Positions 1 through 51,345 of a stretch of 51,345 bases of DNA are shown here, one piece after another (the first letter of the stretch is position 1; every line of letters starts with the position of its first letter). The DNA comes from an uncultured Maricaulis sp. (GTDB lineage Bacteria > Pseudomonadota > Alphaproteobacteria > Caulobacterales > Maricaulaceae). The DNA lies in contig NZ_CAJQOO010000038.1 in NCBI RefSeq assembly GCF_905480005.1, positions 1-51,345 of the forward strand, given 5' to 3'. The notes below the pieces were generated by a model. That model was not told where the DNA came from. It saw nothing but the letters and a program-made list of their open reading frames with translations, and did no database searches. Both the position numbers and the translations under genes were made by a program.

Positions 1-1
1 A

Positions 2-247
2 ACCCTGCATCTGGAGTATGAGGGGCAAGGGTCCGGCTTGGCGATCCGCGCCATTTCGGCAGAAGATCTCACGCTGCTGATCCGGACGCCATCGGGTGAG
101 TTCGTCTGCAATGACGAATTGGAGAGAACGGATTTTGTCAGCCTGGCCTCTGCCCAAGCGGGCCAGTACACGGTCTGGGTCGGTCCGCAGGTCGACAGGG
201 CCCGCGCCGCCCTGGTTCCGGTCACCCTGACCCTGTCGGAATTCTAG
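2..247 (+). CDS. C-terminal fragment of a secreted protein (beta-sandwich tail domain)
   Basis: The reading frame is open from the first base of the window and stops at 245-247, so this is the 3' end of a gene that starts outside. About 81 residues are visible. They contain a pattern (a TLLIRTPSGEFVCND stretch, then a GQYTVWVG stretch, ending in LTLSEF) seen as a C-terminal beta-sandwich tail on secreted or periplasmic alphaproteobacterial proteins, including some caspase-like peptidases. A TTG at 38 is in frame, but nothing supports a start there. The gene ends in a strong terminator. The identity of the full protein cannot be known from this piece. Confidence 0.6.
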   Translation, partial: TLHLEYEGQGSGLAIRAISAEDLTLLIRTPSGEFVCNDELERTDFVSLASAQAGQYTVWVGPQVDRARAALVPVTLTLSEF

Positions 248-311
248 ACTTTCGCGCCAGTGGAGATATGGCCGGCCACCCCAGGCCGGCGGCTGGCTAG
301 GCTCAATCACG

Positions 312-351
312 AAAAGCCCCGGATTGCGCTTGGCGGTCCGGGGCTTTTTTT
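312..351. terminator. Bidirectional rho-independent terminator
   Basis: An inverted repeat with AGCCCCGGA and TCCGGGGCT arms and a GC-rich loop is followed by seven T on the plus strand and flanked by AAAA on the other side, so it can also end transcripts from the minus strand. It lies between the convergent partial gene ending at 247 and fda ending at 376, and probably serves both. Confidence 0.85.
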
Positions 352-375
352 CAGAGCGAGATAACCAGTTCGGTC

Positions 376-1413
376 CTAGGCCGTCTCTTTTTCCATCGCA
401 GGCTTGTACTCACCCAGCGAGGCAAGGCCGTTCATGCGGGCGCGGTGGTTGAAGGCCGTCTGGGCGGCGGCATAATTGCTCGCCTTGCCGTCCCAGGCCG
501 TCAGCGGAGCCGCCTGCAGGGCGCGGCCATAGGAGAAGGTCAGCGGCCAGGGCAGGTCATAAGCCTCATTCATGATCGAGAGGTGCTCGGTGGCTTCCTC
601 ATCGGTCTGACCGCCGGACAGGAAGGCGATTCCCGGCACAGCTGCCGGCACGCAATTGGCCAGGCACTGGACGGTCATGTCGGCCACTTCCTCGGCCGAG
701 GCGCGATCAGCATTCTTGGTACCGGAGATGACCATGTTCGGCTTCAGGATCGTGCCTTCCAGGATAACACCCTGGTCAAACAGCTCGCGATAGAGGGTCT
801 TGAGCGCGAACTCGGTGACTTCATAGCAGCGCTCGATCGAGTGATCGCCATCCATGATGACTTCCGGCTCGACGATCGGAACGATATTGGCCTCCTGGCA
901 GAGGGCCGCATAGCGGGCCAGGGCGTGCATATTGGTATTGATGCAATACTGGCTCGGGACGCTTTCATCGCTGCCACCGCCGATATTGACCACGGCGCGC
1001 CATTTGGCGAAGCGGGCGCCCAGATCGTAATAATCTGCGAGGCGGTCACGCAGGCCGTCGAGTCCCTCGGTGATCGTCTCACCTTCCGCGCCGGCAAGCG
1101 GCTTGGCGCCCATATCGACCTTGATGCCCGGGATGGAGCCGGCATCGGTGATCAGCTTGGTCAGCGCGGTGCCGTCCTTGGCGCTCTGGCGGATGGTCTC
1201 GTCATAGAGGATGACGCCGGAGATGTGCTTGCTCATGGCCGTTTCGGTGCGGAAGAGCATGTCACGCCAGTCACGGCGATTATCCGGCGTATTGTCCAGG
1301 CCGATCGAGGCAAAGCGCTTGCCGATCGTGCCGGTCGACTCGTCAGCCGCCAGAAGACCCTTGCCCGGAGCCACCATGGCGCAGGCGATTTCGTTGAGTT
1401 GATCGAGATCCAT
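376..1413 (-). CDS. fda: Class I fructose-bisphosphate aldolase
   Basis: Cleaves fructose 1,6-bisphosphate to dihydroxyacetone phosphate and glyceraldehyde 3-phosphate (and the reverse) in the cytosol. The 345-residue length and sequence match the metal-independent class I enzymes also found in animals. It has GKGLLAADES near residue 17, FAKWR around 135-139, the Schiff-base lysine K224 in TILKPNMV, and FSYGRALQ near the C-terminus. It lies downstream of gap and pgk on the same strand. The 189-bp gap to pgk is long enough for a separate promoter, though I see no convincing one. Its 3' end faces the terminator at 312-351. Confidence 0.95.
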   Translation of the reverse strand: MDLDQLNEIACAMVAPGKGLLAADESTGTIGKRFASIGLDNTPDNRRDWRDMLFRTETAMSKHISGVILYDETIRQSAKDGTALTKLITDAGSIPGIKVDMGAKPLAGAEGETITEGLDGLRDRLADYYDLGARFAKWRAVVNIGGGSDESVPSQYCINTNMHALARYAALCQEANIVPIVEPEVIMDGDHSIERCYEVTEFALKTLYRELFDQGVILEGTILKPNMVISGTKNADRASAEEVADMTVQCLANCVPAAVPGIAFLSGGQTDEEATEHLSIMNEAYDLPWPLTFSYGRALQAAPLTAWDGKASNYAAAQTAFNHRARMNGLASLGEYKPAMEKETA

Positions 1414-1602
1414 CAGGATACCCCCAGCTGTTCAAGCATATTGCGGCAGGCGCCCGCCTGCCCGTTCCGATTATCGCCCTTTTACCCCGGGGCGAAGCGA
1501 TTTCCCACCGGGCCTACGCGGATTTCCGCGCATTTCCGGCATTCCATGTTAGCGATACCATGAAGCTCAGGGGCTGTCATCCCGATCCGGCATGGCGCCA
1601 GG

Positions 1603-2814
1603 TCAGGCCACCAGTTCGGCATCGCCCATGACCGCCGCAACGCCCGGGAGCGTCTTGCCTTCCATCCATTCAAGAAAAGCACCGCCGGCCGTCGAGATAA
1701 AGGTGAAATCGTCAGCGGCACCGGCCTGGTTAAGCGCTGCGACCGTATCACCGCCACCGGCAACCGCGATCAGATCGCCTTGGGCTGCAGCGCGCGCCGC
1801 GTGGCGGGCGGCTTCAACGGTGGCCGTGTCAAAGGGAGGCGTTTCAAAGGCGCCGAGCGGACCATTCCAGATCAAGGTTTTCGCCTTGTCGATCGCCTGA
1901 CCGAGCGCGACCACGGTGGCCGGTCCGCAATCGAGGATCATCTCATTTTCTGCGACATCGGTTGCGGCGGCCAGACGGGTCTCCGGATTAGGTTTGAATT
2001 CCTTCGCCAGCACGACATCGCTCGGCAGCATGAGCTTGCAACCACTTTCCTCGGCCGCGGCCAGAATGGCGCGCGCAGTGTCCACGAGGTCCTTCTCGCA
2101 CAGGCTGGCGCCGACCTTGATGCCCTGGGCATGAAGGAGCGTGTTGGCCATGCCGCCGCCGACGAAAAGCGTGTCGACCTTCTTCACCAGGTTCTGCAGG
2201 AGATCAATCTTGGTTGAAACCTTGGCCCCGCCGACCAGGGCGATGACCGGACGCTCCGGGCTTTCCAGCGCCGCGACCAGATGGTCGATCTCGCGCTGCA
2301 GGGCCAGACCGGCATAGGCAGGCAAGTGGCGCGTCACACCCTCGGTCGTGGCATGCGCGCGGTGCGCAGCGGAGAAGGCATCATTGACATAGATGTCGCC
2401 AAGCGCTGCCAGCGCCTTGGCAAAGCCGGCCTCATTCTTTTCCTCGCCGGCCTCGAAACGCGTATTCTGCAGCAAGAGGACATCGCCATCGGCCATACCG
2501 TTCACCGCCGCGATCGCATCCTCGCCTGCCACGTCATCGACAAAGCTGAGCTCGACACCCATCAGATCCGCCAGAGGCTGGCAGACCGGCTCGAGCGACA
2601 TCGTGTCGACGCGCTGCCCCTTGGGACGGCCGAAATGCGCCATCAGGATAATTTTCGCGCCGCGCTCGACGAGATGGTCGATGGTCGGCAGGGCCGATTC
2701 CAGACGCGTCGCGTCGGTGACCTGCCCGTCTTTCATCGGCACGTTGAAATCGACCCGGACAAGCACGCGCTTGCCCTGGACGTCGGCATCCTGAATGCGG
2801 CGGATCTCGGTCAT
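1603..2814 (-). CDS. pgk: Phosphoglycerate kinase
   Basis: Transfers phosphate between 1,3-bisphosphoglycerate and ADP in glycolysis (reverse in gluconeogenesis). The 403 residues match the usual bacterial length of about 400. The N-terminal signature RVDFNVPMKDGQ near residue 20, the hinge-region GGAKVSTKI and the nucleotide-domain GGGDTVAAL are all present. It starts 24 bp after the end of gap on the same strand, so the two are almost certainly cotranscribed. The antisense ORFs across this gene are coding shadows. Confidence 0.96.
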   Translation of the reverse strand: MTEIRRIQDADVQGKRVLVRVDFNVPMKDGQVTDATRLESALPTIDHLVERGAKIILMAHFGRPKGQRVDTMSLEPVCQPLADLMGVELSFVDDVAGEDAIAAVNGMADGDVLLLQNTRFEAGEEKNEAGFAKALAALGDIYVNDAFSAAHRAHATTEGVTRHLPAYAGLALQREIDHLVAALESPERPVIALVGGAKVSTKIDLLQNLVKKVDTLFVGGGMANTLLHAQGIKVGASLCEKDLVDTARAILAAAEESGCKLMLPSDVVLAKEFKPNPETRLAAATDVAENEMILDCGPATVVALGQAIDKAKTLIWNGPLGAFETPPFDTATVEAARHAARAAAQGDLIAVAGGGDTVAALNQAGAADDFTFISTAGGAFLEWMEGKTLPGVAAVMGDAELVA

Positions 2815-2838
2815 GGCGTAACTCTCTGACTGCTGACG

Positions 2839-3849
2839 CTAAAGGAATTTGCCCATGGCGACCGTGGTGTCGACCATGCGGCAGGCAAAGCCCCACTCAT
2901 TGTCATACCAGGTCATGACCCGGGCCAGGCGCTCATCGATGACCTTGATCTTGTCGAGGGCGACGATGGAAGAGCGGCTGTCATGATTATAATCGATCGA
3001 GACCAGCGGCAGGCTGTCATAGCCCAGCACACCCTTCATCGGACCGTCGGCGGCGGCGCGGACGGCGGCGGCCAGTTCTTCTGCCGTAGTGGCGCGGCCC
3101 GGCGTGAAGACGAGGTCGATCAGCGACACATTCGGGGTCGGGACGCGCACGGCGGCGCCGTCGAGCTTGCCAACGAGTTCCGGCAGGACCAGGCCGACGG
3201 CCTTGGCGGCACCGGTCGAGGTCGGGACCATCGACATGCCGGCGGCGCGGGCGCGGTGCAGATCCTTGTGATTGCGGTCCAGCGTCGGCTGGTCGCCGGT
3301 ATAGGCGTGGATCGTGGTCATGTGACCGCGCTCGATGCCGACGGCGTCATTGAGCACCTTGGCAACCGGGGCCAGGCCATTGGTCGTGCACGAGGCGTTG
3401 GAGACGATGATGTCTTCGGCGGTCAGCTGGTCGTGATTGACGCCATAGACGATGGTCTTGTCGGCATTCTTGGCCGGAGCCGAGCACAACACGCGTTTGG
3501 CGCCCGCCTCGATATGGGCCATCGAGGCCTCTTTCGAGTTGAAGGCACCGGTGCATTCCATGACAATGTCGACACCCATATCGCCCCAGGGCAATTGCGC
3601 CGGATTGCGATTGGAGACTTTCTGGATCTTGCCGAAACCGGCATCGATCCAGTCATCACCGACCTTGATCTCGCCGGGATAGCGACCGTGCACACTGTCA
3701 TAGGTCAGGAGGTGGGCATTGGTTTCGGGGGTCGAGCTGTCATTGATCGCGACGATCTCGACTTCGTCCCAGCGCTCGCTCTCAAGAACCGCGCGCAACG
3801 CCAGACGGCCGATACGACCAAAACCGGTAATCGCAACCCGAAGGGCCAT
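2839..3849 (-). CDS. gap: Glyceraldehyde-3-phosphate dehydrogenase, type I
   Basis: NAD(P)-dependent oxidation and phosphorylation of glyceraldehyde 3-phosphate. The Rossmann motif GFGRIGR opens the protein. The catalytic cysteine lies in ASCTTN (about residue 154 from the start chosen here), and the C-terminal MTWYDNEWGF is typical. Two ATGs are possible, at 3855 and 3849. The Shine-Dalgarno GGAGAG abuts the first with no spacing but sits about six bases before the second, so I chose 3849 (336 aa). It is the first gene of a gap-pgk-(fda) cluster transcribed away from the sulfolipid gene. Confidence 0.95.
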   Translation of the reverse strand: MALRVAITGFGRIGRLALRAVLESERWDEVEIVAINDSSTPETNAHLLTYDSVHGRYPGEIKVGDDWIDAGFGKIQKVSNRNPAQLPWGDMGVDIVMECTGAFNSKEASMAHIEAGAKRVLCSAPAKNADKTIVYGVNHDQLTAEDIIVSNASCTTNGLAPVAKVLNDAVGIERGHMTTIHAYTGDQPTLDRNHKDLHRARAAGMSMVPTSTGAAKAVGLVLPELVGKLDGAAVRVPTPNVSLIDLVFTPGRATTAEELAAAVRAAADGPMKGVLGYDSLPLVSIDYNHDSRSSIVALDKIKVIDERLARVMTWYDNEWGFACRMVDTTVAMGKFL

Positions 3850-4234
3850 ACTCATCTCTCCATGTCAGAACACCGGACCGGGGGACGTCCGGAGGAAGTT
3901 GGCGCGGATTTAGCGACCTTTGGGGTGCTAGTCCACCAATGCTGTGCGGGAATCCGCCGGAGACGGAATTTTTCCCAATTCAGGGCACTGCAGTCATTTG
4001 ACCCCGAATTGTGCAATTGCTCGCAATTTTGATGCCGAACCAACGCATTTTCCGCACCAATCCTCAATGATACCGTTACCGGTTGCACCATGTCGCTCCG
4101 CCGCGGCGGGCCTCGCTGCCGGTCCTGGCTGCATTTCGGGGCAGCAGCACCCATAGCAGGCCACCTCTTGCCATGCCCGCGCGCCGCTGCGAGAACAAAA
4201 AGTCTAGGGATCTAACGTCGAGGGCAGACGTCGC
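3850..4234. other. Divergent intergenic region gap / sulfoquinovose synthase
   Basis: About 385 bp with no credible gene. Besides the possible gap -10, it holds an inverted repeat ACCG-TTAC-CGGT at 4072-4083, continuing into a TTGCA half-site. Its style resembles LacI-family operators (CCGGTT/AACCGG cores). Short antisense ORFs here have no ribosome site and no recognisable product. Confidence 0.4.
3907..3914 (-). promoter_or_regulatory. Candidate -10 element for gap-pgk
   Basis: Read on the minus strand this is GCTAAATC, which fits the Caulobacter-type housekeeping -10 consensus GCTANAWC. It lies about 57 bp upstream of the gap start. No good -35 is seen at the right distance, so this is only a candidate. 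Confidence 0.3.
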
Positions 4235-5440
4235 ATGAAAGTAATCGTTCTGGGCGGAGACGGCTTCTGTGGATGGCCGACCGCACTTCACCTCTCCAGT
4301 CTTGGCCACGATGTCGTCATCGTCGACAACCTGTCGCGCCGCAAGATCGATATCGAGCTGGAGGTCGAGAGCCTGACTCCGATCCGGCCGATGTCGGAAC
4401 GCCTGGCTGCGTGGAAAGAGGTGTCGGGTCGCGACATCGCCTTCGTGAACATGAATATCGGCAAGGACTATCAGGAATTGGTCGATCTCATCGAGGCCGA
4501 GCAACCCGACACGATCGTCCATTTCGCGGAACAGCGCGCGGCGCCCTATTCGATGAAATCGGCTCGCCACAAGCGCTATACGGTCGACAATAATCTCAAC
4601 GCCACGAATGACGTACTCGCCGCCATCGTCGAGAGCGAGCGTGACATCCACCTCGTCCATCTCGGCACGATGGGCGTTTATGGCTATGGCACGGCGGGCA
4701 TGAAGATTCCCGAGGGCTATCTCAAGGTGAAGATCGAAACGGATGAAGGTCTGAAGGATCAGGAGATCCTCTACCCGGCCAATCCGGGCTCGATCTACCA
4801 CATGACCAAGACCCAGGATCAGCTCTTCTTCCATTTCTACAACAAGAACGACAAGGTGAAGATCACCGATCTCCACCAGGGCATCGTCTGGGGTACGCAG
4901 ACGGAAGAAACAAAGCGCGATGAACGCCTGATCAACCGTTTCGACTATGACGGCGATTACGGCACCGTGCTCAACCGCTTCCTGATGCAGGCGGCGGTAA
5001 ACTATCCGATGACCGTGCACGGCACGGGCGGCCAAACGCGCGCCTTCATCCATATCCAGGACACCGTGCGCTGTATCCAGCTGGCGGTTGAGAACCCGCC
5101 CAAGGCTGGCGACAAGGTTCACATTCTCAACCAGATGACCGAGACCCACCGGGTCCGCGACCTGGCGAAGATGATCGCCGATCTCGCCGGAGCCGAGATG
5201 CAACTCGTTCCCAATCCGCGCAATGAAGCGGACGAAAACGATCTCCATGTCGAGAACGACACCTTCCTCCAGCTCGGCCTCAAACCGACCACGCTGGCCG
5301 ATGGCCTGATGGAAGAAGTCACCGACATCGCCCGCAAATTCGCGGATCGCTGCGATCACTCGAAAATCCCGTGTATCTCCTATTGGGGCAAGGGTCGGGA
5401 AGATGCGGCCGCGAAGCCGGCGGAGACGGCCGCGGAGTAA
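4235..5440 (+). CDS. sqdB: UDP-sulfoquinovose synthase (SQD1/SqdB family)
   Basis: Extended short-chain dehydrogenase family enzyme that converts UDP-glucose and sulfite to UDP-sulfoquinovose, the head-group donor for the sulfolipid SQDG. The N-terminus has GGDGFCGW (plant SQD1: GGDGYCGW), followed by the SQD1-like DNLSRR, ESLTPI and HFAEQRAAPYSM. Catalytic residues are visible: T145 in LGTMG, and Y188/K192 in the YxxxK motif. LHQGIVWGTQTEET and GGQTRAFIHIQDTV also follow SQD1. Length (401 aa) is normal. An AGGG about nine bases upstream supports the start. No SqdX-type glycosyltransferase is in the window, so the pathway partner lies elsewhere. A related UDP-sugar activity is possible but less likely. 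Confidence 0.88.
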   Translation: MKVIVLGGDGFCGWPTALHLSSLGHDVVIVDNLSRRKIDIELEVESLTPIRPMSERLAAWKEVSGRDIAFVNMNIGKDYQELVDLIEAEQPDTIVHFAEQRAAPYSMKSARHKRYTVDNNLNATNDVLAAIVESERDIHLVHLGTMGVYGYGTAGMKIPEGYLKVKIETDEGLKDQEILYPANPGSIYHMTKTQDQLFFHFYNKNDKVKITDLHQGIVWGTQTEETKRDERLINRFDYDGDYGTVLNRFLMQAAVNYPMTVHGTGGQTRAFIHIQDTVRCIQLAVENPPKAGDKVHILNQMTETHRVRDLAKMIADLAGAEMQLVPNPRNEADENDLHVENDTFLQLGLKPTTLADGLMEEVTDIARKFADRCDHSKIPCISYWGKGREDAAAKPAETAAE

Positions 5441-5463
5441 AACCTCCCGCCATCCGGACACCG

Positions 5464-5491
5464 AGGGCGCCCGCCGGGGCGCCCTTTTTTT
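5464..5491 (+). terminator. Rho-independent terminator after sqdB
   Basis: The arms GGGCGCCC and GGGCGCCC pair across a 4-base GCCG loop, followed by seven T, 24 bp after the stop codon. Confidence 0.9.
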
Positions 5492-5557
5492 GTCTCGCTC
5501 ACGACGGATATTCCGCGCCGGTTCGTATAAGATACGGAACTGACGCGGGGGGCCAAA

Positions 5558-6928
5558 ATGAGCCGGATCGAGACAGCTATCGCGGTGACACGCTTCGGGA
5601 TTGGCGCGCAGCCGGGCGAACTCGCCGCCATAGACGGTCATGGACGGGACTGGCTGGTCGACCAGATCGGCCGTATCGACGCCATCGACCGGACCGGGCT
5701 GCGCGACGCGCGGGAGTCCATTGTTTACTTCCGGCAGGAATACCAGCCCCGGCTGGCGGCCATCCAGAACGGGACTGCAGAGAATCCGGGAACCGCCAGG
5801 GACGAACTCGGACGCATCCTGCGATCAGGCTCGGCTGCTCATATCGCGGCCCGCACGGAGCTGGCCTTGCGGACCGGAACCGGCTTTTCAGAGCGCTGGA
5901 TCCGCTTCTGGTCCAATCATTTCAGCGTTGCGATCACATCACCGCCCATGGCCTTGCTGGCGCCCACCCACGAGCTGGAAGCCATCCGGCCCAACGCCTT
6001 CGGGCGGTTCGAGGACCTACTCATCGCCGCGGAACTCCATCCGGCCATGCTTTTCTATCTCGACAATGCACAGTCGGTCGGACCCAACTCCCGGCCGGGG
6101 CGGCGACGCGGCCGCGGCCTCAACGAAAACCTTGCCCGCGAAATCCTCGAGCTCCACACGCTGGGCGTTGATGGCGGATACAGTCAGGATGACATTGTCA
6201 GCCTGGCCAAGCTGTTGACCGGCTGGACAATCGGCAATGAGCAGATGCGCCATAGCGATGACCAGATCGGCCGCACGGTATTCGACGGGCGCATCCATGA
6301 ACCGGGCGCACAAACACTACTCGGTCAGCGTTTCGGCGGAACCGCGCGAGACCAGGCACCCGACGCCCTGCGCATGCTCGCCCGTCGGCCACAAACCGCG
6401 ACCTTTATCGCCACCAAGTTGGCCCGGCATTTCATCGCCGACACTCCGGATGCCGTCGACATCGCCCATATCCGGGCGCGATTCATTGCCACTGACGGTG
6501 ACCTTGCGGCGTTGGCCCAAGCCGTCATCGCGGCGCCTGGCGCCTTCACTCCAGAGCCCCGCAAGTTCAAGACGCCCGAGGAATACTTGGTCTCGGCCTT
6601 TCGGGCGCTCAACATCACCCAGTTGCGACCACGCGCGCTCGGCGGTTCACTTCGGGCGTTGGGACAAATCCCCTTCCGCGCTCCTTCGCCGGCCGGATGG
6701 CCCGATACCGAAAGCGAATGGGGCGGGCCGGATGCCCTTATGAAACGGCTCGACTTCGCCAATGAGCTGGCCCGCCGGGCCGGCGCGAACGCCAGACCCC
6801 GTGAACGCGGCCCACAAATTCTTGGTAGCAGATTGCAAGGCGGTACCGCGCTGGCCATCGCCGCTGCCGAGTCCGCTGAACAGGGCCTGACCCTGCTTCT
6901 CATGTCCCCTGAATTCCTGCGCCGCTAG
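5558..6928 (+). CDS. DUF1800 family protein
   Basis: Member of the DUF1800 family, whose function is not established. Hallmarks: an N-terminal TRFGIGAQPGEL, a central RWIRFWSNHFSV, and NENLAREILELHTLGVDGGYSQDD, which with the following LLTGW is the family signature. It has 456 residues, with no clear signal peptide or membrane segment. A GGGGGG lies just upstream of the ATG. It is followed after 9 bp by a DUF1501 gene. This pairing is common across bacteria, and the two are assumed to work together, possibly on a secreted or extracellular substrate. A TATAAG at about 5525 may be its -10. Confidence 0.9.
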   Translation: MSRIETAIAVTRFGIGAQPGELAAIDGHGRDWLVDQIGRIDAIDRTGLRDARESIVYFRQEYQPRLAAIQNGTAENPGTARDELGRILRSGSAAHIAARTELALRTGTGFSERWIRFWSNHFSVAITSPPMALLAPTHELEAIRPNAFGRFEDLLIAAELHPAMLFYLDNAQSVGPNSRPGRRRGRGLNENLAREILELHTLGVDGGYSQDDIVSLAKLLTGWTIGNEQMRHSDDQIGRTVFDGRIHEPGAQTLLGQRFGGTARDQAPDALRMLARRPQTATFIATKLARHFIADTPDAVDIAHIRARFIATDGDLAALAQAVIAAPGAFTPEPRKFKTPEEYLVSAFRALNITQLRPRALGGSLRALGQIPFRAPSPAGWPDTESEWGGPDALMKRLDFANELARRAGANARPRERGPQILGSRLQGGTALAIAAAESAEQGLTLLLMSPEFLRR

Positions 6929-6937
6929 GAGAGAGCC

Positions 6938-8107
6938 ATGACCCGATTCCAGCCTGATCGACGCGAGCTTCTCGCCGGCGCCTTCGCCACAGGCGCGCTG
7001 ACGCTCGGTGGCACCAGTCTCGCTCATGCCCGCACTGCAAACGATCGCAAGCTCGTTGTTGTCATCCTGCGCGGCGCTATGGATGGCCTTGCGGCCCTGA
7101 TCCCGGCAGCTGAACCGCGCTACCGCGACCTGCGCCAGGATCTGGCCATCTCGGGCGGGTTCGATGTCGGTGAGGGCTTTCGCCTTCATCCGCGCCTGAC
7201 CAATCTGCACCGGTTCTGGAACGACCGCGAACTGGTCCTGTTGCCGGCAACCGCAACCGGCTATCGCGAACGCTCGCACTTTGACGGTCAGGACTATCTG
7301 GAGGCCGGCAGCCAGGTAATCCGCGACGGTTGGCTTAATCGCGCCCTGCAAGTCAGCGCGAACCGCCCCACCTCGGTCGGAATCGGTCAGACCGTACCGC
7401 TTATCTTGCGCGGCGATGCAGCCACCACCTCCTGGTCACCAGGCATTCTGCCAGACCCGAGCGACGGAACGATCGAACGCTTGATGGACCTCTATGCCGG
7501 TGACTCCCGACTCGCCGAGACCCTGGCCATGGCGGTCGAGACCGATGCCATTGCCGACGGGATGTTGATGAACGACATGGGCACAGGCGGCGGTGGGCCG
7601 GGTCAGGCCTATCTCCAGACCGCTCGTGCCGCCGCCAATCTTTTAGCGGCGCCGGATGGCCCCGGCCTCGCCGTGATTAGTCTCGATGGCTGGGACACCC
7701 ATGTCCGGCAAGGCAGTGATGACGGACAGCTCGCCAACCGTCTCGGCGCCCTCGACGCGGCACTCGCCATCCTGCGTGACGGTCTTCAGGCGCAATGGTC
7801 GGACACCGCCGTGCTTGTACTGACAGAATTCGGCCGCACTGTACGGGCCAATGGCTCCGGCGGTACCGATCACGGGACAGCGGGGACCGCTTTCCTGCTC
7901 GGCGGGGCGGTTCGTGGTGGCCGCCTCATCGGCGACTGGCCCGGCCTCGACACGCTCCACGAGGATCGCGACCTTGTCCCCGCCAACCGGACCGAAAACC
8001 TCTGCCGCACAGTGCTGGCCGAACATTGGGGCCTCGACCGGCGCGCACTGGACCAGCGAGTGTTTCCGGGCCTCGGGAGCAGCGGCTTCCGCGGGCTGAT
8101 CGGCTAG
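6938..8107 (+). CDS. DUF1501 family protein with Tat signal
   Basis: DUF1501 proteins are distantly related to the sulfatase/alkaline phosphatase superfamily; their reaction is unknown. The N-terminus has a twin-arginine motif (DRRELLAG, R8-R9) and a hydrophobic stretch ending near AHA, implying folded export to the periplasm. Family landmarks: ILRGAMDGLA, YRERSHFDGQDYLE, SLDGWDTH, LTEFGRTVRANGSGGTDHGT. It is 389 residues. It follows the DUF1800 gene by 9 bp and its last 4 bp overlap the end of the convergent argE-like gene. Confidence 0.9.
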   Translation: MTRFQPDRRELLAGAFATGALTLGGTSLAHARTANDRKLVVVILRGAMDGLAALIPAAEPRYRDLRQDLAISGGFDVGEGFRLHPRLTNLHRFWNDRELVLLPATATGYRERSHFDGQDYLEAGSQVIRDGWLNRALQVSANRPTSVGIGQTVPLILRGDAATTSWSPGILPDPSDGTIERLMDLYAGDSRLAETLAMAVETDAIADGMLMNDMGTGGGGPGQAYLQTARAAANLLAAPDGPGLAVISLDGWDTHVRQGSDDGQLANRLGALDAALAILRDGLQAQWSDTAVLVLTEFGRTVRANGSGGTDHGTAGTAFLLGGAVRGGRLIGDWPGLDTLHEDRDLVPANRTENLCRTVLAEHWGLDRRALDQRVFPGLGSSGFRGLIG

Positions 8108-9273
8108 GACTCCAGCACCCGCACCATCTTCTCCAGAAACACACAACACTGATCCAATTGGTCAATCGCGACAAACTCATCCGGCTGGTGAGCCTGGCTG
8201 ATTGAACCCGGACCGCAGACCACAACACTCAGCCCGGCGGCCTGGAACTGGCCGGCCTCGGTGCCGTAGGAGACAACCCGCGTGGAGTTATCGCCGGTCA
8301 GCTGACGAGCGAGACGCTCGGCGGCGCCGTCCTCTTCCGGCGCGAAAGCGGGGACGTCGGAACGGACCTTGACCTCGATCGAGGCTTCCGGCGCGCTTTT
8401 CCTCATCTCGGTCTCGATCTTTTCGGCGCGCGACCGCAAGCCGTCGGCGATTGCGTGCGGGTCATCCCAGGGACAGGGCCGCATCAGCGAGCCGAACTCG
8501 CAATCGAGGGCCAGGATGTTGAGCGCCGTACCGCCTTTGATCTCGCCAATGGTCAGCGTCCCATGGGGCGGATTGAACGGGCTGTCGGCCGGCGCCGCGG
8601 CTTCCATCTTGCCGGCCTCGTCGGCGAGATACTGCATCAGGGGCACAGCGTGGGTAATCGCACAGGCGCCATCACGGACCAGCGAAGAATGGGCTTCTCG
8701 GCCACGCACGGTCACGGTCAGCGAGAACAGCCCCTTGTGCGCGGTGACGACCTGCATGTCGGTCGGCTCTCCCACCACGACCACAGCCGGTTTGACCGGG
8801 CCTTCCATGATCCGGTCGATCAGCGCTGGTGCGCCGAGACACCCAATTTCCTCGTCAAAGGAAAGCGCGATGTGAACGGGCCTTTTCAGTTCGGTGGCGG
8901 CAATTTGCGGCGCCAGTGCGAGAATGCAGGCCGAAAAGCCCTTCATGTCGCACGTACCGCGGCCATAGAGCAGGCCGTCGCCCTTGTCGGTCAGCACCCA
9001 GGGGTCCGAGGTCCAAGGCTGGCCGTCGACCGGCACGACATCGGTATGACCGGACAGGACCACCCCGCCATCCACCGCCGGGCCGAAGCGCGCATGAAGG
9101 TTGGCCTTCGTGCCATCCTCATTGGGAATGCGCTCACAGACTGCGCCCAGGGCGAGGAGCTTGGCCTCGACATGGTCGATCAGCGGCAGGTTGGAGTTGC
9201 GCGAGGTTGTGTCGAAGGCGACCAGGTCGCGCAATTCGGCAATGGCGGTATCGAGATGGGTGTTAGCGGTCAT
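8104..9273 (-). CDS. argE: Acetylornithine deacetylase (ArgE, M20 family)
   Basis: Zinc-dependent amidohydrolase that removes the acetyl group from N-acetylornithine in arginine synthesis. Metal ligands and catalytic residues of the M20 fold are visible: H76 and D78 in SGHTDVVP, D109 in CDMKG, the catalytic pair E141-E142 in SFDEEIGC, a later GEPTD glutamate and the C-terminal histidine in QAHQPDE. The 389-residue length fits ArgE. Other M20 enzymes (DapE, carboxypeptidase G2-like) are less likely given the QAHQPDEF ending and SFDEEIGC. It stands alone, converging with and overlapping the DUF1501 gene by 4 bp. Confidence 0.88.
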   Translation of the reverse strand: MTANTHLDTAIAELRDLVAFDTTSRNSNLPLIDHVEAKLLALGAVCERIPNEDGTKANLHARFGPAVDGGVVLSGHTDVVPVDGQPWTSDPWVLTDKGDGLLYGRGTCDMKGFSACILALAPQIAATELKRPVHIALSFDEEIGCLGAPALIDRIMEGPVKPAVVVVGEPTDMQVVTAHKGLFSLTVTVRGREAHSSLVRDGACAITHAVPLMQYLADEAGKMEAAAPADSPFNPPHGTLTIGEIKGGTALNILALDCEFGSLMRPCPWDDPHAIADGLRSRAEKIETEMRKSAPEASIEVKVRSDVPAFAPEEDGAAERLARQLTGDNSTRVVSYGTEAGQFQAAGLSVVVCGPGSISQAHQPDEFVAIDQLDQCCVFLEKMVRVLES

Positions 9274-9401
9274 CGGGACAATAAGATCCGTATTTGGCAG
9301 GAATTGTTATGGGTCTTTTTACAGCGAATTGAAACTTCGCTCCGCGCGCGGGTCTGCGTCCGTCACACTGACTGCCAATCGAGTTGAAACGGGGCCGCAA
9401 T

Positions 9402-10904
9402 ATGTGGCGACACGCCTTCACATGGCTGCAACGACTGGGCGCGGACCGGCGCGGCAATGTCGCGATGCTGTTCTCGCTTCTCCTGGTGCCGATCACCGTG
9501 CTGGCCGGCGGCGCAGTTGACCTGAACCAGGCGCTGAACGCGCGGACCCGTCTGTCCAGCGCCCTTGATGCGGCAGCCCTGGCGGTCGGCGTCCGAACCT
9601 CGATCAGCGAGGCCGATGCCGCCGGTCTCGCGGCGGACTTCATCAATGCCAACTACCCCGACCGCGAACTCGGCGCGATCCAGAACGTCACGGTGGACCT
9701 CGATGACAATAACGACCGGGTGATCGTGCGGGCAGAAAGCCGGGTCGACACAATCATTCTCGGCCTGATCGGCCTGGACTACATCACGGTCCACTGGGAA
9801 AGCGAGGTCCAGCGCGCCCGGTCCTCGCTCGAGCTCGTCATGGTACTCGACAATACCGGCTCGATGGGCGGCTCGAAGATTGCCAGTCTGCGCGATGCCG
9901 GCCTTCTTCTCACCGACATCCTGTTCGACGGCGCTGATGCCGACCGGCTGAAAATCGGCCTCGTTCCTTTCTCCGCCACGGTCAATGTCGGCACCGGCTT
10001 TGCCCGCGACTGGTGGCTCGACCCGGAGGCACGCTCGCCGCTGCACTCGGAGAATTTCAACCCGTCTGCCAATCGCTGGGAGCTATACGACACCCTCCGC
10101 AACCGCAGCTGGACCGGCTGTATTGAGGCCCGTGCCATCCCGCATGATGTGGAGGACACAACGCCGGACACCTCGGACCCGGACACGCTCTTTGTCCCGT
10201 ACTTCGCACCGGACGAGTCCAATTACGCCAGTAATTCCGGCTATTCGAACTCTTATCTCAATGACGGGATCGGCGGGTATGACGAGCGGGCGCGGATGCG
10301 CAACACCCCGAAATACACCGATGCCTGGATCAATTCGAGCAGTCGCGGTCCGCAAAGGGGCTGCACGGCGCGGCCGATCACGCCGCTGACCGATCACCGG
10401 CGCACGATTGATGATGCGATCGGAGACATGATTGCCAGCGGCACGACCAATATCCCGATCGGAGTGAGCTGGGGCGTGCGCGTGCTCTCGCCCGGAATGC
10501 CCTTCACCGAGGGCGTCTCCTTCGAGGAGGACGACACGATCAAGGCGATGGTCGTGCTGACCGACGGCGAGAATTATCTCAATGGCCGCAATAACGCCAA
10601 CTACTCGGACTATTCCGGCTATGGCTATGTGCGCGATGGGCGGCTCGGTGTTATCTCGACCTCGGATTCAACTATCCGCAACGCGCTCAATGATCGCACG
10701 ACAGCAGCCTGTGACTACGCCAAATCACTCGGTATCCGGGTCTACACCATCACCTTCCAGGTCTCTTCGAGCCGGACGCGGGACCTGATGCGCGACTGCG
10801 CGTCCCATCCGACGCTCTATTATGACAGCCCGTCCGATGCGGCCCTGCGCTCAGCCTTCGAGATGATCGCCGGTGACCTGACCAATTTGCGCCTGTCCCG
10901 CTAA
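9402..10904 (+). CDS. TadG-like protein with vWA domain (copy 1)
   Basis: Tad/Flp pilus-associated type protein. A short cytoplasmic N-terminus with RRGNVAMLF leads into one transmembrane segment and a TadE/TadG-like helix with many Ala residues. A von Willebrand A domain begins at about residue 145, with the metal-site motif LDNTGSM and later VLTDGENY, likely on the periplasmic side. I prefer the ATG at 9402 over a TTG at 9384, because ACGGGG lies about seven bases before the ATG, giving 500 aa. No other tad genes are nearby. A paralogue follows after 93 bp, so this is a tandem duplication. Role in envelope or surface assembly is inferred. Confidence 0.85.
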   Translation: MWRHAFTWLQRLGADRRGNVAMLFSLLLVPITVLAGGAVDLNQALNARTRLSSALDAAALAVGVRTSISEADAAGLAADFINANYPDRELGAIQNVTVDLDDNNDRVIVRAESRVDTIILGLIGLDYITVHWESEVQRARSSLELVMVLDNTGSMGGSKIASLRDAGLLLTDILFDGADADRLKIGLVPFSATVNVGTGFARDWWLDPEARSPLHSENFNPSANRWELYDTLRNRSWTGCIEARAIPHDVEDTTPDTSDPDTLFVPYFAPDESNYASNSGYSNSYLNDGIGGYDERARMRNTPKYTDAWINSSSRGPQRGCTARPITPLTDHRRTIDDAIGDMIASGTTNIPIGVSWGVRVLSPGMPFTEGVSFEEDDTIKAMVVLTDGENYLNGRNNANYSDYSGYGYVRDGRLGVISTSDSTIRNALNDRTTAACDYAKSLGIRVYTITFQVSSSRTRDLMRDCASHPTLYYDSPSDAALRSAFEMIAGDLTNLRLSR

Positions 10905-10997
10905 GGTCCGGATTCATCTCTCAATAACCGTGGCATATAACGCCCCCTTAATCCCGATCCGGTAGGATTCCCGAGAATTCTGCATTGGATCACCGCC

Positions 10998-12554
10998 ATG
11001 GCTTTCAAAGCCCTGAAAAATCTGGCCGCCCGGTTCCGCCGCGAGACGCGCGGGAATGTGGCAACGATTTTTGCGCTGTCATTGGTCCCGGTGGCCCTGT
11101 TGTCCGGCGGGGCGGTGGATCTCAGCCAGTCGATGAATGCCCGCTCCCGCCTTGCCCAGGCGCTGGACGCCGCGGCCCTCGCTGTGGGTGTGAACACCTC
11201 GCTGTCAAACGCGGATGCAACCAGCCTCGCCAATGATTTCATCGCGGCGAACTATCCAGGCCGCGAGCTCGGCGTGGTCCAGAACGTCAATGTAAACATC
11301 GACGATGAGTCCGACACGGTCACCGTGACCGGTGAAGCCCGCGTCCAGACTACCATGCTGGGCATGGCCGGCATCGACTACATCACCGTTCACTGGGAGA
11401 GCGAGGTCCAGCGGGCCAGGCAGCGCCTGGAACTGGTCATGGTGCTCGACAATACCGGCTCGATGGACGGTTCCAAGATCCGCGACCTGCGCGACAGCGC
11501 CGAGCTTCTCACAGAAATCCTGTTTGATGCCGCCGATGATCCGACAGACGTGAAGATCGGCCTCGTGCCCTTCGCTGCAACGGTGAATGTCGGCACACAA
11601 TACGAGCGTGCCTGGTGGCTCGATCCGAATGCCGAGTCGCCGATCCACGCGGAGTGGGCGGGCGGCAATCCGGTCGAGGTGGAGACCTGCAGCGGGCGCG
11701 GACGTCGCCGCCGTTGCACGACCGAAGAAGTTGTCGTGAATCACTGGGAATTGTTCGACCAGCTGCGCAACACGTCCTGGGATGGCTGCGTCGAAGCGCG
11801 CTCCATCCCGATGGATATTGATGACACGACGCCGAACCGCAGCGACCCGGAAACCCTCTTCATTCCCTATTTCGCGCCGGACGAGCCGGACACCGGCAAC
11901 TACTCCAATTCCTATCTGTCTGACGGCATCAGCGGCGGCGTCGATACACGCCTCGAATATCTCGACAAATACGACAATGGACGCCCGAGCCGCGAAGGCC
12001 CGAACCGGCGCTGTACCACGACGCCCATCACGCCGCTGACCACCAATGAGCGCACCGTCCTCAGCGCAATCGACGACATGGGTGCCCACGGAACAACCAA
12101 TATCCCCAATGGCATTGGTTGGGGTATCCGCACACTTTCACCCGGCGCCCCCTTTACCGAAGGCGCGCCCTGGTCCGACGACGAATACATCAAGGCCATG
12201 GTGATCCTGACCGATGGCAAAAATGTCATGAGCGGCCGCAGTACCAATCAGATGTCGGATTATGAGGCCTATGGCTTTGTCGCCGACGGCCGGCTGGGGC
12301 GACGCTCCTCCAGCAGCAATGTGCTATCCGGCGAGCTTGACGACCGGACGGAGGCTGCCTGCGACTATGCCAAGGCGCAGGGTATTCGCGTCTACACCAT
12401 CACCTTCCAGGTCAATTCCAGCTCGACCCGGGACCTGATGCGTGATTGCGCCAGCCATTCGAGCCTGTATTTCGACTCGCCGTCGGCCGAAGCGCTGGAA
12501 GACGCCTTCGAGATGATCGCCGGTGATCTGACAAACCTGCGCCTGTCGCGCTAG
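10998..12554 (+). CDS. TadG-like protein with vWA domain (copy 2)
   Basis: Paralogue of the preceding gene, alignable along its whole length: same RETRGNVATIFALSL transmembrane start, same LVMVLDNTGSM metal-site motif, the same CDYAKAQGIRVYTITFQV block and an almost identical C-terminus MIAGDLTNLRLSR. At 518 aa it is longer, mainly because of an arginine- and cysteine-containing insertion (around residues 220-245, with GRGRRRRC) before NHWELF. The 93-bp spacer carries no terminator, so cotranscription is likely. The insertion adds a cysteine pair that could form a periplasmic disulfide (inference). Confidence 0.85.
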   Translation: MAFKALKNLAARFRRETRGNVATIFALSLVPVALLSGGAVDLSQSMNARSRLAQALDAAALAVGVNTSLSNADATSLANDFIAANYPGRELGVVQNVNVNIDDESDTVTVTGEARVQTTMLGMAGIDYITVHWESEVQRARQRLELVMVLDNTGSMDGSKIRDLRDSAELLTEILFDAADDPTDVKIGLVPFAATVNVGTQYERAWWLDPNAESPIHAEWAGGNPVEVETCSGRGRRRRCTTEEVVVNHWELFDQLRNTSWDGCVEARSIPMDIDDTTPNRSDPETLFIPYFAPDEPDTGNYSNSYLSDGISGGVDTRLEYLDKYDNGRPSREGPNRRCTTTPITPLTTNERTVLSAIDDMGAHGTTNIPNGIGWGIRTLSPGAPFTEGAPWSDDEYIKAMVILTDGKNVMSGRSTNQMSDYEAYGFVADGRLGRRSSSSNVLSGELDDRTEAACDYAKAQGIRVYTITFQVNSSSTRDLMRDCASHSSLYFDSPSAEALEDAFEMIAGDLTNLRLSR

Positions 12555-12599
12555 GCGACAGGCGTCAGGCCGTCTCATTCGATTTCAGGCGTGGCGTAA

Positions 12600-13304
12600 T
12601 CAGCCCGGCAGGTCGAGCAATTCCAGCTCGAAGACCAGCGCCATGTTCGGCCCGATCGGTCCGCCCGGCCTGCCGCGCATGCCATAGGCCAGGTCCGGAT
12701 GGATGAAGAGTTCCCATCGCTCACCGACCTGCATCAACGGCAGGGCTTCCACCCAGCCGGCAATCAGGCGGTCAGACGGAAAGGTCGCCGGCTCACCCCG
12801 TGTCCAGGAGCTGTCGAACTCCTCGCCATTGAGGAGTTGACCGCGGTAATTCACCGTGACCATGTCGCCGCGCGTCGGGCTGTCGCCCTCTTCCACCGCT
12901 GTCCGGATCCGGAAAATCAGGCCGGAGGGCAGCTGGAACACGCAAGGCTCGCCCACAATATTGTTGAGATACTGATCGGCCAGCGCGCCATTGGCGGCGG
13001 CATCGGCCGGGTCCTCGGGAAGATCAACCAGCGGAATGGTGACGCTGTCATCAACCGAACAGGCCCGCGCCTCGTCGACAATATACTGACGCGCAATCAA
13101 GGCATCGAGATTGGGAACAACGCGCTCCGCCATGGCCAGGCGCTCACGCATTGCGGTGTCATCGCCGGACGCCGTCGTCTCGGCGCGGGTCGTGGTGTCG
13201 GTCATGGCTTCGGTCTCTGTCTCGTCTGGAGTCGAGCCGGTCGGCTCGGAACAGGCTGACAGCGCCAGGGCGCAGCAGCTTGCGGCAAGGGCAAATCGGA
13301 TCAT
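12600..13304 (-). CDS. FKBP-type peptidyl-prolyl isomerase lipoprotein
   Basis: Predicted lipoprotein: hydrophobic signal peptide with lipobox LSAC and Cys18, then a Thr/Glu-rich linker. The C-terminal part (about 130-234) is an FKBP fold: VTVNYRGQLLNGEEFDSSW, a GWVEALPLMQVGERWELFIHPDLAYG core and a final FELELLDL strand. It should catalyse proline isomerisation or act as a chaperone at the periplasmic face of a membrane. It follows the M16 peptidase gene by 24 bp on the same strand, so they may share a transcript and act together on envelope proteins (inference). Confidence 0.88.
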   Translation of the reverse strand: MIRFALAASCCALALSACSEPTGSTPDETETEAMTDTTTRAETTASGDDTAMRERLAMAERVVPNLDALIARQYIVDEARACSVDDSVTIPLVDLPEDPADAAANGALADQYLNNIVGEPCVFQLPSGLIFRIRTAVEEGDSPTRGDMVTVNYRGQLLNGEEFDSSWTRGEPATFPSDRLIAGWVEALPLMQVGERWELFIHPDLAYGMRGRPGGPIGPNMALVFELELLDLPG

Positions 13305-13328
13305 CAGGTCTGTCCTGTCGGCTGAATG

Positions 13329-16193
13329 CTACTCGGTATCTCTCGGCAGGATGGTGACACGCCAGCTGCGCTCGGGCGAGAGGTAAGTCGCAGCCAGATC
13401 GACCAATTGCTCACGCGAAACGCTCTCATAATCACCGCGCAAGGAGCGAATCCGGTCGAGACGCTGCGGGTGGCTCCATGACTGGGACAACCAGCTCATC
13501 CAGGCACCATTATTCTCCATCGCATTCTCGATCTGTTCGATCAGCGGGCGCCGGGCGCGCAGGACTTCGTCCTCGCTGATGGCACCGGAGGCCAGATCCG
13601 CCGCAAGCTCATTGATCGCGGCATAGGTCTGGTCGACCGTTTCGATACGGACATCAGCCCCGACATAGAGATAGCCGTAATCAGGATAGACATCCGACTC
13701 CGACGCGGCATTCGACGCCGAATAGGTCAGGCCTTCGCGTTCACGCAGACGCTCGGTCAGCTTGAGGTCGAAGACGGCGTTGAGCAGGGCCATGGACCGG
13801 GTGCGTTGAGCGTCACTGTCGTCGAAGGTCGGCCAGTAAACATTGGCTCGCGCCTGGTTGGCCGGACCATTATGGCGCAGCACGACCGGCTCTTCGACGG
13901 CGTCCGGGAAAACAATCGTGCGGGCCTCATCATAATCAGGCCAGCTCTCGGCACGGGCCGACAGGGCGCCGAGCGTCGGGGCCAGGGCCTCGATCAGGGC
14001 CGCTTCACTGACATCACCAACGATCGTCACCTCGATCGGCGCATTGTCGAGCGCCGGCGTGAGAAAATCGCGAACCGCGTCCATATCAACGCCTGCAACC
14101 TGTTCCGGATCGGGCAGGCCGTAACGCTCATCACCCGATCGGATCATGCGCGAGACCTCGGCCGACATGACGCCGCCCGGGGTCGAATATGAATTGCGGC
14201 GGATCTCCGGAATCAGGGCGCGGAACTGGTCCAAACCTTCCTGGCGCCAGCCCGGATCGGTGAGGAAGGCTGTCAGCAGATCCATCTGGATGCGCAGATC
14301 ACCGGGTGTGGTGGCCGTATTGAAGCTGAAACTGTCATCCCCGACATTGAAGCTGTAGCCAACATTGCGGCCCGCCAGGACGCGGCCCAGCTCATCGGAG
14401 GAATGCTGGCCCAGACCGGATGCCGTGAAGACCGAGCCGGCGATGATATCGACGGCCGGCATGGCCCGCGGCTCAAGTTCGCCGCGACCAAAGTCGAGGC
14501 GCACGCGAACCGTCCCGTCCTCGAAACTGGTCGGCTTGAATGTGACCGCCACACCGTTTTCAAACTGCAGACGCACCAGGCCGAGATCCTCGATCTCCTC
14601 GCGCGAGACAATCGAACCCGCAGCCCCGAAATCAGTGTAGGCAAAGACCAGGTCGCCATGGTCTTCCGGTGCCTCGACTGGCGTATCGGCGCTTGTCTGC
14701 CAGGCCTCGATCAGCCGCGTCTGGGCATCATCCATCTCCTCGGAGCTGGCGAGGAAGAGCAGCGGCTCAACGCCCTCCCACTGGGCCTGGAAGGCTGCGC
14801 TGACAGACTCGGGCGTGACTTGCGGCAAGGTTTCTTCGAAACGCGCGAGCATGGATTGCGAGGTCGTCAACACCTGGTCGGACCGCCAGTTCGACCAGAT
14901 CTGGTCGGACAGGCTTGAGCTTTGACGGGTACCGGATTGTTCGGCTGCATCGCGCAGGGCGGTGTGGAGATTGGCAATCTGCTCATCGAGTTCCGCCTGG
15001 GTGAAGCCGTACTCCATGGCCCGGCGCAATTCCTGCTCCAGAGTCGCGACGGCTTCTTCCCAGCGCTCCGGTCGAGCAATGGCCAGCACGGATGCGCGAT
15101 CCGCGAGGCTGAAATCGGTGCCGTGATTGGCAGCCGCCTGGATCAGTGGCGAACTGCCCGAACTGGTCAGCGTGGCAAAACGACGGCTGAGAATGGCATC
15201 GCCGATATTGGCCAGATTATTCTCGAAGCGGGTCTGCGAACTATCAAGGCGAGGCGCATGCGGACGCACCGCATCCACAGTGATGATGGTGTAAAGTTCA
15301 GGGTCGTAGAAATAGCCCGCCGAAAGAGGACGGTCTGCCGCGACGCTGCCGAGCTCCGGATTCGGACGCGCATCCTCAATCCCCTGCCAATCGGCAAAGC
15401 TGGCCTCGATCTGCGCGGCGACGGCGTCCGGATCGATATCCCCGACCACAACGACCATGCCCCGCTCGGGCGTGTAGAAATTCTCGTAATAATCAACAAA
15501 CCGGTCGCGCTGGGCATTCTCCAGAACCTCGGTGGTCCCGATCGCGTCACGCTCCGGGATCAGTGTGCCGGGCAGACGGAAATGCCAGAGGGCGTTATTC
15601 CAGCGGCGGATTGGCGTATTCCGCACGCGCTCTTCGGAGAGGATGACGCCACGCTCTCGATCAATAGCCTCCGGATCAAACAGCATTTCACTGGCTGTCT
15701 GACGCATCAGGAAAAGCGCCGTCTCCACCGCCTCATCGCCGGCATCCGGCAGATCGAGCTGATAGCCGACCGTCTCATAACCGGTAAAAGCATTGGTATC
15801 GGGGCCGAACTGGAGGCCATAGCGTTCCAGCAACGGCACCATCTCGCCCTCGGGCACGTCGGTCGTGCCGTTGAACGCCATATGCTCGATGAAATGAGCC
15901 AGGCCACGCTGATCCTCGGCCTCGCCCAGCGAGCCCATATTGAAGACCATGCGCACCGAAGCAACATTGGGCGGCGTCTGGTTGGCGCGAACCGCATAAC
16001 GCAAGCCGTTCTCGAGCTGGCCGTAGAGAATATCCGGATCGGCGGGAAGGTCGGTGACCTCATGCACAAAGGCATAATCGGTCGGCAAGCTGGTATCGCT
16101 CGCCTGACTGTCCTGAGCGGGCTGGCACGCCGCCAGACCGAGGATGAGGGCCAGGCTTGCGACGCCCAGTGTCCTGCCGAATTTCTCTGCCAT
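13329..16193 (-). CDS. M16 family zinc peptidase lipoprotein (PqqL-like)
   Basis: Large M16B metallopeptidase of 954 aa with two repeated peptidase halves. The zinc motif HxxEH is intact in the first half (H100, E103, H104 in AHFIEHMAFNG); the second half lacks it, as usual. The N-terminus is a lipoprotein signal with LAAC and Cys23, placing it in the periplasm, membrane-anchored. The frame is open further upstream (to 16319), but that would overlap the upstream ATPase gene; a GGGAG lies six to eight bases before the ATG at 16193, so I chose that start. A short palindrome GGTTC-G-GAACC is at 16219-16229 in its leader. Confidence 0.9.
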   Translation of the reverse strand: MAEKFGRTLGVASLALILGLAACQPAQDSQASDTSLPTDYAFVHEVTDLPADPDILYGQLENGLRYAVRANQTPPNVASVRMVFNMGSLGEAEDQRGLAHFIEHMAFNGTTDVPEGEMVPLLERYGLQFGPDTNAFTGYETVGYQLDLPDAGDEAVETALFLMRQTASEMLFDPEAIDRERGVILSEERVRNTPIRRWNNALWHFRLPGTLIPERDAIGTTEVLENAQRDRFVDYYENFYTPERGMVVVVGDIDPDAVAAQIEASFADWQGIEDARPNPELGSVAADRPLSAGYFYDPELYTIITVDAVRPHAPRLDSSQTRFENNLANIGDAILSRRFATLTSSGSSPLIQAAANHGTDFSLADRASVLAIARPERWEEAVATLEQELRRAMEYGFTQAELDEQIANLHTALRDAAEQSGTRQSSSLSDQIWSNWRSDQVLTTSQSMLARFEETLPQVTPESVSAAFQAQWEGVEPLLFLASSEEMDDAQTRLIEAWQTSADTPVEAPEDHGDLVFAYTDFGAAGSIVSREEIEDLGLVRLQFENGVAVTFKPTSFEDGTVRVRLDFGRGELEPRAMPAVDIIAGSVFTASGLGQHSSDELGRVLAGRNVGYSFNVGDDSFSFNTATTPGDLRIQMDLLTAFLTDPGWRQEGLDQFRALIPEIRRNSYSTPGGVMSAEVSRMIRSGDERYGLPDPEQVAGVDMDAVRDFLTPALDNAPIEVTIVGDVSEAALIEALAPTLGALSARAESWPDYDEARTIVFPDAVEEPVVLRHNGPANQARANVYWPTFDDSDAQRTRSMALLNAVFDLKLTERLREREGLTYSASNAASESDVYPDYGYLYVGADVRIETVDQTYAAINELAADLASGAISEDEVLRARRPLIEQIENAMENNGAWMSWLSQSWSHPQRLDRIRSLRGDYESVSREQLVDLAATYLSPERSWRVTILPRDTE

Positions 16194-16276
16194 TCCTGCT
16201 CTCCCGGACATGTTCAAGGGTTCGGAACCTAGAGGGGTCCGAGCCATTGTCGAGTGAATTAGCTGCAAACTGCGGG

Positions 16277-18136
16277 TCAGACCGACGCTTGTTCGAATGG
16301 GTCGTGCTCGGCGACCCAATGGCCTTCCGCGACTTCCATCAATTGCGGGCGGTACTGCTCCACATCCGGATCATCGACCAGTTTCGACTTCATGAAACGC
16401 AATTGGGCGCGGGTATCCATCGGGGAGGGCAATTCCCCGTCCAGCTTGACGCGCACGCGCGCTTTCTCGACCACGGGATCAGGAACCGGCACGGCCGAAA
16501 TCAGGGCCTGGGTATAGGGATGGCGGGCATCCTCATAGATCTGGTCACGATCCGCCATTTCAACGACGCGGCCGAGATAGAGCACCATCACGCGATGCGA
16601 AATCTCGCGCACGACCGAGAGGTCATGCGAGATGAAGATCATCGACAGGTCCATCTCCTGCTGGAGCTTGATCAGAAGCTCCACGATCTGGGCCTGGATT
16701 GACACGTCGAGCGCCGACACGGCCTCGTCGCAGATGACGAGTTTGGGGCGCAGGATCATGGCGCGAGCAATGCCGACGCGCTGGTTCTGGCCGCCGGACA
16801 GCTCGTGCGGATATCGATTGATCATGTTCGGGTCGAGACCGACCTTCTCCATCATCTCCTTGACCACGACCTCGCGCTCCGTGCGCCGCATCGCCTTGCG
16901 GAAGGTGAGCAGTGGTTCCTCGATCGAGGCACCGATCGTCATGCGCGGATCGAGCGAAGCCAGCGGATCCTGGAAAACGATCTGGAAATCCTCGCGCGCC
17001 TTGCGCAGATCATTCGCCTTGAGACCGAGCAGGTCGCGACCGATCCATGAGACCGCGCCTTCCTGGGCCGGAACCAGCCGCAGGACAGCCCGCGCCAGTG
17101 TCGACTTGCCGCAGCCGGACTCGCCCACCACGCCCAATGTCTCGCCGGGCTGGAGGTCAAAGCTGATCCCGTCGACGGCCCGCAACGTCTTGTAGGTCGG
17201 GCGCAGACCCCCAGAGACCTGGATCGGGAATTGGACTTTGACGTCCGACACCGAGAGGAGCGGGTCGGCATCGGCCTCGCCCGCGACCGGCTTGAGCGCC
17301 GTATGGCCAGGGCGATCGGGTCGGTCCAGGCGCGGCATCGCTTCAAGCAACATGCGAGTATAGGCGTGCTGCGGATCAGCAAAGATGTCCTCGATCTTGC
17401 CGCCCTCGACATAGACTCCGTGCTTCATCACCTGGGCCCGGTCGGCCATGCGCGCCACCACGCCCATATCATGGGTGATCAGGGCCAGGGCAGCGCCGGT
17501 TTCGTGTTTCAGCTCATCCATGATGTCGAGCACTTCGGCCTGGACGGTCACATCGAGCGCCGTGGTCGGCTCGTCACAGATCAGCAAATCCGGCTCGCAC
17601 AGCATCGACATGGCGATCATGACACGCTGACGCATGCCGCCGGAGAGTTCGTGCGGGTATTGCGCAAGACGACGCTGGGCCTCGGGGATACGGACCCGGT
17701 TGAGCCATTCCAGAGCGCGCGCTTCCGCGACCTTGCCGCGCATCTTCATGTGGATGCCCAAGACTTCCTGCATCTGGTCGCCTACCGTCATATGCGGCGT
17801 CAGCGAGGTCAACGGGTCCTGGAAAATCATCGTCATCGAGCGACCGCGCACCCGGTTGAGCTTGCGCGGCGACAAACCGAGGATCTCGTCACCGCGGTAC
17901 TTGATCGAGCCGGTTGCCTGGCCGTTCGAGGCCAACAGGCCCATTGCCGCGAGGAAAGTCTGGCTCTTGCCCGAGCCCGACTCGCCAACCACAGCCAGGC
18001 ACTCACCCGCCTTGATCTCCAGCGACACGCCCTTCACGGCCTGGACCACACCGTCCGGCGTCCGGAAATCAACATTAAGGTCGGAGACCTGAAGGATCGG
18101 CGATTCGCCGGAGGCATTCTGATGGGCGTCGGGCAC
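16277..18136 (-). CDS. Fused peptide/nickel-type ABC transporter ATPase (two ATP-binding domains)
   Basis: One polypeptide carries both ATPases of a Dpp/Opp/Yej-type importer. Domain 1 has Walker A GESGSGKS near residue 51, signature LSGGMRQR and Walker [13 protein letters not shown]. Domain 2 has [17 protein letters not shown] and [12 protein letters not shown]. Each half ends with the oligopeptide-family C-terminal pattern ([12 protein letters not shown] and [12 protein letters not shown]). I chose the GTG at 18136 (619 aa) because GGGGAG lies seven bases upstream; an ATG at 18181 has no such site. No permease or binding protein is nearby, so it is an orphan here. Substrate unknown; peptides are most likely. 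Confidence 0.9.
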
Positions 18137-18376
18137 AATAATACTCCCCAAATACTCGGTGACGAGGGAGCATATCGACACAATTGCGCAAGGCCAGCCT
18201 CGTTCTCATTCACAACTGCCCCCGCCGTGGAATGTCTTTGCGTGACCCCTCTGCAGCGCGAATGCTAAGTTTCCGCGCCGTAAAACCTTTTTAATACGAA
18301 CCGGACAGGCTCAAACTGTCGACATGCGGGCGGCCGAAAGAGGATCGATGACACTCAGTGCGGGAGCAAGGACGCG

Positions 18377-21300
18377 ATGACCACCCGGTCCGCCGAAATG
18401 CAACGGGCGCTGTTCGCGTGCTCGCCGTTGGCAATTCTCGTCTTGAACGCTCACGGGGCCATCACCTCGATCAATTCATCCGCAGCTGAACTCCTCGGCT
18501 ATGATCAGGCCGACCTGGCCGGCAAGCGGGCCCAGATCGTCTTTGCTGATGCCCGCGCGTATGACCAGCTTGAAGAGGCGGGTTTCAATATTCCCGACGG
18601 TCTGCCGGAGGGCCGTTTCACCACCCGCTACAGAACCCGCAACAGCCGGGTCTTTGACGGCGAGACCGTCGCCGCACGCGCTCCCGAACCCAAGACCCAC
18701 AGCACCGGCGCACCCGGATCAGAGATGCCCGGCACGGGCGTCATTCTCTTCATCCGGGACGTGACGGCGGAGCTGTCCCTGAAAGCCAAGCTCGAAGCCA
18801 GCGACATCCAGCTGCGCGCCGCCCTGGCGTCGGCCAATGAAGGCGCATTCTCGCTCAATCTGGTGACGCGGCTTGGCTCCACGCGCGGCTTCATCAATGA
18901 GTTCCTCGGCATCTCCTCCGCCGACGCGACCATCTCACTGGAGCGCTGGCTGGAGATTACCGATACAGACCACCGCCAGCATCTTGCCGATTCCATCGAG
19001 ACGCTGCGATCCAATCCGACCCAGCCATTGGATGTCACCTTCAGGGCCCGTCGCGCGGACGACGCCTGGCGCTGGCTGCATATGCGCGGCAAGGTCACCG
19101 AATTCACCCGCGAGGGGCATGCGCTGCGGGTCTCCGGCGTTGTCTCGGACAGTACCGACCGCCAAGCACTGGAAGACAAGCTGGCGGCTCGAGAACGCCA
19201 ACTCGCGGACGCCATCGAATCCGGGTCCAGCGGCGTCTGGGAAATCGATCTGGCATCGCGTCAGGTCACGCCGATCGGCCCTATCCGGGCGATCCTCGGC
19301 CTGCCTCCGGAACCGCAGGAAGTCGATAGGTCCGTGTGGCTGGCGCGTGTCCATGACTCTGACAAATCCGGTCTCAGCAGCCTGGTCGACGCGCTGGCGG
19401 ACGGGACCAGCGACACGCTGGATATCGAGTACCGGGTCCTCGATGCTCGAACAGATAAATGGGTCTGGCTGCGCTCGCGCGGACGGATAAAGCCACAAGG
19501 CGACACTCGAGTCGCTGCCGGTGTCCTCATCGACATTACCGAGCGCAAACAGCTCGAGATCAAACTGATCGAAACCGAAAGATTGATGCGTGAGGGTCTT
19601 GAAGGCGCCAATGACGGAGCCTGGAGCCTCGACATCAAACAAGACCAGCTGCACGTTTCCGGTGTTCTCGCCCGCCTTCTCGATGTCGAGGACGGCAGCG
19701 TGGTTTCGTCCGATGACTGGTATGGTCTCATCCCGGAAGAAGGTCGAGCAAGGGCTCGCAAGCGCTTCGACGAATTCCTTCATCAACCTCGCGAGCGACC
19801 CGGTTCCGGGTCCAGTCAGAGCCTTGGGCGCTTTCGGGTGATCAGTCCCGACAGTTCTGAGGTCTGGTTGAGATCGCGCGGTCGGGTTGTCGAGTGGGCC
19901 GACGACGGTTCGGCGGAGCGAGCTGCCGGGATCGTCAGCAATATCACGGAAGAACGCCGTCTCGAGCGAGCGCTCGCAGAAAGCGACCGGCGCCTGCGCG
20001 AAGCTCTGCTGGCTGCCGGTGAAGGGGCGTGGCGGACCGATCTCAAAACGCGTGTCGGCGAAGTCAGCGCGATTGTGGCCGAGATGATGGGCCTGCCTCC
20101 CGGTGATGCCCGCGTCACTTATGACGACTGGCTATCGCGCGTGCATCCCGACGACATGGAATTAACGCGCGACTCCTTCCAACAGCTCGAGTCCGGCGAA
20201 CGCGACTCCGTTGATCTCATCCTGCGGTATCAATCGGAAAAGAGCGGCTGGATCCGCATCCACAATCGTGGCCGCATCTCGGAGCGGGACAGCCATGGCG
20301 TACCGACCGTCGCGTCCGGCTTCATTGCCGACATCAGCGAACGCCTTGCGACCCAGGAAGCCCTGGCGGATCGCGAGCAACAGCTCTTCCAGGCTGTCAC
20401 CGCGGCCGCGCTGGGGACCTGGCGTATTGACATGGCCCGCCAGACCATTGATCTGCGCGGCACCATCGTTGCCGAGCTCTTCGGAGAAAAGGATGCCCGC
20501 ACAATCGGTCTCGACGAGTGGCGCGAACGCATTCATCCGGCCGACATCGCCGGCGTTGATGCCGTTGTCGCGCACATCATGACGACGCCCAATGTTCAGG
20601 CCGACGACCAATACCGATTACGCGACTGGAAGGGTGACTTTGTCTGGCACCGCTTGACCGGGCGGATCATCGAGCGAGACGAGCGCGGCCGCCCCGTCGC
20701 GGCGTCCGGCGTGTTGTGGAATGTCGATGCCACACGCCAGCTCGAGGCCATGATGTCGGAAGAACGGGCCCGGTTCGAGCGCATCTATCGCGCGACACCG
20801 GCCATGATGCACACGATCGATGCTGACGGCCATATTGTGGAGGTGAGTGACTACTGGCTCTCGCACCTGGGTTACAAGCGATCGGAAGTCATCGGCCGCA
20901 AATCAACCGACTTCCTCGATGCTGAATCGCAGGAGCGGGCGATCGATGTAGAACTGCCCCGCCTGTTCCAGGTTGGCCACAACACGCATACGCCCTACCG
21001 CTACGTCCGAAAGAATGGCGATCCGGTCGATGTACTGCTCTCTTCCTTCCTCGAGCGCGACACCGACGGCAATCCGTCGCGCAGCTACGCCATCCTCACC
21101 GACGTCACAGAATTGCGCGCGACCAATATCCAGTTGGAGCGCACCAATCGCGAGCTGGACCGGTTTGCCACCGTCGCCTCACACGATCTCCAGGAACCCC
21201 TGCGCAAGGTGGCCGCCTTCTCCTCACTGGTGAAGCGGCGTTATTCCGACAAGCTGGACGAGGACGGGGTTCGCAGTCTGGATTTCCTCGCCGATGCTGC

Positions 21301-21841
21301 GCAGCGCATGCAGCGGCTGATCACTGAGCTGCTGGACTATTCCAAACTGTCCAGTCAGCCCCTGAATCTCGAGGAAGTTGATACGCGCGCGCTCGTCACG
21401 GACGTGCTGGACCAGATCGAAACCCGGATCACCGAGAACAACGCGGTCATCCAGATCCAGACTCTTCCCACGCTGCAGTCAGACCCGGTTCTGCTCACCC
21501 AGATTTTCCAGAACTTGATCTCGAATGCCGTGAAATACCGTGGCATCGCTGACCCCGAGGTCATGATTTCGAGCGAGGCCACGGCGACGGGCTGGACCTT
21601 CACGGTGGCGGATAATGGAATCGGCATGGACATGCGCTTCGCCGAAAAGATTTTCGCGCCCTTCCAGCGGCTTCACACGCGCGAAGAATATGAGGGCACA
21701 GGGATCGGTCTGGCGGTCGTTCGGCAAGCCGTTGAACGCCTCGGCGGCACGATCCGCGTCGAGTCCGAGCAGGACGAAGGCACACGCTTCACCTTCGATC
21801 TGCCACGAACACCGCCGCGCCGGAACGTGCCGGATCCCTGA
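18377..21841 (+). CDS. Soluble sensor histidine kinase with seven PAS domains
   Basis: 1154 residues without a membrane segment. I count seven successive PAS/PAC units of about 125-130 residues; units 2-6 are of one type, each with a conserved W-L-x-R-G-R block followed by a D-I-T/S-E-R linker (for example VWLRSRGRI and ITERKQLE). The HisKA domain has the phosphoacceptor H936 in ASHDLQEPLRK, as in phytochrome-like kinases. The ATPase domain follows with NLISNAVKYRG, DNGIGMD and GTGIGLAV. There is no receiver domain and no response regulator gene nearby, so its partner is elsewhere. AGGA lies five bases before the ATG. The ligand or redox input is unknown. Confidence 0.92.
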   Translation: MTTRSAEMQRALFACSPLAILVLNAHGAITSINSSAAELLGYDQADLAGKRAQIVFADARAYDQLEEAGFNIPDGLPEGRFTTRYRTRNSRVFDGETVAARAPEPKTHSTGAPGSEMPGTGVILFIRDVTAELSLKAKLEASDIQLRAALASANEGAFSLNLVTRLGSTRGFINEFLGISSADATISLERWLEITDTDHRQHLADSIETLRSNPTQPLDVTFRARRADDAWRWLHMRGKVTEFTREGHALRVSGVVSDSTDRQALEDKLAARERQLADAIESGSSGVWEIDLASRQVTPIGPIRAILGLPPEPQEVDRSVWLARVHDSDKSGLSSLVDALADGTSDTLDIEYRVLDARTDKWVWLRSRGRIKPQGDTRVAAGVLIDITERKQLEIKLIETERLMREGLEGANDGAWSLDIKQDQLHVSGVLARLLDVEDGSVVSSDDWYGLIPEEGRARARKRFDEFLHQPRERPGSGSSQSLGRFRVISPDSSEVWLRSRGRVVEWADDGSAERAAGIVSNITEERRLERALAESDRRLREALLAAGEGAWRTDLKTRVGEVSAIVAEMMGLPPGDARVTYDDWLSRVHPDDMELTRDSFQQLESGERDSVDLILRYQSEKSGWIRIHNRGRISERDSHGVPTVASGFIADISERLATQEALADREQQLFQAVTAAALGTWRIDMARQTIDLRGTIVAELFGEKDARTIGLDEWRERIHPADIAGVDAVVAHIMTTPNVQADDQYRLRDWKGDFVWHRLTGRIIERDERGRPVAASGVLWNVDATRQLEAMMSEERARFERIYRATPAMMHTIDADGHIVEVSDYWLSHLGYKRSEVIGRKSTDFLDAESQERAIDVELPRLFQVGHNTHTPYRYVRKNGDPVDVLLSSFLERDTDGNPSRSYAILTDVTELRATNIQLERTNRELDRFATVASHDLQEPLRKVAAFSSLVKRRYSDKLDEDGVRSLDFLADAAQRMQRLITELLDYSKLSSQPLNLEEVDTRALVTDVLDQIETRITENNAVIQIQTLPTLQSDPVLLTQIFQNLISNAVKYRGIADPEVMISSEATATGWTFTVADNGIGMDMRFAEKIFAPFQRLHTREEYEGTGIGLAVVRQAVERLGGTIRVESEQDEGTRFTFDLPRTPPRRNVPDP

Positions 21842-21843
21842 CC

Positions 21844-23079
21844 CTATTCGAAACGCAGGGCGTCGATCGGGTTGAGTCGCGACGCGCGGTGCGCCGGGTA
21901 GAGACCGAAGAAAACCCCGACCAGGGCAGACGCGCCGATCGCAATGGCGACAATGACCGGGTCGATGACGATGTCGAGCTGGCCGACCTCGGCATAGATG
22001 AGCGTTCCGCCGACCCCGACCACCAGGCCGGCCAGGCCACCAATCACACACAGAACAATGCTCTCGATCAGGAATTGGTTGCGTACATCTGCGCGCCGCG
22101 CGCCGACGGCCAGTCGCAGACCGATCTCCCGTGTCCGTTCGGTGACCGAGACCAGCATGATATTCATGATGCCGATCCCGCCAACCAGAAGGACAATGCC
22201 GGCACCCACAGCCAGCAAAAGGCCGAGCTGACTCTCGGTCTCATTGCGCGCTCGAATGAATTCCGCGAGTGAACCGACGGCGAAATCATCCTCGGCACCG
22301 GGCTGGATCTCGCGCCTTATGCGCAGGAGGTCCTGAATATCCTCGATCACCCGCGAGGTGGATTCACCCGGCGCGATATCGGCATAGATGGTCGAGACCG
22401 CATCGCGCACGGTCGCGCGCATGCCGGCACCGAAACGCTGGCGAACCGTCGACAGAGGGGCAAAGACGACATCATCCTGGTCCTGACCCCAGGAGGTCTC
22501 ACCCTTGCGTTCAAGCGTGCCGATGACCTCGAAAGGCTGGCCGCCAATCCGGATGGACTGGCCCAGCGGACTGGCCCCGTCGAACAATTCCTGGATGATG
22601 GTCTGCCCGACCACCACATAGCGTCGACCAGACACATCCTCGGCACCGGAAAAGGCGCGCCCTTCGCCGATCACCCAGCCGCGCGCGGAGAAATAATCGG
22701 GGTTCACGCCCTGGATCCGAGAGGTCCAGTTGATTCCGCCGAAGACCAGAGTGGTCCCGGCCGACACTTCGCCCGAGACGCCCGCAAGGCCGGCGATTTC
22801 TGTGCGGATTGCCTCCACATCGCCATCGGTCATCGGGTCAGCCGAGCCCGCGCCACCCCGACGTCCGCCAAACATGGAAGAGCCTGGGCGAATGATCAGG
22901 AGATTGGCGCCGAAGCTCGCAATCTGCGCCTCGACCGCCTGTTTCGTTCCTTCGCTGATCGACACCAGGACGATGACAGAGGCGACACCGATAATGACGC
23001 CGAGCATGGCCAGTGCACTGCGAAGCGCGTTGATGCGAAGCGCGGTCAGCGCCACGCGCAAGGATGCGAGCGCATTCAT
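21844..23079 (-). CDS. MacB-type ABC transporter permease (FtsX-like)
   Basis: 411-residue permease with the MacB layout: one N-terminal membrane helix (LRSALAMLGVIIGVASVIVLVSI), a large periplasmic domain (about residues 45-280) and three C-terminal helices starting near AVGAGIVLLVGGIGIMNIM, with the conserved SVTERTREIGLRLAVGAR coupling motif. In E. coli MacB the ATPase is fused to the permease; here it is a separate gene, overlapping by 4 bp (23076-23079). It forms a tripartite exporter with the ATPase and the adaptor upstream; the outer membrane TolC-like partner is not in the window. It ends 2 bp from the convergent kinase gene. Substrate unknown. Confidence 0.92.
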   Translation of the reverse strand: MNALASLRVALTALRINALRSALAMLGVIIGVASVIVLVSISEGTKQAVEAQIASFGANLLIIRPGSSMFGGRRGGAGSADPMTDGDVEAIRTEIAGLAGVSGEVSAGTTLVFGGINWTSRIQGVNPDYFSARGWVIGEGRAFSGAEDVSGRRYVVVGQTIIQELFDGASPLGQSIRIGGQPFEVIGTLERKGETSWGQDQDDVVFAPLSTVRQRFGAGMRATVRDAVSTIYADIAPGESTSRVIEDIQDLLRIRREIQPGAEDDFAVGSLAEFIRARNETESQLGLLLAVGAGIVLLVGGIGIMNIMLVSVTERTREIGLRLAVGARRADVRNQFLIESIVLCVIGGLAGLVVGVGGTLIYAEVGQLDIVIDPVIVAIAIGASALVGVFFGLYPAHRASRLNPIDALRFE

Positions 23080-23756
23080 GAGCGGTCCTCCACTATCTCG
23101 CCATCGCGAAACACGATCTGGCGACGGGCATGTTCGGCAACTTCCTGCTCATGAGTCACCAAAATCACAGTGATCCCCTCGCGGTTGAGCTGGTCGAAAA
23201 TCGCCATGATGTCCTTGGAGGTCTTGGTATCAAGCGCTCCTGTCGGCTCGTCAGCGAGCAGGATTTTCGGGTCATTGACCAGCCCTCGCGCGATGGCGAC
23301 TCGCTGCTGTTGCCCACCGGAGAGCTGGGCCGGATGATGATCCGTCCGCTCGCCCAGACCGACCTGCTCGAGTCGCGCCATGGACCGCTTGACGCGTTCC
23401 GCATGCGGCAGACCGGAATAGATCAGCGGGAGAGCGGCGTTTTCCAAAGCACTGGTGCGCGGCAGGAGATTGAACTGCTGGAAGACAAACCCGATCGTGC
23501 GATTGCGAAAACGCGAAACCGCATCCGGCCCCAGCGCCCGGACATCCTCACCGGCGATGCGCAATTGCCCAGATGTCGGCTGATCAAGCGCGCCAAGCAG
23601 ATTCATCAGGGTCGATTTGCCTGAACCGGAAGTCCCCATGATGGCCACATACTCACCCGCCTCGATATCCAGCGAGACGTCATTGAGTGCGTGCACGACC
23701 TGGTCGCCCATCTCATAGGTCTTGACCAGATTCCGGCACTCGATCAGCGCCGGCAT
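23076..23756 (-). CDS. ABC transporter ATP-binding protein (LolD/MacB type)
   Basis: 226-residue ATPase of the LolD/MacB/FtsE class. Walker A GTSGSGKST near residue 40, signature LSGGQQQRVAIARGL and Walker B ILLADEPTGALD are intact. The motif QQFNLLPRTSALENAALPLIY is typical of the class. It overlaps the permease by 4 bp and its first base coincides with the last base of the adaptor gene, so the three are translationally coupled in the order adaptor, ATPase, permease. Confidence 0.94.
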   Translation of the reverse strand: MPALIECRNLVKTYEMGDQVVHALNDVSLDIEAGEYVAIMGTSGSGKSTLMNLLGALDQPTSGQLRIAGEDVRALGPDAVSRFRNRTIGFVFQQFNLLPRTSALENAALPLIYSGLPHAERVKRSMARLEQVGLGERTDHHPAQLSGGQQQRVAIARGLVNDPKILLADEPTGALDTKTSKDIMAIFDQLNREGITVILVTHEQEVAEHARRQIVFRDGEIVEDRS

Positions 23757-25228
23757 TATTCACGCACCTCGCGAGCGCGAGTAATGACAGCGTCACCGGC
23801 CTCGAGCTGACCGCCCACCACTTCGGTCTTCTGGGTGTCATTGATGCCGACCCTGACGCGACGTTCGACGAGGGCGCCATCAGCCTCGAGCACCCAGATC
23901 GTTGCCGACCGGGTCTCTCGCATTTCGCGTTGCATGTCACGATAAGCGGTCATCTGCTCCGGCGTGAAGACGGCTTGCAACTCGCGGGTGATCTCGGCCT
24001 GGGCTGCTTCGCGGTCCGGCGTCTCGCCAGCCTGAGCCGCAGCCGCCATACGGCCGAAGACCTGACGGAAAATGGCCCCGGCCTGCTCCTGCTGGTCGGG
24101 CGTCAGTTCCAGACGCTCGGCCATTTGCGCCATCGGATTGCCGCCACGGCGTCCACCACCGGGACCACCGCGACCGCCGCCCGCACCATCATCCACGGGC
24201 CGGGCACGGCTTTCCAGCGCCGGGGATGGGCGGAAGCGCAGGGCCGAATTCGGGACGGTCAGTACACCGGAACGTTCCCCGGTAATAATGTCCATATTGG
24301 CGGTCATGCCCGGCAGGAGGCGCTGACCGGGATTAGCCGCCGAGATCACTACCGTATAGGTCACGACATTGTTCAGTGTCTGTGGCGCAAGCCGGATCTG
24401 ATCCACAACACCGGTGAGCTCGAGACCGGGATACGCATCAACCGTGAAAGCAACAGGCTGGCTTTCAGCGATCTGACCGATATCGGCTTCATCGACCTGG
24501 GCATCGATCTGCACCTGGCCGAGATCCTGGGCGATGGTGAAGAGGGTCGGGGCTGACAGGCTTGCAGCAACGGTCTGCCCCTGATCCACGGCACGGTCGA
24601 CCACGATCCCGTTAATCGGCGCGCGAATGGTCGTGCGATCCAGATCAATCTGCACACCTTCCATGGTGGCATCACGCTGGGCCAGAACGGCCTGGGCATT
24701 GCGGATCTGGGCGTCGGACACAGCCAGGCTGGCCTGGGCAGCCTCATGGGCGGTCAGGGCATTGTCCAGCGCCGACTGGGCTGAAATACCGCGGTCGAAC
24801 AGGGCCTGGATACGATCATATTCCTGACGGGCCGACCGCGCATTGGCTTCTGCGGTGAGCCGGTTGGCGCGCTGCAGGGACAGATTGGCCGCCGCCGTGG
24901 CGCGATTGGCTTCGGCCTCGCGAATGCGGGTTTCATAGGTCTCCGGATTGAGCTGGGCGATGATCTGCCCGGCTTCCACCGTGTCGTTGAAATCAACGAA
25001 AAGCGACTCGATCTGGCCGGATAGCTGGGAACCGACTTCGACCGTAACCAGTGCCCGCACGGCTCCGGAGGCCGATACGATCCGACGCACCTCGCCTGCC
25101 GCGACCGTCTCGGTCTCGATCACAACCTCACCCGTAGCGTCACCGCCGCGGGACATCCACCACCAGCCGGCCGCAGCCAGCACAAGAAGACCGGCTACAC
25201 CGATCACTATCCGTTTCGTCGACATCAT
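23756..25228 (-). CDS. MacA-like periplasmic adaptor with an LTPDQ-type insert
   Basis: HlyD/MacA-family adaptor linking the inner-membrane ABC transporter to an outer-membrane channel. One N-terminal membrane helix (about 5-24), then a barrel-sandwich and helical hairpin with VEVGSQLSGQIESLFVDFND, and a beta-barrel with NVVTYTVVI. Residues about 337-440 are an insertion: a glycine/arginine-rich linker, then LELTPDQQEQ and FTPEQMTAYRDMQ, resembling the LTxxQ hairpin of Spy/CpxP-type proteins. The family's last strands resume at SATIWVLEADG. The frame extends 167 codons further upstream, but that part overlaps two plus-strand genes and looks like noise. ATGs at 25228 and 25225 are both possible; GGCAGG precedes them (490 or 489 aa). 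Confidence 0.88.
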   Translation of the reverse strand: MMSTKRIVIGVAGLLVLAAAGWWWMSRGGDATGEVVIETETVAAGEVRRIVSASGAVRALVTVEVGSQLSGQIESLFVDFNDTVEAGQIIAQLNPETYETRIREAEANRATAAANLSLQRANRLTAEANARSARQEYDRIQALFDRGISAQSALDNALTAHEAAQASLAVSDAQIRNAQAVLAQRDATMEGVQIDLDRTTIRAPINGIVVDRAVDQGQTVAASLSAPTLFTIAQDLGQVQIDAQVDEADIGQIAESQPVAFTVDAYPGLELTGVVDQIRLAPQTLNNVVTYTVVISAANPGQRLLPGMTANMDIITGERSGVLTVPNSALRFRPSPALESRARPVDDGAGGGRGGPGGGRRGGNPMAQMAERLELTPDQQEQAGAIFRQVFGRMAAAAQAGETPDREAAQAEITRELQAVFTPEQMTAYRDMQREMRETRSATIWVLEADGALVERRVRVGINDTQKTEVVGGQLEAGDAVITRAREVRE

Positions 25229-25338
25229 GCCTGCCAATTGGCCCCCGAGCCTGCTCTTTCTGTAACACGGGCCGGAAACTCCGATCCGTCGCCACACCTG
25301 CAATCTCCGCTCATCTAGACCGAACGGAGCCCGCATCC

Positions 25339-25361
25339 ACCTGCGCATGTAGCGCGCAGGT
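25339..25361. promoter_or_regulatory. Inverted repeat upstream of the small membrane protein/AraC operon
   Basis: Perfect 8-bp arms ACCTGCGC and GCGCAGGT are separated by 7 bases, 45 bp before the start at 25406. It lies between the divergent macA-like and small-membrane-protein genes. It could be an operator, perhaps for the AraC regulator encoded just downstream, or a leader hairpin. Confidence 0.45.
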
Positions 25362-25405
25362 TGCGGAAAGGCTAATGAGGAATATGCATGCCGAAAGGGT
25401 TTTGA

Positions 25406-25723
25406 ATGTTTGAAGAGTTGCAGGCGCTGCTCAACCTGCCCGGCATGGACGTGGCGATCCGGCTCGCGCCGATCGTCTGGGCCGTTATCTGGGTCATGCT
25501 GACAGTCCTCCTCTGGCGAGGTGGTTTCACCGACCTGATCGAGAAACTGACGCGCCCGCGCTGGGCCGGCCCCGCTCGGGTCGAGGCTGTCATGATGATG
25601 CCGATCCGCGCCCTGATGTTGACCGGAGTTGCCGCTGTCACCGGGATCATCACGACGCTCGGAATCGGTTTCAACGCCGCCATCATACTCGGCGTCATGC
25701 AGGCCATCCGCGCCGGAGGCTGA
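25406..25723 (+). CDS. Small two-helix membrane protein
   Basis: 105 residues, not recognised. Two hydrophobic segments are visible: one at about 17-40 (APIVWAVIWVMLTVLLW) and one at about 70-97 (ALMLTGVAAVTGIITTLGI), joined by a basic loop. A GAAAGGG precedes the ATG. Its stop is only 4 bp before the AraC-type regulator gene and the regulator's ribosome site lies inside its last codons, so the two are an operon. It could modulate the membrane-anchored regulator or be its target (inference). Confidence 0.7.
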   Translation: MFEELQALLNLPGMDVAIRLAPIVWAVIWVMLTVLLWRGGFTDLIEKLTRPRWAGPARVEAVMMMPIRALMLTGVAAVTGIITTLGIGFNAAIILGVMQAIRAGG

Positions 25724-25727
25724 GCGC

Positions 25728-26783
25728 ATGACCCTGATCGACAGCGTGCAATTGCTCGCCGCCTACCACGCGACCCTGCTGGCGGTTTTTCTGGTTGTGC
25801 GCCGGATTTCGCCCAGCCTCGGCCTGCTTTCGCTGGTCTTTGCGGCGCACATGCTGGCCAATCTGATCACCGGCCAGGCCGGCTTGCCCCAGAGCGCCGA
25901 TATCACCAGCGCCTTTGGTCTGCTTTACGGGCCGGGCCTCTGGCTTTTCGTGCGCGGACTTTGCTATCGCGAAGCCCGGCCAGGCTGGCGCGACCTCCTG
26001 CACGCCATACCCGCGCTGCTGGTTGTGGTCTTCCGTCCTGCCGACCCTATGCCCCAGCTTGCCGGACTCCCGCTCCTGGTTGGATATCTTGTCGCCATCG
26101 CTTTCGCACTGCGAGAACACCAGCGCCTGACCGGCGAGATCCGGGCCGATGATGACCGGGTCCATTTGCGCTGGGTTCGACATGCCTTCTACGCCTTTGT
26201 TCTGATTGCCGCCTTCGACATCGCCCGCTCCGCCCTCGCGGCACGCCTTCCGACACTCGATGATACCGGGCTGGCGCTCGTCCTGGTCGCGGTGACATCC
26301 CTGCTCTCCGCGATGGCCTGGCGTACGCGTGATCATGTTCGCGCGCGCGGCGCGCTGTCACCCAGGGGACTGGAAGCGGGCCGTGCCGGCGCGGCCTCCC
26401 GATCCGCGCCGGATGACGCCGATATGCTGGATGATTTCGCGCGCATCGACGGGATCGTCCGCGAACGTGAATTATGGCGCGAGCCGCGACTCTCCCTCGC
26501 CGATATCGCGCGTGAGGCCGGCGGGACGAGCCGAGATGTGTCGCGGGCCGTCAATGCCGGCAGCGGCCGGAGCTTCTCGGCCTATGTGAACGGGCTGCGT
26601 GTCGACGCTGTCGACACCATGATGGCGGATCCCGGGCGAGCCGATGAGACCCTGCTCACGCTCGCCTTCGAGGCCGGGTTCAACTCCAAGTCCGCCTTCA
26701 ATCGTCTCTATCGCGAACTTCGCGGGGAGACACCGAGCCGGGCCTTTGACCGGGCGCAGACCCGACGTGCCAGATCGGGCTGA
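25728..26783 (+). CDS. Membrane-anchored AraC-family transcriptional regulator
   Basis: 351 residues. The N-terminal 210 or so contain several hydrophobic segments (for example HATLLAVFLVV, LPLLVGYLVAIAFAL, GLALVLVAVTSLLSAM). The C-terminal 120 form an AraC-type double helix-turn-helix: LSLADIAREAGGTSRDVSRAVN, then LLTLAFEAGFNSKSAFNRLYREL with the usual F-x-S-K/x-F-x-R pattern and PS at the end. This layout is known for membrane-bound AraC regulators that sense an envelope signal. The ATG at 25728 has GGAGG nine bases upstream; the frame is open further 5' but overlaps the small membrane gene. Confidence 0.88.
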   Translation: MTLIDSVQLLAAYHATLLAVFLVVRRISPSLGLLSLVFAAHMLANLITGQAGLPQSADITSAFGLLYGPGLWLFVRGLCYREARPGWRDLLHAIPALLVVVFRPADPMPQLAGLPLLVGYLVAIAFALREHQRLTGEIRADDDRVHLRWVRHAFYAFVLIAAFDIARSALAARLPTLDDTGLALVLVAVTSLLSAMAWRTRDHVRARGALSPRGLEAGRAGAASRSAPDDADMLDDFARIDGIVRERELWREPRLSLADIAREAGGTSRDVSRAVNAGSGRSFSAYVNGLRVDAVDTMMADPGRADETLLTLAFEAGFNSKSAFNRLYRELRGETPSRAFDRAQTRRARSG

Positions 26784-26784
26784 G

Positions 26785-26828
26785 GTCCCGGATCATGCCT
26801 CGTACCGTCCCATATCCTGATCCGGGAC
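26785..26828. repeat. Perfect 11-bp inverted repeat
   Basis: Arms GTCCCGGATCA (26785-26795) and TGATCCGGGAC (26818-26828) enclose 22 bases, starting 2 bp after the AraC gene stop. There is no T run after it, so it is not a classical terminator. It may be a rho-dependent or 3'-end stabilising hairpin, or an operator for the lipoprotein gene at 26891. Confidence 0.6.
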
Positions 26829-26890
26829 GACCCGATTGGCCTGGCCGGGCAGAGAGAGGGTCCCAAATCGCTGACCCGAAGGACCCCAGC

Positions 26891-27427
26891 ATGACTGCCA
26901 AAGCCGCCCCCCTGAACCCACTCGCCCTCGCGACCGCTGCGATCACTCTGGCCGCCTGCGCCACCACGCCAAGCCCGGCCCAGGCCGGCCCGGAGACGGC
27001 ACCGGCGATGGCCCGTTTCGGGGCCAGCCTGGAGACCATCCGGCCAATGCTGGACGCCGCCTGTGACACGCTGACCATCCGCGACCTGCCGCTCGAGGAG
27101 ATGCCGGTCGCCCAGACCAGCCACATCCAGGCTGATTGCACGGGTCTGGACCATGCTGGCGCCCCGCGAGAGGCTGAATTTGTCTTCGCTGATGATGCCC
27201 TGGCCTTTGTCTGGGTGCTGACCGAAGCGGAAGAGGCCGGCGAGCTGCGCGCAGCCCTGGAAGCCGCCCATGGCGCGCCAAGCCACGACCTGCCCCCGGC
27301 TACCGCCTTCACCCAGGCCAATCTGGCGCTGCGTTACGACACCCCGGAATTGCTCTACTACGGCGCTCATATCGAGCCGATGTATCAGGGCTGGTTCGAC
27401 CAGATGGCGTCGCAATTCGCAGATTGA
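26891..27427 (+). CDS. Predicted lipoprotein of unknown function
   Basis: 178 residues; family not recognised. The N-terminus is a signal peptide with lipobox LAAC and Cys23, followed by a proline/alanine linker. The mature part is acidic with two cysteines (in DAACDTLTI and QADCTGL) that could form a disulfide, and a C-terminal aromatic cluster (ELLYYGAHIEPMYQGWFDQM). GAAGGA lies about eight bases before the ATG at 26891; the frame is open 96 bp further 5' but without a ribosome site. It sits between two strong inverted repeats. Confidence 0.75.
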   Translation: MTAKAAPLNPLALATAAITLAACATTPSPAQAGPETAPAMARFGASLETIRPMLDAACDTLTIRDLPLEEMPVAQTSHIQADCTGLDHAGAPREAEFVFADDALAFVWVLTEAEEAGELRAALEAAHGAPSHDLPPATAFTQANLALRYDTPELLYYGAHIEPMYQGWFDQMASQFAD

Positions 27428-27450
27428 CCCTGTATTCCGGTTCTGGACCT

Positions 27451-27490
27451 GGGCAGATGGAAGGCGTCTAAGGATGACTTCCATCTGCCC
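27451..27490. repeat. Perfect 13-bp stem-loop before yjdM
   Basis: Arms GGGCAGATGGAAG (27451-27463) and CTTCCATCTGCCC (27478-27490) enclose a 14-base loop, 23 bp after the lipoprotein stop and 23 bp before the next start. No T run follows. It could end or protect the upstream transcript, or control the downstream start. Confidence 0.7.
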
Positions 27491-27513
27491 GTCCGATCCG
27501 AAAGAGTCGACCC

Positions 27514-27861
27514 ATGAGCGAATTGCCGCCCTGTCCGAAATGCGCCTGCCCGTGGACCTATGAGGACTCGATCCTGCTTGTCTGCCCGGAATGCGCTCAT
27601 GAATGGTCGCCCGACACGGCCACCGGCAGTGAGGATATAACGGGCGGCAAGGTTTGGCGCGACGCCAATGGCACCGAATTGACGGATGGCGATACGGTCA
27701 CCGTGATCAAGGATCTGAAGATCAAGGGCACAAGCCAGGTCGTGAAAGTCGGCACCAAGGTCAAGAATATCCGCCTCGTCGATGGCGACCACGATATCGA
27801 CTGCCGCATTGATGGCGTGGGCCAGATGGGGCTGAAAACCGAGTTCGTGAAGAAGGTTTGA
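27514..27861 (+). CDS. yjdM: YjdM/PhnA family zinc-ribbon protein
   Basis: 115-residue PhnA/YjdM family protein, historically called alkylphosphonate utilisation protein, though not required for C-P bond cleavage and of unclear function. An N-terminal zinc ribbon has C7-C10 and C24-C27. The C-terminal PhnA domain has the family pattern [24 protein letters not shown] and [21 protein letters not shown]. Length is normal. No phosphonate genes are nearby. A strong hairpin lies just upstream of its start. Confidence 0.92.
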
Positions 27862-27910
27862 CCGCACCACATTACAGGAAATTTACTTCACCCCGGCGTC
27901 CCACGGTCTA

Positions 27911-27926
27911 CATGTGTCGCCACATG
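27911..27926. promoter_or_regulatory. Small inverted repeat in the leader of the M16 peptidase gene
   Basis: Arms CATGTG and CACATG with a 4-base TCGC centre lie 23 bp before the ATG at 27950. It could be an operator or a leader hairpin; low specificity because it is short. Confidence 0.35.
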
Positions 27927-27949
27927 AACTGGTAAGGTGGGAGAGACTG

Positions 27950-30682
27950 ATGCCACGTATTCTTGCGGCGACCCTTGCGGTCGCCCTGTCCTGGACTGGG
28001 CTGGCTACGGCCCAGGTCCCGGACGTCGAGATTCCTTATGAAAGCTTTGAGCTCGAAAACGGCCTGACCGTTGTCGTGCACGAGGATCGCAAGGCCCCGG
28101 TTGTCGCGGTCAGCATCTGGTACGGGGTCGGTTCCGGCTCCGAGCCGGCAGGCAGCACCGGCTTTGCGCACCTGTTCGAACACCTGATGTTCAACGGGTC
28201 GGAAAACTATAATGACGACTATTTCGGCCCGTTCGAGGATGTCGGCGCGACCGGCATGAACGGCACGACCTGGTTCGACCGCACGAACTATTTCCAGACG
28301 GTGCCGACGCCGGCGCTGGAAATGGCGCTGTGGATGGAATCCGACCGCATGACCCACCTTCTGGGCGCGGTTGACCAGGAGCGCCTCGATGAGCAGCGCG
28401 GCGTGGTCCAGAACGAAAAACGCCAGGGTGACAACCAGCCTTACGGCATGGTGAGCTATTCCCGCCTGCGTGCGCTTTTCCCGGAAGGCCACCCTTATGC
28501 CCACTCCACGATCGGCTCGATGGAAGACCTTGATGCCGCTTCACTGGAAGATGTGCAGGAATGGTTCCGACAGTATTACGGCGCCTCGAATGCGGTCCTG
28601 GTCCTGGCCGGTGACATCAATGCCGAGGAAGCTCGTCCGCTGGTCGAGCGCTATTTCGGGGACGCCCCCGTCGGCCCGCCGCTGAACCGCATTGAATCCT
28701 GGATCCCGGAACGTCGCTACAGCACCACCGAGACGCTGTATGATGATGTGCCGCAATCGCGCATCTACCGGACCTGGGTCGTCCCGGGCCGCATCACGGC
28801 AGAGCGTGCCGACCTGCAGCTCTTCGCCACTGTTCTGGGTGGTGGCCGCACCTCGCGCCTCTATCAGGACTTCGTCTTCGGGCGCCAGGTCGCAACCAGC
28901 GCCTTCGCCTATGTCGAAGCGCACCAGCTGGCCAGCCAATTCCATATCCAGGTCACGCTGAACCCCGGCGAAGATGTCGATGCGGCTTCGGCACGCATCG
29001 ATGAAATCGTTGCGGAGCTTCTGGCCGAAGGTCCGACCGACGAGGAATTGGAAACCGCCCAGACCCGGATCAATGCCGGCGTCGTGCGGGGTCTGGAACA
29101 GATCGGTGGCTTTGGCGGCAAGGCCGTCACCCTCGCCGAGGGTGCGCTCTATGCCAATGATCCGGCGTTCTGGCGGACCCATCTGGAGCGCCTCAACAAC
29201 GCCACGCCGGACAGCATCACCGAGACCGCCAATGACTGGCTGACCACGGGTTCCCACGAGATCACCGTGTTGCCCTTTGGCGATTATGCCAGCGTCGAAA
29301 CCGATGCTGATCGCTCGGCCCTGCCCGTCGTCGCCTCGACGCCGGAACTGGCCTGGCCGACGGTTGAAACCGGTGAATTGTCCAATGGCGTCGATATCGT
29401 CTTCGTGCGCCGTGATGCGGTGCCTGTGGTCGAGATGCAGATGGTCTTCGACAGCGGCTATGCAGCCGACAGCGTCGAAGGTGGTGAACTGGGTCTGACC
29501 AGTTTCACCATGAATATGCTGGATGAAGGCGCGGGTCGGATGGACGCCACGGACATTGCCGCTCGGGCCGAAAGCCTGGGTGCCAACCTGTCCACCGGTG
29601 CCGGTCTCGACACCGCCTCCGTCAGCCTCTCGGCCCTGCGCACCAATCTGCGCCCCTCGGTCGAGCTGATGGCGACGATCATCACCGATCCGAGCTTCCG
29701 TGACGAGGACATCGATCGCGTCCGTTCGCAGACGCTGAATGGTATCCAGCAGGAAATGGCCAACCCGATCTCGATCGCGCTGCGTCTCCTGCCGCCGGAA
29801 ATGTATGGCGATGGCCATGCCTATTCGGTGCCGTTCACCGGTTCGGGAACGCCAGAAGCCGTCAGCGGCTTCATGCGGGACGATCTGCTGGCACACCAGG
29901 CCACCTGGCTGCGTCCTGACAATGCTACCTTGTTCATCGTCGGTGATACGACGCTGGATGAAGTGACGCCTATCCTGGAGCGGGCTTTCCGCAACTGGCG
30001 GGCTCCGTCGACCCCGCTTCCGGCCAAGAACCTGGCCGAGGCGTCCAATGGCGACAGCGCCCGGGTGATCATTGTTGATCGTCCGAATTCGCCGCAATCG
30101 CTGATCCTGGCCGGCCTGATCGGCCCGTCGGGTTCGGTCGACAATCCGGAAGTCTACTCGGCCATGAATGACGCCATCGGCGGTTCCTTCTCGGCCCGGG
30201 TCAACATGAATCTGCGCGAAGACAAGGGCTGGTCCTATGGTGCGCGTACCCTGCTCTGGGGTGCCCGCGGCCAACGCCCCTGGATGGTCTATGCGCCGGT
30301 CCAGACCGACCGCACGACGGACTCCCTGTCCGAACTTCTGCGCGAGTTCGGCGAATTCACCTCCTCCAATCCGGCCACGCCGGACGAATTGGAGCGCTCG
30401 GTGAACAATAATACCCGCTCGCTGCCGGGCCAGTTCGAGACGGCCGCCGCCGTCCGGAACTCGCTCGTTTCCAGCCAGAATCTGGGTCGTGACTGGAACT
30501 TCCCGGCCACGCTGACTGCGCGCTATCACGGCCTCGACCTCGACGAGGTCCGTGCCGCGGCACAGGAAGTCGTGAACCCGGAGCAGCTTGTCTGGCTGAT
30601 CATTGGCGACGCTGCCGAGATCGAAGCCGGTATTCGCGAGCTGGGAATGGGTGACGTCGAAGTCCGCCGCATGGGGCAGTAA
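27950..30682 (+). CDS. Secreted M16 family zinc peptidase
   Basis: 910 residues with an N-terminal signal peptide (to about residue 22, ATAQ) and no lipobox, so soluble periplasmic. The first M16 unit carries the inverted zinc motif H74-L-F-E77-H78 in GFAHLFEHLMFNGS and the downstream EQRGVVQNEKRQ glutamate region. The second half, from about residue 470 (ELSNGVDIVFVRRDAVPVVEMQMVFDSGY), is a repeat without the zinc motif. This is a different subfamily from the lipoprotein peptidase at 13.3 kb. The ATG at 27950 has GGTGGGAGAG upstream; an in-frame ATG-less extension to 27914 is unlikely. A strong terminator follows. Confidence 0.93.
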   Translation: MPRILAATLAVALSWTGLATAQVPDVEIPYESFELENGLTVVVHEDRKAPVVAVSIWYGVGSGSEPAGSTGFAHLFEHLMFNGSENYNDDYFGPFEDVGATGMNGTTWFDRTNYFQTVPTPALEMALWMESDRMTHLLGAVDQERLDEQRGVVQNEKRQGDNQPYGMVSYSRLRALFPEGHPYAHSTIGSMEDLDAASLEDVQEWFRQYYGASNAVLVLAGDINAEEARPLVERYFGDAPVGPPLNRIESWIPERRYSTTETLYDDVPQSRIYRTWVVPGRITAERADLQLFATVLGGGRTSRLYQDFVFGRQVATSAFAYVEAHQLASQFHIQVTLNPGEDVDAASARIDEIVAELLAEGPTDEELETAQTRINAGVVRGLEQIGGFGGKAVTLAEGALYANDPAFWRTHLERLNNATPDSITETANDWLTTGSHEITVLPFGDYASVETDADRSALPVVASTPELAWPTVETGELSNGVDIVFVRRDAVPVVEMQMVFDSGYAADSVEGGELGLTSFTMNMLDEGAGRMDATDIAARAESLGANLSTGAGLDTASVSLSALRTNLRPSVELMATIITDPSFRDEDIDRVRSQTLNGIQQEMANPISIALRLLPPEMYGDGHAYSVPFTGSGTPEAVSGFMRDDLLAHQATWLRPDNATLFIVGDTTLDEVTPILERAFRNWRAPSTPLPAKNLAEASNGDSARVIIVDRPNSPQSLILAGLIGPSGSVDNPEVYSAMNDAIGGSFSARVNMNLREDKGWSYGARTLLWGARGQRPWMVYAPVQTDRTTDSLSELLREFGEFTSSNPATPDELERSVNNNTRSLPGQFETAAAVRNSLVSSQNLGRDWNFPATLTARYHGLDLDEVRAAAQEVVNPEQLVWLIIGDAAEIEAGIRELGMGDVEVRRMGQ

Positions 30683-30714
30683 TCCTAGCAACGGATCACA
30701 CCCGATCCTGAAAC

Positions 30715-30750
30715 GCGGGCGCCGGAGATCTCTCCGGCGCCCGTTTTCTT
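30715..30750 (+). terminator. Rho-independent terminator after the M16 peptidase
   Basis: A very stable hairpin with arms CGGGCGCCGGAGA and TCTCCGGCGCCCG and almost no loop, followed by TTTTCTTT. Confidence 0.88.
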
Positions 30751-30825
30751 TGGATCCAGGCATCAGCCAATCAGCCGTGAAGCATGCGCCAAACGACGTC
30801 GAAACACTGCCACTGTCAGCGCATG

Positions 30826-30858
30826 AAAAAGGGCGGGGCTGCCACGCAGCGCCCGCCC
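30826..30858 (-). terminator. Rho-independent terminator after the SDR gene
   Basis: On the minus strand GGGCGGG-c-GCTGC pairs with GCAGC-CCCGCCC (one bulged base) and is followed by TTTTT, about 30 bp after the SDR stop at 30887. Confidence 0.8.
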
Positions 30859-30886
30859 CTTCACCAGTCAGTTTGCGATGAGAGCC

Positions 30887-31666
30887 CTAGAATGCGCCAC
30901 GCGCCTGGGCCACACCACCATCAACAACGAGCGTCGAACCGACCACATAATCACCGGCCCGTGAGGCCAGGAAGATCGCGGCACCGGCCATGTCGGACGG
31001 TTCACCGACCCGGCCGGACGGAACACCCTTCGAGACCATGTCGGCATGGTCGCGCGCGACCTTGTTCATGCTGGACGCAAAGGCACCGGGTGCGATCGCG
31101 GTGACGTTGATGTTCTCCTTGGCCATCTCCATGCCGAGGCGTTTGGTCAGATGGATGATGCCGGACTTGGACGCGGCGTAGGAATAGGTCTCCATCATGT
31201 TGACCGACAGCCCGTCAATGGAGGCGATATTGATCACCTTCGCCGGTTGTTGCGGCGAGGCTGCAGCCTTGAGCGCACCGTGCAGCGCCTGGATCAGGAA
31301 GAAGGGCGTCTTGACATTGAGGTCCATGACCTTGTCCCAGCCACTCTCGGGAAACTCGTCCAGCGGCGCACCCCAGGCGGCCCCGGCATTATTGACCAGA
31401 ATATCGAGTTTGCTCTCATGCTCGAGAAACTTCGACGCCAGCGCTTGGGCCCCATCCGCGCCCGAGGCATCACCCGGCAGGGCGATACAGGTGCCGATCT
31501 CGGACAGGCGCTCGGCCGTGGCGAGGCAGTCCGGCGCCTTGCGCGCCGTGATATAGACCTTGGCACCGGCGCGCACATAGCCCTCGGCGATCATCTCGCC
31601 AATGCCGCGCGACCCACCGGTGATCAGCGCCACACGGCCTTCAAGGCTGAAAAGATTGTCAAACAT
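30887..31666 (-). CDS. Short-chain dehydrogenase/reductase (FabG/RhlG-like)
   Basis: 259-residue classical SDR, NAD(P)-dependent. Cofactor motif TGGSRGIG (17-24), structural NNAG near 92-95, catalytic S149, Y163 and K167 (YAASK), and PGAF after the active site. The closest known styles are RhlG-type 3-oxoacyl reductases and short-chain alcohol dehydrogenases; the substrate cannot be read from the sequence. The start at 31666 is preceded by GGGAGG eight bases away; the frame is open 32 codons further 5' without support. A perfect palindrome lies about 95 bp upstream. Confidence 0.9.
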   Translation of the reverse strand: MFDNLFSLEGRVALITGGSRGIGEMIAEGYVRAGAKVYITARKAPDCLATAERLSEIGTCIALPGDASGADGAQALASKFLEHESKLDILVNNAGAAWGAPLDEFPESGWDKVMDLNVKTPFFLIQALHGALKAAASPQQPAKVINIASIDGLSVNMMETYSYAASKSGIIHLTKRLGMEMAKENINVTAIAPGAFASSMNKVARDHADMVSKGVPSGRVGEPSDMAGAAIFLASRAGDYVVGSTLVVDGGVAQARGAF

Positions 31667-31759
31667 GTCGGAGACCTCCCGCTCGGGTTTCATGACTTTC
31701 CGACCTGAGGCGTAGCGGCTGCGAGCGCGACTGTCGAGGGTTCGGTATGGGATGTCGTG

Positions 31760-31775
31760 CATTCAGCGCTGAATG
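31760..31775. promoter_or_regulatory. Perfect 16-bp palindrome upstream of the SDR gene (candidate operator)
   Basis: CATTCAGC followed directly by GCTGAATG, symmetric throughout. It lies about 95 bp upstream of the SDR start and about 85 bp beyond the end of the convergently placed hybrid kinase gene, so the SDR promoter is its likely target. TetR-family operators often look like this. Confidence 0.55.
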
Positions 31776-31867
31776 GGTCACAGGATGGCGGCGCACGTGC
31801 CGGCGGCAGTCAGAACCGGAAGACGAACGAGGCAGGCAGCCCCCTCAAAGGGCCGGCCGAGATTGGG

Positions 31868-33541
31868 TCAGGCCGCCGCCCTCGGATGGGCGCTCCCGAG
31901 ATGTTCAGCCAGGGCTTCCAGCTGGAGCGGCTTGCCGATACAACCGTCGATGCCCGGTTCGCGATAGCGGGCCCGGTCCTCGTCCAGCGCGCTGGCGGTG
32001 ACGGCAAAAATCGGGGTCTCCGCGTTGAGCGCCGCCTCCTGTCGTATCACTCCGGTGACGCCCAGACCGTCCATGCCCGGCATCTGGATATCCATCAGGA
32101 TCACGTCGAACGCTTCGGCCCGGGCCAGCGCGATGGCTGTGTCCGGCCCTTCGGCCAGACAGGGGTCGTGCCCAAGATGGGTCAGAAGGGCGGCGGCAAC
32201 GGTCAGGTTGATCGGCTGATCATCGACAACAAGGACCCGCAAGGAACGTCCGCTGGAGCGGTCCCGTTCGGCGGTTGCTCCCGCGCCGGCATCCGCAGCC
32301 ACAGCGGTGAGCTCGAAACGGAATGTGGAACCTTTGTCGACCACGCTCTCGACACACAGTGCCGCGCCCATCAGCGCCGTCAGATCACGGCAGATCGCCA
32401 GACCAAGGCCGGTGCCGCCATAGTCCCGCGTTGTCGTTTCGTCGGCTTGTGCGAAGCGGTCGAAAATCCGGTCCTGGGCCTCACGAGACAGACCAATGCC
32501 GCTATCCTCAACCTCTACCATCAGGCGATCAGGCTCGCGATCATGGGCCGTCACGCGCAATATGACGTGGCCATGCTCGGTGAACTTCACGGCATTGCCG
32601 ACAAGGTTCCACAAGACTTGCCGGACGCGCACTGGATCCAGCATGAGCCAGCGCGGCAGGCTATCGTCATATTCCAGGTTCAGGACCACATCCCGGTCCG
32701 CGACCTGAACCGCGAACAGGGCGATAACATCGGTGCACAAGCGGCGCAGATCGCACGCCTCGCGATTGATCGTGATACCACCCTGATCAAGTTTGGTGAC
32801 GTCAAGGATGTCGTTGAGAACCGTCACCAATGCCGTTGCCGAGGCATGGACAGTGGCAACACCCTGCCGGTCAAGGGTGCCATCCTTGCTCTCGCGGGCG
32901 AGTTCGAGAAGTCCCAGCACGCCATTCATTGGCGTGCGTATTTCGTGGCTCATATTGGCAAGAAATGCGGACTTGGCCTGTTCGGCCTTGCGTGACTCCC
33001 TCAACAGGTTTTCTTGCGTCCGGACGAAACCGATCACGCAGATCAGGCTGAGAATACTGACCATGCTCAACAGGAAGAACGCCGCCACGCGTTCAGCATC
33101 CATCGAGTAAGGCGTGGGTGTGATAATGCCCTGCACGCCAAGCAGGAGCAGAAGCGCGAAGAGAATGACCGAGCTGATGCCATAAACTGTCGCGGCCCTG
33201 GCACTCAGAAAGAAGCCGGCCGCGAGCGGGGCGATGAGCTGCAACGGCGCAACATATCCCAGCAAACCCCCATTGGTCAGCGAGGCCGCAAATGCCATCA
33301 GCTGAGCGCCGAGAATAAAGGTATGGGCAACCCAGCGGTACTGGTTGGTCGTCCACGCGATCACGCCCAGCGCGATAAACAGACCGGATGCGAACAGGCC
33401 GAGAGCCTTGGCCGGCGTCCAGCCGGGCAGGGCGAGTGAGACCGCGCCCAGATACGACACCAAAATCAGGCCGAAAACGACACAGGTGATCGCCAGAACG
33501 CGGCCCTTGCCATTGGTTGGACTGTCGGAATGCCGGATCAT
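31868..33541 (-). CDS. Membrane-bound hybrid histidine kinase
   Basis: 557 residues. About six membrane segments (roughly 15-170) have no large extracellular loop, then comes HisKA with phosphoacceptor H199 in NMSHEIRTPMNG, and HATPase_c with NLVGNAVKFTEHG, VEDSGIGL and GGTGLGLAI. A C-terminal receiver domain starts near residue 434 with VLVVDDQPIN and phosphoacceptor D484 in ILMDIQMPGMDG. No phosphotransfer protein or separate regulator is next to it. The ATG at 33541 lacks a well-spaced ribosome site (GGGGAG is about 17 bases upstream), but the next residues are not conserved enough to choose better. The input signal is unknown. Confidence 0.9.
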   Translation of the reverse strand: MIRHSDSPTNGKGRVLAITCVVFGLILVSYLGAVSLALPGWTPAKALGLFASGLFIALGVIAWTTNQYRWVAHTFILGAQLMAFAASLTNGGLLGYVAPLQLIAPLAAGFFLSARAATVYGISSVILFALLLLLGVQGIITPTPYSMDAERVAAFFLLSMVSILSLICVIGFVRTQENLLRESRKAEQAKSAFLANMSHEIRTPMNGVLGLLELARESKDGTLDRQGVATVHASATALVTVLNDILDVTKLDQGGITINREACDLRRLCTDVIALFAVQVADRDVVLNLEYDDSLPRWLMLDPVRVRQVLWNLVGNAVKFTEHGHVILRVTAHDREPDRLMVEVEDSGIGLSREAQDRIFDRFAQADETTTRDYGGTGLGLAICRDLTALMGAALCVESVVDKGSTFRFELTAVAADAGAGATAERDRSSGRSLRVLVVDDQPINLTVAAALLTHLGHDPCLAEGPDTAIALARAEAFDVILMDIQMPGMDGLGVTGVIRQEAALNAETPIFAVTASALDEDRARYREPGIDGCIGKPLQLEALAEHLGSAHPRAAA

Positions 33542-33716
33542 CGAACGACCATTGCTGCACGCTCTCCCCGAACGCCGGCAAAGTCAAAACCGGGAAGGCC
33601 TAGAAAAGGCTTAATCGACACCGAGGCGGGCGATCCGGGGCGCCGCTTTCCGGTCAACCGGGCCCTGTGCGTTGGCCTGTCCGCCCGCGAATGACGGCAT
33701 TCGCCGATAGCACCGC
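33542..33716. other. Upstream part of the kinase / met operon intergenic region
   Basis: The divergent gap between the kinase start (33541) and hom (33902) is about 360 bp. Its right half holds the promoter, operator and riboswitch listed separately. In the left half I see no gene, RNA or clear promoter; a TTAA-rich stretch near 33610 may be part of the kinase promoter. Confidence 0.4.
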
Positions 33717-33744
33717 TTGACACATATAAACATATCTTTATACG
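33717..33744 (+). promoter_or_regulatory. Sigma70-like promoter of the met operon
   Basis: A perfect -35 TTGACA at 33717-33722 is followed after 16 bases by a -10-like TATACG at 33739-33744. Transcription should begin at about 33750, exactly where the SAM-II aptamer begins. The spacer is almost fully occupied by the palindromic operator. Confidence 0.6.
33723..33744. promoter_or_regulatory. Palindromic operator between -35 and -10 (SahR-like candidate)
   Basis: A 22-bp AT-rich near-palindrome, starting CATATAAACAT and ending ATCTTTATACG, with two mismatched pairs. It stands out strongly against the GC-rich background. AT-rich palindromes of the ATAAAGATATCTTTAT kind are, from memory, the style of methionine-cycle ArsR-family regulators such as SahR; the exact regulator is inference. 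Its position would block RNA polymerase. Confidence 0.65.
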
Positions 33745-33749
33745 TGAAG

Positions 33750-33803
33750 TCGCGCCGATTTGATGTCTAGCTTGCGGGCGCGGAACAAGTGCGGCTAAAG
33801 CGG
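33750..33803 (+). ncRNA. SAM-II riboswitch aptamer
   Basis: Fits the SAM-II (metA RNA) consensus of Alphaproteobacteria. P1 pairs CGCGCC (33751-33756) with GGCGCG (33777-33782). The conserved GATTTG follows the 5' strand. The loop has GCTTGC, whose CTTG (33771-33774) can pair with CAAG (33786-33789) to form the pseudoknot. The invariant GCTAAA is at 33794-33799. In known cases S-adenosylmethionine binding hides the ribosome site of metA/metX/metC-type genes. Here the aptamer precedes hom-metX-metB but ends about 98 bases before the first good start codon, longer than usual. Confidence 0.88.
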
Positions 33804-33901
33804 ATCGATCGAGGCACGGCAATCGCCACCCTTTTCAGTCGCCTCGTCAGTATCCCGCAATCGGTGTGTCCGCGCTTTCCGCCCAGACGGAATGTGGAAG
33901 A

Positions 33902-34894
33902 ATGTCCTTGGTTGCGGCCCTTGATTATCCCCTCGATACGCTCCCATCGGAGACCCTGACGCCGCGGCTGCGGGTTGTCCTGCTGGGATGTGGCACCGTG
34001 AATGCCGGCGTTCTGACCGGGCTGGAAGCGATGGAGACGCAGGTCGAGATCGCGGCCATCGTCACCCGCAAACCGCGCCGCCGGGGCGATGAGCGCTATG
34101 CTTGGCTGACCGACATCACCGCCGCGTTCGATACCGGGCCGGACCTCGTCATTGACGGTCTGCCCGATTGCGCGGCGGCCGAGAAAGCCCTGACCCTCGC
34201 GGTTGAGCGCGGCATTCACATCATCTCCGCGAACAAGGCTGTTATTGCGCGGCGTCCGGACCTGGAAGCGCGAGCCCGACGGGCCGGAACAGGCTTCGCC
34301 TATTCTGCGGCAGTCGGAGGCGGGGTCCCGGTGCTGGAAACCGTGGCCCGGCTGAAAGTCGCTGGCGAGACCGTGACCCGGGTGCGCGGCGTCCTCAACG
34401 GCACGTCGAATTTCGTCCTGGGCTTGCTGGAGAAGGGCGTCGGGTTTGATGATGCAATCACAGCCGCACAAGCCGCCGGCTTTGCCGAAGAAGACCCGAG
34501 CGCTGATCTCGACGGTCTGGATGCTGCCGCCAAGCTGGCCCTGATCGCCCGCGCTGCCTTCGATATTGCCCCGGATGCCTATGCCATCGCCGCGGACAGC
34601 CTGTTCGACCTGTCCGTCGGTCAGATTCTGGGCGCGCGGGAAACAGCGCTGCGCTATCGCCAGGTCGCTGAACTCGTCGCGGGCGAAAACGGTGTGACGG
34701 CCAGTGTCCGTCTGATCGCGCTGCCCGAGGACCATCCCCTGGCCCGGGTCGAGAATGAGGAGAATGCGATCGAGGTCTGTTGTGCCAGCGGCACCTCGAT
34801 CGTGCTCAATGGCAAGGGTGCCGGCCAGGCGCCGACGGCGGGCTCTGTCCTCTCCGATGTCCGCGCCCTGCTCGCCGAGGGTCGTCACCGATGA
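33902..34894 (+). CDS. hom: Homoserine dehydrogenase, short form without ACT domain
   Basis: NAD(P)-dependent reduction of aspartate semialdehyde to homoserine, the branch-point precursor of methionine and threonine. 330 residues: nucleotide-binding LLGCGTVNAG near 27, catalytic-type lysine K112 in SANKAVIA, GGGVPVLE, NGTSNFVL (166-173), and the substrate site DPSADLDGLDAAAKLALI. It lacks the C-terminal ACT domain of threonine-regulated enzymes, which fits a copy dedicated to methionine. I use the ATG at 33902, with GGAA about 10 bases upstream; a GTG at 33866 is in frame but unsupported. Its stop overlaps the metX start (ATGA). Confidence 0.88.
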   Translation: MSLVAALDYPLDTLPSETLTPRLRVVLLGCGTVNAGVLTGLEAMETQVEIAAIVTRKPRRRGDERYAWLTDITAAFDTGPDLVIDGLPDCAAAEKALTLAVERGIHIISANKAVIARRPDLEARARRAGTGFAYSAAVGGGVPVLETVARLKVAGETVTRVRGVLNGTSNFVLGLLEKGVGFDDAITAAQAAGFAEEDPSADLDGLDAAAKLALIARAAFDIAPDAYAIAADSLFDLSVGQILGARETALRYRQVAELVAGENGVTASVRLIALPEDHPLARVENEENAIEVCCASGTSIVLNGKGAGQAPTAGSVLSDVRALLAEGRHR

Positions 34895-35829
34895 GCGTCA
34901 CCCTGGAACATCCCCCGGCCCAACGGTATCGGGACCTCTCCACCATCGCCCTCACCGGCACGGGGTCGCCGGTCAAGGTCAGCGGACGGGTCACCGGGCC
35001 GGACGGCGCGCCCGCAATCCTGATCCTCGGCGGCATCTCCTTCGGCCGTATTGTTACGGACACGCCTCAGGAGAATGGCTGGTGGCGCCAGCAGGCTGGA
35101 CCCGGCAAACCCATCGACACCAATCGCTACCGCATCCTGTCCTTCGACTTCATTGGCGCAGACGCCCATCCCTTCCCGACCACACAGGATCAGGCGCGGG
35201 CCATTCTCGCGCTCGCCGATGCGGCCGATATTCGTGAGTTCGCCATTGTCGGCTCATCCTATGGCGGCATGATCGGACTCGCCCTGGCACAGTTGGCGCC
35301 GGAGCGGGTGCGCCAGCTGGTGGTCGTGTCCGCAGCTGATCGGGCGAGCGAGATGACCAAGGCCTGGCGGTCCATCCAGCGCGACACGGTGCAGCTGGCC
35401 CTGCGTCTCGGCGATGGCAAGGCCGGGCTGGACCTCGCCCGCCGCATCGCCGTCACCACCTATCGCACGCCGCAGGAATTCGAGACCCGCTTCTCCGCGC
35501 CGGACCCCGAGAGCCGCGACGCCAGTGGTGTCACGGGCTATCTCGCTGCCCAGGGCGAACGCTATGCCCAGACGGTCGATCCCGAATATTTTCTGGCTCT
35601 CTCGCGCTCCATGGACGAACACCGGGTCGATGTCCGAGCCATTACCTGCCCGGTGACCTGGCTGGCAGCGCTGGAGGATCGACTCGTGCCGGTTGACCAG
35701 ATCGCGGAGGCCGCCAAACGCACCCCCAATGGTCGCCTGATCACCTTCAGTTCGCTCTACGGCCATGACGCCTTCCTCAAGGAAGACGCGATCATCGCCG
35801 CCACTCTGACCGAAATATTCGGGGGCTGA
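34891..35829 (+). CDS. metX: Homoserine O-acyltransferase (MetX, probably succinyl type)
   Basis: Alpha/beta-hydrolase-fold enzyme that acylates homoserine in methionine synthesis. 312 residues with catalytic triad candidates S123 (GSSYGGM), D263 (ALEDRLVP) and H292 (YGHDAF). N-terminal LILGGISFGR and GWWRQQAGPGKPIDTNRYRILSFDFIG match the MetX subfamily of xanthomonads, which uses succinyl-CoA; acyl specificity here is inference. It overlaps hom by 4 bp and ends 1 bp before metB, so the three are tightly coupled. Confidence 0.88.
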   Translation: MSVTLEHPPAQRYRDLSTIALTGTGSPVKVSGRVTGPDGAPAILILGGISFGRIVTDTPQENGWWRQQAGPGKPIDTNRYRILSFDFIGADAHPFPTTQDQARAILALADAADIREFAIVGSSYGGMIGLALAQLAPERVRQLVVVSAADRASEMTKAWRSIQRDTVQLALRLGDGKAGLDLARRIAVTTYRTPQEFETRFSAPDPESRDASGVTGYLAAQGERYAQTVDPEYFLALSRSMDEHRVDVRAITCPVTWLAALEDRLVPVDQIAEAAKRTPNGRLITFSSLYGHDAFLKEDAIIAATLTEIFGG

Positions 35830-35830
35830 C

Positions 35831-36982
35831 ATGTCGAGCGATCAACGCACGAAAGCAATCCGGGCAGGGTTGAATACCGACCGGAGCTGGAATGCTGTCA
35901 TTCCGCCGCTCTCGCTCTCGACGGCCTACCGGCGCGAGGACCCGGCCATCCAGCCGGCATTCGACTATGCCCGCACCGGCAATCCGGGGCGCGCCCTGCT
36001 GGCTGACGCCATTGCCGAACTGGAGAATGCCGCCGGTGCCATCGTCACTGGATCAGGCATGTCAGCGATCGACCTTCTCCTGCACGGACTGCCCCACGGC
36101 GCGCGGGTCCTGTGCTCACATGACGCTTATGGCGGCACTCGGCGCCTCCTCGATGCCCGTGGGCGCGGCGGTCGCCTGGTACCGGTCTATGTCGATACAA
36201 GCGATCTCGACCAGGTCGCCAACGCGCTCAACCAGGACGTCGCCCTCATTATTGCCGAGACGCCGTCCAATCCACGCCTTCGGATCTCTGACCTGGAGGG
36301 CCTGGCCGGCCTGGCGCGCAAGGCCGGGACCGAGCTGGCAGTAGACAATACGGTGATGTCGCCCATCCTGCAGCGGCCGCTGGACTGGGGCGCTGACTAT
36401 TCCGTTCAGTCAGTGACCAAACTGCTCAACGGGCATTCCGACATGGTGGGCGGCGCGCTGTGCTGCGCCAATCCGGAACGCCTGGCCGAGCTCGCCTGGT
36501 GGGCCAATTGCGTTGGCGTCGGCGCCGCCGCCTTTGACAGCTATCTCGCCCTGCGGGGCCTGCGCACGCTTCCGCTACGCGTGCAGGCCCAGTGCGAAAG
36601 CGCCCTCGCCGTGGCTCGCTGGCTGGACGCGGATCCGCGCATTGCCCGCGTTGATTATCCCGGACTGGAAAACCATCCCGGCCATGAACTGGCCGCACGG
36701 CAGCAGGACGGATTTGGTCAATTGATAAGCCTGGAACTGACCGGGGACGCCCCCGACCCGCGAGCTGTCGTCGCCTCGCTTGAAATCTTCACGCTGGCCC
36801 AATCGCTCGGCGGGGTGGAAAGCCTGTGCTGCATCCCGGCCCTGATGACCCATGCTTCCATGTCACCGGAAGCGCGCGCTGAAGCCGGTGTCGCCGACAG
36901 CCTGATACGACTTTCGGTCGGACTGGAGAGCGCCGAGGACCAGATCGCCGATCTCGACAGGGCCTTGTCTTCAGGCCTCTGA
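35831..36982 (+). CDS. metB: Cystathionine gamma-synthase or O-acylhomoserine sulfhydrylase (MetB/MetZ)
   Basis: PLP-dependent trans-sulfuration enzyme using O-acylhomoserine with cysteine (MetB) or sulfide (MetZ). 383 residues: YARTGNPGR near 47-54, ETPSNPRLRI (143-152), the PLP lysine K197 in SVTKLLNGHSD, and the C-terminal LIRLSVGLESAEDQIADLDRAL typical of the family. SHDAYGGTRRLL leans to MetB. It is the third gene of hom-metX-metB and converges with the CDGSH-FMN gene 14 bp downstream. Confidence 0.85.
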   Translation: MSSDQRTKAIRAGLNTDRSWNAVIPPLSLSTAYRREDPAIQPAFDYARTGNPGRALLADAIAELENAAGAIVTGSGMSAIDLLLHGLPHGARVLCSHDAYGGTRRLLDARGRGGRLVPVYVDTSDLDQVANALNQDVALIIAETPSNPRLRISDLEGLAGLARKAGTELAVDNTVMSPILQRPLDWGADYSVQSVTKLLNGHSDMVGGALCCANPERLAELAWWANCVGVGAAAFDSYLALRGLRTLPLRVQAQCESALAVARWLDADPRIARVDYPGLENHPGHELAARQQDGFGQLISLELTGDAPDPRAVVASLEIFTLAQSLGGVESLCCIPALMTHASMSPEARAEAGVADSLIRLSVGLESAEDQIADLDRALSSGL

Positions 36983-36996
36983 ACCCGGCCAGCCGG

Positions 36997-38529
36997 TCAC
37001 GACGCCCAGCCGGCAAAGCGCACGCCACTCAGGTCAGCCATTTCGCGCTTCCAGGTCGACAGGTCGGCCGGAGACAGGGCTGACAACTCGGCATGGCCAC
37101 AAGCCCGGGCCAGCACCCGCATCAGATCAACCGAGGCACCGAAATAGCGGGCCAGACGCTCGGCTGCGACCTGAACATCAAGCCGCGCTCGCAATTCAGG
37201 TTTCTGGGTTGCGATCCCGACCGGGCAATTATTGGAATTGCACATTCGCGCGGCAATGCAACCGACGGCCTGCATGGCCGAATTGGACACCGCAATCGCA
37301 TCCGCACCGAGCGCCATGGCCTTGACGAAATCCTCGGCGACCCGGAGCCCGCCGGTGATCACAAGCGTGACCTCTCGCCCCGCCTTCGCATCGAGATGCC
37401 GCCTTGCGCGGGCAAGAGCGGGAATGGTCGGCACCGAAATATGGTCTCGAAAGATGAGTGGCGCGGCGCCCGTACCGCCACCGCGTCCATCCAGGATGAT
37501 GTAGTCCGCACTCGCGGCGAGGGCGAAGTCGATATCATCCTCGATGTGATTGGCCGACAGCTTGAAGCCGATCGGGATGCCGCCAGAGCGCTCGCGAACC
37601 TCGTCAGCGACACGGCGATAATCGTCCGGGGTGACAAGGTCCGCAAAGGTCGCGGGGGAAATCGCACTTTCTCCAGGCTGCAGACCCCGCACTTCGGCGA
37701 TCTTGCCCTGCACCTTGTCGCCGGGCAGGTGTCCGCCGGTACCGGTCTTGGCGCCCTGACCGCCCTTGAAATGAAAGGCCTGCACATCGGCGACCAATTC
37801 CGGCCTCCAGCCAAAACGGGCCGATGCCAGTTCATAGAAATAGCGGTTATTCTCCGCTTTCTCTTCCGGCAGCATCCCGCCCTCGCCGGAACAAATCCCG
37901 GTCCCCGCCAATTCGGCACCGCGCGCCAGGGCGGTTTTGGCTTCTTCCGACAGGGCGCCAAAGCTCATATCGGAGACAAAGAGCGGCATATCGAGCTGGA
38001 GCGGCTTGCCAGCCCTCGGCCCGATCACGGTTCGGGCGTCCACAGGGTGATCATCAAGCAGCGGTTTGCGCGCCATTTGCGCCGGCAGGATCTGGATATC
38101 ATCCCAATGCGGCAAATCCTTCCGCGGGACGCCCATCGCTCCCATCTCGCCATGATGGCCGAGCTTGGACAAACCATCGCGCGCCAGGTCGTGAATCCGC
38201 AAAACCGTTGGCTCCTCCGGCGTCGGCGAGGCCGCGGGAACCGTATCGCCTGTCGCCGCCGGGACAGCATCGCCAGGCTCCAGCGCACCCAGGCCAGCAT
38301 GACTTCCATCGCAGAAGGGGGCATTTCGGCTGGCCTTGCATTGGCAGAGACCTGCCGGGCCGGTTTTCTCGGCAGTAAAGGTCAGCGGCTTGATATCCGT
38401 GCCGCGATGCGAGCCGTCACAGAAGGGCTGGTTGGCCGAACGGCCGCAGCGACACCAGGAGTAGGACTTGCCGGCTTCCAGCTCGACCTTGGCCGGTCGT
38501 TTGGCGGCGATGATCGGCGTGCTTGTCAT
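36997..38529 (-). CDS. Double CDGSH iron-sulfur domains fused to a glutamate-synthase-like FMN domain
   Basis: 510 residues. The N-terminus has two CDGSH modules: C26-x-C28...C37-D-G-S-H41 and C62-x-C64...C73-D-G-S-H77, each expected to hold a [2Fe-2S] cluster with 3Cys-1His ligation. After a proline-rich linker (about 85-110) comes a GltB-type alpha/beta barrel with SDMSFGALS, GEGGM, GQGAKTGTGGHLPG and DGRGGGTGAAP. A C424-x5-C430-x4-C435 motif with CPVGIATQ matches the [3Fe-4S] site of glutamate synthase. There is no amidotransferase domain, so ammonia- or electron-transfer chemistry other than true GOGAT is likely. The ATG at 38529 has AGGACAGGG upstream. Substrate unknown. Confidence 0.88.
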   Translation of the reverse strand: MTSTPIIAAKRPAKVELEAGKSYSWCRCGRSANQPFCDGSHRGTDIKPLTFTAEKTGPAGLCQCKASRNAPFCDGSHAGLGALEPGDAVPAATGDTVPAASPTPEEPTVLRIHDLARDGLSKLGHHGEMGAMGVPRKDLPHWDDIQILPAQMARKPLLDDHPVDARTVIGPRAGKPLQLDMPLFVSDMSFGALSEEAKTALARGAELAGTGICSGEGGMLPEEKAENNRYFYELASARFGWRPELVADVQAFHFKGGQGAKTGTGGHLPGDKVQGKIAEVRGLQPGESAISPATFADLVTPDDYRRVADEVRERSGGIPIGFKLSANHIEDDIDFALAASADYIILDGRGGGTGAAPLIFRDHISVPTIPALARARRHLDAKAGREVTLVITGGLRVAEDFVKAMALGADAIAVSNSAMQAVGCIAARMCNSNNCPVGIATQKPELRARLDVQVAAERLARYFGASVDLMRVLARACGHAELSALSPADLSTWKREMADLSGVRFAGWAS

Positions 38530-38655
38530 GGGGCCCTGTCCTTCGCGTCTGGTTTCCGCGGCAACAGCGCCACATTCCGGCAAACCTGTCCATCGACAAA
38601 GCCTATCGCCCGGGATTCCACGGAGCTCAGAAATCCGGCTCAGCCCGCCGCGCGA

Positions 38656-40143
<1,488 letters not shown>

Positions 40144-40194
40144 CGCCATCCTCCCCGATTGCCCGTTCACCTGATTGCCGCTGTGACTATAGCC

Positions 40195-40222
40195 CTGACG
40201 GCGGATGAGAAAACGCGTTAGG
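40195..40222 (+). promoter_or_regulatory. Candidate promoter for the lipase-like gene
   Basis: CTGACG (40195-40200), 16 bases, then GTTAGG (40217-40222) and TTC resemble a Caulobacter-type TTGACG / GCTANAWC promoter. It lies about 25 bp upstream of the start. Confidence 0.25.
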
Positions 40223-40244
40223 TTCACCACAAACGGGAGGATGC

Positions 40245-41183
40245 ATGAGCGACGCGACATTCAGGCTCGACAGGCTGGCCAGCCCCAGCGGCGCCGATCT
40301 GGCGATTTACACGCAGGATGCCGAGGGTAGGCCGCGCGGCATTGTCCATATCAATCACGGCTTGGCCGAGCACGCCGGACGCTATGCCCGGATGGCCGCC
40401 CAGCTGGCCCGACGCGGCTATCATGTCATCGCACAGGATCATCGCGGCCATGGCGCCACCGAAGCCGCCGATGGTGGTCCGCGCCGCTTTGCCGACGTCG
40501 ATGGCTGGGACAAGCTGATGCAAGATGTCGCCGCGGTTCACGCCGAGGCGCGACGTCGCTGGCCCGGCCTGCCACTGGTAATTTTCGGCCACTCCATGGG
40601 CTCGGTCATCGCCTTCAATCATATCCTGAGAGAACCCGACAGCGTTACCGCTGCGGCGATCTGGAACGGCAATATGGCGCTGGGCGGCCTGAAAGGCGTG
40701 ATGCGCTTCGTGCTCTTTTTTGAAGCCCTGTTTGGCGGCGGGAAGCTGGCGACCAGTCACACGCTCGACAATCTTACCTTCAAGGCCTGGAACAAGCGCT
40801 TTCCGGAGGGCCGCAGCGATGCCGACTGGCTGTCGCGCGATACCGATGAGGTCGATGCCTATGTCAACGATCCGGTCTGCGGCTGGCCGTCCACGGTGTC
40901 GCTCTGGCGAGACTTCCTATCCGGCGTCGCCTATGCCGAGGATGACGCCCATCTCGCGCCCCTCCCCAAGGGGCTGCCCCTGCATCTGATTGCCGGCTCG
41001 AAAGACCCGGCGACCGAAGGCGGGAAGTCGATGGAGGTCCTGGCCAAGCGCCTGAAGAAGGCGGGCCTCACCGAGGTCCGGCTGGAAGTGCTCAAGGACT
41101 TCCGCCACGAGACCATGAACGAAATCGGTCGCGACGCCCAGATCGATGCCTTCGCTGACTGGCTCGACCAGGTCACCGGCTGA
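40245..41183 (+). CDS. Alpha/beta hydrolase, monoacylglycerol lipase/lysophospholipase-like
   Basis: 312 residues in the Hydrolase_4 family. Landmarks: INHGLAEHAGRYARMAAQLARRGYHV near 37-61, DHRGHGAT, and the nucleophile S118 in GHSMGS. Acid and base candidates are D994-type LIAGSKDPAT and the histidine in LKDFRHETMNE near the C-terminus (a family hallmark). No signal peptide. GGGAGG lies four bases before the ATG. It is divergent from glpK; lipase action on monoacylglycerol would release glycerol for GlpK, which fits a small glyceride-use unit (inference). Confidence 0.87.
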   Translation: MSDATFRLDRLASPSGADLAIYTQDAEGRPRGIVHINHGLAEHAGRYARMAAQLARRGYHVIAQDHRGHGATEAADGGPRRFADVDGWDKLMQDVAAVHAEARRRWPGLPLVIFGHSMGSVIAFNHILREPDSVTAAAIWNGNMALGGLKGVMRFVLFFEALFGGGKLATSHTLDNLTFKAWNKRFPEGRSDADWLSRDTDEVDAYVNDPVCGWPSTVSLWRDFLSGVAYAEDDAHLAPLPKGLPLHLIAGSKDPATEGGKSMEVLAKRLKKAGLTEVRLEVLKDFRHETMNEIGRDAQIDAFADWLDQVTG

Positions 41184-41186
41184 TCC

Positions 41187-42368
41187 ATGGCCAGCCGGGA
41201 TGTCGTCATCATCGGCGCCGGCGCGGCCGGCCTGATGTGCGCCATCGAGGCGGGCAAGCGCGGACGCTCGGTCACCCTGATCGAGCATTCCAAGGCCCCG
41301 GCCGAGAAGATCCGCATCTCTGGAGGCGGTCGCTGCAACTTCACCAACATGTATGCGACGGCGGAGAATTTCCTGTCGCAGAACCGGCATTTCGCCAAGT
41401 CGGCGCTCAAGCGCTACACGCAGTGGGATTTCGTCGACTGGGTCAATGGCCACGGCATCGCCTGGCATGAAAAGACGCTGGGTCAGCTTTTTTGCGACCA
41501 CTCGGCCAAGGACATCATCGCCGCCCTGCTGAAAGACCTGGCCGCGGCCGGGGGAGACTTGCGCCTCTCGACCTCGGTGACGCAGGTCGAGCGCAAGGGC
41601 GAGGGTTTTGCGCTTTCCCTCTCGGACGGCGCCGCACTGGACTGCGCTTCTCTCGTTATCGCCTCGGGCGGCAAATCCATTCCCAAAATGGGGGCGACCG
41701 GATTTGGCTATGATATCGCTCGCCAGTTCGGACTCGACCTCATAGAGACCCGACCCGGCCTGGTGCCGCTGACCTTTGATCCGGAAACGCTGGCGCGTTT
41801 CAAGCCGCTGGCCGGTGTCGCCGTCGATGGGGTTGCCTGTCATGGCAAGACCCGGTTCGAGGAGGCGATGCTCTTCACCCATCGCGGCCTGTCGGGACCG
41901 GCAATCCTCCAGATATCCTCCTATTGGCGCGAGGGCGATGACATCAACCTCCACCTTCGCCCCGACCTGGATTTCTTCGCTCTCTTGCGCGACGCCCGGC
42001 AGTCCAATGGTCGACAGGCGACGCAAACCGCGCTGGCCGATCATCTGCCGAAACGCCTCGCCCATATGCTGGTCGAGGACGCGGAGATCACCGGCAATCT
42101 GGCTGACCAGTCCGACAAGCGCTTGCGGGTTTTTGCCGACAGGCTGGAATCCTGGCCCCTGACACCGACCGGATCAGAAGGCTATCGCACGGCCGAGGTG
42201 ACGCTAGGCGGGGTCGATACAGCAGGGCTCGACAGCCGAACCATGGCCGCTCGAGATCTGCCCGGCCTGTATTTCATTGGAGAAGTTGTTGACGTCACGG
42301 GCTGGCTTGGCGGATACAACTTCCAATGGGCATGGTCGTCCGGCTGGTGTGCCGGTCAGGTCGTGTGA
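41187..42368 (+). CDS. HI0933/YhiN-type FAD-dependent flavoprotein
   Basis: 393 residues of the HI0933 (YhiN/BaiN-like) NAD(P)/FAD-dependent oxidoreductase family; cellular role not established. N-terminal FAD motif IIGAGAAGLMCAIEAG (8-23), the family signature ISGGGRCNFTN (about 44-54), ASGGKSIPKMGATGFGYD in the middle and the C-terminal FIGEVVDVTGWLGGYNFQWAWSSG. It follows the hydrolase gene by 3 bp, so they are probably cotranscribed. Confidence 0.9.
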   Translation: MASRDVVIIGAGAAGLMCAIEAGKRGRSVTLIEHSKAPAEKIRISGGGRCNFTNMYATAENFLSQNRHFAKSALKRYTQWDFVDWVNGHGIAWHEKTLGQLFCDHSAKDIIAALLKDLAAAGGDLRLSTSVTQVERKGEGFALSLSDGAALDCASLVIASGGKSIPKMGATGFGYDIARQFGLDLIETRPGLVPLTFDPETLARFKPLAGVAVDGVACHGKTRFEEAMLFTHRGLSGPAILQISSYWREGDDINLHLRPDLDFFALLRDARQSNGRQATQTALADHLPKRLAHMLVEDAEITGNLADQSDKRLRVFADRLESWPLTPTGSEGYRTAEVTLGGVDTAGLDSRTMAARDLPGLYFIGEVVDVTGWLGGYNFQWAWSSGWCAGQVV

Positions 42369-42443
42369 CAAGAATAATGAGGCGGGACAATTCTCGGATT
42401 TGTTCTCGCCATGCAACGGGATGGGGGGTATCTCTTGGGACGT

Positions 42444-42454
42444 GAACGACGTTC
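42444..42454. promoter_or_regulatory. Short palindrome upstream of the RND adaptor gene
   Basis: Arms GAACG and CGTTC around a single A, 48 bp before the adaptor start. It might be a TetR-type operator for the efflux pair; it is too short to be sure. It is not a GAAC-N7-GAAC or GTTC-N7-GTTC SOS box. Confidence 0.25.
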
Positions 42455-42501
42455 GCCCTGATGGCGAGTCGTCGACCGATTCCGGCGAGACACATTTGGT
42501 C

Positions 42502-43575
42502 ATGAAGTTCAATTCGTCCTACCTCTACGCGGCTGGCATTTTCGTCGCGGTGGTTCTGCTGTTCACGGTCGGAACCGCCTTGCGCAGCGATGCCGTCATC
42601 CAGTCGGACGACGCGTCCGATTCCCACCCGCTTTTTGAAGTGGTTACCCGGACTGTCGCCGCGTCGCCGCGCCCGGCGGAGCTGCGCTTGCGCGGCCGCA
42701 CCGAGACGATCCGTGCCGTGACCGTCCGCGCCGAGACCGGCGGTCGTGTTGTCGAGGCGCCCATTCTGGAAGGCAGCCCCGTGTCTGCCGGCGATGTCGT
42801 TTGCCGACTCGATGTCGATGCACGCGGCGCCGCTGTGGACCAGGCCGAAGCCGATCTGCGGGCCCGCCAGCTGGAATATGATGCCGCTGCCGAGCTGATG
42901 GCGCGCGGCCACCGCTCGTCCAACCAGGTTGCGGCGATGGAAGCCGGCCGCGATGCTGCCCGCGCCCAATTGCGCGCTGCCCGCGAGGAATTGGCCAATA
43001 TCGAACTGCGGGTGCCCTTCGATGGGTATTTCGACGGTCGTGATGCCGAGATCGGTGATTTCCTGCGGACCGGCGATCCGTGCGGCACGGTGCTTCAGCT
43101 CGATCCGATCCTCGTGATCGCCGAAGTCGCCGAACGCGATATCATGGCCCTCGAGCCTGGCATGCCGGGCAGCGCGCGCCTGCTCAGCGGCCAGCAGGTG
43201 GACGGCGTGATCCGCTTTGTCGAACGTCGCGCCAATCCCGCAACCCGCACTTTCCGGGTCGAGCTGGAAGTGCCTAATCCTGACGGCGCCATCCGCTCGG
43301 GCATCACGGCGGAAATCCGGCTCAACCTGCCACTGGAACCGGCTCACCGTGTGCCGGCCTCCATTCTCGCCCTCAATTCCGACGGCGATCTGGGTGTACG
43401 GATCATCGAGAATGGCGACACGGTGCGTTTCCTGCCCATCGAACTCCTGAGCGATGATGGTGAGCAGGTCTGGGTAAGCGGACTGCCGGAGACGGCCCAG
43501 ATCATCGTGGTCGGCCAGGACTTCGTCTCGGACGGTACGCGTGTGGAAGTCCGCGAGGCCGGAGCGAGCCGGTGA
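42502..43575 (+). CDS. RND efflux periplasmic adaptor (membrane fusion protein)
   Basis: 357 residues from the ATG at 42502. One N-terminal membrane anchor (about 8-26), then a biotinyl-lipoyl-like half ETGGRVVEAPILEGSPVSAGDVVCRLD, an alpha-hairpin rich in Ala/Glu/Arg, the return ELRVPFDGYFDGRDAEIGDFL, and a beta-barrel domain FVERRANPATRTFRVELEVPN typical of AcrA/MdtA-like adaptors. The ribosome site is weak; an in-frame ATG at 42421 would add 27 residues ahead of the anchor. It overlaps the pump gene by 4 bp. No outer-membrane channel gene follows. Confidence 0.9.
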   Translation: MKFNSSYLYAAGIFVAVVLLFTVGTALRSDAVIQSDDASDSHPLFEVVTRTVAASPRPAELRLRGRTETIRAVTVRAETGGRVVEAPILEGSPVSAGDVVCRLDVDARGAAVDQAEADLRARQLEYDAAAELMARGHRSSNQVAAMEAGRDAARAQLRAAREELANIELRVPFDGYFDGRDAEIGDFLRTGDPCGTVLQLDPILVIAEVAERDIMALEPGMPGSARLLSGQQVDGVIRFVERRANPATRTFRVELEVPNPDGAIRSGITAEIRLNLPLEPAHRVPASILALNSDGDLGVRIIENGDTVRFLPIELLSDDGEQVWVSGLPETAQIIVVGQDFVSDGTRVEVREAGASR

Positions 43576-46500
43576 CCGGTCTCGTTGATTTCGCCATTGG
43601 CCGGGCACGCATGATCCTGGCCATTTTCGTCTGCGCACTGATCGCCGGACTGTTTGCCTTCGCCACATTGCCGCGCGAGGCCGACCCGGACATCCCCTTC
43701 CCCTTCGTCATCGTCGCCGTCCCGCTCGACGGGATTTCACCGGAAGACGCCGAACGCCTCATCGTTCGCCCGACCGAAACCGAGATGCGGGCCATCGAGG
43801 GGCTGGAAGAACTCAACGGGACGGCCAGCCTCGGCGTCGGTACCCTGGTGGCGGAATTTGATGTCCCCTTCGATGCCGACCAGTCCGTTCTGGATGTCCG
43901 CGAAGCCGTTGACATGGCGCGCCGCGAATACCCGGAAGATGTCCGCGAGCCCGTCATCCAGGAGTTCAACTCGGCCCTCGCGCCGACCATCGCCGTGCAG
44001 ATTTATGGTGAAGCTCCGGAACGGGCCCTCTACCGGATAGCTCGCACCCTCGAGGACGAGTTGGAGGCCCTGCCGCAAATTCTTCAGGTCGATGTCCAGG
44101 GCCTGCGCGAAGAAGTGCTGGAAATCGTCATCGATCCGGCCCGGCTGGAGACCTATGGCGTTACCTATGCCCAGCTCTTCAATGCGGTTCAGTCCAATAA
44201 TCGCCTGATCGCCGCGGGTTCACTGGACAGCGGCGAAGCACGCTTCCAGGTCAAGGTGCCCGGCCTGTTCGAAGAGGCGGAGGACGCGCTCAATCTGCCC
44301 CTGACCCGATCCGGTGATACGGTCGTGACCCTGCAGGACGTCGCCACGGTGCGCCGGACCTTCAAGGATGCCGACAGTTTCGCGCGCTATAACGGCGCCC
44401 CGGCCTATACGCTTCAGGTCGTGCGTCGGTCGGGCGAAAACATCATGGACACCGCCGCTGCAGTGCGGGCCCGGACCAATGAAATCGCCGAGGCCTGGCC
44501 GGAAACCATCCGTCACGACTTCTCGCTCGACCTCTCGACCTATGTTCGAGACAGCCTGCAGAGCCTGACATCCTCCATCATGCTGGCCATCATCCTGGTC
44601 CTGATCATCGTGGTGGCCGCGCTCGGCCTGCGCTCGGCGCTTCTGGTCGGCATCGCCATCCCATCCAGCTTTCTCTTCTCCTTCCTCCTGCTCGACATTT
44701 ACGGGCTGACCGTGAACTTCATGGTGATGTTCGCGATGGTCCTCGCCGTCGGCCTGCTGGTCGATGGCGCCATTGTCGTGGTCGAGTATGCCGACCGCAA
44801 ACTGGCCGAGGGCGCGACCCGCAAGGAAGCCTATGCCAGCGCCGGCAAGCGGATGTTCTGGCCGATCGTCTCGTCGACCGCGACCACGCTGGCCGCCTTC
44901 GTGCCCTTCTTGTTCTGGGATTCCATCCCGGGCCAATACATGGCCTTCCTGCCACTCACCCTGATCTTCGTTCTCACCTCCGCCCTGGTCATGGCGCTGG
45001 TCTTCCTGCCGACGCTGGGCTCGGTCTTCGGCCGCAAGGGTGGTGTCGTCGATGCCGACAGCGCCGTTGCGCACCTCAACGCCCAGGAAGATGGCGATCC
45101 GACCGACCTGCCCGGACTGACCGGCCGCTATGCGCGCCTGATCACCCATTTGGTCAGACGCCCTGTCATGGTCGCACTGGCCGCAGTCACAGTCGTCGTC
45201 GGCGTTGTCGTCAGCTTCGGGGCAACGGCCTCGAACATGCGCACCGAATTCTTCCTCGATGCGGAACCGGAGCAGCTCTATGTCTTCGTTCGCGCGCGCG
45301 GAAACCTCTCGCCGGCAGAGCAGTATGAGCTAGCCCTGGAGGCGGAAAACCGACTGGCCGGCATTGAGGGGATCAAGGGCTATTACACCGTCGCCGGAAC
45401 CCCGCCCGGTCGCTCGCCCTTCGACGGGGTCGGCGCGGCGCCGGCGGACAGTGTGGCGCGTATCTTCGTCGAGTTCGAACCCTTCGGCCAGCGCCCCAAT
45501 GGCCGCCTGATCGAACGGGAAATCCGCGACGCCATGGTTGGTATTCCCGGAGTCATCATCGAGGTCCGCCCCTTCCAGCAGGGCCCGCCGGTAGGCAAGG
45601 ACATCCAGGTCGAACTGCGCTCGAATGATGCCGAAGCCCTCGAGGCTTCAACGCGCCTGGTGCGCGGCTATATGGACCAGATGGAGGGGCTCGCCGACAT
45701 TGACGACACCCTGCCCCTTCCCGGTGTCGAATGGCGCCTCGATGTTGATCGCGAGGAAGCCGGTCGGTACGGCGCTGACGTGACCCAGCTCGGCGCAGCG
45801 GTGCAACTCGTCACCACCGGCACGCTGGTCGGGCGCTACCGCCCGGATGATGCCGACGAAGAAGTCGATATCCGCGTCCGCTTCCCGGCGGCCGATCGCG
45901 ATATTTCACGCCTCGACGATCTGCGGGTGAATACGCAAACCGGGGCCGTGCCGATCTCCAATTTCGTCACCCGGGAAGCCCGGCAGCGCCTCGACTCGAT
46001 CTCGCGGCGCGATGGCAAGCGTGTCCTGATTGTCCGCGCCAATGCCGATGAGGGCTATGCCGGCAATATCCTGCTGACCGAGCTTCGCGGCTTCATCGCG
46101 GATCGCATCGCCGACGGCACAATCCCACGCTCGGTCGAGGTCAATTATCTTGGTGCCGACGAGGAGAATGCCGAGGCCGGGGCCTTCTTTGCCAGCGCCA
46201 TGGCGGCCTCACTCTTCATGATGGCAGTCATCCTGCTCTGGCAGTTCAACAATTTCTGGCATGTCCTGCTCACCCTGCAGGCCGTGGTTCTGTCGGTCAT
46301 CGGGGTACTGCTCGGCGTGATGCTGACCTTCCCCTATATCTCCATCCTTTTCCTCGGTACGGGCGTGGTGACGCTGGCCGGGATCGTGGTGAACAACAAT
46401 ATCGTCCTGATCGACACCTTCCAGCGTCTTCGCGGCTTGGGCATGGCCGTGGATGAAGCCATCGTGCGCACGGCAGCACAGCGCCTGCGGCCGGTCATGC

Positions 46501-46772
46501 TGACCACGATCACGACCATTTTCGGCCTCCTGCCAATGGTCTTCCAGCTCAATGCGGACTTCGCGCACGGCACGCTGTCGATCGGTGGCCCGGCCAGTGA
46601 ATGGTGGGTGCAATTATCCTCCGCCGTGGTCTGGGGGCTTGGCTTCTCGACCCTGCTGACCCTGCTTCTGACTCCGGTCATGCTCGGCGCGCCGTCCCGG
46701 CTGGCGAAATTCTTCGGCCTCGACCGCAAGGCAAGTCATCCGGAATCGGTCGAGCCGGCCCCGGCAGAGTAG
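43572..46772 (+). CDS. RND family efflux pump permease (AcrB/MdtC-like)
   Basis: 1066 residues, normal for hydrophobe/amphiphile efflux (HAE) transporters. Twelve membrane helices in the usual 1+5 repeat: LAIFVCALIAGLFAF at the N-terminus, SIMLAIILVLIIVVAALGL, and the proton-relay region GLLVDGAIVVVEYAD in helix 4. Other motifs are PREADPDIPFPFV near the start and GVVTLAGIVVNNNIVLIDTF in the second half. GTG start inside the adaptor's stop (GTGA), so translation is coupled. Substrate cannot be read. It converges with the sugar dehydrogenase gene 6 bp downstream. Confidence 0.93.
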   Translation: MTGLVDFAIGRARMILAIFVCALIAGLFAFATLPREADPDIPFPFVIVAVPLDGISPEDAERLIVRPTETEMRAIEGLEELNGTASLGVGTLVAEFDVPFDADQSVLDVREAVDMARREYPEDVREPVIQEFNSALAPTIAVQIYGEAPERALYRIARTLEDELEALPQILQVDVQGLREEVLEIVIDPARLETYGVTYAQLFNAVQSNNRLIAAGSLDSGEARFQVKVPGLFEEAEDALNLPLTRSGDTVVTLQDVATVRRTFKDADSFARYNGAPAYTLQVVRRSGENIMDTAAAVRARTNEIAEAWPETIRHDFSLDLSTYVRDSLQSLTSSIMLAIILVLIIVVAALGLRSALLVGIAIPSSFLFSFLLLDIYGLTVNFMVMFAMVLAVGLLVDGAIVVVEYADRKLAEGATRKEAYASAGKRMFWPIVSSTATTLAAFVPFLFWDSIPGQYMAFLPLTLIFVLTSALVMALVFLPTLGSVFGRKGGVVDADSAVAHLNAQEDGDPTDLPGLTGRYARLITHLVRRPVMVALAAVTVVVGVVVSFGATASNMRTEFFLDAEPEQLYVFVRARGNLSPAEQYELALEAENRLAGIEGIKGYYTVAGTPPGRSPFDGVGAAPADSVARIFVEFEPFGQRPNGRLIEREIRDAMVGIPGVIIEVRPFQQGPPVGKDIQVELRSNDAEALEASTRLVRGYMDQMEGLADIDDTLPLPGVEWRLDVDREEAGRYGADVTQLGAAVQLVTTGTLVGRYRPDDADEEVDIRVRFPAADRDISRLDDLRVNTQTGAVPISNFVTREARQRLDSISRRDGKRVLIVRANADEGYAGNILLTELRGFIADRIADGTIPRSVEVNYLGADEENAEAGAFFASAMAASLFMMAVILLWQFNNFWHVLLTLQAVVLSVIGVLLGVMLTFPYISILFLGTGVVTLAGIVVNNNIVLIDTFQRLRGLGMAVDEAIVRTAAQRLRPVMLTTITTIFGLLPMVFQLNADFAHGTLSIGGPASEWWVQLSSAVVWGLGFSTLLTLLLTPVMLGAPSRLAKFFGLDRKASHPESVEPAPAE

Positions 46773-46778
46773 TCGACG

Positions 46779-47933
46779 CTAGCGCGACACCCGGACCAGA
46801 CGTCCGTCCGCCTCGTCGGTGAGCAGCCAGATCGCGCCGTCCGGCGCGACGCGGACATCGCGGATGCGTGCCTCGAGTTCGCCGAAAAGGATTTCCTCGC
46901 CGACCACCTCTCCGGCCTCCAGATCCACCCGGCGGACATGGCCGGACGGGGTATCGGCATCGCCGGCGATCAGGGCCGCGACGAGGAGGTCGCCCTCCCA
47001 TTCAGGAAACATGTCACCGCGATAGAGCGCCATCCCGGCTGGCGCGATGGAGGGCGTCCAGGCGTGGAGAGGCTCGATCATGCCGTCATAGGTGTCGAAC
47101 GGCGTGACCAGGGCGCCGGTGTAATCCGTGCCCTGGCTGACAATTGGCCAGCCGTAATTCCGGCCTTCGATGAGAATATTGATCTCGTCGCCGCCGCGCG
47201 GCCCGTGCTCATTGGCGTAGAGAACGCCATCAACCGCATCGTACAGCACCGCCTGGGGGTTGCGGTGTCCGATGGAGAAAATACCGGGCGCAGCGCCCTC
47301 AAACGGCGAGGGCATCGGCTCGCCGTCGAGGGTCAGGCGTACGAAGCTTCCAAGATGACTGGCGGGGTTCTGGGCCTGTTCTCGAAAGTCAAAGCCGTCA
47401 CCAATGCCCAGGACCAAGGTCTCGGGAATGGGGGCATGACTGCCCGCCCGATGACCCGTGATACCACCCGGCAAGAAGGTGATCCGACCTCCATAATGAA
47501 CATTGGACCGCCGATGCGGTGCCGCCTCGAACAAGGTCTCGAAATCGCTCAGGGCCTCGCCTTCAATCCGGCCCCGCCCCAGATAGAGCGTGTTGTCGTA
47601 GGGCTCACCGGCCGACCAGGTCAGAAAGACTTCGCCATCGGTGGCAAAGTCGGGAGAGATCGCCACGTCCAGCAGCCCGCCCTGACCGGACCACAACACC
47701 GCCGGCACACCATTGACGGGGTCGGAGACCTCGCCGTCGGGCGTCACGATCCGCAGCCGCCCGGGCTTCTCGGTGACCAGCATGCGGCCATCGGGCAGGA
47801 AGGCGAGGCTCCAGGGGTATTCCAGTCCTTCGACCACGGTTGCCAGTTGCGGCGCTTCACCCGCCGACTGCCCGGTAGCGGGGCCCGTCACGACAGCCGC
47901 GGCCAGAATCAGACTTGCCCAGATCATGCGCAT
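46779..47933 (-). CDS. PQQ-dependent aldose sugar dehydrogenase (YliI-like)
   Basis: 384-residue secreted six-bladed beta-propeller of the GDH-B/YliI family, which oxidises aldoses with PQQ in the periplasm. Signal peptide at 1-22; then GLEYPWSLAFLPDGRMLVTEKPGRLRIV, GQGGLLDVAISPDF, LYANEHGPRGGDEINIL and NYGWPIVSQG, all family landmarks. GGGAG lies seven bases before the first ATG. PQQ-synthesis genes are not in the window. Confidence 0.9.
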   Translation of the reverse strand: MRMIWASLILAAAVVTGPATGQSAGEAPQLATVVEGLEYPWSLAFLPDGRMLVTEKPGRLRIVTPDGEVSDPVNGVPAVLWSGQGGLLDVAISPDFATDGEVFLTWSAGEPYDNTLYLGRGRIEGEALSDFETLFEAAPHRRSNVHYGGRITFLPGGITGHRAGSHAPIPETLVLGIGDGFDFREQAQNPASHLGSFVRLTLDGEPMPSPFEGAAPGIFSIGHRNPQAVLYDAVDGVLYANEHGPRGGDEINILIEGRNYGWPIVSQGTDYTGALVTPFDTYDGMIEPLHAWTPSIAPAGMALYRGDMFPEWEGDLLVAALIAGDADTPSGHVRRVDLEAGEVVGEEILFGELEARIRDVRVAPDGAIWLLTDEADGRLVRVSR

Positions 47934-48015
47934 CGCGCCACTCCCGAATTGTCGTCACCGGCGCCACCCTATAGGCTCTGCGAATGGCTGTAGAGGACCC
48001 GATTGGGTCAGGAAT

Positions 48016-48474
48016 ATGAACCGGTTTCGCATCACGGCAAGTTATCTGGCCGCCGTCCTTGTCGGCACAATTCTTGTCAGCCTGACCAATACGCATATCG
48101 ATCTGCAGGCCCTGATCGCGATTGGGGCGGAAATTCCGCTCACCGTTCGCCTCGACGCCATTGCGCGCGATCTGGCCGGGTTCGGACCGACGCTGGGCGC
48201 GCTGACGGCGATCGGATTCGCCATCGCCTTGCCGGTCGCCGGCCTGATCGCCAGACGACTCGGACCGGGTTGGCGGTCTGTAGGCTTTTTTCTCGCAGGT
48301 GCCGTCGCCATCATCGTGATGATTTCGGCGATCACGATTTACTATCGTGCGGTTCTGGGATCGCTGATCACCCCTGTCGCCTCAAGTCGCGAGATCAGTG
48401 GCTTGCTGATGCTGTCCCTCGGCGGAGGCGTCGCCGGGCTTCTGTTCTCACGGCTCAAACCGGCCGCACATTAA
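48016..48474 (+). CDS. Small four-helix membrane protein
   Basis: 152 residues, not recognised. About four hydrophobic segments: SYLAAVLVGTILVSL (8-22), FGPTLGALTAIGFAIALPVAGLIA (56-79), GFFLAGAVAIIVMISAITIYY (89-109) and a glycine-rich final one (LMLSLGGGVAGLLF). AGGA precedes the ATG by four bases. A small inverted repeat GACCC-GATT-GGGTC (47996-48009) sits directly in front of the ribosome site. The gene stands alone. Confidence 0.75.
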   Translation: MNRFRITASYLAAVLVGTILVSLTNTHIDLQALIAIGAEIPLTVRLDAIARDLAGFGPTLGALTAIGFAIALPVAGLIARRLGPGWRSVGFFLAGAVAIIVMISAITIYYRAVLGSLITPVASSREISGLLMLSLGGGVAGLLFSRLKPAAH

Positions 48475-48581
48475 CTGCGTCATCGCGCATTCGACTCAAT
48501 TGCATCTCGAATACCCCTGTTCCGGCAGACCGATCCTTAAATCGCCCCTGCCTAGCCTGCAGGTCACGAAGAGGGATGCCG

Positions 48582-49787
48582 ATGACACGTATTCGCGAAA
48601 CCGTCCGGTCCGATCTGCGCAATATCGTCAAGGGCGGCGCGACCTCCCGCATCCTCGACCTGCATTCGATCGCCCGCCGCCATGGCGAGTATGACGCCCA
48701 TGCCGACAATCCCTTCTTCCTGAATTCCCGGCTCAATCGCTGCTTCATCGTCAAGCACACAGTGCGTGCCCACGAACGCCCCTATGTCATGTCGAGCCAG
48801 CCCGTGGTGACGAAGGTTCTCGTACCACTCGCGCATGATGACCTCGCCCTGGGTGGGCATGCGGTTTTCGTCGAGGAAATCGGTTTCGCCAGCAAGATGC
48901 GCACCCTGTTCGAGAGCAAGCAGGAACCCCATCTGATGGATCTGGACATGATCCGTCTGCGCGAGCTGGCAGGCCTGCCCTCCTTCGACCCCTTTCTCCT
49001 GGCCGAACGCTTCCGGGATCATGTGCGCCCCATCGATGAGTGCTATTTCGATATCACCGATGCCGAGGCGGAGCGGATGGAGCAATCCGTCGCCCAGCAG
49101 ATCGCCTCGGTCGTGGCCCTGGCCTTCGGGACCAGTGATGCCGACCGCGATGATGATCGGGCCATGCGCTTCACGCGCCAGCTCCTGCCCGGAGACCTGG
49201 ATGGCCGCATGCAGGCCTTGCGGAAATCCCTCGACATGACCGAGATCGAATTCAAGACCGGCATCTTCGGCTGGAAGGGCATTCTCTACTATCGCTGGAG
49301 CATGGGCGAAGCGCTCGGCGCGCTGAAATCCTTCCTCAACGAGCTCAAGGCCGTGAGTATCGTCGGCGCCTCTGATCACGAGTATAACGAGCTGCAGCAC
49401 ATGCGCCGGAGAATCATCGAGGAAACCCGACATCGCTGGAAAAGCCTCACATCGGTGATGGAGGAGTATGAGCAGGTCTTCGCGCGCTTCTGCCGCGGTG
49501 AGGACGCCAATGGCTTCAGGAAATTCCTGCTCAAGGCACCGAGCCTTTTCTATGATGTCGGCAGCGATCTGTCGGTCGTCAGCCATATCCCGGGCTATTG
49601 GACCTATTGGTCCAAGCAAAATGCCAAGGGTTTCCTGCAGGCCCGTGAGGCCGTGATGCTGTTCTCTGACTTCATTGCCAGTGTCACCCGGGTTTCTCCG
49701 GGTCGTGAACCCGACCTGGATGGCACCCGCCGGCGCACGCATTCCCTCATTCCCCACCCGGTCGTTCAGGCCGTCAACGCCGCCTGA
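48582..49787 (+). CDS. Uncharacterised cytosolic protein, tandem paralogue 1
   Basis: 401 residues; I do not recognise the family. No signal peptide or membrane segment. Shared with the next gene: TSRILDLHSI near the start, IVKHTVRAHER, VVTKVLVP, LRELAGLPSFDPFLLAERF, FGWKGILYYRW, FLLKAPSLFYDVGSDLS and SHIPGYWTYW. The middle is helical and charged (EETRHRWKSLTSVMEEYEQVF). The ATG at 48582 has GAGGG six bases upstream; an ATG at 48576 abuts it. The C-terminal tail (about 380-401) is unique to this copy. It may be a regulatory or scaffold protein, but no catalytic motif is evident. Confidence 0.8.
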   Translation: MTRIRETVRSDLRNIVKGGATSRILDLHSIARRHGEYDAHADNPFFLNSRLNRCFIVKHTVRAHERPYVMSSQPVVTKVLVPLAHDDLALGGHAVFVEEIGFASKMRTLFESKQEPHLMDLDMIRLRELAGLPSFDPFLLAERFRDHVRPIDECYFDITDAEAERMEQSVAQQIASVVALAFGTSDADRDDDRAMRFTRQLLPGDLDGRMQALRKSLDMTEIEFKTGIFGWKGILYYRWSMGEALGALKSFLNELKAVSIVGASDHEYNELQHMRRRIIEETRHRWKSLTSVMEEYEQVFARFCRGEDANGFRKFLLKAPSLFYDVGSDLSVVSHIPGYWTYWSKQNAKGFLQAREAVMLFSDFIASVTRVSPGREPDLDGTRRRTHSLIPHPVVQAVNAA

Positions 49788-49976
49788 CGCTTCCCTATCC
49801 CCACCCTCGTCCCGCCCACCACGGGCCGCCGGCCCCGGCCGCGCGGCTCGTCGGATTCAGGACACGCAGCCGGCCAAGGCGCTGACTTCATAATATATGA
49901 TCCGCCGCGTCAGCGACGGTTACCGGTCGGCGACACGTCCTCGATTAGCCTTGCCTGGTGTGGGCTCGGATTGAAC
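49788..49976. other. Spacer between the tandem paralogues with an inverted repeat
   Basis: 189 bp without a gene. Arms CGCTGAC (49880-49886) and GTCAGCG (49909-49915) enclose an AT-rich stretch containing TAATATATGATC, which could be a promoter core of the second paralogue or an operator. No terminator with a T run follows the first paralogue. Confidence 0.4.
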
Positions 49977-51107
49977 ATGGACGCAAATCTAACGCGAATT
50001 GTGCAGGGTGGCGGGACGACGCGGATTCTCGACCTCTATTCGATCACCCGTGCACACAAGCATGATCTCGATTTCGATCAGCGCCCGGTCTTCAAGAATC
50101 CCAAGCTCAATCACAGCTTCCTCATCAAGCACACTGTGCGGCCGCACGAACGCGCCTTGATGTCGGTCGATGCGGCCGTCGTCACCAAGGTGATCATTCC
50201 AGTCTCCATCGACGACCTCGGCATGGGCGGTCACTCGCTGTTTGTCGAGGAAAGACGCGGCCTGGCGAAGTTGCGCCTGTTTCTCGACCTGACGGTCGAA
50301 GGCGGCGACAATATTGATGACGATCTCACCCGCCTTCGCGAACTCGCGAAGCTTCCATCCTTCGATCCCTTTCTGCTGGCGGACCGCTTCTTGAAACATG
50401 AGCGGCCGGTCGACCCGCGGTATCTCCAGATCGCGCCAAAGGAACGCAAGGCCATGCAGGCCTATGTGGCGAGGCAGATTGCCGGCGTGGTCGGCCTTGC
50501 TTTCGGACGCGAGAATCTCGCCGAGGACGACGCCCGCGCCATGAAGTTCGCGGTCGAGATCATCGAGGGGAATGACACCGCCAAGATGAACGCGCTGCGC
50601 CAGACGCTCGGCATGACACCCGAGGAGTTTGCCGACGGCATGTACGGCTGGAAGGGTGTGCTTTACTACCGCTGGAAGCTGCACGATGCGACGGATCGGC
50701 TCCGGAAATTTGTCATCGAAATGGATGATGTGATCATTCGCGGCGTGACCCCGAGCGAACGACAGCAGATCAATGAGATCCAGCGTCTCATCCTCAGGGA
50801 AACCCGCCAGCGCTGGGCAGCACTGATCTCCGTTCTCGACGGCTTCCAACAAGAATTCGACCGGTTCTGCAGTAGCGGAAACGCCGAAACCATTCGCGAC
50901 TTCCTGCTCAAGGCTGACAGTTATTTCTACCATCTGGGCAGCGACCTGTCGGCGCTGAGCCATGTGACCTCCTATTGGGAATACTGGTGGCGACATCGCG
51001 ATCCCGACTCACTTTCGGCGCGTGATGCGATGGAGATTTTTCCGGCATTCCTGCGAAGCCTCATCCGCGACAGGGGCGACGGGGTTCCCAAGGTTCTCGT
51101 CACCTGA
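49977..51107 (+). CDS. Uncharacterised cytosolic protein, tandem paralogue 2
   Basis: 376 residues, homologous to the preceding gene along its length: TTRILDLYSI, LIKHTVRPHER, VVTKVIIP, LRELAKLPSFDPFLLADRF, YGWKGVLYYRW, FLLKADSYFYHLGSDLS and SHVTSYWEYWW. It lacks the first copy's extra N-terminal residues and its C-terminal tail. No membrane segment, no known catalytic motif. The ATG at 49977 is preferred over a TTG at 49971, with GGCTCGGA upstream. A terminator follows at about 51164. The retained invariant blocks in both copies argue for a real functional core. Confidence 0.8.
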   Translation: MDANLTRIVQGGGTTRILDLYSITRAHKHDLDFDQRPVFKNPKLNHSFLIKHTVRPHERALMSVDAAVVTKVIIPVSIDDLGMGGHSLFVEERRGLAKLRLFLDLTVEGGDNIDDDLTRLRELAKLPSFDPFLLADRFLKHERPVDPRYLQIAPKERKAMQAYVARQIAGVVGLAFGRENLAEDDARAMKFAVEIIEGNDTAKMNALRQTLGMTPEEFADGMYGWKGVLYYRWKLHDATDRLRKFVIEMDDVIIRGVTPSERQQINEIQRLILRETRQRWAALISVLDGFQQEFDRFCSSGNAETIRDFLLKADSYFYHLGSDLSALSHVTSYWEYWWRHRDPDSLSARDAMEIFPAFLRSLIRDRGDGVPKVLVT

Positions 51108-51163
51108 CCGGCGACGCCGCCCGGCAATACCGATTGACCGGGGTCGACCCGATCGCGGACAAG

Positions 51164-51196
51164 AAAAAGGCCGACCTAGTGAGGCCGGCCTTTTCC
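51164..51196. terminator. Terminator between convergent genes
   Basis: AAAAAGGCCG and CGGCCTTTTC arms, with GGCC elements inside the loop, give a hairpin with a T run on the plus strand and a complementary A run that works on the other strand. It lies between paralogue 2 and the minus-strand gene ending at 51217. Confidence 0.75.
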
Positions 51197-51216
51197 AGTC
51201 CCGTCGAGAGCCCGGT

Positions 51217-51345
51217 CTACTCGATTGTCACCGGCATCAGATTGTCGTCTGAATTGCGGTCGATCAGCTTGTTGTAGGGGTCGATGCCGGCATAGAGCGG
51301 CTCTTCATCCACAATCAGCTCGATGCGCATCGTGGTCTCGTCGAT
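51217..51345 (-). CDS. C-terminal end of a probable M1 aminopeptidase/ABC permease protein
   Basis: Minus-strand frame open from the window edge to a TAG at 51217-51219, giving the last 42 residues. The sequence has ELIVDEEPLYAGIDPYNKLIDRNSDDN, a tail I associate with large fused ABC-permease/M1 aminopeptidase proteins of Caulobacterales and xanthomonads. Identity rests on this tail alone. Confidence 0.55.
   Translation of the reverse strand: MDETTMRIELIVDEEPLYAGIDPYNKLIDRNSDDNLMPVTIE

Follow-up and report, generated by a model that had tools for sequence, protein, structure and literature searches.

A predicted SahR operator and a predicted, diverged SAM-II aptamer stacked at the hom-metX-metB promoter of an uncultured Maricaulis

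The window analyzed here is a stretch of 51,345 bp, contig C38 of a 3.07-Mb draft genome (94% complete), and it carries an AT-rich near-palindrome at the promoter of a hom-metX-metB operon. We propose, with a probability of nearly nine in ten, that this palindrome is the operator of the SahR orthologue of the genome, that a SAM-II aptamer follows it, and that the operon is under stacked SAH and SAM control. As a prediction from sequence comparison, the combination of SahR and SAM-II is well supported. If it is true, an SAH-responsive repressor and a SAM-responsive RNA switch serve one promoter, and a cell could sense its capacity for methylation in the form of a ratio; the operon gated in this way would be the one making new homocysteine. 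The elements of the locus are as follows.

33717-33722, plus strand: -35 box TTGACA, read directly, immediately 5' of the palindrome
33721-33746, no strand assigned: predicted SahR operator, a 26-bp near-palindrome with 11 of 13 pairs; 20-bp core at 33724-33743
33739-33744, plus strand: -10 box TATACG, 16-nt spacer; lies within the palindrome's right half and matches at 4 of 6 positions
33751-33806, plus strand: SAM-II (SAM_alpha) aptamer core, RF00521 at 25.4 bits, with the pairs of P1 and P2b counted over 38 distinct sequences
33751-33756 with 33777-33782, plus strand: aptamer P1, from pair counts
33765-33768 with 33802-33805, plus strand: aptamer pseudoknot P2b, from pair counts
33794-33799, plus strand: conserved GCTAAA of the aptamer
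33858-33869, plus strand: candidate anti-P1 segment, able to pair with the 5' strand of P1 plus the GATT next to it; weak
33902-34894, plus strand: hom, homoserine dehydrogenase (PF00742, E 2.2e-44, on the frame from 33866)
34891-35829, plus strand: metX, homoserine O-succinyltransferase family (NF006449, 380.8 bits, cut-off 296)
35831-36982, plus strand: metB/metZ-type Cys/Met metabolism PLP enzyme (PF01053, E 2e-117)

For hom an ATG start was preferred, the open frame reaching back to a GTG at 33866. The best NCBIfam match of the metB/metZ-type protein was TIGR02080, with 452.6 bits, below the cut-off of 504.55. Five of the six named relatives of the hom protein were Maricaulis records, 70-92% identical, among them M. 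maris DSM 4734 at 91%. A hybrid histidine kinase (HisKA, HATPase_c and Response_reg domains) is encoded at 31868-33541 on the minus strand, divergent from the operon.

The original prediction had described an AT-rich near-palindrome after TTGACA. This was borne out: the 22-mer CATATAAACATATCTTTATACG at 33723-33744, as read directly, pairs at 9 of 11 positions, and the palindrome is best given in its wider 26-bp form. It had also been placed between the -35 and -10 boxes; it does occupy the spacer, but it does not fit between the boxes, since its right half contains the -10 box, so that a protein bound at the operator would cover both the spacer and the -10 box. AT-richness is usual in promoters, and the palindrome could be imagined as a chance feature of that kind. 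Pairing of 11 of 13 over 26 bp was found at four places in the 51,345-bp window, the operator alone being AT-rich (at least 18 of 26), and 30 dinucleotide shuffles of the window gave a mean of 1.1 palindromes at 11 of 13 and no AT-rich one of such quality. The palindrome is moreover seen again at metK and metF-metH and is conserved across the family, as detailed below. Chance is already contradicted by these observations, and its probability is close to nil.

The promoter boxes are conserved as well. A hexamer agreeing with TTGACA at five or six positions precedes the palindrome in 37 of 40 aligned loci (own locus included), compared to 3% of nearby upstream control windows; the automatic choice of the box slipped out of register in a few cases (L063, L064, L074, L086), which stay in the counts. 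At the corresponding -10 place, most of the 40 loci have a TATA-type hexamer. A strict promoter scan of 33500-34000 called no promoter; the scan demands a T at position 6 of the -10 box, and TATACG is without it. P1 starts at 33751, the seventh base past the -10 box, and transcription is predicted to start at about the first base of P1.

We examined the occurrence of the operator motif in the rest of the genome. The symmetrised 20-mer, with at most 3 mismatches, was found at three places (reversed control: 0): the operon of the window and two places between metK and metF-metH on contig C95, with no others. The palindrome, for which other methionine-cycle genes had been suggested as further sites, was thus found again beside such genes in the same genome; at metK and metF-metH only the operator half was found. 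The longest metK frame begins beyond one of the C95 sites, and we place the metK start at a later GTG, just past the operator site, since conservation of the protein sets in at that GTG. A 16-mer pattern with 3 mismatches gave 5 further places (C5, C142, C160, C177 and C188; reversed controls 0 and 1). With a loose pattern, ATAT-N4-AT-N4-ATAT, a single TA-rich place was hit, in C83, below control (1 vs 2 per strand), and this was set aside. Two points stand against parts of the reading: no operator is present at ahcY, where the best 20-mer in the 3,789-bp locus has 9 mismatches, and none was found near the own sahR within the fetched flank with up to 5 mismatches allowed.

The protein that would bind the palindrome was searched among ArsR-type regulators. 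The genome has 14 HTH_5 matches, 13 of which belong to open frames no longer than 249 aa. The remaining match, on contig C2 (G000:C2), is a 317-aa protein with ArsR-type and methyltransferase domains, namely PF01022 (HTH_5) at residues 14-58 and PF08241 (Methyltransf_11) at residues 153-249, and is the SahR orthologue. Homologues of this regulator were sought in 99 genomes of the family: 83 had strong matches (E 3.3e-60 or better) and 16 weak ones only. The best 25 sahR loci were fetched, 15 from other genera and 10 from Maricaulis (own included). In the family's other genera, all 15 fetched loci have the palindrome just upstream of the ArsR-methyltransferase gene, which is followed by metF. 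In the flanks fetched for the 10 Maricaulis loci, neither metF nor a site was present, even with 5 mismatches allowed; in Maricaulis sahR has apparently lost its autoregulation and been relocated away from metF.

In relatives, the motif was present in 20 of 21 genomes searched, G103 being the one without it; G800 (69% complete) has two metK/metF sites only. Seventeen of the 19 motif loci fetched from relatives adjoin metK, metF-metH, sahR, hom or metX; four of them, which come from three other families within the order, have sahR-metF. The two loci off the expected genes differ from each other: L130 matches none of eight query proteins, and at L127 the site is preceded by a match, oriented towards it, that is 34% identical to the longest open frame at ahcY.

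These results bear on whether the palindrome could be the site of another regulator, ArsR-type or unrelated, with SahR a bystander. The 14 HTH_5 matches of the genome and the siteless sahR gene in 10 of 10 Maricaulis loci would fit such a case, and SahR binding at the palindrome is itself a prediction. But the motif stands directly before the SahR-type gene in the 15 loci of other genera and in the 4 loci of other families, the neighbours of the sites are methionine-cycle genes, and all 33 operator-aptamer genomes in the 99-genome family sample match SahR strongly, although these genomes are related and not independent, and 83 of the 99 do so in any case. We consider a different regulator very improbable. 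The earlier guess of an ArsR-family, SahR-type repressor is supported by this genomic context and by the orthologue in the own genome, and SahR is retained as the predicted regulator at the operator.

The RNA element was less readily assigned. In the Rfam scan the aptamer fell below the gathering score (25.4 bits vs 36). At a relaxed threshold, the RF00521 match spans 33742-33819, the full model length, with E 0.0011 in a 501-base search, and it is the top RF00521 match genome-wide (E 0.0015). The gathering score was reached neither by the own locus nor by any of 19 relatives (0 of 20 loci), i.e. the Rfam SAM_alpha threshold missed the aptamer in the window and in 19 relatives. A second RF00521 scan covered the own locus and 18 relatives; matches were reported for the own locus (25.4 bits) and for 14 relatives (27.8-33.9 bits), 15 of 19 in all, and four relatives were unreported. 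RF00521 matches at E up to 10 were obtained in 14 of 14 control genomes, none of them over the cut-off. A second SAM-II candidate in the own genome (C32, 20.3 bits, E 0.039) spans just positions 10-42 of the model, with no GCTAAA after it in the stretch read, and was put down to chance.

The structural features of SAM-II are all present: a P1 hairpin, GATTT in the loop, the P2b pseudoknot and GCTAAA. GATTT, the AGCTTGCGGGCGCG stretch and GCTAAAGCG do not vary over the 40 aligned loci, of which 38 are distinct in sequence. In this alignment pairing holds in 100% of cells for P1 and in 87.9% for P2b; two P2b pairs are broken in 15 and 7 of the 38 sequences, and 4 of the 5 P2b pairs show changes on both sides. 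The covariation score of the whole structure was matched by 0 of 500 shuffles and the count of pairs changed on both sides by 21 of 500, and covariation was 0.245 for the named structure vs 0.031-0.102 in slid registers; the structure was named after the sequences had been looked at, and the kinship of the sequences inflates the covariation counts. The SAM-II assignment of the original prediction therefore stands as far as covariation goes, whereas the score stays below the Rfam gathering level, and we take the element as a diverged SAM-II, an assignment supported by the comparison of these leaders.

A less favourable interpretation is that the operator is real but the predicted aptamer has decayed or changed and no longer responds to SAM, SahR controlling the operon alone. 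The low score would be expected in that case; the P2b of the window is weak, with 4 of 5 pairs kept and two of them G-U, and no terminator-like site or intrinsic terminator was found after the aptamer in 33500-34000. Such decay is very improbable in view of the invariant GATTT, AGCTTGCGGGCGCG and GCTAAAGCG segments, the compensatory changes in P2b and the nearly fixed position of the element over the sampled family members.

The conservation of the predicted aptamer next to the operator is best judged from loci chosen by protein similarity, which are free of pattern bias. The best 28 hom loci obtained by protein search (28 genomes, own included, at least 46% identity) all contain the aptamer core together with the operator, at most 5 mismatches being allowed in the latter. 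Both elements are present in 5 of 5 named Maricaulis loci, and M. maris DSM 4734 (L032) offers the module in a named strain. No palindrome was found in two fetched loci of a more distant hom group (L065 and L066), nor in an uncultured Caulobacterales locus (L036) with a hom 33% identical. An exact combined pattern, with its two gaps variable by 3 and 8 bases, was then applied to the order; diverged cases would escape it. Of 398 genomes, 42 had the pattern (43 places in total), every one of them among the 91 sampled from the family. These include 17 of 17 genomes of the genus, and none of the 307 other genomes of the order had it. In a class sample of 385, the window's genome alone was positive for the exact pattern (0 of 384 others).

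The 40 aligned loci comprise 30 from the order-wide search (L067-L096), 8 further positives of that search with a locus from the hom search, and 2 hom-search genomes outside the order-wide sample; G010, G350, G392, G395 and the second G059 copy were left out for want of a locus. The distance from the palindrome core to P1 is distributed as follows: 25 bp in 34 loci, 26 bp in 4 and 24 bp in 2. Downstream of the module, hom-metX is found in 33 loci and metX without a hom match in 7. Genome G059 has two copies of the module (C1:496275 and 538648), each near a copy of hom, and its SahR-like gene holds an in-frame TGA. One in-frame TGA is also present in the hom match of L064 (G088:C1:898913-899917), in which the operator and aptamer sequences are intact.

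Oceanicaulis alexandrii is presumably a relative of the organism of the window. In the available part of Leyn et al. 2014 (PMC4239095), its hom-metXC is given as regulated by SAM_alpha and SahR; both the predicted regulators and the type of operon agree with those of the window. That case concerns one species in one sentence, with no geometry in the available text, whereas the present data concern 40 aligned loci, a near-fixed spacing and metX-first variants. The pairing of SahR with SAM_alpha is not new in kind, having been in print since 2014 for one related species; conservation in the family, geometry and regulon context are added here. A literature search gave no other title on a SahR-riboswitch pairing among the matches listed, and on methionine riboswitches in Oceanicaulis the paper of Leyn et al. 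was the sole result. As far as the available text goes, alpha-proteobacterial SahR regulons (PMC4239095; Ensifer aridi, PMC8877191) share with the window's genome a 20-bp palindrome, an ArsR-family regulator and metK, metH and metF targets, the operator being likened to the published motif by description and not letter by letter with the logo (Figure S1, PMC4239095). The same sources differ from this genome in that here ahcY and sahR are without a site and hom-metX-metB has one; ahcY is listed in the part consulted as a core SahR target, core meaning over 70% of the genomes with SahR (PMC4239095). The SAM-II riboswitches of Sinorhizobium meliloti metA and metZ (PMC9373788) likewise precede methionine genes, and promoter activity there also differs between SAM conditions; SahR is unmentioned in the available text of that paper, whereas the window pairs the aptamer with a predicted SahR operator.

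The mode of action that we infer is the following. SahR on the operator would cover the spacer and the -10 box and block RNA polymerase. SahR proteins elsewhere are released from DNA by SAH. In the available part of PMC8877191 SAH is described as the SahR effector, and at this promoter it would likewise free the operator. The transcript would begin with the SAM-II aptamer and, judging from the riboswitch family, plentiful SAM would turn the operon off. With SAH lifting the SahR block and the aptamer shutting at high SAM, the operon would be expressed solely at high SAH and low SAM, and hom-metX-metB would be made only at a fallen SAM/SAH ratio. A broader proposal, held tentatively at somewhat short of even odds, is that a two-input module of this type has been kept across the family: a repressor site reaching to the -10 box and an aptamer from +1, at near-fixed spacing over the sampled members, with SAH gating initiation and SAM acting afterwards, would form a detector of a fallen SAM/SAH ratio, kept before metX where hom is missing and possibly using a long-range anti-P1 near the start codon.

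The leader beyond the aptamer was examined in this respect. The anti-P1 complementarity of the window is equalled by 26 of 200 shuffles; it is better than chance (10 or fewer of 200 shuffles) in 12 of the 40 loci and not in the other 28, own included. As an anti-aptamer the segment is only suggestive. An anti-P1-like segment lies at roughly equal distance in many Maricaulis loci. Minimum-energy folding, a method blind to pseudoknots, revealed no shape shared by the 14 leaders tried. An inverted repeat TTCCG...CGGAA, seen by eye at 33876-33894, immediately precedes the start codon of hom and may form a hairpin that masks the ribosome binding site; several relatives have similar hairpins before hom.
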